Source of the DNA: Vitreimonas flagellata
Lineage (GTDB): Bacteria > Pseudomonadota > Alphaproteobacteria > Caulobacterales > Aquidulcibacteraceae
NCBI RefSeq assembly: GCF_004634425.1
Contig: NZ_SBJL01000001.1
Coordinates: 593,001-657,000, forward strand
DNA: 64,000 nt
Reading direction: 5' to 3'
Position 1 is the stretch's first letter; each line of letters starts with the position of its first letter. A model generated the notes under the pieces. The model did not search any database. It had not been told where the DNA came from and worked only from the letters and a program-made list of their open reading frames with translations. Both the position numbers and the translations under genes were made by a program. Positions 1 through 64,000 of this stretch are shown piece after piece.

Positions 1-314
1 TGGTTCGAGCGGCGCTCGGAATGGCCGACGATCACGTAGCGGGCGCCCACATCGGCCAGCATGGCGGCCGAAACCTCGCCGGTACGGGCAGAATCTTCCG
101 CCACCGGGCTGCAATCCTCGGCCCCAACCAGAACCGAGCCGCCACGCGCCGTCTCGGCCGCCGCGGCAATGTAAGGGAACGGCGGACAGATCAGGGCGTC
201 GATCGCCCCCGAAACGTGGCCAACCTGCGCGTGCAGGGCGGCAATTTCGCTTAAGGCGGCGCGCCGGCCATACATTTTCCAGTTTCCGGCGATCAACGGC
301 TTACGCACGCCCAT
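1..314 (-). CDS. tpiA: Triosephosphate isomerase, N-terminal part (cut by window edge)
   Basis: Interconverts dihydroxyacetone phosphate and glyceraldehyde 3-phosphate in cytosolic glycolysis and gluconeogenesis. About 104 N-terminal codons are present; the C-terminal half, with the catalytic Glu and the phosphate-binding loop, lies left of the window. The first residues read MGVRKPLIAGNWKM, with the family's Asn11 and Lys13 active-site residues, and the visible end carries VGHSERRS, whose His is the catalytic electrophile. The ATG at 314 is the only start that keeps the usual short N-terminus. It is divergent from ppiD across a 96-base spacer (315-410) in which I see no convincing promoter. 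Confidence 0.96.
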   Translation of the reverse strand, partial: MGVRKPLIAGNWKMYGRRAALSEIAALHAQVGHVSGAIDALICPPFPYIAAAAETARGGSVLVGAEDCSPVAEDSARTGEVSAAMLADVGARYVIVGHSERRSN

Positions 315-410
315 TCCTTCTCCCCTTAGCCCCATGCGGCAGTCTGCGGCGATTGCCCCGGTTCGGGGCCATCTCTATGGTCCGCGGCCTCACGCTTACC
401 GGAAGATGCC

Positions 411-2318
411 ATGCTCACACAAATGCGAAGCCTCACGCGCGGCTGGGTTGCCTACATCCTGCTGTTCCTGCTCGTGGTTGCATTCGCCATCTGGGGCATC
501 AACGACGCGTTCAATGGCGTGGGCTCAAACAGCATCGCCGAGGTCGGCGGTCGCAAGATCACGCCGCTCCAATTGTCGCGCGAGCTGGACATCGAATTGC
601 GCAACCGGCGCAACCAAGGCGCCAACGTCACGCGGCAAGATGCGATTGACGCGGGCTTCCACGAGCGCCTGCTTGAACGGCTCATCGCGCGCAACGCGCT
701 CTACTCGTACGCCGACAAGCTTGGCGTAAGCGTCAGCGACACGGCCGTGGCGAACTACATTCGCGCCATCCCGCCAGCGCAGAACCCGGTGACAGGCGGC
801 TTTGACCAGACCGCCTACAATAGCCTGCTGCAGCAATTGGGGTTCACCGGCCCCGAGTTCGAAGAAGTCATTCGTGGCGATATGACCACGGAAATGCTGA
901 TGAATGCGCTGGTCAACGGCACGCGCGCGCCGTCAAGCTACGGCGCGCTACTGGTGGCGTTCCAAGGCGAAACGCGCACGATTAGCGTGGCCGAGGCGCC
1001 GGCGTCTGTTGTGGGCGCGATCCCCGCACCGACCGATGCGCAGGTTCAGACCTTCTACGAAGAGAACCAAGAGCAATTGCGGCTGCCCGAATTCCGCGGC
1101 CTGACGCTTGTGCGCGCCAGCGTGGAAGATTTCGTCTCGCGTGTGGATGTGCCGGAAGCGCGTTTGCGCGAAGAATTCGATGCGCGCGCCCCCGCGCTCA
1201 CGCAACCTGAGCGCCGCACCTATTTCCGCATTAGCGCAGCGAACGAAGCGCAAGCGAACGACATCGTGGCCCGCCTCAGCCGTGGCGAAGCGCCGGAAGC
1301 CGTCGCCCAGGCCGTCGGCGCGCAAGTGCTGCGCGGTGAAAACCAACAGCGCAACGAAGTGACGGATTCAGCTGTCGCGGCCGCGGTGTTCGAGATGCAA
1401 GCGAACGCTGCGCCACGCGTCGTGCGCGGCCAACTCACACCGTTCGTGGTGGTGCGCGTTCAATCGGTCACGGCGGCGCAAGCGCCGAACTTTGCGGCTC
1501 TGCGTGATGAATTGCGCCAAGCCATCGCCCAAGACGAGGCCGGCGAATTGTTGAGCGCCGCCATCGGCGCCTTCGAAGACGCCCGCGCGGGCGGCGCAAG
1601 CATTACCGAGGCCGCCCGCACCGCCGGGCTGCCAACGACCACAATCGCCGCTGTCGAACAGGGCGGCCGTGACCAAACGGGCGCGCCCGTGGAAGGCGTC
1701 CCGGAGGAATTGCTGGCGACAGCTTTCGAAACGCCGGAAGGCGAAGCCAGCGACTTCTTGCCTTACGGCGATGTGGACATGGTGGTCGCCGTGGATCGCA
1801 TCATTCCCTCGACCGTGCGCCCGCTCGCCGAGGTGCGTGAAGAATTGGTGCGTGAATGGACCAACCGCGAGCGCATCACGCGCATGCGCGCGTTGGGCGC
1901 GGAAATGGTTGCGGCTGTGCAAGGCGGCCAAACGCTGGCGGAGGCGGCGCGGGCGCGCGGCTTCCGCATGGCTGTGACCTCGCGTCCTTTCTCGCGTGAA
2001 GAAGCGGAGCAAATCCCATCGCGTGGTCTGTCGACCCAGATCTTCACACAGGCCGAAGGCTCGGTGGTGAGTGATATCGCTGGCCCCGGCGCCGGCATTC
2101 TTGTGGCTTCGATCGAGAGCATCAATCGCGTTGATCTCGCCGCCAATCCGCAACTCGTGGAGCAGGCGCGCGTGCAGATGCAGCAGCAAGTGATGCAAAG
2201 TGTCGGCGAAGCGGTACAGCAAGAGATCACGGACAACGCCAATCCGCGCCGCAACGAGCGCCTGCTTGAGCAACAATTCCGCAGCTCAAGCGCACAAGCA
2301 GAAGATGCCGCGCAATGA
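411..2318 (+). CDS. ppiD: PpiD/SurA-type peptidylprolyl isomerase, membrane-anchored folding factor
   Basis: A 635-residue periplasmic chaperone/isomerase that helps fold exported proteins at the inner membrane. Residues 12-30 form a single transmembrane anchor after a short basic N-terminus, as in PpiD. A SurA-N-like helical region follows (about 40-200), then parvulin-like segments (about 260-390 and 430-480) and a helical tail. Whether a parvulin domain is catalytically active cannot be judged by eye. The ATG at 411 has GGAAG six bases upstream; a second ATG at 423 is possible. Its stop overlaps the trpE start by 4 nt, so the two are probably co-translated, although the functions are unrelated. 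Confidence 0.9.
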   Translation: MLTQMRSLTRGWVAYILLFLLVVAFAIWGINDAFNGVGSNSIAEVGGRKITPLQLSRELDIELRNRRNQGANVTRQDAIDAGFHERLLERLIARNALYSYADKLGVSVSDTAVANYIRAIPPAQNPVTGGFDQTAYNSLLQQLGFTGPEFEEVIRGDMTTEMLMNALVNGTRAPSSYGALLVAFQGETRTISVAEAPASVVGAIPAPTDAQVQTFYEENQEQLRLPEFRGLTLVRASVEDFVSRVDVPEARLREEFDARAPALTQPERRTYFRISAANEAQANDIVARLSRGEAPEAVAQAVGAQVLRGENQQRNEVTDSAVAAAVFEMQANAAPRVVRGQLTPFVVVRVQSVTAAQAPNFAALRDELRQAIAQDEAGELLSAAIGAFEDARAGGASITEAARTAGLPTTTIAAVEQGGRDQTGAPVEGVPEELLATAFETPEGEASDFLPYGDVDMVVAVDRIIPSTVRPLAEVREELVREWTNRERITRMRALGAEMVAAVQGGQTLAEAARARGFRMAVTSRPFSREEAEQIPSRGLSTQIFTQAEGSVVSDIAGPGAGILVASIESINRVDLAANPQLVEQARVQMQQQVMQSVGEAVQQEITDNANPRRNERLLEQQFRSSSAQAEDAAQ

Positions 2319-3862
2319 GCCAACCGGCGATCGCACTGTCGCCCGATCTTGAAACCTTCACCGCCGCCTATGCAAAAGGCGGCGGTGTCGTGTGGACGCG
2401 CCGGGTCAGCGATCTTGAGACGCCGGTTTCCGCGCTGCTGAAGCTCGATCCGGGCAAACCCGGCACGTTCCTCCTGGAGAGTGTCCAAGGCGGGGATTTC
2501 CGCGGCCGCTATTCGATCATCGGATTAAAGCCCGATCTCGTCTGGCGCGTGAGGGACAGCAAGGCTGAAACCAGCCGTGGCGGCTTCGGCGACAGCCGTT
2601 TCCGCGTCCAGCGCGATGCGCCGCTGAAAAGCCTGCGCAAGCTGCTCGATAAATCTGCGCTGGAACTGCCTGCACCGCTGCCGCCGATGGCCGCTGGTCT
2701 GTTCGGCTATTTGAGCTACGACATGGTGCGCTTCATGGAGCGACTGCCCGAGAAGGCGGACGATCCGATCGGCTCGCCCACCGCCCTCCTCGTGCGCCCC
2801 ACGATCATCGCTGTGTTCGATAACGTGACGAGCGAGATCACTTTGGTGACGCCGGCGCGCAAGCGCGCAGGCCAAAATGCGGCGCAAGCGTACAAGGCCG
2901 CCGAAGAGCGCTTGCAGCGCATTTTGCGCACACTTGATCGCGGCTTGCCAAAGCAGGCGCCGTTGAAAGAGCCGGGCGCGCCGGTCGAGCCCCGCTCGAA
3001 CACCACGCCGGAAGAATACCGCGCGCTGGTCGAGACGTGCAAAAGCTACGCACGCGCCGGCGATGTGTTTCAGGTCGTGCCGAGCCAGCGTTTCTCCGCG
3101 CCGTTTAAGCCGAGCGCTTTTGCACTCTATCGCTCGCTGCGCCGGCTGAACCCCTCGCCGTTCCTGTATTATCTCAACTTCGCCGATTTCAGCGTCGTCG
3201 GCTCAAGCCCGGAAATCCTGGTGCGCCTGCGCGGCGACACGGTGACGATCCGTCCGATCGCCGGCACGCGCCCGCGTGGTGCAACGCCGGCAGAAGATCA
3301 CGCGCTTGAAGAAGATTTGCTGGCCGATCCCAAAGAGCGCGCCGAGCATCTGATGCTGGTCGATCTGGCGCGCAACGATCTGGGCCGCGTCGCCAAGCGC
3401 GGCTCGCCGGCAGGCTCGAACACGGCTGCGGCGCAAGCCGGCTCGGCGCACGTGCGCGTGACCGAGAGCTTCACCATCGAGCGCTACAGCCACGTGATGC
3501 ACATCGTCTCCAACGTCGAAGGCGAGATCCGCGACGGCCTCACCGCCCTCGACGCGCTGATGGCGGGCTTCCCGCACGGCACGGTCTCTGGCGCGCCGAA
3601 GGTGCGCGCGATGGAGATCATCAACGAGGTCGAAAAGCACAAGCGCGGCATCTATGCCGGCGGCGTCGGCTATTTCGGCGCGGGCGGCGACATGGACACC
3701 TGTATCGCGCTCCGCACGGGCATTGTGAAGGACGGCATGCTCCACGTGCAGGCTGGCGGCGGCGTGGTGCTCGACAGCGATCCGGAAGCCGAATTGCAGG
3801 AGACGCTGCATAAATCGCGCGCCCTATTTCGGGCCGCGGCCGACGCGTGGCGCTATTCCTGA
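2315..3862 (+). CDS. trpE: Anthranilate synthase component I
   Basis: Converts chorismate to anthranilate with ammonia supplied by TrpG, the first committed step of tryptophan synthesis. The 515 residues are of usual length. LLES at residues 53-56 is the tryptophan feedback-binding motif of the N-terminal domain. The C-terminal chorismate-binding domain carries RPIAGTRPRG and KERAEHLMLVDLARND. The start is fixed by a 4-nt ATGA overlap with ppiD, so no trp leader-peptide attenuator can lie directly upstream of this gene. A 127-nt spacer separates it from trpG. Confidence 0.98.
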   Translation: MSQPAIALSPDLETFTAAYAKGGGVVWTRRVSDLETPVSALLKLDPGKPGTFLLESVQGGDFRGRYSIIGLKPDLVWRVRDSKAETSRGGFGDSRFRVQRDAPLKSLRKLLDKSALELPAPLPPMAAGLFGYLSYDMVRFMERLPEKADDPIGSPTALLVRPTIIAVFDNVTSEITLVTPARKRAGQNAAQAYKAAEERLQRILRTLDRGLPKQAPLKEPGAPVEPRSNTTPEEYRALVETCKSYARAGDVFQVVPSQRFSAPFKPSAFALYRSLRRLNPSPFLYYLNFADFSVVGSSPEILVRLRGDTVTIRPIAGTRPRGATPAEDHALEEDLLADPKERAEHLMLVDLARNDLGRVAKRGSPAGSNTAAAQAGSAHVRVTESFTIERYSHVMHIVSNVEGEIRDGLTALDALMAGFPHGTVSGAPKVRAMEIINEVEKHKRGIYAGGVGYFGAGGDMDTCIALRTGIVKDGMLHVQAGGGVVLDSDPEAELQETLHKSRALFRAAADAWRYS

Positions 3863-3989
3863 GCGAATGGCGTTACGCGAACGAATTTTCTGGTTAGATT
3901 GTACCCCGATGAAGCAGCACACCTCCCCGCGATGGCGCCGCTGACGATTGCAAACCCGCTCGTCAGTGCAAGCCTTTGAGGCGCCTCCC

Positions 3990-4565
3990 ATGATCCTCGT
4001 CATCGATAATTACGACAGCTTCGTCTATAATCTCGTCCATTACGTCGCCGATTTCGGCGTGCCCACGGAAGTGCATCGCAACGATGCGCTGAGCGTCGCC
4101 GACGTGCTGAGGCGCAAGCCGCGCGCCGTGATCCTCTCGCCTGGCCCCTGTACGCCGAACGAAGCCGGCATCTGCCTTGAGCTCTTGAACAAGGCGCCCG
4201 CCGATCTGCCGATCTTTGGCGTCTGCTTGGGGCACCAGGCGATGGGGCAAGCCTTTGGCGGCGATGTCGTCAGCGCCAAAGAAATCATGCACGGCAAAGT
4301 CTCGGACGTGACGCATCGCGGCGGCGGAGTCTTCCGCGGCCTGCCCTCGCCCTTCAAAGCCACGCGCTATCACTCGCTGGCCGTGAAGCGCGACACCTTC
4401 CCCGCCGATTTCACGATCGACGCCGAAACAGCGGACGGCGAAGTGATGGGCATGTCGCACAAGACGCGGCCGTTGTTTGGCGTGCAATTCCACCCTGAAT
4501 CGATCGCCTCCGAGCACGGCCACGCAATGATCGCGAACTTCCTTGCCGCGGCGAATTTGAAATGA
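3990..4565 (+). CDS. trpG: Anthranilate synthase component II (glutamine amidotransferase)
   Basis: Class I glutamine amidotransferase subunit that passes ammonia to TrpE. Of 191 residues, the first are MILVIDNYDSFVYNLVHY, the classical family N-terminus. The nucleophile Cys79 sits in FGVCLGHQ and the His/Glu of the triad in FHPES near the C-terminus. An in-frame upstream ATG at 3948 would add 14 atypical residues, so I prefer 3990, which has a GAGG-like ribosome site close upstream. The stop overlaps the trpD start by 4 nt (ATGA). Confidence 0.97.
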   Translation: MILVIDNYDSFVYNLVHYVADFGVPTEVHRNDALSVADVLRRKPRAVILSPGPCTPNEAGICLELLNKAPADLPIFGVCLGHQAMGQAFGGDVVSAKEIMHGKVSDVTHRGGGVFRGLPSPFKATRYHSLAVKRDTFPADFTIDAETADGEVMGMSHKTRPLFGVQFHPESIASEHGHAMIANFLAAANLK

Positions 4566-5608
4566 GCTTCGTTGCATTGCTCGACGAGCTGGAACGCGGT
4601 GGCGCGATCGATATCGACGCCGCGTTCGCGACCATCATGAATGGCGAAGCTGATCCCAACGAGATCAAGCGCTTCTTGGCGCTCACCGTCCAGCACATGC
4701 GCGATCCGGCTTGGATCGCGGCAGGTGCGCGCGCGCTACGGGGGCGGATGGTGCGAGTGGAAGCGCCCGCCGACGCGATCGACGTATGCGGTACGGGCGG
4801 CGATGGCGCGCACACGCTGAACATCTCAACGGCGGTGACGTTCGTGGTCGCAGGCTGCGGGGTGCCGGCGGCCAAGCACGGCAATCGGGCGATGAGTTCG
4901 AAATCCGGCGCCGCGGATGTGTTGGAAGCGCTCGGGGTGAAGTTGACGGGGGATGTGCCAACGCTGGAGCGCGCGCTGCGCGAGGCGGGCGTGGCGTTTC
5001 TTTTTGCGCAGAACCATCACCCGGCGATGCGCCACGTCGCTGGCCCGCGTCGTGAGTTGGGGCATCGTACGATCTTCAATTTGCTCGGCCCCCTCTCCAA
5101 TCCGGCTGGCGTGAAGCGGCAATTGGTGGGCGTCTTCAATGCTGAGTTCGTCGAACCGATCGCGGCGGCGCTGAAGCAGCTCGGTGGCGAGCAAGCCGTG
5201 GTCGTGCATGGCGCCGGCGGAATCGATGAGCTGACGTTTGTCGACGCGAACGGCGACAATCGTGCGGTCTTCTTGAGCGCCAATGGTGGTCTACGCCCGC
5301 TCAACAACATCGATGTGCACGCGCTGTCGCGAGAGTTTGAAATCCCACCGAATTCTAGCGAGGCGCTGCGCGGCGGCGACGCGGCGTACAATGCGAACGC
5401 CCTGCGCGCTCTACTTGAAGGTCGGATGCAAGGCTCAGCTTACGAGGCGACGGTGTTGCTCAACGCGACGGCGGCGCTGGTTGCAGCCGGCGCCATCCCG
5501 GCCGAATCCGAACTTGAAGGCTGGCGTATGGCGCACGAGAGCATTGCCAACGGACGTGCGCTCGAAGCGCTGGATCGGTTGATCGAAATTACCCGGAGCG
5601 CGCCGTGA
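4562..5608 (+). CDS. trpD: Anthranilate phosphoribosyltransferase
   Basis: Transfers phosphoribose from PRPP to anthranilate, the second tryptophan-specific step. The protein has 348 residues. The PRPP-binding signature [17 protein letters not shown] and the downstream [21 protein letters not shown] block are both present, so the family motifs are intact. The start overlaps the trpG stop (ATGA) and the stop overlaps the GTG of trpC (GTGA), which indicates one tightly coupled trpGDC cistron group. trpF, trpB and trpA are not in the window. Confidence 0.98.
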
Positions 5609-6387
5609 GCGTTTTGGATCGGATCATTGCTTATAAGCGCGACGAAGTTGCAGCGCGTAGGAAAGCGCGCGCATCGGACGATATCAACGCAGCCATCCGC
5701 AAACAGACGCAACCGCGCGGCTTCGGCAAGGCGCTACGTGAACGTACTGACGGCAAAGCGCTGATTGCCGAGATCAAGAAAGCGAGCCCGTCGAAGGGGC
5801 TTATTCGCGAGGATTTCGATCCGCCTGCGCTTGCGAAAGCGTACGAAGCCGGCGGCGCGGTGTGCCTATCGGTGCTGACCGATGCGCCGAGTTTTCAAGG
5901 CCACGAAGATTTTCTTGTCGCTGCGCGCGCGGCATGTGCGCTGCCGGTGCTGCGCAAAGACTTCATGGTCGATGAATGGCAGATCGCGGAAAGCCGCGCG
6001 ATCGGCGCCGACGCCATCCTGATCATCATGGCGGCAGTCGACAATGCGCTCGCCTCCGATCTGCAGGATGCCGCGCATGCTTATGGCATGGATGCGCTGG
6101 TCGAAGTGCACGACGAAGCCGAGCTGGAGCGCGCGCTTTGGCTGGGCGCGAAGCTGATTGGCGTGAACAATCGCTCGCTGGCGACCTTCGAAACCGATCT
6201 CGGCATTACGGAGCGGCTAGCGAAGCAGATGCCAAAGGACGCCCTGCTCGTGGCAGAGTCCGGGATCTTCACGCCCGAGGATGTCGCGCGCCTGCAAGGC
6301 GCTGGCGCGCGGGCGTTCTTGGTCGGCGAAAGTCTGATGCGCCAAGCCGACGTCACCGCCGCTACGCGCGCCCTGCTTCAGGCTTAA
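5605..6387 (+). CDS. trpC: Indole-3-glycerol phosphate synthase
   Basis: Closes the indole ring by converting CdRP to indole-3-glycerol phosphate. This 260-residue monofunctional (beta/alpha)8 barrel has [10 protein letters not shown] near residue 55, [13 protein letters not shown] near 115, LVEVHD near 170, [14 protein letters not shown] and VAESGI in the expected order. It begins with GTG inside the trpD stop. It is the last gene of the trp group; lexA follows after 69 nt with its own SOS-regulated promoter region. Confidence 0.98.
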
Positions 6388-6411
6388 CGCGCCTGGGTTG
6401 ACCGGCATAAG

Positions 6412-6426
6412 GAACGGATATAGAAC
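6412..6426. promoter_or_regulatory. LexA operator (alphaproteobacterial SOS box)
   Basis: Two direct GAAC tetranucleotides at 6412-6415 and 6423-6426 are separated by exactly 7 bases, the GAAC-N7-GAAC SOS box known from Caulobacter, Rhodobacter and rhizobia. It lies 30 nt upstream of the lexA start codon, so lexA autoregulation is the natural reading. I did not notice another perfect copy upstream of the remaining genes, though I could not scan exhaustively. Confidence 0.85.
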
Positions 6427-6456
6427 ACCTTATCGTTCACCCTTTGGTCCCAGGCC

Positions 6457-7128
6457 ATGCTGACAGCGAAACAAAAAGAATTGCTGCTCTACATTCACGA
6501 GCGGATCAAAGAGACCGGCGTTTCGCCCTCCTTCGACGAGATGAAGGAGGCGCTCGACCTGGCGTCGAAGTCCGGCATCCACCGTTTGATTACGGCGCTC
6601 GAAGAGCGCGGTTTTCTGCGCCGCCTACCCCACCGGGCGCGCGCGCTTGAGGTGCTGAAGCTGCCGGATTCGGCGGCCACCGCCGCCCCGCCGCGTGGAC
6701 GCGGCACGTTCCGCCCGAGCGTTGTGTCTGAGGATCGCGACAGCGCTGCGGGCATTCCGATCCTTGGCCAGATCGCCGCCGGCGTGCCGATCGAGGCGCT
6801 GCAGAACGAGATTGGCCGCGTCCAGCCGCCGCCGGATTTGCTCGGCAATGGCGATCACTTCGCGCTCGAAGTGAAGGGCGATTCCATGATCCAGGCCGGC
6901 ATCCTTGATGGCGACGTGGTCATCATCAAACGCACCGAAACCGCCGATAGCGGCGACATCGTCGTGGCGTTGGTGGATGCGGAAGAAGCCACGCTGAAGC
7001 GCTTGCGTAAGCGCGGCAATTCGATCGCACTTGAAGCGGCGAACCCGGCCTACGAGACGCGTATCTTTGGGCCGGATCGTGTGCGCATCCAGGGCAAACT
7101 CGTGGCGATGATCCGCCGCTATTCCTGA
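6457..7128 (+). CDS. lexA: LexA SOS repressor / self-cleaving protease
   Basis: Represses DNA-damage-inducible genes and inactivates itself when stimulated by RecA filaments. The 223 residues include an N-terminal winged helix (about 1-70) beginning [17 protein letters not shown], a linker of about 30 residues, and a C-terminal S24 peptidase domain. The scissile Ala108-Gly109 bond lies in [10 protein letters not shown], with catalytic Ser143 in KGDSMIQAG and Lys181 in ATLKRL. The SOS box upstream supports autoregulation. Its 3' end overlaps the remnant of comEC on the opposite strand by 10 nt. Confidence 0.97.
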
Positions 7129-8491
7129 TCGCCTGCGGGCGTGCGCGGCGTCCAAACTCTGCGCACGCCGCTTGGCCAGCCGCGTTCGATACGTAGCGCG
7201 CCGATCAGCGGGCCTGGCGTCGGCGGCGCCGGTTCATGCCGCGCGCGTTTCATCATCTCGAACAACGCCACCAACGCCATCGTCGCCGCGAACGACATTT
7301 GATAGCCGGGTTCGAGGACGGCTTCAGGGAATAGCAGCGTTACGATCAACGCCGCGAGCGCCAAGCCGCGCATCGAAATCGCTGGCCGGTCGAGCAGAAT
7401 CGCACCGAACGCAACGCAAAGCCAACACGAACGAACCCAACGCCGGCACGCTTGAGCCGGAGACGACAAGGTATGCGGCGCGCACGATGAGCGCGACAAC
7501 GGCTGCAATCTTCTTGACCGGGCAGCGCAACGCGATCGGCGGGATCAGCGACAACGTCCAGAGCACCATCGCGAACACAAGACCGCCGACAACGCCCATA
7601 TGAATGCCGGACACCGAAAGCAAACGCCCAAGCCCGGACTCGCGCAGCGCGATATTCGTAGCTTCATCGATTGATGAGCGGTCGCCGTCACAAGTGCTGC
7701 CGCGATGGCGCCGCCGCGTCCGGGTGCAGCGGCTTGAATCACAGCGGAAAGATCGGAGCGCATCGCCGCGAGCGTCAGCCGCTGACGATCACACCAGCTT
7801 GGCGGCGGTTCCAACGCGATGGGCCGGCAGCGACCGTAGGCAAAGCCGGTTGCACCCAAGCGTTCAAAGAAAGCGCGACGGGCGAAATCGTAGCCGCCCG
7901 GCGCCATCGCCGCGGCTGGCGGGCCCAGCACGCCATAGCAGCGCGCGACGCGACCAGGCCTCAGCGTGCCAGCTTCGGCGACGGCGAAGCGGACGTAGCG
8001 CGGCGGCTCGGCGACGCCTTCGATTGAACGCGCCAGCAGCCGCAATCGAGGACCGTTCTCGTTGGCGTCGTTGGCGACGACCCATCCTTCGGCGGCGAAC
8101 GGCTGCTGTCGGCCTTCGAAGGGGCTTGCGTCACGACTGAGGTGCGAAGCTGGGCAGCGCCGGCGCCGAGGCCGGCGAAGGCCAGCAGAGCGAACAGAGC
8201 GGCGGGCACCGTGCGGAGGCGCGCGTCCCAGCCATCGGCGGTCTCGCTCGGCCAAATCGCCAAGCCGATGGCGGCCGCAGCGCTCGGTACAAACACGGCA
8301 AGCCCCAGCCACCAGGGAGGGTCGGTCTGCGCGAGCAGCCAAAGCGCGGCGCCGACGATTAGCGCCGCCGCCAGCCAAAGGATCCAGCGGTCGCGCTGAC
8401 GTGCGACGACTTCGCCCAGCGCCCAGCTAGGAGAAAACGCCGTGCGCGTGCTACCACGCGCCCGCTTTTGAAAGGTCGTGTTGCCACCCAT
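7119..8491 (-). pseudogene. comEC: comEC/rec2 DNA-uptake channel, decayed and truncated
   Basis: ComEC is the inner-membrane channel for single-stranded DNA in natural transformation. Homology is spread over four reading-frame pieces: an N-terminal membrane part starting MGGNTTFQKRARG at 8491, a middle part containing EGWVVANDANENGPRL, a piece with LLSVSGIHMGVVGGLVF, and a piece with LLFPEAVLEPGYQMSF. The frame changes near 8120, near 7686 (reading through GDRSSIDEATNIALRESGLG in the restored frame) and near 7430. The remaining competence and C-terminal domains are missing, since the last frame stops at 7119 inside lexA. About 1.37 kb remain of a gene normally over 2 kb. Three shifts plus a C-terminal loss argue for real decay rather than sequencing error. 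Confidence 0.88.
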
Positions 8492-9878
8492 GAGCGTCGT
8501 CACACGCTTCGCCCCCTCCCCCACAGGCTACCTCCATATTGGGGGCGCGCGCACGGCGCTTTTTAACTGGCTGTTCGCGCGCCGGATGGGCGGCAAATAC
8601 CTGCTGCGCATCGAGGACACCGACCGCGCCCGCTCCACGGACGCAGCGATCGCGGCTATTCTGGATGGCCTCGATTGGCTCGACCTAGAGCACGATGGCG
8701 AGATCACCTACCAATTCGCCCGCGCGCCGCGGCACCGCGAAGTCGTTGAAGAGATGATCCAACGCGGCACCGCGTTCCGCTGCTATGCGACGCCGGAAGA
8801 GGTCGAAGTGCTGCGCAATGCGGCGCACGCCGAAGGCCGCGCGATCCGTTCGCCCTATCGCGATGGCAAAGCGCCGCCTTCGCCGGATGCGCCGTTCGTG
8901 GTTCGCCTGCGCGCCCCGGATGAGGGCGAGGTGCTGAATGCCGACCTGATCCAGGGTGACGTGCGTATCAAGGCGCGCGACATCGACGATCTCGTCTTGC
9001 TGCGCGCCGATGGCAATCCCACTTATATGCTGTCGGTGGTAGTGGACGACCACGACATGGGCGTGACGCACGTGATCCGCGGCGACGACCACCTGACCAA
9101 CGCGGCCCGCCAGATTCCAATCTTTCAAGCCATGGGCTGGACGCCGCCGCTGTTTGCGCACCTGCCCTTGATCCACGGCGAAGACGGCAAGAAGCTTTCC
9201 AAGCGCCACGGCGCGCAGGCCGTGCATGAGTGGCGCGACATGGGCTATCTGCCCGAAGCGATGAACGCGTACCTCATGCGTCTGGGTTGGAGCCCTGGCC
9301 ACGATGACATTTTGACGAAAGAGGAAGCGGTCGCGCAGTTCGAGATCGGCCAGATCGGCAAAGCGCCGTCGCGGCTCGATTTCAAGAAGCTCGACTCGGT
9401 CAATGCACACTTCATGACGCTGGCCGACGATGCGCGGCTCGCGTACCTGCTGGTCGACACGATCGAGACGCGTGACGGCGCGCCGCTTTCGTCAAGCGCA
9501 CGCGATGCGTTGGCGCGTGCGGTTCCGGTGCTGAAAAAACGTGCAAAGACTTTGCCGGATTTGGCCGATCAATCAGCCTTTCTGCTGGCCAATCGTCCGC
9601 TCACGCTTGACGAGAAGGCTAAATCCTTGATGAAAGACGACTTCAAGGAGCGTTTGCGGCGCCTGCACACTAAGCTCGCGGCTGAGCCCGTCTGGGACAA
9701 TGCCGCGCTCGGCAGCGCGCTTAAGGCTTTCGCTACCGACGAAGGTGTTGGGTTGGGGCAAATCGGGCCGGGCTTGCGCGCGGCTTTGACGGGCGGCAGC
9801 CCATCGCCCGATCTGGGCCAGACATTGGAATTGTTGGGCCGCGAGGAAGCGCTGGCGCGCATCGCGGATCAAGTTTGA
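8490..9878 (+). CDS. gltX: Glutamyl-tRNA synthetase
   Basis: Charges tRNA-Glu (and in many alphaproteobacteria tRNA-Gln, later amidated by GatCAB). This 462-residue class I synthetase has the HIGH-type motif H16-I-G-G19 and the KMSKS-type motif in GKKLSKRHG. I chose the ATG at 8490 (MSVVTRFAPSPTG) over an in-frame ATG four codons upstream because family members start right at this block. The start codon overlaps the antisense start of the decayed comEC by two bases, so its promoter must lie inside that pseudogene. gltA follows after 12 nt. Confidence 0.97.
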   Translation: MSVVTRFAPSPTGYLHIGGARTALFNWLFARRMGGKYLLRIEDTDRARSTDAAIAAILDGLDWLDLEHDGEITYQFARAPRHREVVEEMIQRGTAFRCYATPEEVEVLRNAAHAEGRAIRSPYRDGKAPPSPDAPFVVRLRAPDEGEVLNADLIQGDVRIKARDIDDLVLLRADGNPTYMLSVVVDDHDMGVTHVIRGDDHLTNAARQIPIFQAMGWTPPLFAHLPLIHGEDGKKLSKRHGAQAVHEWRDMGYLPEAMNAYLMRLGWSPGHDDILTKEEAVAQFEIGQIGKAPSRLDFKKLDSVNAHFMTLADDARLAYLLVDTIETRDGAPLSSSARDALARAVPVLKKRAKTLPDLADQSAFLLANRPLTLDEKAKSLMKDDFKERLRRLHTKLAAEPVWDNAALGSALKAFATDEGVGLGQIGPGLRAALTGGSPSPDLGQTLELLGREEALARIADQV

Positions 9879-9890
9879 GGAAGATCACAC

Positions 9891-11198
9891 ATGGAAAGCA
9901 AGCTGACGAAAAAACCGACCGCCACCATTTCGGTCAATAACAAGCAGCTTGAATTGCCCGTGTATGGAGGATCGGTCGGTCCGGACGTGATCGACATCCG
10001 AAAGCTCTACGCCGAAACCAACGTCTTCACCTACGATCCGGGCTTCACCTCCACGGCCTCGTGCGAAAGTCAAATCACGTATATCGATGGCGACGAAGGC
10101 ACGCTGCTCTATCGCGGCTACCCAATCGATCAGCTCGCCGACAAATCCACCTTCATCGAGAGCTGTTATCTGCTGCTGCACGGCGAACTGCCGAACAAGA
10201 CCCAGCTCGATAAGTTCACGCGCGACATCACCTATCACACAATGCTGCACGCGCAGTTCGATCGCTTCTTCGAAGGCTTCCGGCGCGACGCGCATCCGAT
10301 GGCGATCATGGTCGGCACGGTCGGCGCGCTGGCTGCATTCTATCACGACAGCACCGACATCAACGATCCCAAGCAGCGCCTGATTGCGAGCCATCGCCTG
10401 ATCGCGAAGATGCCGACGATCGCGGCGCGTGCATTCAAATATTCGGTGGGCCAACCGTTCGTCAGCCCACGCAACGAACTCGATTACGCATCGAACTTCC
10501 TGCGCATGTGCTTTGCGGTGCCGGCCGAGGAGTACAAGGTCAATCCTGTGCTCGCGCGCGCGATGGACGTGTTCTTCATCCTGCACGCCGACCACGAGCA
10601 GAACGCTTCGACCTCGACGGTGCGCCTCGCTGGTTCATCGGGCGCCAATCCGTTTGCGTGCATTTCCTCAGGCATCGCTTGCCTCTGGGGGCCTGCGCAC
10701 GGCGGCGCCAACGAGGCGGCGCTCAACATGCTCGAAGAAATCGGCACGGTTGATAAGATTCCGGAATTCATCGCCAAGGTGAAAGACCCGAATTCCGAAG
10801 TCCGCCTGATGGGCTTCGGCCACCGCGTCTACAAGAATTACGACCCGCGCGCGAAGGCGATGCAGAAGCTCTGCCACCTCGTGCTCAAGGAAGTCGGCGC
10901 CGAGGACAATCCAATCCTGAAGGTCGCGATGGAGCTCGAAAAGATCGCCCTGAGCGACGAGTATTTCGTAAAGCGGAAGCTCTACCCGAACATCGATTTC
11001 TATTCGGGCATCACGCTACGCGCGATGGGCTTCCCGACCTCCATGTTCACGGTGCTATTCGCTGTCGCTCGCACGGTCGGCTGGATCGCGCAATGGACCG
11101 AGATGATGGAAGACGCGAGCCAGAAGATCGGCCGTCCGCGTCAGATCTACACCGGCGCGCCGAAGCGTGATTACGCGGACGTCAGCCAACGCGGCTAA
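9891..11198 (+). CDS. gltA: Citrate synthase (type II, hexameric type)
   Basis: Condenses acetyl-CoA and oxaloacetate to citrate, the entry step of the TCA cycle. The 435 residues match the long proteobacterial type with an N-terminal beta-rich domain. Active-site blocks are [12 protein letters not shown] and [13 protein letters not shown]. It is 12 nt behind gltX, suggesting co-transcription, and is followed by a strong intrinsic terminator at 11224. Confidence 0.98.
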
Positions 11199-11223
11199 GC
11201 TTCGCTCAATTTTAACGACACCA

Positions 11224-11254
11224 ACGCGGGCCTTCGGGTCCGCGTTTTTGTTTT
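11224..11254 (+). terminator. Intrinsic terminator of gltX-gltA
   Basis: A 9-bp stem (11224-11232 with 11237-11245, one G-T pair) closed by a TTCG tetraloop is followed by TTTTTGTTTT. The T-tract runs into the stop codon of the converging lpxB gene at 11253. Confidence 0.93.
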
Positions 11255-12392
11255 AAGCGCGCATCACGCCGAGCACAGCGTCGGCCGCGATCTCACCCGC
11301 TTGGCGGCCGCCCCGGCCCATTTTGTCGAGCGCATTATTTTGCGCGTGCACCTGCGCCTCGCGCTTGGCAGAATCGTCGAGAAGCGGCGCCGCCGCTTTG
11401 GCGATGTTTGCTGGCGTCAACCGGGTCTGGATGAGTTCGGGCGCGACCTCTGCATCCGCGGCAACGTTCATGAGTGTCGAGTATTTGCCCTTGAACAAAA
11501 AGGCACGCGCGAGCGCCCACGTGATCCAGCCTAGCTTGTAACCAACGACAAGAGGCGTGCCCTGGAGCGCGACTTCGGTGGTCACCGTGCCGGAGGCGGC
11601 GATCGATGCATCTGCGGCGGCGAATGCATCCTCCTTCTCGGCCTCGTCCACGATCAGAGCCGATGCGGGCGCTTGCGCTACGACGGAGTCACGCACTGCG
11701 CTCGCGGCCACGACAAGAAAACGCAGCGCCGGATGATCGCGTTTCAGTACTTCAGCGCCACGCCATAAAGTCGGGCCAATGCGACGGATTTCGCTAGGGC
11801 GACTACCTGGAAGCACGAGGAGAAGTTTCTCGTCGCGCCCGATGCCATGTCGAGCGCGGAAGGCAGCGCCGTCGCCCTGCTTGAAACGGCCGAGTGCGGG
11901 ATGGCCACACACAGTGCACGGCAGATTATATGGCGCGTAAAACGGAACTTCGAAATCGTGGATACAGATCAAGTGGTCGACGGCGGCGGCGAGTGTCTTC
12001 GCGCGGCCTGGTCTGCTCGCCCACACTTGCGGGCCGACATATTTGACGAGTTTGATCTCGGGCGCGGCGGCACGCACGCCATGCGCCACGCGCAGAGTGA
12101 AGCCCCAAGAATCGATCAACACAACGACGTCGGGCTTCGCGACCAGGATTGTAGCGACCGCCGCTTCAACAGCGATCTTCACGCGCTTGTAGGCGAGCAA
12201 ACCATCAATGAAGCCAAGCACGGCAAGGCCGGAAATATCGACCTGGCTCTTCAGCCCCTCGGCCTCCATCAATGCGCCGCCGATGCCGGCAAGGTCGAGC
12301 GACGGATCGCGCTGCTTCAACACACGCGCGAGATCGGCGCCGAGCGCGTCGCCGGATGATTCCGCAGCGACGAGGAATATCTTGCCGCTCAC
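11253..12392 (-). CDS. lpxB: Lipid-A-disaccharide synthase
   Basis: A GT19 glycosyltransferase that joins UDP-2,3-diacylglucosamine and lipid X to the lipid A disaccharide at the inner membrane. The 379 residues start with GTG at 12392 inside the lpxI stop (GTGA overlap). Family blocks are LVAAESSGDALGADL at the N-terminus, KYVGPQVWASRPGR near 140 and VLPGSRPSEIRR near 205. As the last gene of the long rpsB-to-lpxB minus-strand array it directly follows the enzyme that makes one of its substrates. Confidence 0.97.
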   Translation of the reverse strand: MSGKIFLVAAESSGDALGADLARVLKQRDPSLDLAGIGGALMEAEGLKSQVDISGLAVLGFIDGLLAYKRVKIAVEAAVATILVAKPDVVVLIDSWGFTLRVAHGVRAAAPEIKLVKYVGPQVWASRPGRAKTLAAAVDHLICIHDFEVPFYAPYNLPCTVCGHPALGRFKQGDGAAFRARHGIGRDEKLLLVLPGSRPSEIRRIGPTLWRGAEVLKRDHPALRFLVVAASAVRDSVVAQAPASALIVDEAEKEDAFAAADASIAASGTVTTEVALQGTPLVVGYKLGWITWALARAFLFKGKYSTLMNVAADAEVAPELIQTRLTPANIAKAAAPLLDDSAKREAQVHAQNNALDKMGRGGRQAGEIAADAVLGVMRA

Positions 12393-13246
12393 GCTTCGCC
12401 GACATCCGCCGGCGTGAAGCCGACAACAAAGATGCCAGCACGATCAGCGGCGGCAATTACCTCATCACGGCGCACGACAAGCGCGCCGCCCGCCTCCACC
12501 GCGATGCCAGCGAGTCCCGCTTTGGCGGCGCCTTCAATCGTACGCACACCCATTGTGGGGAGATCGATGCGGCGTTCTTGAATGGGCTTAGGCCGCTTCA
12601 CGAGCACGCCACGGCGCGCCTCGGGCGCGCCACGCACGGTCAACGGAAGTTCACTCACACGGCCGAGCATGGCGTCCGTTCCCTCTTGTGCTTCGACAGC
12701 GAGAACTATGCCGTCGCACACGACCACACCTTGACCCACATCATATGAGCCAATCGCGGCCGCGATCTTCGCAGCACGGGCGATGTCTTTCTGCTGTTGG
12801 GGTGATGGCGCCACAGCGCCCCAGGCGCCAGGCTGCGCCAACAAATCGACCATGGCTTCATCGGCGCCGACAACGCGGAACCCGGCGCGCTCATGCTCAG
12901 AGAGCAGCGCTCGGAGCAACGCGTCGTCTCCTTGCGGCGCGGCTGCCAACAAAGCCGGCGCCATCGCCATGCCGCCGGCGTCGAGATTGAGATTGCGCGG
13001 ATCTTGGCGCGGCACTTGGCCGATCAATACCACAGCGTCGCAGCCGGCAGCGCGCATCGCATCCATGCGTGCGCCCATGTGGCCGAGGCTGTTACTGCTG
13101 CCTGGATGCGCATCGAGCGCCGCGTCCGCATACGGCGTGACGCGCGCGACGAAATACGGGCGGTTCGTGGCTGCACAATGCTCAGCCAAGACGACAGGCA
13201 ATTCACCGCCGCCCGCAATAATGCCGAGCTTGGACCAGGACGGCAT
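12389..13246 (-). CDS. lpxI: UDP-2,3-diacylglucosamine diphosphatase LpxI
   Basis: Hydrolyses UDP-2,3-diacylglucosamine to lipid X; LpxI is the alphaproteobacterial replacement for LpxH. The 285 residues begin MPSWSKLGIIAGGGELP, the typical N-terminal Gly-rich strand, and the C-terminal domain includes LDAGGMAMAP earlier and VLVKRPKPIQERRIDLPTMG, the conserved DLP-x-(I/M)-G block. A longer in-frame extension to 13711 exists but runs antisense-like through lpxA, so I start at ATG 13246, five bases downstream of the lpxA stop. It overlaps lpxB by 4 nt. Confidence 0.95.
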   Translation of the reverse strand: MPSWSKLGIIAGGGELPVVLAEHCAATNRPYFVARVTPYADAALDAHPGSSNSLGHMGARMDAMRAAGCDAVVLIGQVPRQDPRNLNLDAGGMAMAPALLAAAPQGDDALLRALLSEHERAGFRVVGADEAMVDLLAQPGAWGAVAPSPQQQKDIARAAKIAAAIGSYDVGQGVVVCDGIVLAVEAQEGTDAMLGRVSELPLTVRGAPEARRGVLVKRPKPIQERRIDLPTMGVRTIEGAAKAGLAGIAVEAGGALVVRRDEVIAAADRAGIFVVGFTPADVGEA

Positions 13247-13251
13247 GCGCG

Positions 13252-14043
13252 TCAGTCTCGCGGCATGCAAAGCGGACGCGCCGCATCGACGCGAATGAAC
13301 GACACGATTTCCATGACGTGCGGATTGTTGGCGTAGAGCTCGGCGCAATCTTCCAAGCGCTCTTGGAACGTACCCTCTTCCGCAAACAGCAAGCGATAGG
13401 CGGCGCGCAAATCGTGGATTTGCTCGCGCGAAAAGCCACGGCGTTTTAGGCCTACGACATTGAGGCCGCCGAGGTGTGCATGATTGCCAATGGCGGAGCC
13501 GAACGGGATCAGGTCCGTCGTCATCAGCGCCGAGGCGCCTACGAAGGAATAGCGGCCGATGCGGCCATGCTGGTGGACGCCGGCTAGTCCGCCGAGGAAC
13601 GCGAAGTCGCCGACTTTGACGTGGCCGCCGATCGTCGCCGTTTGCGCCATGATCACGTTGTTGCCGACATCGCAATCGTGCGCGACGTGGCAATTGCCCA
13701 TGATCAGGCAATCATTGCCGATGGACGTAACTGAACGCCCACGCGCGGTGCCGCGTGAGAGTGTGGCGTGTTCGCGGATGACGTTGTTGTCGCCGATCTC
13801 AAGCCGCGTGGCTTCGCCACGATACGACAAGTCTTGTGGCGCGCCGCCAAGGGCTGCGAACGGAAACACGACATTGTTTTTACCGAGCGAGGTGTGACTC
13901 TCGATGAAGACATGCGCGACGAGGCGCGTGCGATCGCCGAGCTTTACGTTCGGGCCGATGACGCAGCCCGGACCGACTTCAACGTCTGCGCCGAATTCAG
14001 CGCTGGAATCGACGACAGCAGTGGGATGGATTTTCGCGCTCAT
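13252..14043 (-). CDS. lpxA: UDP-N-acetylglucosamine 3-O-acyltransferase
   Basis: First enzyme of lipid A synthesis; it moves a 3-hydroxyacyl chain from ACP to UDP-GlcNAc. The 263-residue protein is a left-handed parallel beta-helix made of hexapeptide repeats (about residues 1-190), with the catalytic His in CHVAHDCDVG and a helical C-terminal domain. ATG 14043 gives MSAKIHPTAVVDSSAEFG, the conserved start; longer in-frame codons would run into fabZ. Its start overlaps the fabZ stop by 4 nt. Confidence 0.97.
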   Translation of the reverse strand: MSAKIHPTAVVDSSAEFGADVEVGPGCVIGPNVKLGDRTRLVAHVFIESHTSLGKNNVVFPFAALGGAPQDLSYRGEATRLEIGDNNVIREHATLSRGTARGRSVTSIGNDCLIMGNCHVAHDCDVGNNVIMAQTATIGGHVKVGDFAFLGGLAGVHQHGRIGRYSFVGASALMTTDLIPFGSAIGNHAHLGGLNVVGLKRRGFSREQIHDLRAAYRLLFAEEGTFQERLEDCAELYANNPHVMEIVSFIRVDAARPLCMPRD

Positions 14044-14510
14044 GCTGGACGGTCCGCTTTCATCGCCGCGAATTCGCATTCAGTCGCCAGTTCGCCGCGC
14101 ACTTCGACACGGCCGCGGAATTTGAAAATGTTGCGGCGCTGGAAGAGCACTTCGACCGGCATCTCCATCACGTCCCCCGGCATCACCGGCCGTTTGAAAC
14201 GCGCGGACTCAACCGACATGAAAAGGATCAAGTGCTTTGAGATGTCCGCCTCAAGCGTCTTGGACATGAGCAGCGCGCCCGTCTGCGCCAAGGCCTCGAT
14301 CTGCAACACGCCTGGCATCACCGGCGCGCCGGGAAAATGCCCCGGAAAGAACGGCTCGTTAATGGTGACGTTCTTGATGCCGCGAATGCTCGTGTTCGCG
14401 ATGTAGTCGGTGGCGCGGTCGATCAGCAGGAACGGATAGCGGTGCGGCAGACGTTGCAGCACTTCCGCGATTTCGATGCTTTCGCCCGAGGTCGTTTGTT
14501 GCTCGCTCAA
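14040..14510 (-). CDS. fabZ: 3-hydroxyacyl-[ACP] dehydratase
   Basis: Dehydrates 3-hydroxyacyl-ACP in type II fatty-acid elongation and competes with LpxA/LpxD for hydroxyacyl-ACP, which explains its constant place between lpxD and lpxA. The 156-residue hot-dog fold has LPHRYPFLLIDR near residue 20 and HFPGAPVMPGVLQIEALAQ with the catalytic His and Glu near residues 60-75. One base separates its start from the lpxD stop. Confidence 0.98.
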   Translation of the reverse strand: MSEQQTTSGESIEIAEVLQRLPHRYPFLLIDRATDYIANTSIRGIKNVTINEPFFPGHFPGAPVMPGVLQIEALAQTGALLMSKTLEADISKHLILFMSVESARFKRPVMPGDVMEMPVEVLFQRRNIFKFRGRVEVRGELATECEFAAMKADRPA

Positions 14511-14511
14511 C

Positions 14512-15504
14512 TTACTTGCCCTCTGATACGCGGCGGCTCAGCCACGCTGCTTCACGCAGCCATTTACGCAACGGCTTGGCTGGATAGCCGCTCCAGACCT
14601 CGCCTGCGGGCACGTCTTGGAACACGGCCGCGCCCCCGGCAAGGGTGGCGCCTGCGCCTATGACACGATGGTCGGCGACGCCGACGCGACCGCCGAGCGT
14701 GGAATTGTCACCGATCGTGGTGGAGCCCGAAATGCCGCCGAAGGCAGCAATCAGCACCCCACGACCGATGACGCAATTATGGGCCACGTGGCAGAGATTA
14801 TCGATCTTGGCGCCTTCGCCAATGATGGTGTCGTCAAAGACAGCACGATCGATGGTGGAGTTTGCGCCGATGGTGACGCGGTCCTGAACAATGACGCGGC
14901 CCAGGTGCGGCACGTCGATGGGGCCGGAGGCGTCGCCCGCAACACCAAAACCCTGCTCTCCAATCACAGCGCCGGCGAGGATGTTCACGTCATCGCCGAT
15001 CAAAGAGAAGCCGACCGATACGCGCGCGCCGATGCGCGTGCGGCGGCCGATGGTGACGCCTGGGCCAATCACGCTATTGGGTCCGATCTCCGCCCCTGTT
15101 CCAATCTGCACGCCGGCGCCAATCACGACGCCGGGTCCTAAGCGGACGCCGTCTTCCAGCTTCGCGCTCGGATCAATCGCTGGCGCGTTTGCGGCAAATG
15201 TCCGTGCACGCACGAGACCGGCGACGAGACGTGAAAACAATGAGCGCGGGCGCTCCGAGAAGATGAGCGCTGCCGCCTTCGGCGCGAGGTGCGCTTGGGC
15301 TGGCGAAATGATGCAGGCGCCAGGCGCGCTCGCGAGCACGGCGGCCTTCTTGCCCTCGTAATAGCAAAGGTCATCTGGGCCAGCGCGATCGGCGGGTGCG
15401 GCGCTCAGAAGCTTGTGTTCGGCATTGCCGCCGATGTCGCCAGAAGGCGAAAGCGCCCGGACCGTCACCGGTCCGAGCGCCTCGTAAAAGCGGGGATCGA
15501 TCAT
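14512..15504 (-). CDS. lpxD: UDP-3-O-acylglucosamine N-acyltransferase
   Basis: Third lipid A enzyme, adding the N-linked hydroxyacyl chain. The 330-residue protein has an N-terminal uridine-binding domain (about 1-105), a hexapeptide-repeat beta-helix (about 108-290) with the catalytic-type His in [11 protein letters not shown], and a C-terminal helix. It follows ompH by 40 nt, the standard order in proteobacteria. Confidence 0.97.
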
Positions 15505-15544
15505 ACGCCTATCTGGCGCCGTCGAGGCCCAAAGTCACGGCAGC

Positions 15545-16177
15545 TTATTGCGCCGGCGGCGTTTGCGCCGGGGCTTGCTGCGTGCATTGCGCAACCGGGT
15601 GGCGCGTCACGTTCGCGGACCGGGTGGCTTGGTTTTGGTCCAACGCCTGAATGACTGCGGTGGTGATATCGTATTCGGGCAGCACCAATTGGGCGCTGTT
15701 GGCGTCTAGAACGATGCCGGCGCCGCGGGATTCCATGACGCTGCGCACGACCGGCGTCACCACGCGGTCGAATTCGCGGAGTGTCAGCAGCTGCGTGCAT
15801 TCCATATCGCCCTGCAGGCCAGCCGCGCGCGCCTGGAATTGCTGCTGACGCTGCGCGAGCGCTTGGGCTGCCGGGTCATTACGGATTTGCTCAGCCGAGC
15901 GATTGCGCAGGGTCCCCTGAAGGCGTTGCGCTTCTTGCTCGATGGCTTGGCCCTCCGGCTGCAGAGTTTGCGCTTCCGCGCCGATCTGTTGGCGCACTTG
16001 ACCCAATTTAGCTTGGATGTCGCGGCCAAGGGCTGATTCCGCCAGAACGCGCTGGTAATTGATGGCAACCGCCGTCGTGGACTGGTTGTTGCGACCGCGC
16101 TGCGCGAATGCGTCAGGCGTGGCGGCGAGGGCGGCCACCGCAATAGCGGCCGCAGAAACAATGCTCAACAAACGCAT
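15545..16177 (-). CDS. OmpH/Skp-family periplasmic chaperone
   Basis: A Skp-like periplasmic holdase for outer-membrane proteins on their way to BamA. The 210 residues begin with a cleavable Sec signal (about 1-25, ending DAFAQ). A helical, Gln-rich central part (about 55-130) matches the coiled-coil tentacles. The C-terminal tail is rich in Gln, Ala and Pro and is probably disordered. Two Cys are visible (in DMECTQLL and in AQCTQQ), which is uncommon for Skp. It lies 14 nt downstream of bamA, as in most proteobacteria. Confidence 0.92.
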   Translation of the reverse strand: MRLLSIVSAAAIAVAALAATPDAFAQRGRNNQSTTAVAINYQRVLAESALGRDIQAKLGQVRQQIGAEAQTLQPEGQAIEQEAQRLQGTLRNRSAEQIRNDPAAQALAQRQQQFQARAAGLQGDMECTQLLTLREFDRVVTPVVRSVMESRGAGIVLDANSAQLVLPEYDITTAVIQALDQNQATRSANVTRHPVAQCTQQAPAQTPPAQ

Positions 16178-16191
16178 ATCGCGCCTTCTCC

Positions 16192-18648
16192 TCAGAAATT
16201 GGTCCGGGTTGAAAACCGGAATTCTTCTGTCTGGTCGTATTCCTCGTGTTCGAGGGGTTGGGCGAAGTCAAACTGTACTGGGCCAAACGGGGAATCCCAG
16301 AACACCGACACACCCGCAGACACTCTCAAGCTCGCACTATCGTCAACAATAAGGCTCTCGCCGGTTCCGAGTGAAATTGACTGCCGGCTCGCCGAGTCCA
16401 ACACGCCCAAAGTACCGAAATCGACGAACAATGCGCTGCCAAGAGAGAACGATTCCGGTAGCGGGAGCGGCACATCCAGCTGGAAGGTGCCGATTGCATA
16501 GACGTTACCGCCCAGCGCATCGCCTTCCTGCACGATCTCGCCAGTCGTGTCGTCGACGATGAGCTGGCGTGGACCGATGCCGGCGACGTCGAAGCCGCGG
16601 AAAGACGAGCCACCCTTGAAGAAGCGGTCGTTGATGCGAATGTCGTCCCCACCCCAGCCGTCGATGAAGCCGGCCGAACCACGGAACGTAGCGCGGAAGC
16701 CGCCCCAAAGACCGTAATAGAGGCCGCCTTCGAGCTCAGTGCGGAGGTAGTTCACCTCGCCGCCTAGACCCGCGATGTCTTGGCTGAGCTGAAGGTCATA
16801 GCCGCGCGTCGCGCGCACGGGATCGTTGCGGCGATCCATGTTGATGGTCGCGCCCAGCACGGACGTGATGAACGTTCCCTCTTGATCGCAAAGATACGGC
16901 CGCGCCGGGTTGGCGGTATCGCACTGATTGATCACTGGGGTCAGATCGTCATCGTCGTGGTCGACAAAGATGTTCGCGATCTCAGTCTCGTCTTGGATAA
17001 GCGAATAGGTGAGGCCAAGGCTCGTGCGATCAGAAACCGGGAAGCTCGTGCGCAAGCCGACGCCCGTCGACTGGTTCTCGAACGACGATTGCGAACGGAA
17101 GTCCGTGCGCAGCGAATAAATGTCGATGCCTGCAGCAATTTCGCGGCCGAGGAAGCGCGGCTCGGTGAAGCGAATGTCGACCTGCTGGCGCTGCGAACTC
17201 GACGACGCGCGAAGACGCAGGAATTGCCCGCGACCGCGCAGATTTCGCTCTGTGACCGACACATCGAACAGCAGACTTTCAGTGGACGAATAGCCGGCCG
17301 CAAACGCCAGTTCGCCCGTCGATTGTTCTTCCACGGTGACCGTGACAACCGAGCGATCCGGCTGCGAACCATCCGTATCTTCAATGGTGACGTCGCCGAA
17401 AAAGCCAAGCGCACGAATGCGCTGACGTGAGCGATCGAGCAGCACGCGGTTGAAGGCGTCGCCTTCGCTCACCATCAGTTCGCGGCGGATGACGGGATCG
17501 ATAGTGCGCGTATTGCCGACAATATCGATACGTTCGATGAAGACGCGCGGGCCCTCATCGACTTCGAACGTGATGTTCACACGACGCGTCACCGGATCGC
17601 GCTCGACCATGGGCACGATATCGACGTTCGCATAACCGACCGTGCCGGCCACGTAGGTCATGGCGTCGATCGAATCTTCGATCATGTCGCCGCGGAATTC
17701 GGTGCCCGTGCGGATCGGGATCGCTGCACGCAGCAGGCCCTCCGACAAGCGATTGAGTTCGGTCTGAACACGCACTTCACCAAACTCGTAGCGGGGCCCC
17801 TCTTCCACCGTGAAAGTAACGAAGAAGTCCTTCTGATCCGGCGTGAGTTCGGCGACGGCCGACACAACGCGGAAGTCCGCGTAACCGCGATTGTTGTAAT
17901 ACTGGCGTAGCTGCTCGCGGTCGTATTCGAGACGATCCGGATCGTAATTGTCGTTATTGCTGAAGAAGTTCCACCAGCTCGATTCAGCGGTCACGATCGC
18001 GTCGCGCAGGCGGCGATCCGAAAAGGCTTCGTTGCCGATGAAGTTGACGCTGCGAATGCCCGTGACCGGACCTTCATCGACCTCGAAGATCAGATCGACG
18101 CGGTTCTGGTCGAGTTCGCGCACTTGAGGCGTCACTTGCGCGGCGAAACGGCCGGCGCGGCGATACACTTCAATGATGCGCTGCACGTCGCCCTGCGCAC
18201 GCGCCGGCGTGAACACCGAACGCGGACGCGCCTGCACTTCGTCTTCGAGGTCTTCTTCGTCGAGCGTGCGCATGCCCTCGAAGATGACGCGGTTGATGAC
18301 CGGGTTTTCGATGACGGACACAACGAGATCGCCGCCGCGCTGCTCGATCTGCACGTCGGCGAACAGGCCGGTGGCGAACAATGTCTTCAGCGACAAGTCG
18401 ATGCGCTCAGCGTCGAACGTGTCGCCCGGGCGCACGAGTAGGTACGACGTGATCGTCGCCGGCTCGATGCGTTGGTTGCCTTCAACCAAAACACGGCGAA
18501 TGGCGACGCCCGATTGCTGCGCCGCTGGCGCAGCGCCTTGCGTCCCCTCTTGCGCGTACGCATCGCCTGATGCGGCAAGCACCGTACCGGCGCCCACCGT
18601 GGCGACGCTCATAGCGCCGAGAACGACATCCCGCAGAACCCGCTTCAT
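16192..18648 (-). CDS. bamA: Outer-membrane protein assembly factor BamA
   Basis: The Omp85 insertase that folds beta-barrels into the outer membrane. The 818 residues comprise a signal peptide (about 1-33), five POTRA domains (about 48-395; the first begins AIRRVLVEGNQRIEP) and a C-terminal 16-stranded barrel. The chain ends in RFSTRTNF, with the terminal aromatic residue that marks the barrel's last strand. Flanking rseP and ompH give the usual envelope-assembly block. Confidence 0.97.
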   Translation of the reverse strand: MKRVLRDVVLGAMSVATVGAGTVLAASGDAYAQEGTQGAAPAAQQSGVAIRRVLVEGNQRIEPATITSYLLVRPGDTFDAERIDLSLKTLFATGLFADVQIEQRGGDLVVSVIENPVINRVIFEGMRTLDEEDLEDEVQARPRSVFTPARAQGDVQRIIEVYRRAGRFAAQVTPQVRELDQNRVDLIFEVDEGPVTGIRSVNFIGNEAFSDRRLRDAIVTAESSWWNFFSNNDNYDPDRLEYDREQLRQYYNNRGYADFRVVSAVAELTPDQKDFFVTFTVEEGPRYEFGEVRVQTELNRLSEGLLRAAIPIRTGTEFRGDMIEDSIDAMTYVAGTVGYANVDIVPMVERDPVTRRVNITFEVDEGPRVFIERIDIVGNTRTIDPVIRRELMVSEGDAFNRVLLDRSRQRIRALGFFGDVTIEDTDGSQPDRSVVTVTVEEQSTGELAFAAGYSSTESLLFDVSVTERNLRGRGQFLRLRASSSSQRQQVDIRFTEPRFLGREIAAGIDIYSLRTDFRSQSSFENQSTGVGLRTSFPVSDRTSLGLTYSLIQDETEIANIFVDHDDDDLTPVINQCDTANPARPYLCDQEGTFITSVLGATINMDRRNDPVRATRGYDLQLSQDIAGLGGEVNYLRTELEGGLYYGLWGGFRATFRGSAGFIDGWGGDDIRINDRFFKGGSSFRGFDVAGIGPRQLIVDDTTGEIVQEGDALGGNVYAIGTFQLDVPLPLPESFSLGSALFVDFGTLGVLDSASRQSISLGTGESLIVDDSASLRVSAGVSVFWDSPFGPVQFDFAQPLEHEEYDQTEEFRFSTRTNF

Positions 18649-18733
18649 TCACGCCCTCGACGCTTCGTGGCGCTCCCCAGCGCCACGTTTTGTAAGACCC
18701 CATCCCGTGCCGAAACACAAGGACGAGGCGCTG

Positions 18734-19921
18734 TTACTGCACCCCTGGAAAGAGTCTGGTGATGTCGTTCCAGGTGGCAAACAAAAACAAACTCGCCATC
18801 ACGGCGAATCCGGCCCGATAGGCCCATTCCTGCGCCGACGGCGGCAGCGGCTTCCCACCGCGCAGCGCCTCGATGCCGTAGAAAAGCAAATGGCCGCCAT
18901 CCAGGATCGGAATCGGCAGCAAGTTCACAAAGCCCACCGCCACCGATAGCACGGCGGCAAGATTGAGCAGCGAGAGCGCAAGCATGCCGAGCCGATCGCC
19001 GATCGTAGTGTCATCCGAACCTGCGCTCAGCGCAGATGATGCAACTTGGCCCGACACGTTGATAATGCCGAGCGGGCCCGCGATCTGATCGCCCGACTCA
19101 CGGCCCGAGAAAATCGCGCCGATATATTCGCCAGTTTGAGCGATGATGCCCCAGGTGTTCGCTGCGCCTTGGCCGATCGCTTCAAGCGGGCCGAAGCGTT
19201 CGATGACGCGCTCGGACTCAAGCGGCAGCGGACCGCTCACGCCGAGGATGGCGCGGCCATTGTCGGCGCGGGTCGGCGTCATCTGCAATTGTTGTTGTGA
19301 ACCATCGCGCTCGATCACCACGGCGAGTTCGCGGCCGGCAGCGGGCGCGACTTGCGCCTGCAGCTCAGAGAAATTGCGCACTGTGACGCCATCGATGCTG
19401 ACAATCACGTCGCCGGGTTGAAGGCCCGCGCTCTGCGCCGCTGAGTTTGCCGCGACTGTCGCTATGCGTGCAGGAATGGAATTCGGGTCAGTCGTCTCGC
19501 GGCCCATAATGAGTGCGAGCAGCGCGAACGCGAGAATGGAGAAGACGAAATTCGTGAACGGGCCAGCGGCGACCACCATTGAGCGCGTGGACAGTGGCTG
19601 CGCGTGGAAGAGACCCTTGGCGCGCGCAGCGGCGAGCGCCTCGGGAGTTTCGATCTTCTCGCGCGGGGCGGTGGACATCGCATCGGCGTCGTCGGCGAAC
19701 TTCACATAGCCGCCGAGCGGCAGCGCGCCGATCTTCCATTCGACGCCCTGCTTGTCGCGCCAGCTGACGAGGGTTTTGCCGAAACCGATCGAGAACGTGT
19801 CGATGGCGACGCCGCGCCAGCGGGCGACTTGGAAATGGCCGAACTCATGGACGAACACGACGACGCTCAGCACCAGCACGAACGAGCCGGCGTAGGTCAG
19901 GATGTTCTGCAATACGTCCAT
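18734..19921 (-). CDS. rseP: RseP/MmpA-type site-2 zinc metalloprotease
   Basis: An intramembrane protease that cleaves membrane-bound regulators and signal-peptide remnants; in Caulobacter the homologue MmpA degrades PodJ. The 395 residues have the metal site H25-E-F-G-H29 in the first membrane helix, a central PDZ domain (about 140-225) and the second metal motif in NLLPIPILDGGH near residue 340. Proteobacterial RseP often has two PDZ domains; only one is obvious here. It sits between dxr and bamA. Confidence 0.95.
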   Translation of the reverse strand: MDVLQNILTYAGSFVLVLSVVVFVHEFGHFQVARWRGVAIDTFSIGFGKTLVSWRDKQGVEWKIGALPLGGYVKFADDADAMSTAPREKIETPEALAAARAKGLFHAQPLSTRSMVVAAGPFTNFVFSILAFALLALIMGRETTDPNSIPARIATVAANSAAQSAGLQPGDVIVSIDGVTVRNFSELQAQVAPAAGRELAVVIERDGSQQQLQMTPTRADNGRAILGVSGPLPLESERVIERFGPLEAIGQGAANTWGIIAQTGEYIGAIFSGRESGDQIAGPLGIINVSGQVASSALSAGSDDTTIGDRLGMLALSLLNLAAVLSVAVGFVNLLPIPILDGGHLLFYGIEALRGGKPLPPSAQEWAYRAGFAVMASLFLFATWNDITRLFPGVQ

Positions 19922-19969
19922 TCGCCCGGGTTCCTCCGCGCCTCTGTTTCTTGGAGCGCTGTCAGCCGT

Positions 19970-21157
19970 TTAGGCTGCCGCCAGGCTTCCCGCAATCCGC
20001 CGCGCAGCATCCCGCGCGGCTCGATCCACCGCCGCCACCTGATCGAACGATGTGGGCGAATTTGCGATAAGCCCTGACTCAGCCCCCTCCAGCTCAGTCA
20101 GAGCCTCTTCGACCGTGCGGCAAATGTCGAGAAAGCCGATGCGACGGGCCAGGAACGCCTCCACAGCCACCTCATTGGCGGCGCTGAGGGCTGTGGTGGC
20201 GGCCGCGCCGGCGTTGAGCGCGGCCCGGCAGAGGCCCAGCGCGGGAAAACGGGCGGCGTCGGGCGCTTCAAAAGTGAGCGAACCGATGGTCGAGAGGTCC
20301 AGCCGGGCCGTGGAGACCCTCGCCCGGTCCGGCCAGGCCAGGGCGTAGGCGATCGGAATGCGCATGTCCGGCGTGGCCATCTGGGCCAGCACCGAGCCAT
20401 CTACATAATGCACAAGGCTATGGATCGTGCTTTGCGGGTGCACGATGACGTCAATGGAATCCGAGCCAAAACCAAAGAGATAGGACGCCTCGATCAGCTC
20501 CAGCCCTTTATTCATGAGGGTGGCGCTATCGACGGATATTTTTCGGCCCATGCTCCATTTGGGGTGGGCGCAGGCTTGTTCAGGCGTCGCGACGGCCATG
20601 GTCTCGTGGCTGGCGGTTCGGAACGGCCCGCCGGACGCGGTAAGCGTCAGCTTCTCCACCCGCTCTGGGTGAGTGAGCACCTGGAAGATGGCGTTGTGCT
20701 CGGAATCGACCGGCAACAGCCGCGCACCATGCGCCCTGGCGGCCTCGATAAAGAGCGGGCCGGCGCAGACCAGGCATTCCTTGTTCGCCAGTGCAACGGT
20801 GGCTCCGCGGCGGACGGCAGCCATCGTTGGGGCCAAACCGGCCGCGCCCACGATGGCGGACATCACCCATTCGGCGGGCCGAGCGCCGGCTTCCTGCAAC
20901 GCTGATTCCCCCGCCCCGACCTCGACGCTCAATCCCGCCAGCGCCTCGCGCGCCTCTGTCAGCATCGACGGCTCTGAAACAGCGGCGAATTTGGGCTTCA
21001 GCGCGCGACAGGCTTCGACCAGGCCCACAAGGTTTTGGCCAGCCGTCACAGCCTCTACCTCAATCTCCTGCCCTTGCGCGCGCAGCTCATCGACCACGGC
21101 GATCGTTGATTGGCCGATCGAGCCCGTGACGCCAAGGATTGAGATGGCGCGCTTCAC
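19970..21157 (-). CDS. dxr: 1-deoxy-D-xylulose 5-phosphate reductoisomerase
   Basis: Makes 2-C-methyl-D-erythritol 4-phosphate, the committed step of the non-mevalonate isoprenoid pathway, and so feeds UppS upstream in the same array. The 395 residues have the NADPH site LGVTGSIGQST at residues 8-18, LANKECLVCAG near 125 and the metal-binding LLPVDSEHNAIFQ near 150. Its start overlaps the cdsA stop by 4 nt. Confidence 0.97.
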   Translation of the reverse strand: MKRAISILGVTGSIGQSTIAVVDELRAQGQEIEVEAVTAGQNLVGLVEACRALKPKFAAVSEPSMLTEAREALAGLSVEVGAGESALQEAGARPAEWVMSAIVGAAGLAPTMAAVRRGATVALANKECLVCAGPLFIEAARAHGARLLPVDSEHNAIFQVLTHPERVEKLTLTASGGPFRTASHETMAVATPEQACAHPKWSMGRKISVDSATLMNKGLELIEASYLFGFGSDSIDVIVHPQSTIHSLVHYVDGSVLAQMATPDMRIPIAYALAWPDRARVSTARLDLSTIGSLTFEAPDAARFPALGLCRAALNAGAAATTALSAANEVAVEAFLARRIGFLDICRTVEEALTELEGAESGLIANSPTSFDQVAAVDRAARDAARRIAGSLAAA

Positions 21158-22014
21158 AGACCGCTCCCAAACAGGAGCGCGGTCGCACGCGGTCCAAACG
21201 CCAGCGCGGCGCCAACGAGAAGCGATGCGGCCATCAGACTATCGATGCGATCCAGCACGCCACCGTGACCGGGGATCAGACGGCTGGCGTCCTTCACGCC
21301 GAAGCGGCGTTTCAAAAATGACTCGAACAGATCGCCCATGAGCCCCGTAAATCCGATGATGGCGCCGACGATGAACCACGCCATGCGCAATTCGGGATCA
21401 GCTTGAAACAGAAGGCCGCAGCCAAGGCCAGCGGCGGCCCCAGCCAAGATGCCGGCGACGATGCCGGACCACGTCTTGTTCGGCGAAAGACCGGTCGCGA
21501 CCTTTGGCCCGCCAAGCAGCTTGCCGCCGAAATACGCGAAGATGTCCGCCGCCCAGATGATTGCGAAGAGTGCGAGGATCGTCTCCAGCCCTTCCGGCCC
21601 ACGATTGCGCAGCCAAAGAAAGATCGCGGCAGGAAAGCCGATATAGATCGCGCCGCCGGCGGTTTCGATGAAATGCGTCAGCGTGCGCCGACGTAAACCC
21701 GACGCGAGCGAACACACGACCAGCCAAATCGCGGCGAAGTGTAGATGTTGCCAGCTTGCGAACAGCACGGCGCCCAGCGAACCCGCGAGCGAAAACAGAA
21801 AGGCCGGGATCAATTGCTCGGGCTCGCTCATGCGCGCCCATTCGTAGCTCATCGCCACAACAGCCGCGCCGCATGCCGCCGCCAGCCACGGCCCCCCGAA
21901 CCATGCCGCCGTTGCGCCTACCGACGCCAGCACCAGGCCAGACACAATTCGCGCGCCCAAGTCGGACCAATCGCCCCGCGCGGGATGCGCATCGACGGCT
22001 TCAGGTGGCGACAG
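21154..22014 (-). CDS. cdsA: Phosphatidate cytidylyltransferase (probable CTG start)
   Basis: Makes CDP-diacylglycerol, precursor of all phospholipids, in the inner membrane. Multiple hydrophobic helices and the C-terminal signature SFLKRRFGVKDASRLIPGHG identify the family. No ATG or GTG lies in a sensible place. A CTG at 22014 has a strong GGAGGGA Shine-Dalgarno (22021-22027) six bases upstream inside the uppS 3' end and gives 286 residues (starting LSPPEAVDAHPARGDW). The alternative TTG at 21960 gives 268 residues but has no comparable ribosome site. The gene is certain; the start is an inference. Confidence 0.9.
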   Translation of the reverse strand: MSPPEAVDAHPARGDWSDLGARIVSGLVLASVGATAAWFGGPWLAAACGAAVVAMSYEWARMSEPEQLIPAFLFSLAGSLGAVLFASWQHLHFAAIWLVVCSLASGLRRRTLTHFIETAGGAIYIGFPAAIFLWLRNRGPEGLETILALFAIIWAADIFAYFGGKLLGGPKVATGLSPNKTWSGIVAGILAGAAAGLGCGLLFQADPELRMAWFIVGAIIGFTGLMGDLFESFLKRRFGVKDASRLIPGHGGVLDRIDSLMAASLLVGAALAFGPRATALLFGSGL

Positions 22015-22744
22015 CTTCTGTCCCTCCGAAGCGGCGCTCGCGCTTATTGTACTCAGCGATCGCGTTTTCCAGCGCGCGTTTGTCGAAGTCCGGCCACAAC
22101 GTGTCGGTGAACACGAGCTCAGTGTAGGCCGCTTGCCACAGCATGAAATTGGACAAGCGATATTCACAGGACGTGCGGATCAAGAGATCTGGCGCGGGCC
22201 ATTCGGCCGTGTCCAAATAGGCGCCGAATGTATCGGGATTGATGTCGTCCGCCTTGATCTTGCCCGCAGCCACATCGGCGACGACACGGCGCGTCGCGCG
22301 CGCGATTTCATCCTGGCCGCCATAATTGAACGCGATTATGAGATTGAGCTTGTCGTTGAAGCGCGTCTTGGCTTCGGCGTTTTCAATGATCTGGCCGATA
22401 TCGGCCTGCAGGCCTTCGCGTTCCCCAATGACACGGACGCGCACGCCTTCCTTCACCAGCTTATCGAGATCGCGCGCCACGTAGAGGCGCAAGAGATCGA
22501 ACAGCGCACTCACTTCTTCGGCGGGGCGGCGCCAATTCTCGGTCGAGAAGCCGAACACGGTGAGATATTGCACGCCGAGTTCGCCTGCGGCCTCCACCGT
22601 ACGACGCAATGCCTCGACACCCTCCGCGTGACCAAACGTGCGCGGCCGTCCGCGTTGCTTCGCCCAACGACCATTCCCGTCCATGATAATGGCGACGTGG
22701 CGGGGCGCTTTAGCCGATGCTGGATTTGGGGCGGGCGCCATCAC
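22001..22744 (-). CDS. uppS: Undecaprenyl diphosphate synthase
   Basis: Cis-prenyltransferase that builds the C55 carrier lipid for peptidoglycan and O-antigen. Of 247 residues, HVAIIMDGNGRWAKQRG near 16-32 carries the essential Asp, and VFGFSTENWRRP and RTSCEYRLSNFMLWQ are the other family blocks. The first codon is GTG at 22744 with an ATG immediately after at 22741; either may be used. The 3' end contains the ribosome-binding site of cdsA. Confidence 0.97.
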   Translation of the reverse strand: MMAPAPNPASAKAPRHVAIIMDGNGRWAKQRGRPRTFGHAEGVEALRRTVEAAGELGVQYLTVFGFSTENWRRPAEEVSALFDLLRLYVARDLDKLVKEGVRVRVIGEREGLQADIGQIIENAEAKTRFNDKLNLIIAFNYGGQDEIARATRRVVADVAAGKIKADDINPDTFGAYLDTAEWPAPDLLIRTSCEYRLSNFMLWQAAYTELVFTDTLWPDFDKRALENAIAEYNKRERRFGGTEAVAT

Positions 22745-22758
22745 CTTAATTCGCAGTT

Positions 22759-23325
22759 CTAGACCTGCGTAATTTCCTCTTCCTTGTGACGCGTGGCGTC
22801 GTCGATCTTCTTGATGATCTCATCGGTGGCCTTCTGCACATCAGCGCCAAGCTTCTTGTGCTCGTCCTCGCTGATCGCGTGGTCCTTCTCAAGCTTCTTC
22901 AAATGGTCCATCGCATCACGGCGGACGTTGCGCACGGCAACGCGCGCACTCTCAGCATATTTGCCAGCGACCTTCGCAAGCTCAGCGCGGCGTTCGCCCG
23001 TCAGCGGCGGGATCGGAATACGCAGCGTCTGGCCATCCATGATGGGATTGAGGCCAAGGCTCGATGAACGGATCGCCTTATCGACGGCGCTGACGGCGCT
23101 CTTGTCCCACACTTGCACCGAGATCATGCGCGGTTCCGGCACGGTGACGCTGGCGACCTGATTGAGCGGCGACACCGCACCATAGACTTCAACCGTGATG
23201 GGATCGAGCAGCTGCGGCGACGCCCGGCCGGTGCGCAAGCCGGCGAATTCGCCCTGAAGCGCGGTCAAAGCGCCATCCATGCGCTTCTTGTAGTCGTCGA
23301 GTTTGAAAGGAGCAGGCGCGGCCAT
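22759..23325 (-). CDS. frr: Ribosome recycling factor
   Basis: Splits post-termination ribosomes together with EF-G. The protein has 188 residues, the family's usual length, with [21 protein letters not shown] near the N-terminus, the conserved [17 protein letters not shown] block (here [13 protein letters not shown]) near residue 105 and the long helical domain at the end. It is 11 nt downstream of pyrH and 14 nt upstream of uppS. Confidence 0.98.
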
Positions 23326-23336
23326 GTTCTTGGTCC

Positions 23337-24077
23337 TTAGTCGCTAATGGTGGTGCAGACGCCGCGGCCGGCGAGCACATCCGCCAAGCCGCCGCGCGTG
23401 TGAATTGAGAACACGACAATCGGAATGCCGTTGTCGCGCATGAGCGAGATCGCTGACGTGTCCATCACACGCAGATCACGCGCGATGACTTCGTGATAGG
23501 TCAGACGATCGTAACGCGTCGCATCCTTCACCTTTTTCGGATCGGCGGAATAGACGCCATCGACTTGCGTGCCTTTAAAGAGCGCGTCGCAACCCATTTC
23601 CGCTGCGCGCAGTGCAGCGGCCGTATCTGTCGTGAAGAACGGATTGCCGGTGCCGGCGGCGAAGATCACGATCCGGCCCTTCTCCATGTGGCGCATGGCG
23701 CGGCGACGAATGTACGGCTCGCACACCGTCACCATCGGGATCGCGGAGAGCACACGCGCGCGGCCGCCGATCGCTTCGATCGCGTTCTGCATCGCGAGCG
23801 CGTTCATCACGGTCGCCAGCATGCCCATATAATCGGCGCTTGCGCGCTCCATGCCTTTGGCCGCGCCCTGCATGCCACGAAAAATATTGCCGCCGCCGAT
23901 GACAAGGCACATCTCGGTGCCGGCGTTCACGGCGTCGACGACCTCGTGCGCCATGCGTTCGCACGTCGCTTGGTCAATGCCGTATTGGCCGTCGCCCATC
24001 AGCGCTTCGCCGGAGATCTTCAACAGCACGCGCTTGTAGATGCGCGGCGCGGGGCTTTGGTGTTCAGCGAGGCTCAT
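23337..24077 (-). CDS. pyrH: UMP kinase
   Basis: Phosphorylates UMP to UDP in pyrimidine nucleotide synthesis. The 246-residue hexameric amino-acid-kinase fold shows [13 protein letters not shown] at residues 17-29, [10 protein letters not shown] near 65, [19 protein letters not shown] near 145 and [14 protein letters not shown] near 170. A TATAGA hexamer just upstream (about 24090) could be a -10 element, giving a very short leader; the -35 is not convincing. The tsf terminator lies between tsf and pyrH, so pyrH probably also has its own promoter. Confidence 0.97.
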
Positions 24078-24156
24078 GAACAGAATCTATAGACCAGGCG
24101 CGGCGCTAAAGTCAGCCGCAAGTTCATAGGGTTGTAGCGTTGAGGAACATATCCAC

Positions 24157-24193
24157 AACGCAAAGAGGGCGCGGGGATCAATCCCGCGCCCTC
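24157..24193 (-). terminator. Intrinsic-type terminator after rpsB-tsf
   Basis: Read on the minus strand, an 11-bp perfect GC-rich stem (24083+82 to 24093+100: arms 24183-24193 and 24165-24175) with a 7-nt loop follows tsf by 25 nt and is followed by TTTGCGTT. The stem is strong but the U-tract short, so partial read-through into pyrH is plausible. Confidence 0.75.
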
Positions 24194-24218
24194 AAAGCTT
24201 AGCCGATAAGTTTCCGGT

Positions 24219-25160
24219 TCAGTTCTTTTGGCCCGACATCGCCGCCACTTCGGCCGCGAAATCGTCCGCCTTCTTCTCGACGCCTTCGCCAACGCCGAAA
24301 CGGACGAACGCCTTGATCGCAACCGGGGCGCCAGCCGCCTTAGCGGCGTCGGCGACAGCGGCCTCCACCGTCTGGTCCGGGTTCAGAATGAACGCCTGCT
24401 TGGTCAGCACAGATTCCTCGAAGAATTTGCGCATACGCCCTTCGATCATCTTGTCCAGCACTTGCTGCGGCTTGCCAGCGGCCTTCGGGTCTTCCTTCAG
24501 CTGCTCGAGCAGAACCGCCTTCTCGCGCTCGATCCGGTCAGCCGGAATGTCGGCTTCGCTGAGCGCCAAAGGGTTGGCCGAAGCGATGTGCATGGCGAGC
24601 TTCTTACCAAAGCTTTCCAGCTCATCCTTCTTGCCCGTGGACTCAAGCGCCACCAGCACGGCAATGCGGCCAAGGTGATCCTGGCCGTCGACTTTGGCGT
24701 GGACGTAAGCGGCAATGACGCCGTTTTCGACCTGCAGCTTCGCCGAACGGCGAAGCGTGATGTTCTCGCCGATCGTGGCGATGAGTTGCGTCACCGCTTC
24801 CGACACCTTCTGGCCTTCGTGCACACTGTTCAGCAGCGCATCGTGGTCAGCCGCCTTCAAGGCCAGTTTGGCAAAATCGCCAGCCGCCTTTTGGAAGTCC
24901 GCGTTGCGCGCGACGAAATCGGTTTCCGAGTTGAGCTCGATCACCGTGCCGTGGTCGGCGGCGATTGCGATCGCGACGATGCCTTCGGCAGCGGCGCGAT
25001 CGGCTTTCTTCGCGGCTTTCGACAAGCCCTTGGCGCGCAGCCAATCGACAGCGGCTTCCAAATCGCCGTTGGTTTCCGACAGCGCCTTCTTGCAATCCAT
25101 CATGCCGACGCCGGTCTTTTCGCGCAGGTCTTTGACCAGCGCAGCGGTAATTTCCGCCAT
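24219..25160 (-). CDS. tsf: Elongation factor Ts
   Basis: Nucleotide exchange factor for EF-Tu. The 313 residues have an N-terminal UBA-like domain with [16 protein letters not shown] at residues 12-27, followed by the dimerisation/core region (DFVARN near residue 84, [10 protein letters not shown]-like [14 protein letters not shown] near 195). It lies 63 nt after rpsB, the near-universal pairing, and is followed by a hairpin terminator. Confidence 0.98.
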
Positions 25161-25185
25161 TTTATCACTCCTAAATTTCGAGCGG

Positions 25186-25212
25186 GCTCATTCGACGCGC
25201 GCTCAAATGAGC
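25186..25212 (-). other. Inverted repeat between rpsB and tsf
   Basis: A perfect 7-base inverted repeat, GCTCATT (25186-25192) and AATGAGC (25206-25212) with a 13-base loop, fills much of the rpsB-tsf spacer. It has no U-tract. It could be a processing site or could tune tsf relative to rpsB; no function is shown by the sequence alone. Confidence 0.5.
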
Positions 25213-25223
25213 TTGCGTGCGTG

Positions 25224-26036
25224 TCAGTAATTCGCGCCGGTCGGGCCATCCATCGGGCTTTCGACCGGGACGGGCGGACGCTCTTCGCGAACGGCAGCCT
25301 CGACCGGCGGACGTTCCGAAGCGCCGATGTCACGACCGCCACGGACTTGGTTCTCCGTGAGACCATCGAGGATCGCGTCGGCGATCAGGTCGCAATAGAG
25401 CTGGATCGCGCGCGCGGCGTCGTCATTGCCCGGAATCGGGAACGTGACTTCGTCGGGATCGCAATTGCTGTCGACGATCGCGACCACTGGGATGCCAAGC
25501 TTCTTGGCTTCCTGAATGGCGATCGCTTCCTTGTTCGTGTCGATGACGAACATCAGATCCGGCACGCCGCCCATCAGCGCGATACCACCGAGCGAACGAT
25601 CGAGCTTGTCGCGTTCACGCGTGAGGTTCAGCACTTCACGCTTGGTGAGGCCGACGCCGCCGCCGTCGATGATGGCTTGCAGTTCGCGCAGGCGCGCGAT
25701 CGACTTCGAGACCGTTTGCCAATTCGTCAGCGTGCCGCCCAGCCAGCGCGAGTTCACGAAATACTGGGCCGAGCGTTGTGCCGCGGCTTTGATCTGCTCC
25801 GCAGCTTGGCGCTTGGTGCCGACAAACAGCACGCGGCCGCCCTTCGCGGCGACTTCACGCACCTTCAGCAGCGCTTGGTGCAGCAACGGCACCGTCTGCG
25901 ACAGATCGAGGATGTGGATGTTGGACTTTTCGCCAAAGATGTAGCGGTCCATCTTCGGGTTCCAGCGGTGGGTCTGGTGTCCAAAGTGCGCGCCAGCTTC
26001 CAAGAGCTGACGCATGCTGAATTCAGGCAGCGCCAT
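25224..26036 (-). CDS. rpsB: 30S ribosomal protein S2
   Basis: Ribosomal protein of the 30S subunit needed for S1 binding. The 270 residues are somewhat longer than the typical 240-250 because of a C-terminal tail rich in Pro, Glu and Arg (about 235-270), as often seen in alphaproteobacteria. Family motifs: [19 protein letters not shown] at residues 11-29, [15 protein letters not shown] near 105 and [17 protein letters not shown] near 190. A promoter at 26153-26181 and a leader of about 110 nt precede it. Confidence 0.98.
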
Positions 26037-26074
26037 AGGTTCGTTCCTTTTCCGGTTTGCCGCCGTGGGAGAGA

Positions 26075-26088
26075 CCAGGTTCCCCTGG
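26075..26088 (-). other. Small hairpin in the rpsB leader
   Basis: On the minus strand the leader contains CCAGG-GGAA-CCTGG, a 5-bp stem closed by a GNRA-type tetraloop, 39 nt upstream of the rpsB start. S2 autoregulates its mRNA leader in gammaproteobacteria; this hairpin is a candidate element, but the stem is short. Confidence 0.35.
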
Positions 26089-26152
26089 ACCGGATGGAGG
26101 AAACGGCCGCTTTCAGACCGCCCCGCCGCTCCCGCGTGCGAAGTGAGCGGGG

Positions 26153-26181
26153 GATATAGAGAGGCGGGGGGCGACTGGCAA
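26153..26181 (-). promoter_or_regulatory. Probable housekeeping promoter of rpsB-tsf
   Basis: On the minus strand, TTGCCA (26176-26181; one mismatch to TTGACA) and TATATC (26153-26158) are 17 bases apart. The promoter lies between the hemN stop and rpsB and would give a leader of about 110 nt. Confidence 0.6.
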
Positions 26182-26189
26182 GCGCAGCC

Positions 26190-27521
26190 CTACACCGCCC
26201 GCGAATGCCGCGCCGCGCCGGTATCCCGATAAGCGTCGAAGGCTTGGGCCGCCAGGCGGGCGAAGGCGCGACCGGGCTTGGGAATAGTGATGCGATCTCT
26301 GGATAGTTCGACGAGCCCATCGGCCGCCAGCAGCAGAAGTTCGGGCTCGGCCTCGGGGTATGCTGCGAGCCCACCCTGCTCGGCCAGATCGAGTTTGAAG
26401 TCACACAGCAGGCGCATGATCAAGTCGCGCCGGCGGCGATCATCATCGGTGAGCGCCTTGCCCCGCTTCGTCGCGAACCCGCTGTCCATGACGCCTGCCC
26501 GCCAGGCCCCGACCTCGGCTTCGTTCTGGGCGTAACCTTGGGGCAATGTGGAAATGGCCGAGGGGCCAAGGCCGATGAGCGCCTCGCAGGCGGTTTCCAC
26601 GAAGCCTTGGAAATTCCGCTCCAGCCTCCCGCCCCGCGCCGCGACGGCGATTGGGTCCTGCGGCCGCGCGTAATGGTCGTAGCCGATCTCGACATAGCCG
26701 GCGGCGGCTAGCGTTTCGCGGATCGTCTCCGCTAGCGTATGTCGCGCGCTGGCGCCCGGCAGCGATGCGCTGTCGATCAAACGTTGGCGGGTCTTGAACC
26801 ACGGCACGTGGGCGTAGCCGAAGACGGAAAAGCGCGCTGGGTTGAGCGAGAGCGCCAACTCCGCTGTGCGGCGCACACTTTCAAGCGTTTGATGCGGCAA
26901 GCCGTACATTAGATCGAAGCTCAGCGCTTCGATGCCCGCATTCCGCAGCATCGCCACCGCGTCACGCACTTGCTCAAACGGCTGCACGCGGCCGATGACG
27001 CGCTGCACACTCTCATCAAAATCCTGCACGCCGAGCGAGGCGCGGTTCACGCGGATACGCGCCATCGTGGCGACGTGCGCCGACGTAAGCAAGCGCGGGT
27101 CGATCTCAACGGCATGACGTTCGCAGCCTCTTAGATCAAAGCGCTGCGCGAGCCGGGCTGCGATTGCCTCGAAGCGCTCGGGGCTCAGCGAATTCGGCGT
27201 TCCGCCACCCCAATGAATCTCCGCGACGCGCCGCGCCGACGTTGCGGCGGCGACGGCATCGATCTCGGCTTGGATCGCCTCCACGAATTGCGCTACCGGC
27301 TCGTCGCGCTTCACCGCGAAGGCGTGGCACCCGCAATACCAGCACATCTCACGACAATACGGCGTGTGCAGGTAGAACGAGAGCGAAGCCTCCGTCGGCA
27401 ACGCGCCAAGCCAGTCACGGTAAACTTCACCATCGACGGACGCGTTGAAGTGTGGCGCGGTCGGGTAACTTGTGTAGCGCGGCGCGCTTTGCTCTGCGTA
27501 TTTGAGAAACTTCGGATCCAC
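26190..27521 (-). CDS. hemN: Oxygen-independent coproporphyrinogen III oxidase (radical SAM)
   Basis: Decarboxylates coproporphyrinogen III to protoporphyrinogen IX without oxygen, in cytosolic haem synthesis. Of 443 residues, PRYTSYPTAPHF at 14-25 and the [4Fe-4S] motif C56-x3-C60-x2-C63 followed by GCHAF mark true HemN rather than HemW. The GTG at 27521 (MDPKFLKYAEQ) fits family starts. A TTGA-N6-TCAA site centred about 43 nt upstream suggests FNR/FixK-type activation at low oxygen. Confidence 0.95.
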   Translation of the reverse strand: MDPKFLKYAEQSAPRYTSYPTAPHFNASVDGEVYRDWLGALPTEASLSFYLHTPYCREMCWYCGCHAFAVKRDEPVAQFVEAIQAEIDAVAAATSARRVAEIHWGGGTPNSLSPERFEAIAARLAQRFDLRGCERHAVEIDPRLLTSAHVATMARIRVNRASLGVQDFDESVQRVIGRVQPFEQVRDAVAMLRNAGIEALSFDLMYGLPHQTLESVRRTAELALSLNPARFSVFGYAHVPWFKTRQRLIDSASLPGASARHTLAETIRETLAAAGYVEIGYDHYARPQDPIAVAARGGRLERNFQGFVETACEALIGLGPSAISTLPQGYAQNEAEVGAWRAGVMDSGFATKRGKALTDDDRRRRDLIMRLLCDFKLDLAEQGGLAAYPEAEPELLLLAADGLVELSRDRITIPKPGRAFARLAAQAFDAYRDTGAARHSRAV

Positions 27522-27556
27522 ACGCTGGACATGGCCTTAACGCCGCCCAACCGGCA

Positions 27557-27570
27557 TTGATCGCCCTCAA
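27557..27570. promoter_or_regulatory. Candidate FNR/FixK box upstream of hemN
   Basis: TTGATCGCCCTCAA matches the core TTGA-N6-TCAA of FNR/FixK sites, with one mismatch to TTGAT-N4-ATCAA. It lies in the short spacer between the DUF1178 gene and hemN. hemN is a classical target of these regulators, which raises the odds that the site is real. Confidence 0.55.
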
Positions 27571-27582
27571 CGGCCGGCTACG

Positions 27583-28008
27583 TCAGTTCAGCTTCTTCGG
27601 CGGCGTCGGCGCGAGTTCGGCTGGTAGGGGGGCTGCTGCGATGCCCTCTTCGGCCAGCTCCTGCGCCTGCTTGAGCGTCGCTTCACCCCAGATCGCGCGT
27701 TCGTCGCTTTCGCCGGTGTGAATCTTCCGCGCTTCGTCGGCGAACTTGTCGCCGACATAGTCGAAATTGTCCTTGATGTGCGCGCGCACTTTAGCGGCCA
27801 TCGCCATGGCGATGGCGCGCTCCTGACGCGCCTCTTTCTTGCGGCCGGTCACCACGGACGGCGCCATTGGCGCTTTCTCGACATGCTTGGAACCGCAATG
27901 CGGGCACTCGACCAAGCCGGACGCAGCTTGCTTGTCGTAATCAGCGATCGAGCCAAACCACGCTTCGAACGCGTCGCCGTTCGCGCACCGCAAATCGTAG
28001 CGGATCAT
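27583..28008 (-). CDS. DUF1178 family protein
   Basis: A 141-residue protein of unknown function. The N-terminus MIRYDLRCANGDAFEAWFGS and CPHCGSKHVEKAPMAPSV near 35-52 form a FmdB/zinc-ribbon-like unit (Cys7, and CxxC near 36-39). The C-terminal half is helical and charged. I prefer ATG 28008, which overlaps the nitrilase stop by 4 nt, over an upstream in-frame start at 28038. It is the last gene of comF-grxC-nit-DUF1178, an order frequent in alphaproteobacteria; a metal-linked role is only an inference. Confidence 0.88.
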   Translation of the reverse strand: MIRYDLRCANGDAFEAWFGSIADYDKQAASGLVECPHCGSKHVEKAPMAPSVVTGRKKEARQERAIAMAMAAKVRAHIKDNFDYVGDKFADEARKIHTGESDERAIWGEATLKQAQELAEEGIAAAPLPAELAPTPPKKLN

Positions 28009-28832
28009 GGCGTTCTGAAGTCCCGCCCGCCTTGCCACGCCGGAATTTTTGCACGCGCGGCGGCGACCTCGTCGAGATCGAGATCAGCGATAATCATGCC
28101 CGGCTCGTCATGGTCGATCTGCGCCAGCACCTTGCCCCAGGGATCGATGATCATCGAATGCCCCCAGGTGGCGCGGCCATCTTCGTGATGTCCGCCTTGC
28201 GCGGGCGCGATCACGAACGAGCCAGTTTCGATTGCGCGCGCGCGGAGCAAAATCTCCCAATGCGCTTGGCCAGTTGGCACCGTGAACGCCGCCGGCACGG
28301 CGATAATCTCCGCGCCCGCCCGCGCAAGCGATGCGTAAAGCGGCGCAAAGCGCACGTCGTAGCAGATGGTGAGGCCGAGCTTTGCGCCCATCGGGCCGTC
28401 AACGACGACAGCTTGGTCCCCACCCTGCACGGTGTCGCTCTCGCGATAATTCTCCGTGCCGCCGAGCGTCACGTCGAACAAATTGATCTTGTCATAGCGC
28501 GCGACGATTTTGCCGTCGGGATCGAAGAAGAATGAACGGTTGAACACTTTGCCGTCGCCCGTCGCGATCGGGCCCGACCCCATCAACAACCACACGCCGA
28601 GTTCTTGCGCCGCGCGACCCCACGCCAGCAGGTCCGGATCGCCCTTCTCCGGGCCTACAGCCGCGAACATGCGCTCGCGATTGCGATCCATGCGCGTCGT
28701 GTTTTCCGGCGTCGCAATGAAACGCGCACCAGCGGACGCGGCCTCGCGCAGCAATGGCATCGCGGCGGCGCGGTTAGCGGCCGGCTCAATCCCTGAGCGC
28801 AATTGGACAACGGCGGTTCGGAGTTTACGCAT
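28005..28832 (-). CDS. Carbon-nitrogen hydrolase (Nit1-like amidase)
   Basis: A nitrilase-superfamily amidase, most like Nit1/deaminated-glutathione amidase, which repairs deaminated glutathione. The catalytic triad is visible: Glu in IATPENT, Lys in RYDKINLFD and Cys in TICYDVRF. Length 275 residues. The start is ATG 28832, sharing one base with the grxC stop (TGATG); a TTG just before it is less likely. Adjacent grxC, and gshB further along the window, agree with a glutathione link, but substrate identity is inferred. Confidence 0.88.
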   Translation of the reverse strand: MRKLRTAVVQLRSGIEPAANRAAAMPLLREAASAGARFIATPENTTRMDRNRERMFAAVGPEKGDPDLLAWGRAAQELGVWLLMGSGPIATGDGKVFNRSFFFDPDGKIVARYDKINLFDVTLGGTENYRESDTVQGGDQAVVVDGPMGAKLGLTICYDVRFAPLYASLARAGAEIIAVPAAFTVPTGQAHWEILLRARAIETGSFVIAPAQGGHHEDGRATWGHSMIIDPWGKVLAQIDHDEPGMIIADLDLDEVAAARAKIPAWQGGRDFRTP

Positions 28833-29089
28833 CAAGCGCCTGTTAGCAGCCCATCGAGCCCGCCGTCACGCTCCAGGGCGTGCAATTCGTCACAACCGCC
28901 CACATGCGTGTCGCCGACGAAGATTTGCGGGAAAGTGAAGCGGCCGGAGCGTTGGATCATTTCCTGGCGCTTGTCGGGATCGCCCGTTGCGTCGATCTCC
29001 GTAACGGCCGCACCCTTCCGGCGCAGCAGGTCCAGGGCGCGGGCGCAATAACCGCAATAGGCGCGGGTATAAACGACGACTGGCCGCAT
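28832..29089 (-). CDS. grxC: Glutaredoxin 3
   Basis: A small glutathione-dependent disulfide reductase of 85 residues. The active site is C12-G-Y-C15, where Gly replaces the usual Pro of CPYC. TFPQIFVGDTHVGGCDEL near 52-69 is the conserved TVP-like and glutathione-binding GGCDE block. The stop overlaps the downstream nitrilase start and comF lies 17 nt upstream, suggesting one transcript. Confidence 0.94.
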   Translation of the reverse strand: MRPVVVYTRAYCGYCARALDLLRRKGAAVTEIDATGDPDKRQEMIQRSGRFTFPQIFVGDTHVGGCDELHALERDGGLDGLLTGA

Positions 29090-29106
29090 GACCGACTCAA
29101 CACCTC

Positions 29107-29883
29107 CTAGAGGGTAATATCTGTTGGCCGGACCACACGCGCCAGGGTGACGGCATGCACTTCCGCAGCTCCAGATTTACGCAGCGCCCGCGCGCACGCC
29201 TCAAATGTCGCCCCTTTGGTGAAAACGTCATCCACCAGAAGCACTACCTTTCCGGCATAGCGCCCCCGCGCCTTGATCGCGCCGCCCACATGGCGGCGCC
29301 GTTCCGAGGCGGAAAGCCCGGCTTGGCTCTTCCGCCGCTTCACCCGCGCTAATGCGCCGGGTTTCCACGGCTTACCGCTTGCGCGGGAAAGCGCCTGGGC
29401 GAGCCAGGCGGCTTGATTGAAGCTGCGCACGGCGAGGCGGGTCCAATGCATGGGTGTCGGCGCGATGAAATCGGCGCGCTGGAGCGCATCGCCGGCCGCC
29501 GCGCTCATCCAGCGGGCGAAGACAGGCAGGCCGTCGCGGCGGCCGAAGCTCTTGAGATCGAGCACCAATCGGCGGGCGTTATCGTCATAAGCCAGCGCGG
29601 CGCGGGCCGTGTCGTAAGCCACCTCGCGACCAGCGCGGGCGCCGCAAACGCCATTCGGGCCGGGATCGTCGGGAAAAGGGAAGCCGCAGCGGTTGCGGCG
29701 ATCGCCGAGGAATTGCAGCGCACCCCAGAGCGCGGGCGCGATCACGCCGGGGCGATCGACGATGTCCTCGGACAAAAGCGAGCGCGGCGGCCAGATCAGG
29801 TCCGACAGCCGCGAGATCGCGCCGCGTTTCCGGAAAACAGCGCTTGGGCGATAGGATGCGCGCAATGAACTCCCCCCGCCCAT
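29107..29883 (-). CDS. comF: ComF family phosphoribosyltransferase-like protein
   Basis: ComF proteins act with the competence machinery in transformable bacteria, but are retained widely with unclear roles. The C-terminal PRTase domain is intact, with the PRPP loop VVLLVDDVFTKGAT. The N-terminal zinc-binding part is degenerate: the segments that usually hold Cys pairs read RRNRCGFPF and GVCGARAG, keeping one Cys each. Starts at GTG 29892, ATG 29883 or TTG 29865 are possible; I use 29883 (258 residues), which overlaps the divergent methyltransferase by 19 nt. Confidence 0.85.
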   Translation of the reverse strand: MGGGSSLRASYRPSAVFRKRGAISRLSDLIWPPRSLLSEDIVDRPGVIAPALWGALQFLGDRRNRCGFPFPDDPGPNGVCGARAGREVAYDTARAALAYDDNARRLVLDLKSFGRRDGLPVFARWMSAAAGDALQRADFIAPTPMHWTRLAVRSFNQAAWLAQALSRASGKPWKPGALARVKRRKSQAGLSASERRRHVGGAIKARGRYAGKVVLLVDDVFTKGATFEACARALRKSGAAEVHAVTLARVVRPTDITL

Positions 29884-30740
29884 TCGAGCCACGGCTTGTC
29901 CGCCAGCGCAAGCGCCGCGCGCGCGCGACCTTGCGCGATGCTTCGTTTTTGCACGAACGTGTGGCGGCGGATTTGGCTGATCGGCTGGAAGCCGTTCCGC
30001 GACCGTTCCCGCGCGTGCTGGCGCTCGGCGGCGGCGGACTATTCTCGGAAGCGATCGCCACGCGGCCGGAGCTGGCGGCGCGGATTGGGCATGTGATCGA
30101 GGCCGATTTGGCGGAAATCGATCCTGAGCAGCTGCCGTATGCGGCGCAATCGTTCGATCTAATCGTCTCGCCGCTGGCGCTGCATTGGGTCAACGATCTG
30201 CCGGGTGCGCTAATTCAATTGCGCCTGGCTTTGAAACCGGACGGCCTGTTGCTGGCGTCGCTGTTTGGCGGCGAGACGCTGCAGGAATTGCGGCTCGCGC
30301 TGATCGAAGCAGAATCTGAACTCACCGGCGGCGCCGGCCCGCGCGTGGCGCCGTTCGCGGACTTACACGACATTGCGGGCCTGTTGCAGCGTGCCGGTTA
30401 TGCGCTGCCGGCGGCGGATCGAGATGTCGTTGTGGTGAGCTATGGTGAGCCCATGCGCTTGTTGGCTGATCTGCGTGCGATGGGCGAAACGGCGGCGCTT
30501 AGCGAACGCAGCCCGCGCGGCCTGAGCCGGCGTATATTGGCGCGCGCGTTCGAGATTTATCGCGCGCGCTTCAGCGATGACGATCGCCGCGTGCGCGCGA
30601 CGTTTGAGATTCTCACCGCCACCGGGTGGGCGCCGCACGAGAGCCAACAGAAGGCGTTACGCCCAGGCTCGGCGAAAACACGTCTCGCCGATGCACTCGG
30701 CACAAAGGAGCAATCCGCTGGCGAGAAGCCGGGCGACTAG
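29865..30740 (+). CDS. Class I SAM-dependent methyltransferase (BioC/NDUFAF5-like)
   Basis: A 291-residue methyltransferase. VLALGGGGLFSEAIA near residues 50-64 is a variant motif I, with AQSFDLIVSPLALHWVNDLPG near 98-118 resembling motif II and post-II of the BioC/NDUFAF5 group, which methylate malonyl-ACP or hydroxylate/modify complex I. Which reaction applies is not clear from sequence. ATG 29865 is preferred over upstream codons because it reduces overlap with divergent comF. It ends in a 4-nt stop-to-stop overlap with the GNAT gene. Confidence 0.85.
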   Translation: MNSPRPFEPRLVRQRKRRARATLRDASFLHERVAADLADRLEAVPRPFPRVLALGGGGLFSEAIATRPELAARIGHVIEADLAEIDPEQLPYAAQSFDLIVSPLALHWVNDLPGALIQLRLALKPDGLLLASLFGGETLQELRLALIEAESELTGGAGPRVAPFADLHDIAGLLQRAGYALPAADRDVVVVSYGEPMRLLADLRAMGETAALSERSPRGLSRRILARAFEIYRARFSDDDRRVRATFEILTATGWAPHESQQKALRPGSAKTRLADALGTKEQSAGEKPGD

Positions 30741-31351
30741 CGCGGCAGGCGCGTCATGCACCAGAAATGCAAACTCGGCAGTTCGAACTCCGCCGTGATT
30801 TCAAAGCCGTGGCGCTGATAGAGCGCGACATTACGCGGGGTCGACGCTTCCAGATAGGCAGGCAGCCCCTTCTCATCCACGAGCGCCAGTGTTTGCTTCA
30901 AGATCGCAGAACCCACGCCACGGCCTTGCGCGCTTGAATGCACGCCGAGAAAGCTCAGATGCGCGTGCGGCGCATGCGGGTGGTGGCCTGAAAGCCGTTT
31001 GCCGAGATCGAGCGCGCGCGACATGCCTTTGATGCCTGCGATCGACAGCAATAGCGGCGTCATCATCACTTCTTCGATGAAGCTGTAGTCAAACGCCTTC
31101 GCACCGGGCGGCAGCCAAAGTGCTGCGCCGAGTTGCCGGCCATCCGCTTCAGCGATCCACAATTCGCGTTTCGGATGGACGACATCGCGCACAGCTGCAT
31201 CGAAGAAGCGTTTGCGCACGCGATCCTTCACCGCGCCCTGCCGCAGCCAATAATTCAGGCCGTCTTCGTCCACGAAGGCGTCGGTTAAGATTGCCGCGAC
31301 TTGCTGATTTTCCGCATCGCGCGCGCGGCGCACGCTCACAGGCGCGCTCAT
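30737..31351 (-). CDS. GNAT family N-acetyltransferase
   Basis: A 204-residue acetyltransferase of unknown substrate. The acetyl-CoA-binding motif A reads LSFLGVHSSAQGRGVGSAIL near 132-151, and NVALYQRHGFEITAEF near 173-188 is the typical C-terminal block. The start overlaps the coq7 stop by 4 nt, making it the third gene of dsbB-coq7-GNAT. It converges on the methyltransferase with interlocked stop codons. Confidence 0.88.
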   Translation of the reverse strand: MSAPVSVRRARDAENQQVAAILTDAFVDEDGLNYWLRQGAVKDRVRKRFFDAAVRDVVHPKRELWIAEADGRQLGAALWLPPGAKAFDYSFIEEVMMTPLLLSIAGIKGMSRALDLGKRLSGHHPHAPHAHLSFLGVHSSAQGRGVGSAILKQTLALVDEKGLPAYLEASTPRNVALYQRHGFEITAEFELPSLHFWCMTRLPR

Positions 31352-31905
31352 ATTTTTTCGGAGATGCGGATTGCCGCACGGCAGCCGATTTTGATCAGCG
31401 CAGAGAGCACCGGATAGGCCGGCGCGTTACGCGCGCCCTGCTCGATCGCGGTGTCGCGATGCGCCATTTCGTCTTCGCGGAATTTATCGACGACAACTTT
31501 CAACTCATCATCGACGCCGTCGAGTGTTGCACTTTGGCGCCCGTAATGCTCTTCGATCACGTCCTCAACGGCTTCCGTGCAGGCGTGCGCAGCTTCTTCG
31601 CCGAGCAAAGCTGTGGCCGCGCCTAGGCCGAAGCCCGCGACGCGCCAGATCGGCGCCATGATCGTAGGGCGGACATTGCGTTCGGCGATCAAACGATCGA
31701 ACGTCGCCAGGTGTTCCTGTTCGCCGGCTTCCATCTCCGCGATCAGACGCGCGGCGTGTTGTTTGCCTTGGATGCGTTCGAACACGGCGCGTTGGCCGCG
31801 ATAAATTTGCACGGCGCCAAATTCACCCGCGTGATCGACGCGGATCATCGAAGCCAGTTCGCGGTCGCGGGCGTTTTCGCCCGGCATTGGCGGATGTGGT
31901 CTCAT
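31348..31905 (-). CDS. coq7: Coq7-type demethoxyubiquinone hydroxylase
   Basis: A di-iron hydroxylase that adds the penultimate ring hydroxyl in aerobic ubiquinone synthesis at the membrane. The 185 residues carry the carboxylate/His ligands in IRVDHAGEFGAVQIYRGQ (Glu28), E62-x2-H65, an EEHYGRQ block and EDEMAHRDTA. I chose ATG 31905, which overlaps the dsbB stop by 4 nt, rather than an upstream start that would add 34 unrelated residues. Confidence 0.94.
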   Translation of the reverse strand: MRPHPPMPGENARDRELASMIRVDHAGEFGAVQIYRGQRAVFERIQGKQHAARLIAEMEAGEQEHLATFDRLIAERNVRPTIMAPIWRVAGFGLGAATALLGEEAAHACTEAVEDVIEEHYGRQSATLDGVDDELKVVVDKFREDEMAHRDTAIEQGARNAPAYPVLSALIKIGCRAAIRISEKI

Positions 31906-32390
31906 GCCTTGCGCTCCGGCAGGAAAGCTATGGCGAACGACGCCAGCGCCAAGAGGCCGGAGACGATCGCGTTGTAGCCGGCCATCGAAATCCCAAACAT
32001 CTGCCACGCGATCTCATCGCATTTCGGCACGACGACCTCCGCATCGAGATCGAACGAGAGATCATTGACATCGATGCGCGCGTCACAAGTCGCGGCGACC
32101 CAATGCTGCTCCACGGCGACGTGGTAGAGCGCCATACCCATGCTGCCGATGAAGACGAGACCGATGAGCGCGGCGAGCCAGCGCGCGAGGCCCGGTTGGA
32201 AACGCAGCACCGCGAATGACAGCGCGCTCACGCCAACGACGGCCCAATGCCAATTGCGCTGATCCAGGCACATGGGGCACGGCTGCAAGCCGCCAAAGCG
32301 CTGGAAGGCATGCGCCGTCGCCAGCATGGCCGCGGAAGCCAGCAAGGCCAGCACGGGCCAGATCGGGCGCAGACGGTCAATCAGAGCCAT
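31902..32390 (-). CDS. dsbB: Disulfide bond formation protein B
   Basis: Inner-membrane quinone reductase that reoxidises DsbA in the periplasm. The 162-residue protein has four hydrophobic helices, the first redox pair C38-P-M-C41 in the first periplasmic loop and the second pair Cys102/Cys124 in the next loop. A longer in-frame ORF reaches 32612, but ATG 32390 gives the canonical short cytosolic N-terminus. The next gene, coq7, makes the ubiquinone that DsbB uses, a sensible functional pairing. Confidence 0.92.
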   Translation of the reverse strand: MALIDRLRPIWPVLALLASAAMLATAHAFQRFGGLQPCPMCLDQRNWHWAVVGVSALSFAVLRFQPGLARWLAALIGLVFIGSMGMALYHVAVEQHWVAATCDARIDVNDLSFDLDAEVVVPKCDEIAWQMFGISMAGYNAIVSGLLALASFAIAFLPERKA

Positions 32391-32442
32391 GCGTAACCCT
32401 ACCCTGCCACCAGGCATGCGCCGCCGTGGCGCCGAGCCGCAC

Positions 32443-33105
32443 TCAACGGCCCAACCAATCGAGCAGCCAAGGCGCATGCTCGCCAACGAAGGTGACCGCA
32501 AAGCCGGCGCCGAAAAACAGGCCTGCGACGAGCGCGCTGAGCAGCGTGATCCAACCCAGCGCCACAGCCGCGCCCGCCAGAGTGAACAGGCCGTCGCGTT
32601 GAATGAGGCCAAGCGACAACAAGGTGAGGGCGATTGACGGGATCGTGTTGGTAATCGGCAGCATGACGGTCACAGCGGCCAGCGCCATGATCAAGGCCGC
32701 GAGGCGCTCGCCAAGTCCTGTCGTGAGAAAACTCAAGCGCGGTCGCGCCACTTGTTCGGTCCAGCGCAGACGTTTGTCTGCAAATCCGGCGATGGCGGAA
32801 ATCCAGCTCTTCTTGACGTGCGCGCGCATGAACCAGCCGGGCAACCAGGGCTCGCTGCGGCCTATGACGACCTGGAGCGCCAACAAGAAGACGCCAATCG
32901 CGATGATCTGCGCCCCCGGCAGCCCCGGCACCAGACACGGGAGGGTCAGCAGCAGGATCAAAAGGCCAAACGCGCGCTCGTCGAGCCGATCGACGATGCC
33001 CGAAACCTGCACGCCATCGTCTCCAGCGCCCGCATCAATGGCTTGCAGCACGCTGATGAAGCTTCGGCTCGGGTCGTCCCGAACGGTGTCTGGCGTGGAT
33101 GTCAT
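32443..33105 (-). CDS. ExoD-family exopolysaccharide synthesis membrane protein
   Basis: A 220-residue multispanning protein of the ExoD family, named after the Sinorhizobium gene needed for normal exopolysaccharide and nodule invasion; its biochemical role is unknown. Motifs include DERAFGLLILLLTLPCLVPG and GAQIIAIGVFLLALQ near 45-80, RPRLSFL near 121 and VMLPITNTIPSIALTLLSLG near 146-165. It stands alone, 52 nt upstream of dsbB. Confidence 0.88.
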   Translation of the reverse strand: MTSTPDTVRDDPSRSFISVLQAIDAGAGDDGVQVSGIVDRLDERAFGLLILLLTLPCLVPGLPGAQIIAIGVFLLALQVVIGRSEPWLPGWFMRAHVKKSWISAIAGFADKRLRWTEQVARPRLSFLTTGLGERLAALIMALAAVTVMLPITNTIPSIALTLLSLGLIQRDGLFTLAGAAVALGWITLLSALVAGLFFGAGFAVTFVGEHAPWLLDWLGR

Positions 33106-33205
33106 GCTTGCCTTCCGGAGGACCGTCTGGGCCCCGCCCTAGCACGGCGCGGACCTGACCGTCAGCTTCCGCCTACCGCCGAGGCGTTAAAGCCAGCCTG
33201 CCAAA

Positions 33206-33232
33206 TTGACAGTCTGGCCAGCGGGCTCTAAC
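33206..33232 (+). promoter_or_regulatory. Probable promoter of tRNA-Leu
   Basis: A perfect TTGACA at 33206-33211 is followed after 15 bases by TCTAAC (33227-33232), within GCTCTAAC that resembles the Caulobacter -10 (GCTANAWC). It is 28 nt upstream of the tRNA, as expected for a stable-RNA promoter. Confidence 0.6.
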
Positions 33233-33259
33233 GCTCCTGCCCCGCGCCGTTGGCCCAAT

Positions 33260-33346
33260 GCCCCAGTGGCGGAATCGGTAGACGCAGCAGACTCAAAATC
33301 TGCCGTAGGCAACTACGTGCCCGTTCGAGTCGGGCCTGGGGCACCA
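33260..33346 (+). tRNA. tRNA-Leu (anticodon CAA)
   Basis: An 87-nt class II tRNA with the 7-bp acceptor stem GCCCCAG/CTGGGGC, D-arm GGAATCGGTAGAC, anticodon stem GCAGA/TCTGC with loop CTCAAAA (anticodon CAA at 33294-33296), a long variable arm CGTAGGCAACTACG, T-loop TTCGAGT and encoded 3' CCA. It reads UUG codons. Confidence 0.98.
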
Positions 33347-33420
33347 TTTCTCATTTTGACGCCGCCCCCGCCGCGGGCAGGATGCCCGCGATCGGCGAGT
33401 CACGCCGGCGGGGGGATTTC

Positions 33421-34869
33421 GTGAGCCAGACTGACATCGCAGTCGAAGAAACCGGATTCGGCCGGATCGGGCGTTGGGTCGGCCTCATCCTCGGCCCTGC
33501 CGTCGCCATCGGTCTTCAACTCGTGCCGCCGCCGGAAGGGCTCTCGGTGGAAGCTTGGCGCGTCGTTTCGCTCGCGGCGCTCATGGTGATCTGGTGGGTG
33601 ACGGAAGCGATTCCGATCGCCGCCACCGCCATGCTGCCGCTGGCGGCGCTACCCCTCCTTGGCGCAAGCAGCATGAAGGATGCCGCCGCGCCCTACGCTG
33701 ATCCGATCGTCTATCTCTTCATCGGCGGCTTCATCTTGGCCGCCTGCGTCGAACGCTGGCGACTGCACGAGCGCATCGCACTTTCGATTGCCTCTGTAGC
33801 CGGCGGGCGCCCGATTGCGCTGGTCGCGGGCTTTATGATCGCGTCTGCGCTGATCTCGATGTGGATCTCAAACACGGCGACCACCTTAATGCTCGCGCCC
33901 ATCGCCATCGGCGCAGCGCGCGCGCTTTCCATCGATGGCAAGCCCGATATGGCGCTCGGTGGGGCGCTGACGCTCGGTGTCGCGCATGCGGCAAGTATTG
34001 GCGGCGTCGGCACACCGGTGGGCTCGCCAACCAATCTGATCGGCATCGCGTTCTTCGAACGCGCCGGTGAGCCGATCGCCTTCATCGACTGGATGGCGAA
34101 AGCGCTGCCGCTCGTTTTGCCGATGCTGGTGCTGGCCTGGTTCTTCCTGTGCTGGCCGCTGTTTGGCCGCACCGCGCACGCCAAGTTCGACGCCATCGGC
34201 GCGGTGGTGAAAGACGCGCTCAAAGCGCTTGGCCCCATGACTCAGCCGGAGCTGCGTATCGGCATTGTTTTCGCGCTCGTTGCGCTCGCTTGGATGACCC
34301 GCACCTTGTTGGTTGAACTGCCAGGGCTTAGCGCGCTCACGGACACCGGGATCGCCATCATTGGCGCGCTTGCGCTGTTCTTCATTCCGTCTGGTCGCGC
34401 GCGTGAAGAGAAGCTTTTGGATTGGAAGACGGCCGAACGCATTCCCTGGGGCATCGCCGTGCTGTTCGGCGGCGGGCTCTCGCTCGCGGGCGCCATGGAA
34501 AGCACGGGACTGGCCGGCTGGATCGGCGATTGGATCGCGGGGCTCGACGGGGTCTCCGCGCTTGGGCTCGTCGCCGTGTTGGTCGTGGCGACCATTCTGA
34601 TCTCGGAACTCGCCAGCAACGTCGCCACGCTGACATCGATGTTGCCGGTCGTGGCTGCGGTCGCCAGCGCGACCGATACGCCGTTGCAGCCCTTGGCGTT
34701 TCCAGTGGCGATCGCCGCAAGCTTTGCCTTCATGCTGCCGGTGGCGACAGCGCCGAATGCGATCGCTTATTCGTCAGGGTTGTTGACGCTCAAGCGCATG
34801 CTCACGGTTGGCCTTGGTCTCAACATCGCGGCGGCGGTGCTGATCATCGCGTTCGCGGCGGCGGCTTAG
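33421..34869 (+). CDS. SLC13/DASS family anion transporter
   Basis: A 482-residue inner-membrane permease with about 11-12 hydrophobic segments, related to Na+-coupled dicarboxylate or sulfate carriers. Two SNT-type substrate motifs are visible: SNTATTLMLAP near residue 155 and SNVATLTSMLPV near 398. GTG 33421 is chosen because it has GGGGGGA 6 bases upstream; the open frame runs back into the tRNA gene but codes nothing sensible there. Substrate unknown. It ends with stop codons interlocked with gshB. Confidence 0.9.
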   Translation: MSQTDIAVEETGFGRIGRWVGLILGPAVAIGLQLVPPPEGLSVEAWRVVSLAALMVIWWVTEAIPIAATAMLPLAALPLLGASSMKDAAAPYADPIVYLFIGGFILAACVERWRLHERIALSIASVAGGRPIALVAGFMIASALISMWISNTATTLMLAPIAIGAARALSIDGKPDMALGGALTLGVAHAASIGGVGTPVGSPTNLIGIAFFERAGEPIAFIDWMAKALPLVLPMLVLAWFFLCWPLFGRTAHAKFDAIGAVVKDALKALGPMTQPELRIGIVFALVALAWMTRTLLVELPGLSALTDTGIAIIGALALFFIPSGRAREEKLLDWKTAERIPWGIAVLFGGGLSLAGAMESTGLAGWIGDWIAGLDGVSALGLVAVLVVATILISELASNVATLTSMLPVVAAVASATDTPLQPLAFPVAIAASFAFMLPVATAPNAIAYSSGLLTLKRMLTVGLGLNIAAAVLIIAFAAAA

Positions 34870-35804
34870 GCGAGCCCTTCGACCTTGTCCCAAAACGCTT
34901 TGGGCAGGTCGAGACCGGTGAAGCGCTTCAGCTCTTGCACCAGCGTCGGCGAGGTCACGTTGATCTCGATGAGCTTGCCGGCGATCACGTCGAGACCGGC
35001 GAAGAGAATGCCTTCTTGCTTCAACAGCGGCGCGACGGCAGCGGCGATGCGACGATCGTTTTCATCGACCTCAGCCGGTTCGGCGATGCCGCCGGCGTGC
35101 AGATTGGCGCGGAAATCGCCGCCTTGCGGCATGCGGCGGATGGCGCCGAATGGTTCGCCGTCGAGCACGAACAGGCGCTTATCGCCGCCGCTGACGGCTG
35201 GCATGAATTCTTGCGCCAGGATCGGCTCGCGGCCCGCCGCGTCCATGAATTTTCCAGCACGCGCACGGAAATCCGGATCGCTGGACTTGAGTTTGATCAC
35301 GCCGTCGCCGCCCATCAGGTAGAGCACTTTCAGCACCACCTGATCGAAGCGCTTGGCGAAATCCACCAAAGCATCGAGATCGCGTCCCACCCACGTCTTC
35401 GGCGTGAGTTCGGGGAAATACATGATCGACATCTTCTCGGAGATGTTACGCACCGCGCGCGGCGGATTGAGCACGCGCGCTTTGGTCAGCTCCAAGAAAT
35501 AGGTGTTCGACACGTAACCCATGTCGAAGGGCGGATCCTGACGGATCAGGATCACGTCGAAATCATCAAGCGCGCGGATCGCGGTCTCGAGATTTTCGTA
35601 GTGCTTGGCTTCGTTGAGACTAACCGACGCGCGCCGCGCCCGCGCCTTCACCACGCCGGCATCGAAGAACACGTCGTTCGGCGTGAACCACCAGGTCTCG
35701 TGGCCACGGTTCTGCGCCTCGATCATCAGCGCAAGCGAAGTGTCACGCTGCACCACCATCGTTTCGATGGGGTCCATTTGCACGGCGATACGGAGCGACT
35801 TCAT
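34866..35804 (-). CDS. gshB: Glutathione synthase
   Basis: ATP-grasp ligase that joins gamma-glutamylcysteine and glycine. The 312 residues start [16 protein letters not shown], with LIRQDPPFDMGYV near 92-104, VLKVLYLMGGDGVIKL near 160-175 and ENDRRIAAA... LFAGLDVIAGKLIEINVTSPT at the end, all standard for GshB. The start shares one base with the upstream aroG stop (TGATG), so the two are co-translated, although the pathways differ. Confidence 0.97.
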   Translation of the reverse strand: MKSLRIAVQMDPIETMVVQRDTSLALMIEAQNRGHETWWFTPNDVFFDAGVVKARARRASVSLNEAKHYENLETAIRALDDFDVILIRQDPPFDMGYVSNTYFLELTKARVLNPPRAVRNISEKMSIMYFPELTPKTWVGRDLDALVDFAKRFDQVVLKVLYLMGGDGVIKLKSSDPDFRARAGKFMDAAGREPILAQEFMPAVSGGDKRLFVLDGEPFGAIRRMPQGGDFRANLHAGGIAEPAEVDENDRRIAAAVAPLLKQEGILFAGLDVIAGKLIEINVTSPTLVQELKRFTGLDLPKAFWDKVEGLA

Positions 35805-37180
35805 CACCCGGCTTTCGCCTGCTTCCCGTTGGTCCGGGCGCCGCGCAGCTGCTCGGCGATCAAGAACGCCAGATCGAGTGCTTGCGTGCCGTTGAGGCGT
35901 GGATCGCAATGGGTGTGATAGCGGCTGGAGAGATCGCCTTCCGTCACAGCGGCCGCGCCGCCCAAGCATTCCGTCACCTGCTGGCCCGTCATCTCAACGT
36001 GCACGCCGCCCGGATAGGCGCCTTCGGCCGGAAGCACGTCCGTGAACGAACGCACTTCGGAGAGAATGCGATCGAACGGGCGGGTTTTGTAGCCGCCGTC
36101 CGTCTTCAGCGTGTTGCCGTGCATCGGGTCGCACGACCACACGACGCTACGGCCTTCCTTCACCACCGCGCGCACGAGTTTCGGCAGGCCGGCTTCGACC
36201 TTGTCTGAACCAAAGCGCGCGATGAGCGTGAGGCGGCCCGGCTCGTTCGCCGGATTCAGCGCATCGATCAAACGCAAGAGATCGTCCGGCTCAAGCGACG
36301 GGCCGCACTTCATGCCGATCGGGTTCTTGATGCCGCGCATGAATTCGACGTGCGCGCCGTCGAGTTGGCGGGTGCGGTCGCCGATCCAGAGCATGTGCGC
36401 GCTGGTGTCGTAATAATCGCCGCTCGTGGAATCGACGCGCGTCATCGCCTCTTCGTAGCCAAGCAGCAACGCTTCGTGGCTTGTATAGACGTCGACGTGC
36501 TTCATCTGCGGCACGCTTTCCGGCGTGATCCCACAGGCGCCCATAAACGCCACCGCTTCGGAGATGCGATCGGCGATTTCCTGATAGCGTTTGCCTTGTG
36601 GGCTATCGGCGACGAAGCCGACCATCCAGCGATGCACATTGTGCAGATCAGCGTAGCCGCCGTTCGCGAAGGCGCGGATCAGGTTCAGCGTCGATGCCGA
36701 TTGGCCGTAAGCCTTCAGCAGACGCTCCGGATCGGGAATGCGCGCCTCCGGCGTGAATTCCATGCCGTTGATGTTGTCGCCGCGATAGGATGGCAGCGTC
36801 ACGCCATCGATGGTCTCAATCGGCTCAGAACGCGGCTTACCGAATTGGCCGGCGATACGACCAACCTTCACCACTGGGCGCGACGCCGCGAACGTCAGCA
36901 CGACGCTCATCGCCATCAGCGTGCGGAAGGTGTCGCGGATATTGTCGGGGTGGAATTCCTTGAAGCTCTCGGCGCAATCGCCGCCCTGCAGCAGGAACGC
37001 CTTGCCCTCGGCCACCTGCCCAAGCTGCGCCTTCAAATTGCGCGCCTCGCCCGCAAACACGAGCGGCGGATAAGAGCGCAGCGTCTGCTCAACGCGCGTG
37101 AGCGCGTCGGCGTCCGGGTAATCGGTCGGGATGTGCTTGGCGGGTTTTGAGCGCCAGCCGGCGGGGGTCCATTTCTGCAT
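35804..37180 (-). CDS. Class II 3-deoxy-7-phosphoheptulonate synthase
   Basis: First enzyme of the shikimate pathway (PEP plus erythrose 4-phosphate), and so the ultimate source of chorismate for trpE in this window. The 458 residues show plant-like class II features: [11 protein letters not shown] near 63, [21 protein letters not shown]-like region near 250 and [16 protein letters not shown] near 289. Start ATG 37180 with [16 protein letters not shown] is typical. It is in a probable operon with gshB. Confidence 0.96.
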
Positions 37181-37224
37181 AATGCTCGCAATCTACCGAA
37201 GACAGCCCGCCCGCGCGAGGCCCT

Positions 37225-38517
37225 TCACCCGAACATGGGCGCCAAAAGCGGCGTCACAAGGAACCACACCGCCGCAGCAGCGGCAGTCGCTGCAAAGGCT
37301 GCGCCAAAATAGAGCACTCCGTAACGCCAGCCGCCGGTAACCAAAGCGATGCCGCCCTTGGCCGACGTGTTCATCAACACGGCGATCATCACGGCGTGTG
37401 CGCCGACGCTTGCTTCGAGCCCGCCGCGCACGAGGCTTCCCGCCGCGAGCGTCACGGCATCGACATCCGCCACGCCAGCTGTGGCCGCGAACGGCAACAA
37501 GCCAGCTTCACCGAAGGTCTCAGCCACGATGCGGCCAACGATAATCACCGCGCCCAAGAAGACCGCGAATTGCGCGACAGAGACGAGATCGAGCGGGCTG
37601 CGAAGCTTCTCCATCGAGCCGCCGCCAGTCCCATTTTTCTTGAGCCCGCGCATCAGGAAAGCCGCGCCAGCAAAGGCCAAAACAGCGGCGCCGAGCGCGG
37701 GCCCGGCCTCCCGCAGTAGCGGCGGCGCCGTGATCGCGAGGAGGATGATGACACGGCTCACGCTGATCGCAGCCGCGATTGAAGCGGCGGCGCCGCCGAC
37801 TGACGCGTGCGTCTCGCCCTTGCGCACTTGGCGGCCGAGCTCCGCCGTCACCACAGTCGACGAGACAAGCGAACCGGCCGCCGCACCGGCAAGCACGCCA
37901 ACGTCGCTGCCCAGCACGCGCACAGCCACGTAGCCCGCGAACGATGCCCCCGCGACGAGAATGGTGAGCAACCAAAGCTCGCGCGGATTGATGGCCTGCC
38001 ATGGATCGACCGTCCGGTCGGGCAGCAATGGAAGAGCGATTGCCGTGGCCGCCAAAATGATCAGCGCCGAGCGCAGCTCTTTCCAGGTGATCTTGTCGAG
38101 CCAACCGTGCAGGGCGTCCTTGAACGCGAGCAGCGCCACGAGCGTCACGCCGACGGCGGCGGCGATACGCAGATCGCCCCACATCGAATAGGCGCCTAGA
38201 GCGAAGACCAGTAGGCCAGCGATCGTCCCCGTCACGGAGAGGTCGTCGTCTTTCAGGCTCTCGCGGACCTTGAACACGATGAACGCCGCCGCGAACGCCA
38301 AAGTCAGCGCAGCGAAGCCGATCTCTCCGAGCGCGGGCAGCATGGCCCCGGCCATGCCCCCGCTGAGGCCGATGACCGCATGCGTCCGCAAACCAGCCGC
38401 GCGCGAACCGTCTGGCGCGTCGCGATGACGCCAGCCGCGCTCGATCCCGACCATGAAGCCAATGCCGAGCGCCATCGCCAGGCGCTGGAACATTTCGATC
38501 AGGAGCGGCTCAGGCAT
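37225..38517 (-). CDS. MgtC/SapB-DUF4010 membrane protein
   Basis: A 430-residue protein with an N-terminal MgtC-like membrane domain (about 1-140; MALGIGFMVGIERGWRHR near 12-30 is the signature) and a C-terminal DUF4010 membrane domain (about 190-425). Members of this architecture are of unknown function; MgtC itself is linked to Mg2+ stress. ATG 38517 is preferred over 38559, which would prepend a polar stretch. It is divergent from the TIR/ParA gene across 116 bases. Confidence 0.88.
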   Translation of the reverse strand: MPEPLLIEMFQRLAMALGIGFMVGIERGWRHRDAPDGSRAAGLRTHAVIGLSGGMAGAMLPALGEIGFAALTLAFAAAFIVFKVRESLKDDDLSVTGTIAGLLVFALGAYSMWGDLRIAAAVGVTLVALLAFKDALHGWLDKITWKELRSALIILAATAIALPLLPDRTVDPWQAINPRELWLLTILVAGASFAGYVAVRVLGSDVGVLAGAAAGSLVSSTVVTAELGRQVRKGETHASVGGAAASIAAAISVSRVIILLAITAPPLLREAGPALGAAVLAFAGAAFLMRGLKKNGTGGGSMEKLRSPLDLVSVAQFAVFLGAVIIVGRIVAETFGEAGLLPFAATAGVADVDAVTLAAGSLVRGGLEASVGAHAVMIAVLMNTSAKGGIALVTGGWRYGVLYFGAAFAATAAAAAVWFLVTPLLAPMFG

Positions 38518-38633
38518 GTCTCGGCAATTCTTGCGTTGGGGCGGGGTTCCCCTGTGCACCCCCGGTTGTGGGGTCGCATGGACAAGGCGTAATGCGCCCG
38601 CTTAGGGTCGCCAACAGGGGTGGTTAAATTCTT

Positions 38634-39899
38634 ATGGCGAATGCGTATCTCGCCTTCGAACAGGCCGACGAGGACCAGGCGCGCGCCATCGCCGCCGAAC
38701 TCGAACGCAATGGTTGGACGGTGACGCCGTCGAGTGGCGATCTGCGACAAGCCGAGAAGCTGCCCGCTTTGGTGCAGACAATTGGTGAATCCAATTTGTT
38801 CGTGGTGCTCGCGTCGCGCGCGAGCGCTGAGAGCCAGTGGCTGCAGCGCGAGGTCGCCGCCGCCCTCAACAATGGTCGCCCGATCGTCATCGCGCAGACG
38901 GACGATCTGCCCAATGAGTCCTGGATTCACGCCACACTCGACACTAGCCACGCCGTTCTGCTGGGCCAGGGCGTCGAGGCGCTCGCCAAGATCGCCGACG
39001 CCGCGCGCACGGCAAAAAGCGGCGGTCGCGTGCTGACGATGCTCAACATCAAGGGCGGCGTCGGCAAGACCGTGCTGGCGGCCAATCTGTTTGCGGCGGC
39101 GCACTTGGCGAATAAGCGCTCGATCGCGTTCATCGATCTCGATCCGCAGCACAATCTGACACAGTATTTCTTGTCGCCCGGCGAACGCCACCGAATCCGC
39201 GATCGCAATCACACCATTTATGGCGTGCTGAATGCCCGCGGAGATCATAGCGTGCCGGCGCAGGATTTGGGCGGCATCGCCATTCCGCTCAACCGGGCGC
39301 GCAAGGGCAAAGACAAGGACATCAATTTCGAACTGGTCGCCGGCGACGAGCGTCTGTTTGAGTTCACCCTGGATACACGTTCGGACCAGGATAAGGCTGC
39401 CGCCTTCTTGCGTTTCCGTGCGTTGGTGGCGGCGCTACGCGCGCGCAATGACGCCGTGATCATCGATTCCAACCCCTGCGCCACGTTCTTAACGCGCCTG
39501 GCCATCACCACGGCCGATCACATCATCGCCCCTGTCAGGCCGGAGAAATATTCGCTCACCGGTTTGAACATGCTCGAGCACGTGGTTCGCGAAGTAAGAG
39601 GCAGGGCCTTGCGGTCGTCGGAGTTTTCAGTGCTGCTGAACGGGGTGAACGACCGCACCCGATCTGGCGAAACTGGCGACGCCGACGCGCTGACGCGCGG
39701 CGAGATTAGCGCTGCGCCCTTCTTCAGCGGTGCGTTGCTGGCTGAGGAAATCCCCTATTCGGCCGTGCTCAAATCGGCGCCGAGCGATCGCCTGGCTGCC
39801 AACCCGATCAATGTCACCGCCATGATGCGCGTCGGCGGCCGGCCCGCAAAGGAAGCGCTGACCAACGCCGCCGCCGCCATTCTGAGGCGCGCGCAATGA
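38634..39899 (+). CDS. TIR-like domain fused to ParA/MinD-type ATPase
   Basis: A 421-residue two-domain protein. Residues 1-112 read as a TIR-like fold: a first strand AYLAFEQADEDQA (4-16), an amphipathic helix, a SNLFVVLASRASAESQWL strand/turn (53-70) and the W69-x3-E73 motif followed by GRPIVIAQTDD, matching the region of the catalytic Glu in SARM1-type NAD hydrolases. Residues 132-420 form a deviant-Walker ATPase: K140-GGVGK-T146, switch I DLDPQ (168-172) and Walker B VIIDSNP (275-281). It overlaps the next gene by 4 nt. Function is unknown; defence, partition or positioning are all possible. No mobile-element signs flank it. Confidence 0.85.
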   Translation: MANAYLAFEQADEDQARAIAAELERNGWTVTPSSGDLRQAEKLPALVQTIGESNLFVVLASRASAESQWLQREVAAALNNGRPIVIAQTDDLPNESWIHATLDTSHAVLLGQGVEALAKIADAARTAKSGGRVLTMLNIKGGVGKTVLAANLFAAAHLANKRSIAFIDLDPQHNLTQYFLSPGERHRIRDRNHTIYGVLNARGDHSVPAQDLGGIAIPLNRARKGKDKDINFELVAGDERLFEFTLDTRSDQDKAAAFLRFRALVAALRARNDAVIIDSNPCATFLTRLAITTADHIIAPVRPEKYSLTGLNMLEHVVREVRGRALRSSEFSVLLNGVNDRTRSGETGDADALTRGEISAAPFFSGALLAEEIPYSAVLKSAPSDRLAANPINVTAMMRVGGRPAKEALTNAAAAILRRAQ

Positions 39900-40309
39900 A
39901 GCTCGACGCGACCCAAACCAAATTGCTGCGCACCGCCTTCAAAGGCCGATCGCGCGCTGAACTGAAGAAGCTCTTCGCTCTCATCCGCACCAGCGAGGAC
40001 CGCGCGCTCCTCGCCGCCGCTCTCCCGAAGAAGAAGGTCGCGCCGAAGCGCAAGGGCGACCCGCTGGTGCGTGAGTTGGAGCAAACGCTGAAGCCGATCA
40101 TGGGGCCGTCGGTCGAGAAGGCCGACATGCTGATCGAGCACATCGCCAAGAAGCATCGCCGCAAGCTCGGCATCGAGCCGAAGGGTATCGCCGACGCCGC
40201 CAAGCGCCTGCGCGCCAGCAAGTTTACGGACGAGCAAATCCGCGCAGGGGCCCAAAGCCTGATGGCGCATCTGGCCAAGCTCTACGGCGACCGCGAGACG
40301 GTGGTGTAA
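39896..40309 (+). CDS. Small basic helical protein, partner of the TIR/ParA gene
   Basis: An unrecognised 137-residue protein, predicted helical and strongly basic. Two helical parts (about 1-43 and 55-130) are joined by a lysine-rich linker (KKKVAPKRK at 45-53), and KKHRRK at 85-90 is a second basic patch. There is no signal peptide or membrane segment. The start lies in the stop of the TIR/ParA gene (ATGA), so the two are made together. Its size and charge resemble small DNA-binding partners of ParA ATPases, but that is inference. msrB follows after 50 nt. Confidence 0.82.
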   Translation: MKLDATQTKLLRTAFKGRSRAELKKLFALIRTSEDRALLAAALPKKKVAPKRKGDPLVRELEQTLKPIMGPSVEKADMLIEHIAKKHRRKLGIEPKGIADAAKRLRASKFTDEQIRAGAQSLMAHLAKLYGDRETVV

Positions 40310-40359
40310 CCGGCGCCCTGGTCTGGACGAATTGGGGTCCGCTCCCCAGGATAAATCCC

Positions 40360-40824
40360 ATGACCCTTTCCCAATCCGGTTTCGATCTCACGCCCCCCAG
40401 CGACAGCGACCGCCTGCGCTTGGAAGCTGATCTCAACGACGAAGAACGCCGTGTTCTGCTGCATCACGGCACCGAGGCGCCATTCTGCGGCGGCCTGCTC
40501 AATCAGAAGAAGTCCGGTGTGTATTGCTGCCGCCTCTGCGGGCTGCCGCTGTTCCGCCAGGACACTAAGTTCGAGAGCGGCACGGGCTGGCCGAGCTTCA
40601 CGGGGCCGGTCGATCCGGCGCACGTGGTCGGCATCGAGGACAATTCCTACGGCATGCGCCGCGTCGAGACCCGCTGCGCGCGTTGCGATAGCCACCAGGG
40701 CCACGTCTTCCCAGACGGCCCTCGCCCCACCGGCCTACGCTATTGTATCAACTCAGCGTCGCTGAACTTCGTCGCCGACGGCGAGCCCCTGCCCGATCCA
40801 CTCGGACGCGGCGAGCACCTCTAA
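40360..40824 (+). CDS. msrB: Peptide-methionine (R)-S-oxide reductase
   Basis: Repairs methionine-R-sulfoxide in proteins. The 154 residues contain the structural zinc site C57-x2-C60 and C106-x2-C109, FESGTGWPSF near 71-80, and catalytic Cys129 in RYCINSASLNF. No signal peptide is visible, so it is probably cytosolic. The stop codon interlocks with that of the following minus-strand gene. Confidence 0.96.
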   Translation: MTLSQSGFDLTPPSDSDRLRLEADLNDEERRVLLHHGTEAPFCGGLLNQKKSGVYCCRLCGLPLFRQDTKFESGTGWPSFTGPVDPAHVVGIEDNSYGMRRVETRCARCDSHQGHVFPDGPRPTGLRYCINSASLNFVADGEPLPDPLGRGEHL

Positions 40825-41045
40825 GCGCGCGCGGAAATCCGTAGCTGCTCGATCATGCGGTCGAGCTCGCGCTGCATGGCGCGGGCGACGACCTCTTCGG
40901 GCACGCCGTCGTGGAACTCGTCAAAGGCTCGGCCGACAATGCGGCCAACGAGCAACGCAGACTCGTTGGCGTCGCCAGTGAATTGGCGTGCTCTCCGCTC
41001 CAGCTCTTCCTGGCGCGCGAGTATGGCCGTCACAGGTTGCGCCAT
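40821..41045 (-). CDS. Small hypothetical protein
   Basis: I do not recognise this 74-residue protein. It is predicted all-helical and amphipathic (ILARQEELERRARQF near 8-22, then two more helices) with no signal peptide, Cys or membrane segment. It starts with ATG at 41045 and ends in a 4-nt overlap with the msrB stop. The clean overlap and typical codon use suggest a real gene. Confidence 0.6.
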   Translation of the reverse strand: MAQPVTAILARQEELERRARQFTGDANESALLVGRIVGRAFDEFHDGVPEEVVARAMQRELDRMIEQLRISARA

Positions 41046-41172
41046 GGCGCCCTCCTCTGTTTCGGGCCGGACGTTCCCCCAACCGAACGGCAGATGACTT
41101 ACCGTAGCAGACTTTTCCCCAGTTTGGAGATGTAAACCGCGTGTCTCACCACATTTTAAGCGCGGAACAGAA

Positions 41173-41271
41173 ATGAAGCTTACGATGCAAGGCTTTGTTA
41201 AGCACGGTGCGGCGCAATGCGTGCGCTATCTTGACGATCTGCAAGGTTCGGCGACGATGGATATCGCGTGA
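41173..41271 (+). CDS. Possible 32-codon upstream ORF coupled to bpt
   Basis: ATG at 41173 has GGAA five bases upstream and opens a 32-codon frame (MKLTMQGFVKHGAAQCVRYL then DDLQGSATMDIA) that ends in TGA overlapping the GTG start of bpt by 4 nt. The same overlap style is used by many true gene pairs here, and bpt itself has only a weak ribosome site. It may be a translated leader or a chance frame. Confidence 0.35.
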   Translation: MKLTMQGFVKHGAAQCVRYLDDLQGSATMDIA

Positions 41272-42011
41272 CCAAGCCGTTTCCGACCAAGAACCTCAGG
41301 TTCTTTCTGACAGCGCCATCGCCGTGCCCGTATCTGCCGGGCAAGCGTGAGCGCAAAGTCTTCACCGCGCTTGATGGCTACGATGCCGAGGGCCTGCACG
41401 ACGTGCTGACCAATTCAGGTTTCCGTCGCTCGCAGAACATTGCTTATCGCCCCTCATGCGAAAGTTGTGACGCATGCATCTCGGCGCGCGTGCCGGTGGA
41501 GCGGTTCGAGTTCAATCGCCGCTGGCGCAAGATCATGACGCGCAACGCCGATCTCACGCGCGCGCTGAAACCAGCGGAAGCCACGCACGAACAATTCTGG
41601 CTGCTGCGCCGCTACCTCACCTCGCGTCACGCCGAGGGCGGCATGGCGGACATGACCTTCTCCGACTATGCCTCGATGGTGGAAGAAACGGCGGTGCATA
41701 CGCACATCGTCGAATATCGTTACAGCGACGGCCCCAAGAAGGGCGACCTTGCGGCTGCGGCCCTGATCGACGTGCTCGGCGATGGGCTGTCGATGGTCTA
41801 TTCGTTTTTCGATCCCGAAGAGCCGCGCCGCTCGTTGGGCGTCTATACGATCCTCGATCACATCCAGCAGGCGCACGCGGCGGGCTTCGGCCACGTCTAT
41901 CTCGGCTATTGGATCCCAGGCTCCGACAAGATGGAATACAAAGCCCAATTCCGCCCGCTTGAGCTGCTGCTCGCCGGCGAATGGCGCACATTCGAGCCAG
42001 TCGAGTTCTGA
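41268..42011 (+). CDS. bpt: Aspartate/glutamate leucyltransferase (N-degron pathway)
   Basis: Transfers Leu from Leu-tRNA to proteins with N-terminal Asp or Glu, marking them for ClpS/ClpAP degradation. The 247 residues begin GTG (MTKPFPTKNLRFFLTAPSPC), and the Ate1-type N-terminal region includes AYRPSCESCDACISARVPV near 59-76. The C-terminal acyltransferase-like fold ends YLGYWIPGSDKMEYKAQFRP. The start is coupled to a possible 32-codon upstream frame. Confidence 0.94.
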   Translation: MTKPFPTKNLRFFLTAPSPCPYLPGKRERKVFTALDGYDAEGLHDVLTNSGFRRSQNIAYRPSCESCDACISARVPVERFEFNRRWRKIMTRNADLTRALKPAEATHEQFWLLRRYLTSRHAEGGMADMTFSDYASMVEETAVHTHIVEYRYSDGPKKGDLAAAALIDVLGDGLSMVYSFFDPEEPRRSLGVYTILDHIQQAHAAGFGHVYLGYWIPGSDKMEYKAQFRPLELLLAGEWRTFEPVEF

Positions 42012-42046
42012 TCGCAACGCGCTATGCTCCGCCCACGAGGTGAAGC

Positions 42047-42538
42047 ATGGCTGAGTCGAAAAAAGCGCTCTGGCGCGCAGGCGAAATCCAACCGGCGCTG
42101 CGGCCCTTCACACAAAAGCTCAATCCCAATTCGCTCTTCCGCGCAGCTGGCCTATCGCGCCTCGCCGGCATGAGCCGCGCACATGTGAGCCTCGTGAAGC
42201 TGCCGCCTGGCAAGGATAGCTTCGCCTATCATGCGCACATGCTCGAAGAGGAATGGATCTACATGATCTCGGGTCGCGCCATCGCGGTGATCGACGGCAA
42301 GGAAACCGAGGTCGGCCCCGGCGACTTCATGGGCTTCGCCACGCCGTCCGTGCCGCATCTCTTGCGCAACACGTTTGACGAAGAATGCATCTATCTGATG
42401 GGCGGCGAAGACAAACCGATCGACGTTGTCGACTACCCCGAGATCGGCAAACGCTATTTGCAAATGCAGACGGTGAAGGGCGCCGAGTTTTACGAGCTTG
42501 GCGAGCCGACCAATCCGTACGGCAAAGCGCAGGACTAG
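42047..42538 (+). CDS. Cupin domain protein
   Basis: A 163-residue single-domain cupin of unknown substrate. VKLPPGKDSFAYHAHMLEEEWIYMISG near 50-76 is the metal-binding motif 1 (His-x-His, Glu) and PGDFMGFATPSVPHLLRN near 95-112 contains the second-motif His. A GAGGTG ribosome site precedes the ATG. It lies 35 nt downstream of bpt and ends in stop codons interlocked with the lipoprotein gene. Confidence 0.85.
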   Translation: MAESKKALWRAGEIQPALRPFTQKLNPNSLFRAAGLSRLAGMSRAHVSLVKLPPGKDSFAYHAHMLEEEWIYMISGRAIAVIDGKETEVGPGDFMGFATPSVPHLLRNTFDEECIYLMGGEDKPIDVVDYPEIGKRYLQMQTVKGAEFYELGEPTNPYGKAQD

Positions 42539-43059
42539 AGCACCACACCTTCTTGCGTGCGCGCGCCGTGCGGCGCGTTGAAGCCGAACGTGGCGCAGAG
42601 GCGGCTTTGCGTTGCCGCAGAGCTGGGCGGCTCCTCGCCGGTGAACACCAGCACTGTCACACGCGTCGCGCGCTCTTCATAAACCAGCGCCGCATATTCC
42701 GGCCGATCATCACCGCACAAACTGGGCGCGCCTTCGCGTAGCGTGACGTCCGTGACGCGGCGCAATTCGACGTGCAGATCGGCTGTGCCAACTGCAATGG
42801 CGGCGTATGAGTCTCCGGCTTGCGCCGTCAAATCGTAGCCACGGCGTGGCTCAAGCGTGCGCGTGTAAAGGATCGCGCCTTTGCTGAACATCAAGCCCGC
42901 GCGTTCGATCGAGAGATCACCCGTATAATAGCGCGCGGTATCGGACGCGGCGACATAGCGGCCGCTGAGTTCGCGCGCCGCCTGCGGTTCGTCGCGCACA
43001 GCGCGCGTTTCGCCGCACGCGGCGACAACGAGACAAAGAGCGGCGAATGCAAAGCGCAT
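42535..43059 (-). CDS. Putative lipoprotein, paralogue A
   Basis: A 174-residue predicted lipoprotein: the signal MRFAFAALCLVVAAC ends in a lipobox with Cys15. The mature part shows beta-rich repeats and two Cys. LCGDDRPEYAALVYEE, VTVLVFTGEEPP and SRLCATFGF align with the next gene (LCGDQTPTFVVL, LSVLVFSGIEPP, TSLCGIFNF), so the two are tandem paralogues. Function unknown. Confidence 0.78.
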   Translation of the reverse strand: MRFAFAALCLVVAACGETRAVRDEPQAARELSGRYVAASDTARYYTGDLSIERAGLMFSKGAILYTRTLEPRRGYDLTAQAGDSYAAIAVGTADLHVELRRVTDVTLREGAPSLCGDDRPEYAALVYEERATRVTVLVFTGEEPPSSAATQSRLCATFGFNAPHGARTQEGVVL

Positions 43060-43130
43060 GAGCGGAATTTATGCGTCCCGCGCGCCCATGCCGACCCCGC
43101 CCCGTCGCTTTGTCAGCACGGCTCGTCGCG

Positions 43131-43640
43131 TCACCCCGGCACAAAATTGAAGATACCACACAGCGACGTCGCCGCGGCGCCCGCGCCCGGTGGTTCGATC
43201 CCAGAGAACACCAGCACCGAGAGCGCATCCCCGCCACGCGCCAGCACAACGAAGGTCGGCGTCTGGTCGCCGCACAATTGCGGCGCGGCCGCGTCAGCAG
43301 CGACGCGCACCAGCGCGATCTGGCGCAATTCCATCGTCTCGATCGATTGATTGCCGGTGGCGTCGGCGAAGGAGCCCTGACCGGCCGCGAGTTCGCTCGT
43401 CGGGCCAAGTGCTGCGTCCACGCGCGCGCCCTCGATGCGGAAGCCGCGACCAAAGCTCAGCACGTCTGCCGTCACGTCCAGATCGCCGGTGATCGACATC
43501 GCCGTCGTCGAGACCGCCGTGAACGTGCCCGTGATCGAGGGAGCAGGCGCCGCCGCACGCGGCGCGCTCTCCGTCGGCGGCGTCGCCGTTTGGCCGCAGG
43601 CGGCGAGTGCGAAGCCAAGGGCCAGGATCAAGCGCTTCAT
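43131..43640 (-). CDS. Putative lipoprotein, paralogue B
   Basis: A 169-residue predicted lipoprotein with signal MKRLILALGFALAAC (lipobox Cys15) and an Ala/Pro-rich linker (about 16-34). The C-terminal half shares LCGD-x2-P, VLVFSG-x-EPP and LCG-x-F-x-F with the adjacent paralogue A; the paired Cys probably form a disulfide. The two genes are 71 nt apart on the same strand. Function unknown. Confidence 0.78.
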   Translation of the reverse strand: MKRLILALGFALAACGQTATPPTESAPRAAAPAPSITGTFTAVSTTAMSITGDLDVTADVLSFGRGFRIEGARVDAALGPTSELAAGQGSFADATGNQSIETMELRQIALVRVAADAAAPQLCGDQTPTFVVLARGGDALSVLVFSGIEPPGAGAAATSLCGIFNFVPG

Positions 43641-43708
43641 CAGGGTTCCTTCATGCAGGCACGTACGCGCGACTGCGAACGGCGTCTAAACGCCACGCTC
43701 AATCACCC

Positions 43709-45241
43709 TCACAACGGAATATTGTCGTGCTTCTTCCAGGGGTTCTCGAGCCTCTTGTTCTTGAGCGTCATCAGGGCGCGGACGATGCGTTTGCGGGTTT
43801 CGCGGGGCATGATCACGTCGTCGATGAAGCCGCGCGAGGCGGCCACGAACGGGTTGGCGAAGCGGTCGGAATATTCCTTGGTACGCGCCGCGATCTTGTC
43901 GGGATCGCCGATGTCGGCGCGGAAAATGATCTCGACCGCGCCCTTGGCGCCCATCACCGCGATTTCAGCTGACGGCCAGGCGTAATTCACGTCGCCGCGC
44001 AAATGCTTGGAGCTCATCACGTCATAGGCGCCGCCATAAGCTTTGCGCGTGATGACCGTGACTTTCGGCACCGTCGCTTCGCCATAGGCGAACAAGAGCT
44101 TGGCGCCGTGCTTGATCAGGCCGCCGAGTTCTTGGCGCGTGCCCGGCAGGAAGCCCGGCACGTCCACGAAGGTGACGATTGGAATGTTGAAGGCGTCGCA
44201 GAACCGCACGAAGCGCGCGGCTTTACGGCTGGCGTCGATATCGAGCACGCCGGCCAGCGTCATCGGCTGGTTGGCGACAATGCCGACGGTGGAGCCGTCG
44301 AGACGCGCGAACGCGGTGATGATGTTTTTGCCAAACTCAGGGCCGATCTCGAAATAATCGCCTTCGTCGGCGACCTTCTCGATCAGCTCCTTCATGTCAT
44401 AGGGCTTGTTCGGATTATCCGGGATCAAGCGATCGAGCGAGGTATCCTCTCGCGTCACGTCGTCATAGTGCGGACGCGTGGGCGGCTTTTCGCGGTTCGA
44501 CAGCGGCAGGAAGTCGATCAGACGGCGCATCTGCGTCAGCGTCTCGAAATCGTTTTCAAACGCGCCATCGACCACGCCGGATTTCGACGCATGCACGCGC
44601 GCGCCGCCGAGTTCTTCGTGCGTGACGATTTCGTTCGTCACCGTTTTCACGACCTCGGGGCCAGTGACGTACATGTAGCTCGTGTCCTTCACCATGAAGA
44701 TGAAGTCGGTCATCGCCGGCGAATAGACGTCGCCGCCAGCACATGGCCCCATGATGACGCTGATCTGTGGCACCACGCCCGAGCCCAAAATATTGCGCAT
44801 GAAAATGTCGGCGTAGCCGGCTAGAGATTCCACGCCTTCCTGAATGCGGGCGCCGCCGGCGTCGAAAATGCCGATGATCGGCGCACCGTTCTTGATCGCC
44901 ATGTCCTGCACTTTGACGATCTTCGCCGCGTGCGTGGCCGAGAGCGAACCGCCGAGAACGGTGAAGTCTTTCGAGAATACATAGACGATACGGCCGTTGA
45001 TCGTGCCCCAGCCGGTGACGACGCCGTCACCAGGGATGTTCTGATCGGCTTTGCTGAAATCGTTGGGCCGCGGCTCGACGAACATGTCAAATTCTTCGAA
45101 CGAGCCTTCGTCCATCAGGAGTTCGATGCGTTCGCGCGCGGTGAGCTTGCCTTTGGCGTGCTGCGCCGCCATGCGCTTCTCGCCCCCGCCCGCACGCGCG
45201 GCTTCACGCTTGGCTTCAAGGGTTTCGATGATGTCTTTCAT
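43709..45241 (-). CDS. pccB: Propionyl-CoA carboxylase beta subunit (carboxyltransferase)
   Basis: Carboxyltransferase half of a biotin-dependent acyl-CoA carboxylase, most likely making methylmalonyl-CoA from propionyl-CoA. The 510 residues start [20 protein letters not shown] with [41 protein letters not shown] and [10 protein letters not shown] carry the acyl-CoA and carboxybiotin oxyanion holes. ATG 45241 matches family starts; in-frame ATGs at 45274 and 45289 would extend it slightly. The biotin subunit pccA is not in the window. Confidence 0.93.
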
Positions 45242-45323
45242 GGGCGTTGGCGCTCCCGCAGATGCATTCGGCATCGGGGTAACGCCCATGTTGCGCTGCC
45301 GCAAGCCCGCGCCCTGACGCGGT

Positions 45324-46040
45324 TTAGGCCAAAGCCGCCACGAAGCGCGCAAGGGCCTCGAACTCGGCCCTCTGTCGCGCCAAACGCGCCTGAGCTTCCG
45401 CATCGGCGCCCCACTTTTGTTGCGACCAGAGATGGTCGAGTGCTGCCGCTTCGAAAGCTGCCGTAGGCGTCACTTTCTGATGCAGCACCGCGAAACCAAT
45501 GATGGCGGAGCCGCCAAGGCCCGTAGCTTGCGCGAGTGCGGTGAGGTGGAAATCGTCCAGCGCGAGTGCGGCGGCGCGCAGTTTCGCCAGCTCACCTTGC
45601 GGCACGTCAGCGGGCAGAATGCCGGTGACGACGGGCAGATCGGCGCCGACATACGCATGCAGCCAATCGCGCAGCGACGACCAATGCGCGTCCTGGTGCG
45701 CGACGAGTTCAACTGGCGACGCGGCGCGATGGCAACAGAGATCGGTTTCACCGAATTTGGCAATGTAGTCGGCCACCTCCTCACGCTTGGACGCCGTCGC
45801 ATCGATCGCGGCGAAGGCGAATTGCGTGAGCGGCATGCGCGTGGGGATGATGTGTTCGCCTTGCGCGTTCCATTCATCGACCATCGCGTCGGCCAGCGCG
45901 CGCGTGGGCGCGACGAACGCCGCGCCCTTCGGCGTCTTCAGGCGGCGCTCATCCAGCTTCAGCGCAAAGCCGCCGTCCGCTTCGATGACGCAGGCGTGCT
46001 CGTAGAATTTGCGCGGGTACGTGATGACAGGTGTTTCCAT
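45324..46040 (-). CDS. ATP12-family F1-ATPase assembly chaperone
   Basis: A 238-residue homologue of mitochondrial ATP12, which binds the F1 alpha subunit during ATP synthase assembly; the family is essentially restricted to mitochondria and alphaproteobacteria. Motifs: [20 protein letters not shown] near 26-45, [20 protein letters not shown] near 55-74 and [20 protein letters not shown] near 97-116. It lies 4 nt downstream of the TPR-oxygenase gene. Confidence 0.92.
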
Positions 46041-46044
46041 GATC

Positions 46045-47847
46045 TCAGCTCGGGACGATGTCGAAGGCCGCGCTCAGGCGCTCTGGACCTTCGAACGCAG
46101 ACGTGCCGTGCCACATATAGGAAGGAAAGAGCACCAATTGCCCCAGCTTGGGCTCCAACCATTTCTCCGGACCGCAATTGGACGGCGCCTTGTTCGGCTC
46201 GCCAAATTTGAGCCAACCATTGCGCACGTCTTTCGGCCGCTCTGGCGGCATGATGGCGACGTAGTACGCGGAACTGATCCAGCCCCTATCGTGGACGTGA
46301 TTGGGTAAATAGCCGTCTTTCTGCACGCGTGCCGACCAAAGGCCCTGAAAACGGAAACGCTCCCGCGTGCGACGCAGGAACGGATGGTGCGGCTCGGCCT
46401 TGAGGCGCGAAATGTAATCGCGCACCGCACCTTCGACGGCATTCAGGAAGCCTTTGATGGCGGGGTCCGGCGAGTGAAGCAGATTGCGGTTGGTCTGCGA
46501 GCCGTTCGGGATTTGATAATCGAGCGGGTTCACGCCGCGATGCTGCGCGCGCAGCACGTCCGCCAGAGACGTGTTGAAATTCTCAGCGGTGAAATAGCCG
46601 CGCGGCGGCGCGATCTCGTACGTGCGCACAAAGCGATCGTAGTCGCAGATCGTCGGATAGAAGGCGTCGCCGGTCATGCGCAGCGCGACGGCTTCGCAGG
46701 CGATCAGATATTGCTCGTCCTGATCCTCTTGGCGCAGCGCACCGACGATGTGCAACGCTTCGTCGGGACGCCCAGCGCGCAGCAATGTCGAAAGCAGATT
46801 GCGCTGGGCGCTGCGCGATTGCGGCGCGAGCTCGGCCACGCGGCGGAGCGCCTTCAGCCCCTCTTCCGGCTGGTTGAGCTCATCCATCACAATGCCATAG
46901 GCGCTCAGCAAGGCCGGCGTATCGGGCGCCATGCGGATGGCGTGCTCTAACGTGTCGCGCGCGCGTTCGCGCAAGCCGGCGCGATGCAGCGAATCCGCGA
47001 TCACCAAGCGCAGACCTATGTCGCTCGGCCGGTTGGCCCACGCGTCTTCCAAGGGTGCGGTGCTGTTTTCGCCTTCGCCGCGCAGGAAACGCATCCGCGC
47101 AAGCGTGCTGTAGAGCGGGTGCGACGCAGGCCAGAGCTCCAGCGCCTGCTCGATCACCGCCTCGGCTTCTTTCTTGCGACCCTCGGCATAGAGCGTGCGC
47201 GCGTAATTGTGCGCGAGATCGGCGGAATCCAGATCCTTCTTGGCCAGGCTCTCATAAATATCGAGCGCTTCTTTGATGCGTCCGATGCGCTCCAGGGCGT
47301 TGGCGTAATTGTAGCGGAGGCCCCTGAACTTCGGCCCACACTGCAATGCGGCCAGCGCGTCGTTCAGCGATTCTTCGAACTTCTCCTGGCGACGATGCAC
47401 CTGAGAAAGCAGCGTCCAGGTTTCAGCATTCGGCTCGGCGTGCACGCACGTGCGCGCTTCGCGCTCCGCTTCCGCGATTTCGCCAGACGCCAACAGGCAC
47501 TGCACCAGATTGATGCGCACCATCGTCACTTCCGGTCGCAGCGCGATGGCGGCGCGATAAATGCGCACGGCCTCGGCATAATTGCCGCGCGCCTGGAGGA
47601 CGACGCCCAGATCATTGTAGTAGGCGCCCTCGCCTAGCGCGTGGGCCACGGCGCTGCGGAAATGGCGTTCGGCTTCTTCGAGCTGATTGCGCGCCTTCTT
47701 GATCAGTCCCATCAGATGCAGCGCTTCAGCGTCGGTCTTCAGCGTCTTCAGCACCGGCGCGAGCAAACGCTCCGCGCCCTCCGCGTCGCCTTGGGTCAGC
47801 AATTCGCGACTGGCCAAGGCGATGGCGGAGGCCTCCGCCGTATTCAT
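46045..47847 (-). CDS. TPR-repeat protein with C-terminal putative 2OG-Fe(II) oxygenase
   Basis: A 600-residue protein. Residues 1-370 are tandem TPR-like repeats (for example EAERHFRSAVAHALGEGAYYNDLGVVL-type units). Residues 415-600 match the 2OG-FeII_Oxy_5 type: H517-V-H519-D, SSAYYVAIMPPERP near 525-538, GQLVLFPSYMWHGTSAF with His580, and Arg590 for 2-oxoglutarate. No signal peptide. Such proteins are thought to hydroxylate proteins, but the target is unknown. The start overlaps the rluC-like stop by 4 nt. Confidence 0.85.
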   Translation of the reverse strand: MNTAEASAIALASRELLTQGDAEGAERLLAPVLKTLKTDAEALHLMGLIKKARNQLEEAERHFRSAVAHALGEGAYYNDLGVVLQARGNYAEAVRIYRAAIALRPEVTMVRINLVQCLLASGEIAEAEREARTCVHAEPNAETWTLLSQVHRRQEKFEESLNDALAALQCGPKFRGLRYNYANALERIGRIKEALDIYESLAKKDLDSADLAHNYARTLYAEGRKKEAEAVIEQALELWPASHPLYSTLARMRFLRGEGENSTAPLEDAWANRPSDIGLRLVIADSLHRAGLRERARDTLEHAIRMAPDTPALLSAYGIVMDELNQPEEGLKALRRVAELAPQSRSAQRNLLSTLLRAGRPDEALHIVGALRQEDQDEQYLIACEAVALRMTGDAFYPTICDYDRFVRTYEIAPPRGYFTAENFNTSLADVLRAQHRGVNPLDYQIPNGSQTNRNLLHSPDPAIKGFLNAVEGAVRDYISRLKAEPHHPFLRRTRERFRFQGLWSARVQKDGYLPNHVHDRGWISSAYYVAIMPPERPKDVRNGWLKFGEPNKAPSNCGPEKWLEPKLGQLVLFPSYMWHGTSAFEGPERLSAAFDIVPS

Positions 47848-48839
47848 CGAGCGCCCTCGAAGGGTTCAAACGGGTCTTTGGCGTCGCGCTCGTCAAAGCC
47901 CAGCAGATCGAAGATCGCTTCCATGTGCGGCGCAAGCGGCGCGATGACCTTCAGCTCACCGCCGGATGGGTGCGGCAAGCGCAGCGCGCGGGCATGCAGC
48001 AAAAGCGCGCCGGTCAGATCGTTCGGGGTCGGCCGATCGCATTTGTATTTCGGGTCGCCGGCAATGGCGTGGCCCATCTCGGCCATGTGGAAGCGCAATT
48101 GGTGCGTCCGCCCCGTCACCGGCCGCAGCGCCACCCACGACGCGCGGCCCGCCGCCTCGGAGAGCACGACGTATTGCGTGATCGCGTGCACCGCGCCTTC
48201 GTCCCATTGCACGGCGCGCTGCATCATCTCGCGATCCGCATCGTGTGCGCCGGGCGCTTTACGCATCCATGAGCGCAACTCGCCAATCTTAGGCCGCGGG
48301 CTGCCGACGACGATTGCCCAATAGATCTTATCCGTATCGCGATCGCGGAACGCTTCACCCAGAAACGCCGCCGCGCGCGGATGGCGGGCGAGCACGAGGC
48401 AGCCGGACGTGTCGCGGTCCAAGCGATGCACGAGCTTGGGGCGCTTCTCGTTCTCGAACTTCAGGCCATCGAGCATGCCGTCGATATGGCGCAGCGTCTT
48501 CGCGCCGCCTTGCACGGCGATGCCGTGCGGCTTGTTCAGCACGATGACGTCGTCGTCCTTGTGCAGCACGAGCGAGCGGATGAAGTCCTCGTCCTTGCGC
48601 GAGAGCCCGCTCGGCGGCGCTCGTTCGGCCGCTTCCGGGATCGGAGGAATGCGAACGCTCTGGCCGGGCGACACGCGATCGGACGCCTTCACGCGCGCGC
48701 CATCGACCCGCACTTGGCCAGTGCGGATCATCTTCTCGACCTGGCCTTGTGTCAGATGCGGGTAGCGGCGGCGCAGCCAGCGGTCGATCCGCGCCACGCC
48801 ATCGTCTTCGCCCACTTCGACGGTCTCGACCGACCTCAT
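47844..48839 (-). CDS. RluC/RluD-type 23S rRNA pseudouridine synthase
   Basis: A 331-residue pseudouridine synthase with an N-terminal S4 RNA-binding domain (about 15-70; RIDRWLRRRYPHLTQGQVEKMI) and a catalytic domain with the Asp in VHRLDRDTSGCLVLAR near 147. It resembles RluC, which modifies U955, U2504 and U2580 of 23S rRNA, but the site set is inferred. The start overlaps the crcB stop by 4 nt. Confidence 0.92.
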   Translation of the reverse strand: MRSVETVEVGEDDGVARIDRWLRRRYPHLTQGQVEKMIRTGQVRVDGARVKASDRVSPGQSVRIPPIPEAAERAPPSGLSRKDEDFIRSLVLHKDDDVIVLNKPHGIAVQGGAKTLRHIDGMLDGLKFENEKRPKLVHRLDRDTSGCLVLARHPRAAAFLGEAFRDRDTDKIYWAIVVGSPRPKIGELRSWMRKAPGAHDADREMMQRAVQWDEGAVHAITQYVVLSEAAGRASWVALRPVTGRTHQLRFHMAEMGHAIAGDPKYKCDRPTPNDLTGALLLHARALRLPHPSGGELKVIAPLAPHMEAIFDLLGFDERDAKDPFEPFEGAR

Positions 48840-49195
48840 ATGCGCCCCAAACTATAACCCAACCAGCACGCGCCCACGCTCAGGATGAGCGAGGCCAACA
48901 CGTAGAGCATGGCTTGCGCTGGTCCCTGCTCCATAAGCCGCACCGTCTCCAGCGAAAACGCCGAAAACGTGGTGAAGCCGCCCAGAATGCCTACGCCAAG
49001 GAGCAGACGCAGTTCTTCCTGCCCGGGTCCGATGCGCGCAGCCAGGAGCCCCATGGCGAGACCGCCAACGATGTTAACCGTCAACGTCCCCCACGGAAAA
49101 CCGAGTCCGAGCCAGCGGGCCGCGGCAAAGCCCACGCCGTAGCGCGCGACCGAACCCAACGCCCCGCCAAGGGCCACAAGCAACACCTGCATCAT
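48836..49195 (-). CDS. crcB: Fluoride efflux protein CrcB/Fluc
   Basis: Small dimeric fluoride channel in the inner membrane, 119 residues with four hydrophobic helices. GTLTVNIVGGLAMGLL near 36-51 and GGFTTFSAFSLETVRL near 72-87 carry the conserved Asn and Phe box residues. Start ATG 49195 overlaps the lipoprotein stop by 4 nt. No fluoride riboswitch can be placed upstream because the spacer is absent. Confidence 0.95.
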   Translation of the reverse strand: MMQVLLVALGGALGSVARYGVGFAAARWLGLGFPWGTLTVNIVGGLAMGLLAARIGPGQEELRLLLGVGILGGFTTFSAFSLETVRLMEQGPAQAMLYVLASLILSVGACWLGYSLGRI

Positions 49196-49707
49196 TGAGC
49201 GGGCGCGAGCCTTGCGCGAATGTTCGCGGCGACCGACCGCGCATCATACGCATTCGGATCGTCCGGCTTCACGCCCTCGCCAAACCGCACTTCAAGCGTC
49301 GCCGATTGCGCGCGTTGTTGTGACGAACCAACGCCGATCGGCAAATTGACGCCAACGCTTACGCCACCACCGCTACGCCCGCCCCACGAACCAGCACCAA
49401 TACCCACACCGACACTCGGTCCGGAGCGCCGCGCAGCGGTGTCTTCATCGAGCGTGCGGCGATCGACCCAGAACCAGTCGCGCCCATTCTGCAATGTGAG
49501 ATCAGCGGCGCGCAGCAACGCGTAGTCCTGCACGAGCGCTGCGTCCGCTGCGCCCGGCGCGCGATAGGTCACGAAATAGCGGTTCGACTCGATCGCGGTT
49601 TCGGAATAGCCGGCAGCGCCTGCGCGCGTGGCGGGCGTGTACGTGGGCGTCGAGGCGCACGCGGTCAGCGCCAGCGCGGCGGCGACAATCAGGACGTGTC
49701 TAAGCAT
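49192..49707 (-). CDS. CC0125/CC1285-type lipoprotein
   Basis: A 171-residue predicted lipoprotein: MLRHVLIVAAALALTAC with lipobox Cys17. YSETAIESNRYFVTYR near 34-49 is the hallmark of the family described from Caulobacter (DUF4136-like). A glycine/serine-rich stretch (about 94-128) interrupts the C-terminal half. Role unknown. It leads the lipoprotein-crcB-rluC-TPR-ATP12 run with 4-nt overlaps. Confidence 0.83.
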   Translation of the reverse strand: MLRHVLIVAAALALTACASTPTYTPATRAGAAGYSETAIESNRYFVTYRAPGAADAALVQDYALLRAADLTLQNGRDWFWVDRRTLDEDTAARRSGPSVGVGIGAGSWGGRSGGGVSVGVNLPIGVGSSQQRAQSATLEVRFGEGVKPDDPNAYDARSVAANIRARLAPAQ

Positions 49708-49754
49708 GGGAGCGCTCCTTGCTGGAATCCCTCGGGGACATCCTAGCAGGTAGA

Positions 49755-50480
49755 TCAGGCGCGCGCCTGCTCAAGGCCAAGTGATTGGAGCGCATTCTGG
49801 AAGGCAGGCGGCGGCGGCGCTTCGAACGTGCGCCGTCCGCCCGTCGGATGCGGGAGATCGAGCGCAGCCGCATGCAGCATCAGGCTTGGGATTTCGACGC
49901 CGCCGAGGCTGAAGAGTCCGCCATATTTGCCGTCAGCGGCGATGGGGCGGCCGATCGCCGCCAGATGTGCGCGAAGCTGGTGCATACGGCCGGATTCGGG
50001 GTGAAGTTCCACCAGCGCGGCGGCAGTGATGGCGCTTATCGTTTGATAGCGCGTCAGCGCGCTTTGGCCGTCACGGGCGACCTCCATGATGTCGAGGCCG
50101 CGGCGTGAGGATTTTTTGAGCGCGACATTGATCTCACCGGCAGCCGGCTCCGGCGCGCCGCCACAGACGATCGCGAGATAGGTTTTGCGCGCATCGCGGC
50201 TCGCGAAGGCTTCCGACAGAAAGGCTGCTGCCGGCTTCGTGCGCGCAGCGACGATCACGCCGGAGGTCTCGCGGTCGAGGCGATGCGCCAAATGCGGCCG
50301 CTTGCCATTCGATTTGGCGAAGGCGCCAAGCAAGTCTTCTAGGCTGCGCGTGACACCGGAGCCGCCCTGCACCGCGAGGCCAGCGGGTTTGTTGAAGACG
50401 AGCACGTGCGCGTCTTCATGGATCAGAAGCGACCGTGCGTACTCAAAGTCTGCCGAGGAGAGAGTCACGCGCGGCGCCAT
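49755..50480 (-). CDS. RluA-family pseudouridine synthase without S4 domain
   Basis: A 241-residue rRNA/tRNA pseudouridine synthase. The catalytic Asp lies in AHRLDRETSGVIVAAR near 71, and PESGRMHQLRAHLAAIGRPI near 160-179 is the second RNA-contact motif. It lacks the N-terminal S4 domain found in the other paralogue at 47844. ATG 50480 is chosen over an upstream start at 50555; it overlaps the upstream gene's 3' end by 16 nt. Its RNA target is not evident. Confidence 0.9.
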   Translation of the reverse strand: MAPRVTLSSADFEYARSLLIHEDAHVLVFNKPAGLAVQGGSGVTRSLEDLLGAFAKSNGKRPHLAHRLDRETSGVIVAARTKPAAAFLSEAFASRDARKTYLAIVCGGAPEPAAGEINVALKKSSRRGLDIMEVARDGQSALTRYQTISAITAAALVELHPESGRMHQLRAHLAAIGRPIAADGKYGGLFSLGGVEIPSLMLHAAALDLPHPTGGRRTFEAPPPPAFQNALQSLGLEQARA

Positions 50481-50755
50481 CGCAATGGTTTCGTCGCTTC
50501 GCGCACCACAAGCCCTTTGGCTTCCAAATCGAGTTGTACAGTCTTCGTCCACCACGTCGTGGTGGTTCCCGGGAATGTTTCCAAGGAGAGCGCATCGCGC
50601 ATGGCCGTCATCATTTCGTGCTGCGTCATACCCGGCGGCTTCTTCGGTAGCGCTTTGAGCATGGCGGTGCGCGCAGCGGCGTATTTTACGGCGTCCACAC
50701 GCTCGGTCTTGCCGGGGTGATTGACGTTCTCAACCAGCGTCATCTGGCGCGACAT
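50465..50755 (-). CDS. DUF6958-like small protein
   Basis: A 96-residue cytosolic protein with VENVNHPGKTERVDAVKY near 8-25, LPKKPPGMTQHEMMTAM near 36-52 and WWTKTVQLDLEAKGLVVREA then KPLRWRR at the end. The pattern matches a small family I recall as DUF6958, possibly winged-helix-like; function unknown. It sits 15 nt downstream of the sirtuin and overlaps the pseudouridine synthase start. Confidence 0.75.
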   Translation of the reverse strand: MSRQMTLVENVNHPGKTERVDAVKYAAARTAMLKALPKKPPGMTQHEMMTAMRDALSLETFPGTTTTWWTKTVQLDLEAKGLVVREATKPLRWRRA

Positions 50756-50770
50756 TTCACCCCTCCTTAC

Positions 50771-51517
50771 TCATTTCAGCAACGCCAATGTCTCAGTGAG
50801 CAGCGGTCCGATCTCCTCTTGCAGCGACAGGTCGGCGATACGATCGAAATCGGTCGGATCGCGGTTCACGATCGCAAGGCGCGCGCCAGCCTCCTTGGCG
50901 ATCAGCGGTAGCCCTGCTGCGGGAAAAACCACCAGAGATGAGCCAAGCACAAGGAAGAGATCGCAACGCTCAGCATGCCACGTCGCGCGCGCCATTTGCT
51001 CTTCGGGCATGGGTTGGCCGAAGGAGATGGTCGCGGTTTTGAGCAGACCGTTGCATAGCGTACAGGTGATTTCTTCGGCTGCGCGCCAGCGCGGCTCCAG
51101 CTCGGCGAGCTCATAACGCTGCCCGCACTCCAAGCACTTGGCGTAAGAGGCGTTGCCATGCACCTCGATGACATCGTCCTCGGGCGCACCGGAATCCTGA
51201 TGCAGATTGTCGACGTTCTGCGTGATGATGGATTTGACCTTGCCGCCTTTGAGCAGCGTGGTGACGGCGTGATGGCCGGCGTTGGGCTGCGCGCCGGTCC
51301 AACCAGCCGTGCGGTTGAATACGCGCGTCCAGGCCTCGCGGCGCGCATCACGCGAGCGCACGAAGTCCTGAAACATGATCGGCTTCATCTTGCTCCACAC
51401 GCCGCCCGGACTGCGGAAATCGGGAATGCCGCTTTCCGTCGAGATACCGGCGCCGGTGAAGACGACGATGTAACTCGCATCATTGATCTTGCGCGCCAGC
51501 GCTGCCGCGGCCCTCAT
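50771..51517 (-). CDS. Sirtuin (NAD-dependent protein deacylase)
   Basis: A 248-residue Sir2 enzyme that removes lysine acyl groups using NAD. Motifs: FTGAGISTESGIPDFR near 20-35, TQNVDNLH near 100-107, catalytic His in IEVHGN near 117-122, the zinc ribbon CLEC...CTLC near 128-154, and LGSSLVVFPAAGLP near 192-205. The start overlaps the rarA stop by 4 nt. Deacetylase rather than defence-type Sir2, because the domain is complete and stands alone. Confidence 0.94.
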   Translation of the reverse strand: MRAAAALARKINDASYIVVFTGAGISTESGIPDFRSPGGVWSKMKPIMFQDFVRSRDARREAWTRVFNRTAGWTGAQPNAGHHAVTTLLKGGKVKSIITQNVDNLHQDSGAPEDDVIEVHGNASYAKCLECGQRYELAELEPRWRAAEEITCTLCNGLLKTATISFGQPMPEEQMARATWHAERCDLFLVLGSSLVVFPAAGLPLIAKEAGARLAIVNRDPTDFDRIADLSLQEEIGPLLTETLALLK

Positions 51518-52818
51518 TCCTTACGCTCCGCGCGGATCTTCGCCCAATGCTCGAGGCGTTCCCTGATCGCGCCCTCGCGGCCTCGGCCTTCCGGTTTGTA
51601 GAACGCGCGGCGCTTCATCTCATCGGGGAAATAATTCTGACCGGAGAAGCCGCCCTCGGCGTCATGGTCGTAAGTGTAGCCCGCGCCGTAGCCCAGCTCC
51701 TTCATGAGCTTTGTCGGCGCGTTGCGGATGTGCATGGGCGGGCCCAACGCGCCAGTGTCTTGGGCTGCGGCTTTGGCTTGCTTCCAAGCGGTGTAGGCCG
51801 CGTTCGATTTTGGCGCGGTCGCCAGATGGATCACAGCTTGCGCCAGGTGCAACTCCGCTTCCGGCGGGCCAATGAAATGCACAGCGTCCTTGGCGGCGTT
51901 GGCAATCAACAGCGCGGTGGGATCGGCGAGACCAATGTCCTCCGCCGCGGCGCGAACCAGGCGCCGCGCGATGAAGAGCAAATCCTCGCCGCCGTCGACC
52001 ATGCGCGCCAGCCAATAGAGCGCCGCATCCGGATCGGAGCCGCGTATGCTTTTGTGCAGCGCTGAGATGAGATTGTAGTGCTCCTCGCGATCCTTGTCGT
52101 AAGCCGGCGCGCGCTTCTGCAGCAATTCGCCCAACGCTTTCGGGTCGAGCGATTGCACCGCCTTCAGCGCAAATAATTCCTCCGCCAGCGTCAGCATGTA
52201 CCGGCCATCGCCATCGGCGAGATTTGTGAAGGCGATGCGCGCGTCGTCTGTGAGCGGCAGTTTTTTTCCGAGCAATTCCTCGGCGCGCTGCAACAGCATT
52301 TCCAGTGCGTCGCTATCCAAGCGCTTCAGCACAAACACCTGCGCGCGCGAGAGCAAAGCAGCGTTGATCTCGAAGCTTGGGTTCTCGGTGGTCGCGCCCA
52401 CCAACGTCACCACGCCCTGCTCCACGTACGGCAAGAAGCCGTCCTGCTGGGCGCGATTGAAGCGGTGGATTTCATCCACGAACAGCAATGTCGATTTGCC
52501 TGAGGCGCGGCGTCCCCGCGCGGTCTCGAACGCCTTTTTCAGGTCGGCGACGCCCGAGAACACGGCGCTAATCTGCTGGAACTCCAGCCCCGTTTCTTCC
52601 GCCAGCAGCCGTGCGATCGTGGTCTTACCGACGCCGGGCGGTCCCCAGAGGATCATGGACGCGAGCCGCTTCTGGCCGACCATCCGCCCGATCGGCCCTT
52701 CCGGTTTCAGCAAATGGTCCTGGCCGACGACTTCGCCGAGTTTGCGCGGGCGCAAGCGCTCTGCCAAAGGCGTGGGCGCGCCCTGGTCCAGGCCGGCGGC
52801 GGCGAACAAATCAGACAT
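51514..52818 (-). CDS. rarA: Replication-associated recombination protein A (MgsA/RarA)
   Basis: AAA+ ATPase acting at stalled replication forks, homologue of WRNIP1/Mgs1. The 434 residues contain Walker A GPPGVGKT (59-66), Walker B LLFVDEIHRFNRAQQD near 107-122, sensor GATTENPSFEIN near 139-150 and the C-terminal tetramerisation region. It begins the rarA-sir2-DUF6958-rluA run. A GCTATCTAA segment just upstream of the start could be a -10 element, not tested further. Confidence 0.96.
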   Translation of the reverse strand: MSDLFAAAGLDQGAPTPLAERLRPRKLGEVVGQDHLLKPEGPIGRMVGQKRLASMILWGPPGVGKTTIARLLAEETGLEFQQISAVFSGVADLKKAFETARGRRASGKSTLLFVDEIHRFNRAQQDGFLPYVEQGVVTLVGATTENPSFEINAALLSRAQVFVLKRLDSDALEMLLQRAEELLGKKLPLTDDARIAFTNLADGDGRYMLTLAEELFALKAVQSLDPKALGELLQKRAPAYDKDREEHYNLISALHKSIRGSDPDAALYWLARMVDGGEDLLFIARRLVRAAAEDIGLADPTALLIANAAKDAVHFIGPPEAELHLAQAVIHLATAPKSNAAYTAWKQAKAAAQDTGALGPPMHIRNAPTKLMKELGYGAGYTYDHDAEGGFSGQNYFPDEMKRRAFYKPEGRGREGAIRERLEHWAKIRAERKE

Positions 52819-52956
52819 TCCGCCTTAGATAGCATCAATCCGCTGGTTCGCCCGGGTCACAATGAAGCGCTTTCGCTCAGGCGGCCAACACAACCACTTG
52901 GCGAGCCGCGAAGCGGTGATTACGGTTCCGCTCAACGTCTTCTCGTGGAGCCTCCG

Positions 52957-53253
52957 ATGCACATCCTCGCCATACTTTTGATGCAGGCCGTTCTCGCCGA
53001 ACCGATCGCGCCACCGACCGCCCCGGCTGAGCCTGCTGCAGCCGAAGCGCCCGCGGACGCGACGGCTCCGGCTGCGGAAACCACCAATGACGCCCCGCAA
53101 TATCGTTGCGAGCGTCGCGCGCCGACGGGTCAGCGCCTGGCGCGTCGGATTTGCACGCCAATCGATGACGAACGCGAGGAGGCCACCCGGGACACGGTGC
53201 GGAATTTCGGAACCCGCACTTCAAGCGGCGCCGGAATGCTCGGCGGCAATTAA
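52957..53253 (+). CDS. Small secreted protein with a conserved Cys pair
   Basis: A 98-residue protein with a signal peptide (MHILAILLMQAVLAEP, cleavage near 15-16), a Pro/Ala-rich linker (16-45) and the block YRCERRAPTGQRLARRICTP (49-68), which resembles the C-x-R-x3-TGSR-x-x-R-x-C element of many small alphaproteobacterial periplasmic proteins. Cys51 and Cys66 probably pair. A longer in-frame ORF starts at 52714 inside rarA, but ATG 52957, preceded by GTGGAG, is the real start. It ends 7 nt from the converging protease gene. Confidence 0.75.
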   Translation: MHILAILLMQAVLAEPIAPPTAPAEPAAAEAPADATAPAAETTNDAPQYRCERRAPTGQRLARRICTPIDDEREEATRDTVRNFGTRTSSGAGMLGGN

Positions 53254-53260
53254 GTCGTCT

Positions 53261-54724
53261 TTAGAATCGGATCGTAGCGCGCTGGCCGTTGCGTTCCACG
53301 CCAATCACCCATGATCGGCCTTGCGTCATCGCGCGGTCGAGTTGGGCGGCGTCGCGGATCGGCTGGCCGTTGATCTCGTCGATGATGTCGCCCGGACGGA
53401 AGCCGATACGGGCGGCGACGCCGCGGCGATCGAGTGCTTGGATGAAGACACCGTCCGCGAATGGGTCGAGGCCCGAGGCCTCAGCCGTCGCCGGTGTGAG
53501 CGTGACCACCCGCGCGCCAGCTAACGGGTGGCGTCCCTGCAGCTCGCGCGCTTCCGGGGAGCCGCCTGGAGGCGCTTCGGCATTGGCGGTGAGCGTCACT
53601 TGCCGTCCGTCGCGCAGCACCGTGAGCGGCACCCGCGATCCCGGGCGCTGGGTCGCGAACTGATAACGAACAGCAGCGTCGTCGCGAACCGAGGCGCCCG
53701 CGACAGAAAGTATGACGTCACCGTTGCGCAAGCCGGCACGCTCGCCAGCGGAGCGCGGGTAGAGGTCCGTGACCAGCACGCCTTCGGGCCGCGGCAGCCC
53801 CATCGAGCGCGCCAATTCTTGGGTCATGTTCTGCAATCGAGCGCCGAGCCAAGGGCGCACCACGCTGGTGCCGCCAGAAACCGCAGATTCCACCACACGG
53901 CGCACCATCTCCGCCGGAATGGCGAAGCCGATGCCGCTGGAGCCGCCGCTCTCGGAGAAGATCGCGCTATTGATGCCGACGAGCGAGCCGCTCATGTCCA
54001 CCAGCGCGCCGCCGGAATTGCCGCGATTGATGGCGGCGTCGGTCTGGATGAAGAACGCATAATCGGAGATGCCGACATCAGTGCGCGCAAGCGCCGAGAT
54101 GATGCCGCTCGTGACTGTCTGTTCGAGGCCATACGGATTGCCGATGGCAAGCACGAGATCGCCGACTTGCAGATTGTTCTGCGTGTCCGCGAACGGCAGC
54201 GTCGGCAGACGCGCGCCGCCGGTGTTGATGCGCAGCACAGCGAGATCCACGCGTGGGTCGGCGAGCAGCAATTCGGCGTCGAATTCGGTGCGGTCGGCCA
54301 TGACGACCTTCAGCGATTGCGCGCCTTCGATGACGTGGTTGTTGGTGACGATGATGCCGTCATTGCGAACGATGACGCCGGAGCCCAGCGATTGCTCGAC
54401 GCGCGGGGCGCTGAAGCGGCCAAAGAACGGATCGCGCGACATAGCGCGGGTGACACGCTGCGCATAGACGTTCACGACTGCGGGGCTTGCGCGTGTGACC
54501 ACCGGCGCAAACGAAAGCTGCACCTCGCCGCGATTGCTGGGCGCTGCGCGCACCAGCGGCTCAGCCTGCACCAATTGCAGCATCGGCTCGCCGCTCGCTT
54601 GCTGCTGCGCTGGCGCTTGGATGGTGTCGGCGATCGGCGCGATAGCCAGTGCGCCGCCGGCAAAGCCCGCGACCAGCGCGATAAAGGGAGACGCTTTGAG
54701 CAAACCCGCCCGGGTGATTTTCAT
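53261..54724 (-). CDS. DegP/DegQ-type periplasmic serine protease (Do family)
   Basis: HtrA-family protease/chaperone for misfolded envelope proteins. The 487 residues start with an uncleaved or cleavable signal helix (about 11-30), then a trypsin-like domain with H130 (TNNHVIEGA), D160 (RVDLAVLRI) and S237 (GNSGGALVD), and two PDZ domains (about 285-375 and 390-480). The residues 200-235 (YGLEQTVTSGIISALART) are typical. It converges on the small secreted protein. Confidence 0.95.
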   Translation of the reverse strand: MKITRAGLLKASPFIALVAGFAGGALAIAPIADTIQAPAQQQASGEPMLQLVQAEPLVRAAPSNRGEVQLSFAPVVTRASPAVVNVYAQRVTRAMSRDPFFGRFSAPRVEQSLGSGVIVRNDGIIVTNNHVIEGAQSLKVVMADRTEFDAELLLADPRVDLAVLRINTGGARLPTLPFADTQNNLQVGDLVLAIGNPYGLEQTVTSGIISALARTDVGISDYAFFIQTDAAINRGNSGGALVDMSGSLVGINSAIFSESGGSSGIGFAIPAEMVRRVVESAVSGGTSVVRPWLGARLQNMTQELARSMGLPRPEGVLVTDLYPRSAGERAGLRNGDVILSVAGASVRDDAAVRYQFATQRPGSRVPLTVLRDGRQVTLTANAEAPPGGSPEARELQGRHPLAGARVVTLTPATAEASGLDPFADGVFIQALDRRGVAARIGFRPGDIIDEINGQPIRDAAQLDRAMTQGRSWVIGVERNGQRATIRF

Positions 54725-54785
54725 GACTCAGCCTCGTTTTGCGGGCCGGATCATGCCCCGCCGCATGGCCGAAACGTGGCGAAGT

Positions 54786-55250
54786 TCAGACCGCGGGCAG
54801 ACGTTCGCCGAAGCGCGCCAGAAGCGTGCGCCAATGTTCGGCCTGGCGCTGCTGAAACACCATTAAAGGGAAGCCATGCCGAGCCACGTGCGCCTGCGGA
54901 ATCGCGTCCCAGCCGCGGTGCTCGACGGTGACTCGCGTCTCATCCCCCACGGGCTCGAACCGCACTGTGACGTCGGTCTGCTGCTCGGGCCTGAACGTCG
55001 CTTGGCGCCAGGTGAAGGAGAGTCGCTCACCGGGCGCCCATGCGGTGACCTTGCCGATCTCGAAGACCTTGCCGTTGGGCAGCGTCGTGATCAGGCGCTG
55101 TTGACCTTCGAAACTCAGAACGCCATCGCCGCGCGGCGTAATCTGAAAAAGCCCCTTGGGCCGCCACCAGGCGGCGATCTCCTGCGTGAAAACCTCAAAC
55201 GCTTCATCTGGCGTCGCCTTCACACGCAACGAGACGATGACGGCGCTCAC
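54786..55250 (-). CDS. SRPBCC (AHSA1-like) domain protein
   Basis: A 154-residue START-like protein of the Aha1/CalC group; ligand unknown. Key features are KATPDEAFEVFTQEIAAWW near 10-28 and DVTVRFEPVGDETRVTVEHRGW near 90-111. GTG 55250 overlaps the ArsR stop by 4 nt; upstream in-frame ATGs would reach into the ArsR gene. ArsR-SRPBCC-VOC operons are common and often linked to small-molecule stress, but the inducer here is unknown. Confidence 0.88.
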   Translation of the reverse strand: MSAVIVSLRVKATPDEAFEVFTQEIAAWWRPKGLFQITPRGDGVLSFEGQQRLITTLPNGKVFEIGKVTAWAPGERLSFTWRQATFRPEQQTDVTVRFEPVGDETRVTVEHRGWDAIPQAHVARHGFPLMVFQQRQAEHWRTLLARFGERLPAV

Positions 55251-55585
55251 TTCCGCTTCTTTTCGATGTGCGCTTTGAATGCGCCGAGTTGCTGCGCCCA
55301 TAGGCGCTCCGTTTCGGCCAGCCATGTCTTGAGGTCGCTCATGGCCCCCGCCTTCAACGTGTAGATGCGCACGCGCGCATCGAACTCAGGATGGGTTTCT
55401 TCGACCAAACCGCTTTGCTTCAGCGCGCGCAGATGACGGCTCATCGCCGGCGCCGGGAGTCTCAGCGCATCCGCCAACTCGCCAGCGCGGCGCGGGCGCT
55501 CACCTAGGAGCTCGACCACGCGCCGCCGCGCCGGATCGGCCAGCGCGGCGAGGGTCGTATCCACAGTGCGCGGCTTGGCGCTCAT
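55247..55585 (-). CDS. ArsR-family transcriptional regulator
   Basis: A 112-residue winged-helix regulator: LAALADPARRRVVELLGERP near 12-31, GELADALRLPAPAMSRHLRALKQSGLVEE near 36-64 with the recognition helix, and a beta wing. Metal-binding Cys are absent, so it is the non-metal type paired with AHSA1 proteins. ATG 55585 shares TTATGA with the VOC stop. It probably regulates this VOC-ArsR-SRPBCC operon. Confidence 0.9.
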   Translation of the reverse strand: MSAKPRTVDTTLAALADPARRRVVELLGERPRRAGELADALRLPAPAMSRHLRALKQSGLVEETHPEFDARVRIYTLKAGAMSDLKTWLAETERLWAQQLGAFKAHIEKKRK

Positions 55586-56055
55586 AAGCGCGTTTGGGTC
55601 TTCATGCCGCCGCCAGCGGCCTTGTCCCATTCGTCGGGCGACATTTCCTGCAGCGTGACGCCGAACGTCCAGATGTGGCCTTCCGGATCACGCGCGCGAT
55701 AGGTGCGATCGCCGTAGAATTGCGTGTCTGGGGCCTGGAGAATTTCTGCGCCAGCTTTGCGCGCGCATTCGCAATGCGCATCCACGTCTTCGCCGCGCGC
55801 CAATTGCACATGCACAGTCTGCGTATTCTTGCCGCCCATCGATTTTGGGCTCTTGTGATCGGCGCTCCATTCGTTGCCGATCATGACGACGCTCTCGCCG
55901 TACCTCATCTCGGAATGCACGAGGTTCTCGTTTTCATCGAGAATGACCATCAACGGCTCGAAGCCGAACGCCTCCTCCAGCCAGTGAAATGCGGCCTTCG
56001 GATCGACGTAGCAGACAGCGCTCGAAAGACCCTTGGGACGATATAGGTCCGACAT
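55582..56055 (-). CDS. VOC family (glyoxalase-like) protein
   Basis: A 157-residue vicinal-oxygen-chelate protein of unknown substrate, PhnB/glyoxalase-like. The fold pattern shows SAVCYVDPKAAFHWLEEAFGFEP near 12-34, VHSEMRYGESVVMIGNEW near 46-63 and DRTYRARDPEGHIWTFG near 123-139. A perfect GGAGG stands 6 bases upstream of ATG 56055, which decides the start over 56112. It leads the operon with ArsR and SRPBCC. Confidence 0.88.
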   Translation of the reverse strand: MSDLYRPKGLSSAVCYVDPKAAFHWLEEAFGFEPLMVILDENENLVHSEMRYGESVVMIGNEWSADHKSPKSMGGKNTQTVHVQLARGEDVDAHCECARKAGAEILQAPDTQFYGDRTYRARDPEGHIWTFGVTLQEMSPDEWDKAAGGGMKTQTRL

Positions 56056-56151
56056 GACGACCTCCTTAAGCCCAGCGATAATATTTCTACTATTTGATAA
56101 ATATCGAGTCAAACGAAAACGGACCGCCTGCCTGTGGCGGCCCGCTTGAGC

Positions 56152-57393
56152 TTAGTGCGCCAACGCGCCGTTGAAATCAGCCATGTCGCCTTGGTTCGCT
56201 TCGGGCGCCACGCCTGCGAGGCGCGCTAACAGTGGATAGACAGACACGTTAGGGAACTTCGCCAGCGTCACGCCGTCCGCGAACGCGGGGCCATGCGCCA
56301 GGAAGATCGCCGCCATCTCGGGCGCGTCTGGGTCGTAGCCGTGCGCGCCGAGGGATGAGCCGCCGTATTGCGAGAGCTGCGTGCTGCGATAACGCCAGCC
56401 GATATCGGCCATGCACATGATCGCGGGCACACGACGATGGGCGCCGAAATCGAAACGCGCCGGCAATTCGCCTTTGCGCCAGCACTCGCCATGGGCGCCG
56501 CGGCCCACCAAAGCTTGCGCGACTTGCGCTTCCTGTCCTGTCAGCGGCGTCACGCCAAGAATTTGGCCGTCAAAGATCACGCGCGCTTGCGCCGGCGTGA
56601 TGAGCGCATCGACGTCGATGATCGCATTCGGCTCGAGTCGCGCCATGCCGTGATCTGCGGCGATCACAAGATTGGCGCGATCGGCGTAACCACGCGCGCG
56701 CAGGCCGGCGAGCAAACGGCCGAGCGCTGCGTCCACCTCAGCAGCGGCGGCGCTGGTCTCGATCGCGTCCGGTCCCCAACGATGGCCCGCCGTGTCGACG
56801 ATGTCGAAATAGAGCGTGAAGAAGCGTGGGCGTTGCTCTGCCGGCAGATCGAGCCACGAGAGCAAAACATCCACGCGCGAGAAGCTCGGCATGGACTGAT
56901 CGAACACGCGATACTGGCTAGGGCGTTGCCCCTGAATTTCATACTCGCTGCCCGGCCAGAACATCGTGCCCGCGCGCACGCCCTGGCGCTCGGCGCTCAC
57001 CCAGATCGGCGCGGCGTCGTTCCACCAGATCGGGTCACTCGCGACCGCGCGATCGCTGAGCGTGAAGACAACGCCCGGACGCTCTGGATCCTCCATGCGA
57101 TTGTTGATCAGGCCGTGATGATCGGGCGTCCGGCCCGTCACCAACGTGTAATGGTTCGGGAAGGTGACGGACGGAAAGCTCGGCGACATCGAGCCGCGCA
57201 CGCCCTCGGCCGCCAACTGCGACATCACGGGCGTCTCGCCGCGATCCAGATAATCGGCGCGAAAGCCGTCGATACCGATGAGGATGGTGATCTCTTCAGG
57301 CGCTGCGCCGTTGGTCGGAGGCGAGGAAGCCGTCGCGCAGGCCGCGAGAGCGACGACGCTGAGCGCAAAAACAAAAGAGCGGAGCCAGTTCAT
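56152..57393 (-). CDS. Lipoprotein ENPP-type phosphodiesterase/pyrophosphatase
   Basis: A 413-residue alkaline-phosphatase-superfamily enzyme of the nucleotide pyrophosphatase type, exported as a lipoprotein (signal MNWLRSFVFALSVVALAAC, Cys19). Metal and nucleophile residues: D42 in IGIDGFRADYLD, T77 in VTFPNH with N80, DTAGHRWGP near 234-243 and ADHGMA near 279. The substrate is unknown. ATG 57393 is right by signal peptide, yet lies within a strong terminator hairpin of the upstream rplQ operon. Confidence 0.9.
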   Translation of the reverse strand: MNWLRSFVFALSVVALAACATASSPPTNGAAPEEITILIGIDGFRADYLDRGETPVMSQLAAEGVRGSMSPSFPSVTFPNHYTLVTGRTPDHHGLINNRMEDPERPGVVFTLSDRAVASDPIWWNDAAPIWVSAERQGVRAGTMFWPGSEYEIQGQRPSQYRVFDQSMPSFSRVDVLLSWLDLPAEQRPRFFTLYFDIVDTAGHRWGPDAIETSAAAAEVDAALGRLLAGLRARGYADRANLVIAADHGMARLEPNAIIDVDALITPAQARVIFDGQILGVTPLTGQEAQVAQALVGRGAHGECWRKGELPARFDFGAHRRVPAIMCMADIGWRYRSTQLSQYGGSSLGAHGYDPDAPEMAAIFLAHGPAFADGVTLAKFPNVSVYPLLARLAGVAPEANQGDMADFNGALAH

Positions 57394-57405
57394 GGCTCCG
57401 CTCTT
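57366..57405 (-). terminator. Intrinsic terminator of rpsM-rplQ, overlapping next gene's start
   Basis: On the minus strand, a perfect 13-bp stem (57393-57405 with 57375-57387) and a 5-base loop follow rplQ by 31 nt, then TTTTGTTTTTG. The start codon of the phosphodiesterase gene begins at the end of the 5' arm, so the terminator encodes the first residues of that signal peptide. Confidence 0.9.
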
Positions 57406-57436
57406 AATCTCAACGCGTGACAGATGCGATACGCAA

Positions 57437-57856
57437 TCAGCCTTCGTCGGTGTAGATCGCTTCCGGACGCGGGCCGCTGTCTTGGCCGCGCGCGCTTTCA
57501 TCACGATCCACGAATTCGATCACCGCGAGCGGGGCGTTGTCGCCATAGCGGAAGCCCGCCTTCAGCACGCGCGTATAGCCGCCGGCGCGGGCGCTGTAGC
57601 GCGGCGCGAGCGTCTCAAACAGCTTCTTGGTTTGCGTTTCGTCGCGCATGCGCGAGAGCACCAAGCGACGCGCGCCCAGATCGCCCTTCTTCGCCAGCGT
57701 GACCAGACGCTCGACCACCGGGCGAAGCGCCTTCGCCTTCGGCAGCGTCGTCACGATCTGCTCGTGCTTCACCAGAGCGGCCGCCATGTTGGCGAACATC
57801 GCCTGACGGTGGCTGGCCGTGCGGCCGAGCTTCTTATGTCCTGTACCGTGACGCAT
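57437..57856 (-). CDS. rplQ: 50S ribosomal protein L17
   Basis: Ribosomal protein near the exit tunnel. The 139 residues include [20 protein letters not shown] at the start, [17 protein letters not shown] near 31-47 and the C-terminal tail, slightly longer than the E. coli protein, as in related species. It follows rpoA by 35 nt, the universal order, and is followed by a strong intrinsic terminator. Confidence 0.98.
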
Positions 57857-57891
57857 TGTCTTTTCCTCGCCGGGTGGGCCCCGGCTCTCCG

Positions 57892-58920
57892 TTAGATTTG
57901 GTCTTCGTACTTCTTGGCGAGATCTTCAATATTGTCCGGCGGCCAATTCTCAACCGCCATACCGAGGTGCAGGCCCATCGACGCCAGCACTTCCTTGATC
58001 TCGTTCAGCGACTTGCGGCCGAAGTTCGGGGGGCGGAGCATTTCCGCTTCGGACTTCTGAATCAGGTCGCCGATGTAAACGATGTTGTCGTTCTTCAAGC
58101 AATTCGCCGAGCGCACCGAAAGTTCGAGTTCGTCGACCTTCTTGAGCAGCGCCGGGTTGAACGGCAGATCCGGCTTCTCACCGCCTTCCTTCTTCGCCTT
58201 CGGCTCCTCGAAGGTGATGAAGACCTGCAACTGGTCCTGCAGGATGCGCGCAGCGTACGCGATCGCATCTTCCGGACGAATGGCGCCGTTGGTTTCGACT
58301 TCGATGATCAACTTGTCGTAGTCGAGCACTTGGCCTTCGCGGGTGTTTTCTACGCGATAGGCGACGCGCTTCACCGGCGAGTAGATCGAGTCGATGGCGA
58401 TGAGGCCGATCGGGGCGTCATCGGGACGATTCTTCTCGGCCGGGACGTAACCCTTGCCGTTGTTGATCGTCAGTTCCATGCGGATCGAAGCGCCGTCATC
58501 GAGCGTGCAAATGACGTGGTCGGGGTTCAGGATTTCCATATCGGAAACCGTCTGAATGTCGCCGGCCTTCACTTCGCCAGGGCCCGTCTTCGTCAGCATG
58601 ACGCGCTTGGGGCCTTCGCCGCGCATACGGATCGCGGTTTGCTTCAGGTTGAGCACGATGTCGGTGACGTCTTCGCGCACGCCTTGGATCGAGCTGAACT
58701 CGTGCACGACGCCGTCGATTTGCACCGACGTAATCGCAGCGCCCTGCAGCGACGACAGCAGCACGCGGCGCAGCGCGTTGCCCAACGTCATGCCGAAACC
58801 GCGCTCCAGCGGCTCAGCGATAAGAATCGCACGGCGCGCAGCGTCATACGAATGCTCGATCACCGGCTTTTTCGGCCGGATCAGCTCGAGCCAATTCTTT
58901 TCAATCGACATCATGCTCAT
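57892..58920 (-). CDS. rpoA: RNA polymerase alpha subunit
   Basis: Assembles RNA polymerase and contacts UP elements and activators. The 342 residues contain the N-terminal dimerisation domain ([21 protein letters not shown] near 33-53) and the C-terminal domain ([24 protein letters not shown] near 262-285). Start ATG 58920 ([10 protein letters not shown]) with nearby in-frame ATGs at 58914 and 58911; the exact one is uncertain by a few codons. Confidence 0.98.
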
Positions 58921-58976
58921 GGTTTTCCAATCAACAGGCGCTCGCGAACGACGCGCGCAGCCCGACTGAACTTAAA

Positions 58977-59366
58977 TTAGACGCGACGACGCTTCGGCGG
59001 ACGGCAGCCATTGTGCGGGATCGGCGTCACGTCGCGGATCGACGTCACGGTGAAGCCGACAGCTTGCAGCGCGCGCAGTGCGCTTTCGCGACCCGAACCC
59101 GGACCAGACACGTTCACTTCGAGCGTGCGCATGCCGTGCTCCATCGCCTTGCGGCCCGCATCTTCAGCGGCGACCTGCGCGGCGTACGGCGTCGACTTGC
59201 GCGAGCCTTTGAAGCCCATCGTGCCGGCGCTCGACCACGAGATCGTGTTGCCTTGCGCGTCGGCGATCGTGATCATCGTGTTGTTGAACGACGCATTCAC
59301 GTGCGCAACGCCAGTGACGATGTTCTTACGCTCACGCTTCTTAACGCGTGTTGCTTCCTTAGCCAT
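58977..59366 (-). CDS. rpsK: 30S ribosomal protein S11
   Basis: Platform protein of the 30S subunit. The 129 residues contain [23 protein letters not shown] near 19-41, [20 protein letters not shown] near 51-70 and the C-terminal [16 protein letters not shown]. It is 12 nt downstream of rpsM and 56 nt upstream of rpoA. Confidence 0.98.
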
Positions 59367-59378
59367 TGCGGCGTGTCC

Positions 59379-59759
59379 TTACTTCTTGGTCGCTTGCTTC
59401 TTGCCGGCGATCGGTTTCGCCGGGCCTTTGCGCGTGCGCGCGTTCGTGTGCGTGCGCTGACCACGGACCGGGAGGCCGCGGCGATGACGCAGGCCGCGAT
59501 AGCAGGCCAGGTCCATCAAGCGCTTAATGTTGGTCGCGGTCTCGCGGCGAAGGTCACCCTCCACCGTGTAGTCGCGGTCAATGGTTTCGCGGATTTGGAG
59601 CACTTCTGCGTCCGTCAATTCGCTGACGCGACGTTCCGGCGTGATGCCGACCTTGTCGCAGATTTCCTTGGCGTAGTGACCACCGATCCCATGGATGTAT
59701 TGGAGCGCGATAACCACGCGCTTCTGGGTCGGAATGTTTACGCCGGCGATACGTGCCAT
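59379..59759 (-). CDS. rpsM: 30S ribosomal protein S13
   Basis: Head protein of the 30S subunit that contacts the P-site tRNA and 50S bridges. ATG 59759 gives [20 protein letters not shown] and 126 residues; the longer ORF to 59819 adds a non-conserved stretch. [22 protein letters not shown] near 90-111 is the hallmark C-terminal block. A strong promoter lies upstream (59847-59874), because the usual upstream partner adk is separated by the redox cassette. Confidence 0.98.
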
Positions 59760-59846
59760 GTGGCAGGGCTCCAAAACGCAATAGGCGCGACGCCGCCGGA
59801 TCGTTTGATCCGGGGACATCGCGGTTCAGTGTTCGCGAAGGGCGTG

Positions 59847-59874
59847 GTTATAGCGGGGCGAAATGCCGCGTCAA
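59847..59874 (-). promoter_or_regulatory. Housekeeping promoter of rpsM-rpsK-rpoA-rplQ
   Basis: On the minus strand, TTGACG (59869-59874) and GCTATAAC (59847-59854; -10 hexamer 59847-59852) are separated by 16 bases, a close match to the Caulobacter housekeeping consensus (TTGACG ... GCTANAWC). The -35 overlaps the hxlR stop codon. It gives a leader of about 80 nt before rpsM. Confidence 0.75.
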
Positions 59875-60287
59875 CCAGCCGAAACACGCTTTTCCTGCGG
59901 CGGATCGGCATCCGCAGCAGCGTCAAATCGGGTGCGTGCCGCCATAATACAAGGCTGGTGGCGCATGGCCCAATCGCCGAGCGCAGCGACGGGGATCAGC
60001 AGGTCTTTTCCGAGGTCCGTGAGCTCATAATCGACCCGCGGCGGGATGCTCGGCGTCACTGTGCGGCGCACGATACCGTCGCGCTCCAAACCACGCAATG
60101 TGAGCGTCAGCATACGCTGCGAGATGCCGTTAATGCCGCGCTTGATTTCGTTAAACCTTTTCGGGCCGTGGCCGAGCATCATGATGATCAGCACGGTCCA
60201 TTTATCCCCTACCCGCGAAAGGATCTCACTCACCAACCGGCAATCGGCGGACGCGGGATCAGGGACATGAGTGTTACCGAGTGACAT
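59871..60287 (-). CDS. HxlR-family transcriptional regulator
   Basis: A 138-residue winged-helix regulator with DCRLVSEILSRVGDKWTVLI near 15-34 and RFNEIKRGINGISQRMLTLTLRGLERDGIVRRTV near 44-77. Cys16 stands at the position of the redox-sensing Cys of YodB/QorR-type members, where electrophiles or quinones are sensed. ATG 60287 is preferred over an upstream start at 60320. It is divergent from a NAD(P)H/FMN reductase, the usual target of such regulators, and lies inside the ribosomal operon. Confidence 0.9.
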   Translation of the reverse strand: MSLGNTHVPDPASADCRLVSEILSRVGDKWTVLIIMMLGHGPKRFNEIKRGINGISQRMLTLTLRGLERDGIVRRTVTPSIPPRVDYELTDLGKDLLIPVAALGDWAMRHQPCIMAARTRFDAAADADPPQEKRVSAG

Positions 60288-60328
60288 TTCCGTGCCTTCT
60301 TGTGGGGTCCTTGTGGGCACTCATATAG

Positions 60329-60353
60329 CCCTGGTCACCTTCTTATACCAGGG
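60329..60353. promoter_or_regulatory. Candidate HxlR operator (7-7 dyad)
   Basis: A perfect inverted repeat CCCTGGT (60329-60335) and ACCAGGG (60347-60353) with an 11-base AT-richer spacer lies in the hxlR-reductase divergent region, just upstream of the reductase ribosome site. Spacing and place fit a dimeric winged-helix operator. Confidence 0.55.
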
Positions 60354-60362
60354 GATCAAACA

Positions 60363-60929
60363 ATGACCACCAAAGTAGCAGTCGTCGTCGGTAGCCTCCG
60401 TAAGGACTCCGTCAATCGTATCTTCGCCGAGGCGCTGGGCAAGCTGGCCCGCCCGAAGCTCGAGTTCCATTTCGTCGAGATCGGCGACCTGCCGCTCTAT
60501 AACCAGGACCTGGAAGGCGACCTTCCGGCCCCTGTCCAACGCTTCAAGCGCGAGATCGAAGCCGCCGACGCCGTCCTACTCGTCACGCCGGAATTCAACC
60601 GCACCTTCTCGGCCGCACTGAAGAACGCAATCGAATGGGGCAGCCGTCCGTGGGGCAAGAATTCCTGGGCCGGCAAACCCGCCGCCATCATCGGCGCGAC
60701 TTTGGGCGCTGTTGGTACGGCCGCGGCGCAATCGCAACTTCGCAGTGTCGCCGGCGCCATTGGCCTGCACGTGATCGCCAACCCCGAAATCTACATCAGC
60801 TTCCAGGAAGGCCAGGTCGTGAATGGCGAGATCGCTGACGGCGGCTTGAAGCAGCTGCTGAATGGCTGGGTCGATGGCTTTGCCGGTTGGATCGGCCGTC
60901 TCACCGGCCCCGTGCGCGCCGCCGCTTAA
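60363..60929 (+). CDS. NAD(P)H-dependent FMN reductase / quinone reductase
   Basis: A 188-residue flavodoxin-like oxidoreductase of the ChrR/AzoR/NfsB-like FMN-reductase group. VVVGSLRKDSVNRIFAEAL near 7-25 is the FMN phosphate loop, LLVTPEFNRTFSAALKNAIEW near 73-93 binds FMN, and GKPAAIIGATLG near 105-116 follows. Likely two-electron reduction of quinones or other electrophiles. ATG 60363 with AGGGGATC just upstream decides the start. It is probably controlled by the divergent HxlR regulator and has its own terminator at 60977. Confidence 0.92.
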   Translation: MTTKVAVVVGSLRKDSVNRIFAEALGKLARPKLEFHFVEIGDLPLYNQDLEGDLPAPVQRFKREIEAADAVLLVTPEFNRTFSAALKNAIEWGSRPWGKNSWAGKPAAIIGATLGAVGTAAAQSQLRSVAGAIGLHVIANPEIYISFQEGQVVNGEIADGGLKQLLNGWVDGFAGWIGRLTGPVRAAA

Positions 60930-60976
60930 CGCTTAAGCCGCGCGTCCCACCCGCACCCTCGTACGGATGCGCGCAA

Positions 60977-61017
60977 GCCCTTCTCGCTACCCCCGGAGCG
61001 AGGAGGGCTTTTTCTTT
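60977..61017 (+). terminator. Intrinsic terminator of the FMN reductase
   Basis: A 12-bp stem (60977-60988 with 60997-61008, one T-G pair) and an 8-base loop are followed by TTTTTCTTT. It lies between the reductase and the converging adk gene. Confidence 0.92.
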
Positions 61018-61034
61018 GCGATGAGAGTAAAAAT

Positions 61035-61592
61035 TTAGAGCGCCTTCGCGATCGCGGCGGCAACGGTTTCGACGTCGGCCATGCCGTCCACGCCTTTCAA
61101 CTTCCCGCTCTTTTCGTAATACGGCACGAGCGGCGCGGTTTGCGCAAAGTACGCATCGAGGCGCACTTTGTAAGCCTCGGGATTGTCGTCGGCGCGGCCT
61201 TCCTCAGCGAAGCGCTTGGCGATGCGCGCCATCAGTTGCTGTGAATCCACTTCAAGACGAATGACGCGATCGATTTGCTTGCCATGCTTGGCGAGCATCG
61301 CGTCGAGCGCTTCGGCCTGCGCAACCGTGCGCGGGAAGCCGTCAAAGATGAAACCTGGCGCGCCCTTGTTGTTGGCGAGCGCTTCTTCGATCAGCGCAAT
61401 CACGATCTCGTCGGACACGAGCGAACCCGAATCCATGATCGCTGCAACTTTGGTCCCAAGCTCCGAACCGGACTTGCGCGCCGCGCGCAGCATGTCGCCG
61501 GTCGAAAGTTGAACGAAGCCCCGCTCAGCCGTGAGCCGCTTCGCCTGCGTGCCCTTACCGGCTGCAGGCGGGCCGAACAGGATCAGGTTCAT
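61035..61592 (-). CDS. adk: Adenylate kinase
   Basis: Interconverts AMP, ADP and ATP. The 185 residues are the short type lacking the long LID. GPPAAGKGTQAKRL at residues 7-20 is the P-loop, QLSTGDMLRAAR near 29-40 binds AMP, and GFPRTVAQAEALD near 85-97 follows. Its start overlaps the secY stop by 4 nt. In many alphaproteobacteria rpsM follows directly; here the redox cassette intervenes. Confidence 0.98.
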   Translation of the reverse strand: MNLILFGPPAAGKGTQAKRLTAERGFVQLSTGDMLRAARKSGSELGTKVAAIMDSGSLVSDEIVIALIEEALANNKGAPGFIFDGFPRTVAQAEALDAMLAKHGKQIDRVIRLEVDSQQLMARIAKRFAEEGRADDNPEAYKVRLDAYFAQTAPLVPYYEKSGKLKGVDGMADVETVAAAIAKAL

Positions 61593-62941
61593 TTCTTGAG
61601 CACTCCCCCCCCGCTGCCGCGTAGCTTCGACCGTTTAATCAGCCCCTCATATTGGTGGGCGACCAGGTGCGATTGGATCTGTGCGACAGTGTCGAGCGTT
61701 ACCGAGATGACGATCAGAACCGACGTGCCCCCCAGATAGAATGGCACGGCGTAATACGAGATCAGAATTTCAGGCAGCAAACAGACGAGCGTGATGTAGC
61801 CGGCGCCAATAACGGTGAGGCGCGTCAACACGTAGTCGAGATATTCGGCCGTTTTCTTGCCCGGGCGAATGCCCGGCAAGAAGCCGCCGTACTTGCGCAG
61901 ATTGTCGGCCGTCTCTTCCGGATTGAACACGATCGACGTGTAGAAGAAGCAGAAGAAAATGATGCCCACGGCGTAGAGCGCCATATGGCCCACTTTGCCG
62001 TAGCCGAAATAGGCTTCGAACGTCGTCAGCCATTCCGGCGCATTAGCGCCCATACCGGCGAAACTCGCGACCGTCGTCGGCAACAACAGAAGCGATGAGG
62101 CGAAGATCGGCGGAATGACGCCAGCGGTGTTGATCTTGAGCGGCAGGAACGAGCTTTCGCCCATGAACATGCGATTGCCCTGCTGGCGCTTCGGATATTG
62201 GACGACGAGACGACGCAGCGAGCGTTCGATGAAAACGATGAACACGATCACTGCAAGCATCACGGCCGCGATCGCGAAGATCGCGAACGGATTGATGTCG
62301 CCGGTGCGGGCCAATTCGAGCGATTGCAAAATCACGCGCGGGAATTCCGCAACGATGCCGGTGAAGATGATGAGCGAAATGCCGTTGCCGACGCCGCGCG
62401 CAGTCACCTGCTCGCCCAGCCACATCAAGAACATCGTGCCGCCCGTAAGCGTGATCACGGTGGACGCGATAAAGAAGAGGCCTGGATTGCTGACCACGCC
62501 AGGGCTCGAAGAAAGACCGATGGCGATGCCGTACGATTGCACCAGCGCCAACACGAGCGTGAGATAGCGCGTGTATTGATTGAGCTGCTTGCGGCCGACT
62601 TCGCCTTCTTTTTTCAAACGCTCAAGAGACGGCACTGAAGTGGCCATCAGCTGAATGATGATCGACGCCGAAATATACGGCATCACGTTCAAGGCGAAGA
62701 TCGCCATCCGTTCCACGGCGCCGCCGGAGAACGTGTTGAACATGCCTAGAATGCCGCCCGCCTGCTGCTGGAACGCATTGGCGAAAGCGGTCGGGTCAAT
62801 GCCCGGGATAGGGATGAAAGTGCCGATGCGATAAACAACGAGCGCGATCAGGGTGAACCAGATGCGCTTTTGTAGATCTGTAGCCTTCGCGAACGCCGCG
62901 AAGTTGATGTTTGCGGCAAGCTGCTCTGCGGCTGAGGCCAT
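61589..62941 (-). CDS. secY: Protein translocase subunit SecY
   Basis: Central channel of the Sec translocon in the inner membrane. The 450 residues have ten hydrophobic helices; ALVVYRIGTFIPIPGID near 34-50 opens helix 1, and VSSPLLLLPTTVA-like SLLLLPTTVASFAG near 285 and GFLPGIRPGKKTAEYLD near 351-367 are conserved loops. It lies 63 nt after rplO in the standard spc order. Confidence 0.98.
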   Translation of the reverse strand: MASAAEQLAANINFAAFAKATDLQKRIWFTLIALVVYRIGTFIPIPGIDPTAFANAFQQQAGGILGMFNTFSGGAVERMAIFALNVMPYISASIIIQLMATSVPSLERLKKEGEVGRKQLNQYTRYLTLVLALVQSYGIAIGLSSSPGVVSNPGLFFIASTVITLTGGTMFLMWLGEQVTARGVGNGISLIIFTGIVAEFPRVILQSLELARTGDINPFAIFAIAAVMLAVIVFIVFIERSLRRLVVQYPKRQQGNRMFMGESSFLPLKINTAGVIPPIFASSLLLLPTTVASFAGMGANAPEWLTTFEAYFGYGKVGHMALYAVGIIFFCFFYTSIVFNPEETADNLRKYGGFLPGIRPGKKTAEYLDYVLTRLTVIGAGYITLVCLLPEILISYYAVPFYLGGTSVLIVISVTLDTVAQIQSHLVAHQYEGLIKRSKLRGSGGGVLKK

Positions 62942-63004
62942 GTGGTCGCGCTGCTCCGAATCTTACCGGCGAGGCCGGCATACTCCCCGTCCGGAGAGCG
63001 AACC

Positions 63005-63490
63005 TTAGGCGGTTGCTGCTTCCGCCTTGGGCGGGTTCAGCAACGTCACCTTACCGCCGGCTTTTTCGACAGCAGCAATCGCCGCCGCCGAAGCGCCTGA
63101 AACGGTGATGTTCACTTTGGCTTTCAGCTCGCCGCGCGCAAGGAGGCGCACGCCGTCTTTCTTACGGCGCAGCACACCGGCCTCGACCAGCGTGTCTTCG
63201 GTAATTTCGCTCTTCGCGTCGATCTTCTTGTTATCAATCGCGTTTTGCAGCGTGGTCAGATTGATCCACTGCGTGTTCTTGCTGTTGAGCGCGTTGAACC
63301 CGCGCTTCGGCATACGCATGTGGAGCGGCATCTGGCCGCCTTCGAAGCCATTGATCGACACGCCGCGACGGGACTTTTGGCCCTTCACGCCGCGACCACC
63401 CGTCTTGCCCTTACCCGAGCCGACGCCGCGACCGACGCGCATCAGCTTCTTGGTGGAGCCCGGATTATCGGCCAGTTCGTTCAGTTTCAT
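63005..63490 (-). CDS. rplO: 50S ribosomal protein L15
   Basis: Late-assembly 50S protein. The 161 residues begin [20 protein letters not shown], followed by the glycine/lysine-rich [20 protein letters not shown] and later [17 protein letters not shown]. It lies 27 nt downstream of rpmD. Confidence 0.98.
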
Positions 63491-63517
63491 CGTACGTACT
63501 CCGACGGCTGCGCCGTC

Positions 63518-63703
63518 TTATTTCACGATTTCGACCAGGTGGTGAACTTTGCGGATCATGCCGTGGATCGACGGCGTATCCTCAAGCTCAACCACTTGGT
63601 TGGCGCGCTTCAGGCCAAGGCCTAGAAGCGTGGTGCGTTGCACGTTGTCGCGGCGGATCGGGCTTCCGACACGGCGCACTTTGATGGTTTTCTTCGCGGC
63701 CAT
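63518..63703 (-). CDS. rpmD: 50S ribosomal protein L30
   Basis: Small 50S protein of 61 residues, typical for bacteria: [20 protein letters not shown] near 9-28 and [20 protein letters not shown] near 29-48. It lies between rpsE (3 nt upstream) and rplO. Confidence 0.97.
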
Positions 63704-63706
63704 CTC

Positions 63707-64000
63707 TTAGCCCTCCGCCGGCACGTCGCCGAGGCTCGCGCCGTCCTTACGACGGGCAACAAGGTCGGACACCTTCAGGCCACGGCGGTTTGCAACCTGA
63801 CGCGGCGAGGTTTGGTTCTTCAGCGCGTCGATCGTGGCGCGCACCATGTTGTACGGGTTCGACGAACCCTTCGACTTGGCGACGACGTCCGAAACGCCCA
63901 GCACTTCGAGAACGGCGCGCATCGGGCCGCCCGCGATGAGGCCCTTACCGGCCGGCGCCGAGCGCAGCATGACTTTGCCCGCACCCCAACGGCCATCGCC
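63707..64000 (-). CDS. rpsE: 30S ribosomal protein S5, C-terminal part (cut by window edge)
   Basis: 97 C-terminal codons of S5 plus stop; the N-terminal double-stranded-RNA-binding domain lies right of the window. Visible blocks are [20 protein letters not shown] and [20 protein letters not shown], with [15 protein letters not shown], all characteristic of S5. It heads the rpsE-rpmD-rplO-secY-adk run seen here. Confidence 0.97.

Follow-up and report, generated by a model that had tools for sequence, protein, structure and literature searches.

A TIR domain fused to a ParA-type ATPase in Caulobacterales: a candidate two-gene ATP-switch module with fixed and relocated copies

RESULTS

A TIR-ParA fusion gene

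The 64,000-nucleotide stretch of Vitreimonas flagellata DNA analyzed here (the window) encodes a TIR domain fused to a ParA/MinD-type ATPase, followed directly by a small partner gene. We give about an even chance to the reading that the two genes form an ATP-switch module, of which copies relocated in the genome probably act as NADase defense systems and copies fixed beside the DAHP synthase gene aroG carry the TIR mainly as an interaction domain. The fusion gene and its parts are as follows.

38634..39899 (+): TIR-ParA fusion gene, 421 aa (open reading frame and Pfam)
38634..38969 (+): TIR domain, residues 1 to 112 (Pfam TIR_2; family profile against SARM1 TIR chains)
38838..38852 (+): W69-L-Q-R-E73, aligned with WVHKE of SARM1 (profile alignment, residue counts)
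39021..39896 (+): ParA/MinD-type ATPase domain, residues 130 to 421 (AAA_31, CbiA; PDB matches to Soj, McdA, and MipZ)
39051..39071 (+): deviant Walker A, KGGVGKT, residues 140 to 146 (six counted residues identical in 78/78 homologues)
39135..39149 (+): Walker A', DLDPQ, residues 168 to 172 (three counted residues identical in 78/78)
39456..39467 (+): Walker B, VIID, with D278 (identical in 78/78)

The original prediction, made from this sequence alone, placed two unlike modules in one open reading frame, and profile searches confirm the fusion at the sequence level. In Pfam, TIR_2 scores 41.4 bits against a cut-off of 28 (residues 6 to 90), AAA_31 scores 80.6 against 27 (residues 132 to 324), and CbiA scores 45.2 against 25.4. 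The fusion protein also passes the cut-off of ThsB_TIR (PF08937; 26.2 against 21.2) and falls below that of PF01582 TIR (16.9 against 21.3). The TIR_2 cut-off is likewise passed by 9 of the 10 other homologues scanned, the exception being L057 with 22.0 bits. A profile made from 21 TIR segments of the family matches SARM1 TIR chains at an E value of ~4e-9, and the window's TIR as a single sequence gives weak PDB matches (best recognizable TIR protein, E 0.18). The family profile 'ewvqrevaaAlnngkpiipv' is aligned with SARM1 'WVHKEIVTALSCGKNIVPI', and over the 85 aligned profile positions W69-x3-E73 is in register with WVHKE, the Glu of which we take to be the catalytic Glu642. These profiles support a TIR fold for residues 1 to 112 and agree with the predicted match of W69-x3-E73 to the catalytic-Glu region of SARM1.

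The deviant-Walker ATPase is complete, as had been predicted. Of 14 key positions in this domain, 13 have one and the same residue across all 78 homologues, including K140, G141, G142, G144, K145, and T146 of Walker A, D168, D170, and Q172 of Walker A', and D278 of Walker B (VIIDSNP, residues 275 to 281); T287 is found in 77 of 78. A deviant Walker A with its signature lysine, together with Walker A' and Walker B, assigns the domain to the ParA/MinD ATPases, and this part of the fusion matches Soj, McdA, and MipZ chains in the PDB. Matches to the NCBIfam partition equivalogs fall far short, with 73.7 bits for NF041546 (cut-off 180) and 50.6 bits for TIGR03453 (cut-off 348).

The partner gene

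Overlooked in the original prediction, a second gene overlaps the stop codon of TIR-ParA with its start.

39896..40309 (+): partner gene, predicted helical protein of 137 aa (open reading frame; start overlaps the TIR-ParA stop, ATGA)

The model of the partner has seven helices (pLDDT 82.7, pTM 0.52). The protein has no Pfam or NCBIfam match at an E value of 1 and no significant sequence relative in the PDB (best E 0.14). Its first 30 residues include 8 Lys/Arg and 2 Asp/Glu, which agrees with the charged N terminus that PMC10241942 describes for partner proteins. By analogy with the proteins treated there, the partner is probably a regulator or a cargo link, and its binding to TIR-ParA is predicted.

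The partner is kept in 21 of the 22 loci from the window's genus, the contig of the other (L020) stopping within TIR-ParA, and in all 6 loci from other genera of family f1. It was not detected in family f2, either in the 42 loci or in 15 whole genomes, where the same search was positive for 3 of 3 f1 genomes. Hence TIR-ParA does not need the partner in every lineage. For the seven relocated copies and the single f4 copy, the partner profile was rebuilt from 22 fixed-copy rows and searched against the 932 open reading frames of these eight loci. The best five were the genes directly 3' of TIR-ParA in L064, L103, L055, L106, and L056 (E 1.5e-19 to 0.08), and the downstream genes of L058, L104, and L105 did not stand out in this search. 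The partner of L058 is 65% identical to that of L056 over 113 columns; homology of the L105 gene is not supported.

An operon partner gene next to a ParA-type ATPase is also what McdA/McdB- or ParC-type cargo positioning would entail, with the ATPase forming a gradient on the nucleoid, the partner binding cargo, and the TIR serving as an adaptor or oligomerization domain. The ParA fold with its Soj, McdA, and MipZ relatives and the small size and N-terminal charge of the partner fit this scheme, as do the core distribution of TIR-ParA and the loss of the catalytic Glu described below. However, f2 has no detectable partner and no cargo gene lies nearby, and cargo positioning seems to us unlikely.

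A related arrangement was seen in two alphaproteobacterial loci (L256 and L257), where a TIR-less ParA close to the ATPase part is followed by a 148-aa gene and then by a ~240-aa gene with weak similarity to DUF5677. Such loci perhaps encode this type of switch with a third component on its own; no similarity to the TIR-ParA partner was detected for the 148-aa gene of L256.

Chromosomal place and distribution

The genes upstream of TIR-ParA run in the opposite direction.

35804..37180 (-): class-II DAHP synthase gene (aroG), fixed divergent neighbor (Pfam DAHP_synth_2, 699 bits)
37225..38559 (-): MgtC/DUF4010 membrane protein gene (mgtC), between aroG and TIR-ParA (Pfam)

The same DAHP_synth_2 score of 699 bits was obtained for aroG in L053. 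The aroG gene is the divergent neighbor of TIR-ParA in 21 of the 22 loci from the genus (the 22nd, L030, is too short to tell), in 6/6 loci from other f1 genera, and in all 42 f2 loci with an aroG-side copy that were fetched (58 f2 genomes match). In most genus loci, mgtC separates the two genes, and it is not between them in L015, L020, or the f2 and other f1 loci searched. In the f4 locus (L106), aroG lies 1.7 kb off with another open reading frame between. The start-to-start spacing of aroG and TIR-ParA is 136 to 163 bp in all 32 f2 loci with a computed value (the other 10 of 42 gave none), and it is 139, 151, and 152 bp in L060, L020, and L062, f1 loci where aroG adjoins directly; it reaches 672 and 630 bp in L061 and L063. 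That f1 and f2 share this spacing points to a single ancestral location. No convincing shared motif was found between aroG and TIR-ParA in 8 loci. The window's copy is thus a fixed neighbor of aroG, with no recognized defense gene among its Pfam-annotated neighbors, and the suggested association with defense islands did not hold for it.

Two other features of the window were recorded. Two adjacent small lipoprotein-like genes at 42535-43640 (-), without Pfam matches and with 32% mutual identity, form a tandem pair. The listed open reading frame of a transporter at 33250-34869 (+) starts in overlap with tRNA-Leu (33260-33346), so its true start must be further in.

The window's genome encodes one TIR-ParA; two further matches in it are simple ParA-like proteins (35 and 26% identity). 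Within the genus, TIR-ParA occurs in 23 of 30 genomes, one copy being fragmented along with its neighbors and one cut at a contig end; the 7 others retain the aroG-to-msrB stretch, from which both genes of the pair are missing together. Across the order, matches at an E value of 1e-40 occur in 90 of 398 genomes (24 from the genus, 7 from other f1 genera, 58 from f2, and 1 from f4). The f2 genus g15 has TIR-ParA in 41/42 genomes and in 37/37 of good quality. Named relatives are Hyphomonadaceae, Caulobacterales, and Terricaulis records. Samples of the class (6/385 genomes at E 1e-25, 2 full length) and of the phylum (5/398 at E 1e-35, 3 full length, all three within the order) were scored with only 4 candidates per genome, and uncommon members elsewhere may therefore have escaped detection.

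Among the matches listed from named collections of plasmids, phages, and viruses, no full-length TIR-ParA was seen. When a relocated copy served as the query, 596 plasmid records matched, one of them with at least 80% coverage; its match begins at residue 81, so it lacks most of the TIR. Of the 596 records 40 were listed, and one beyond those 40 has 60 to 80% identity. Three further plasmid queries matched 1139, 154, and 522 records, with none at 80% coverage. In phages, 14 records match, none at 80% coverage and one spanning the TIR part alone, and among the best 80 of 462 IMG/VR matches the earliest start is residue 61.

A candidate same-genus pseudogene (L022/L050/L162; Terricaulis, G015) was rejected, as TIR-ParA and several neighbors are all split by frameshifts. 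These breaks are probably assembly errors because the neighboring genes are broken too, and this copy was excluded from all counts.

Relocated copies

Seven copies (L055, L056, L058, L064, L103, L104, and L105) are relocated, with no aroG in the fetched stretch (only 2.3 kb for L104). Four of them reside in genomes that also have an aroG-side copy (G009, G024, G003, and G011). Their third-position GC ranges from 0.33 to 0.66, and that of fixed copies tracks aroG. Clear defense neighbors were found for only one relocated copy, L103. It adjoins genes for AbiTii (130.8 bits), for another TIR protein (67.4 bits), and for an integrase of the phage type, a setting of the defense-island or mobile-element kind. 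In L055, a gene for pP_pnuc_1 (pPIWI-associated nuclease; 53.3 bits) lies ~3.4 kb downstream, and L056 and L058 both adjoin dxs. Relocated copies look like the mobile, defense-like form of the family.

A 360-aa protein encoded at L058:3596-4675, ~4 kb from the relocated TIR-ParA, has a sub-threshold TIR_2 match (23 bits).

Catalytic glutamate, conservation, and phylogeny

Residues at position 73 were counted in 78 aligned proteins, all different. Glu is present in 22/22 homologues of the genus, 1/6 from other f1 genera, 0/42 from f2 (28 Asp and 14 Gln), 1/1 from f4, and 7/7 relocated copies, and is missing in 47 of the 78. Both Glu73 and an aromatic residue at position 69 are found in 20 genus homologues and in the 7 relocated copies, and in none of the other f1, f2, or f4 proteins; W69 itself is kept in 20 of the 22 genus homologues. 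Conservation of Glu73 among close homologues had been set as a test beforehand, and it holds throughout the genus, where the window's copy and all 22 homologues share with NADase TIRs a Glu aligned with that of SARM1. A generally conserved effector is not borne out, with Glu missing in 5/6 proteins from other f1 genera and 42/42 from f2. Most fixed copies agree with the alternative of a TIR that is inactive and serves for interaction, but the invariance of E73 counts against a plain interaction domain in the window's genus, although E73 is only one of 22 invariant TIR positions there.

The seven divergent relocated TIRs are invariant at only 4 of 112 positions (F5, S7, E73, and A77), and the genus TIRs at 22 of 112. 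For the TIR, mean pairwise identity in the genus is 0.61 and a rough estimate of omega is 0.22; for the ATPase, the values are 0.86 and 0.096 (omega from 118 of 120 pairs; synonymous distances near saturation). This greater variability of the TIR speaks for a chance recent fusion of two unrelated genes, with no function as a fusion. However, the order of TIR then ParA is common to all 78 aligned homologues, the TIR omega is as low as 0.22, and the partner and the position are conserved. Such a fusion is refuted by this conservation and retains almost no probability in our estimate.

The same residue counts bear on whether the module is an active defense system in the window too, in which the partner would sense phage, ParA would dimerize, and the TIR would cleave NAD. 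The presence of E73 in every genus homologue and of W69 in 20, the SARM1-like alignment of the TIR, and relatives adjoining AbiTii and an integrase speak for it. Against these stand the fixed chromosomal place with vertical spread in the order, neighbors that include no recognized defense gene, the replacement of W69 in 2/22 genus homologues, and the faster evolution of the TIR than of the ATPase. We consider active defense by the window's copy doubtful.

On a tree of the ATPase alone (38 rows, with 16/42 f2 and 8/22 genus rows kept), the Glu state requires at least 3 changes. A single clade of fixed copies is rejected on this tree (AU p 0.00098) because the relocated L064 groups with f1, a placement also found in the full-length tree (40 rows). 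From this placement, two captures at aroG or an escape of L064 from there are both possible. Among the relocated copies, several sit on long branches with poor placement, and an independent-pairs test of Glu loss against fixation comprised 2 pairs only, too few for significance.

DISCUSSION

Proposed mechanism

In the two-gene ATP-switch module that we favor, the ParA-type domain would form an ATP-sandwich dimer, which the conservation of its signature lysine and Walker motifs suggests, and dimerization would juxtapose the two N-terminal TIRs. The partner would bind the dimer and either control ATP hydrolysis or tie the dimer to a target, as ParB, MinE, and McdB do for their ATPases. In relocated copies, with the Glu and adjacent aromatic residue, the paired TIRs would probably be an NAD-cleaving effector in phage defense. 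The copy beside aroG would be a vertically inherited gene with the ATPase as its conserved part and, in fixed copies generally, a TIR that serves mainly as an interaction domain and has lost the catalytic Glu at least three times on the tree. The window's copy appears intermediate between the relocated and the other fixed copies. Its TIR may still be active, because this is the only fixed lineage with Glu in every member examined. The original interpretation, a positioning or sensor ATPase gating a TIR effector, is supported in part.

The usual gates of TIR effectors are STAND NTPases, cyclic-nucleotide sensors, or signaling partners. A ParA gate, if true, would be a different means of arming a TIR effector. 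The fixed place combined with Glu loss in many relatives suggests an immune effector turned housekeeping part. We tentatively raise the possibility of a new class of TIR immune switch in which the TIRs are paired not by a STAND NTPase but by a ParA ATP-sandwich dimer that a small partner controls. This switch would have been domesticated to an essential-like housekeeping ATPase of the order with repeated Glu loss, giving an evolutionary series that begins with an active effector and ends with a scaffold, the window's genus lying midway. Close relatives that have or lack the catalytic Glu occur naturally at one chromosomal place, and the family therefore allows the change from immune enzyme to scaffold to be tested directly. 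It also serves as a caution that a TIR match alone does not make a defense gene.

Comparison with known systems

The original prediction did not recognize the architecture as a named system. No name for it came from Pfam, NCBIfam, PHROGs, or PADLOC scans, and no description of the fusion was found in the mostly open-access full-text literature searched. The PADLOC candidate PDC-M28B is similar in having a ParA-like ATPase of ~440 aa with a similarly placed P-loop and in scoring 21 to 23 bits to three relocated copies. In contrast, the members fetched read KGGVGRS, have no TIR by eye, and reach at most 17.7 bits with the TIR-ParA profile. PDC-M28 was rejected as the identity of the window's protein, which has no PDC-M28B match at an E value of 1. 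The PDC-M28B proteins themselves (L163-L174) are KGGVGR-type ATPases, several of them followed by a large ATPase-like gene, with up to 4 matches per genome.

Thoeris ThsB resembles the family in that the TIR-like domain passes the ThsB_TIR cut-off; however, TIR-ParA is weak to the PADLOC ThsB models (13.9 bits at best) and has a ParA ATPase in place of ThsA, and none of the annotated neighbors of the window's copy is ThsA. SARM1-type and bacterial NADase TIRs share the 85-position alignment with W-x3-E in register. Unlike SARM1-type proteins, TIR-ParA is without SAM and ARM domains, is fused to a ParA ATPase, and has homologues of which more than half have no Glu (47/78). With ParA/Soj and McdA-type systems, the family has in common the deviant Walker motifs, the PDB matches, and a neighboring small partner gene; it differs from them in its N-terminal TIR, its sub-cut-off equivalog scores, and a partner outside known families. 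Within the literature and databases searched, the combination of these modules with the partner and this history is not named, and both modules are of known kinds.
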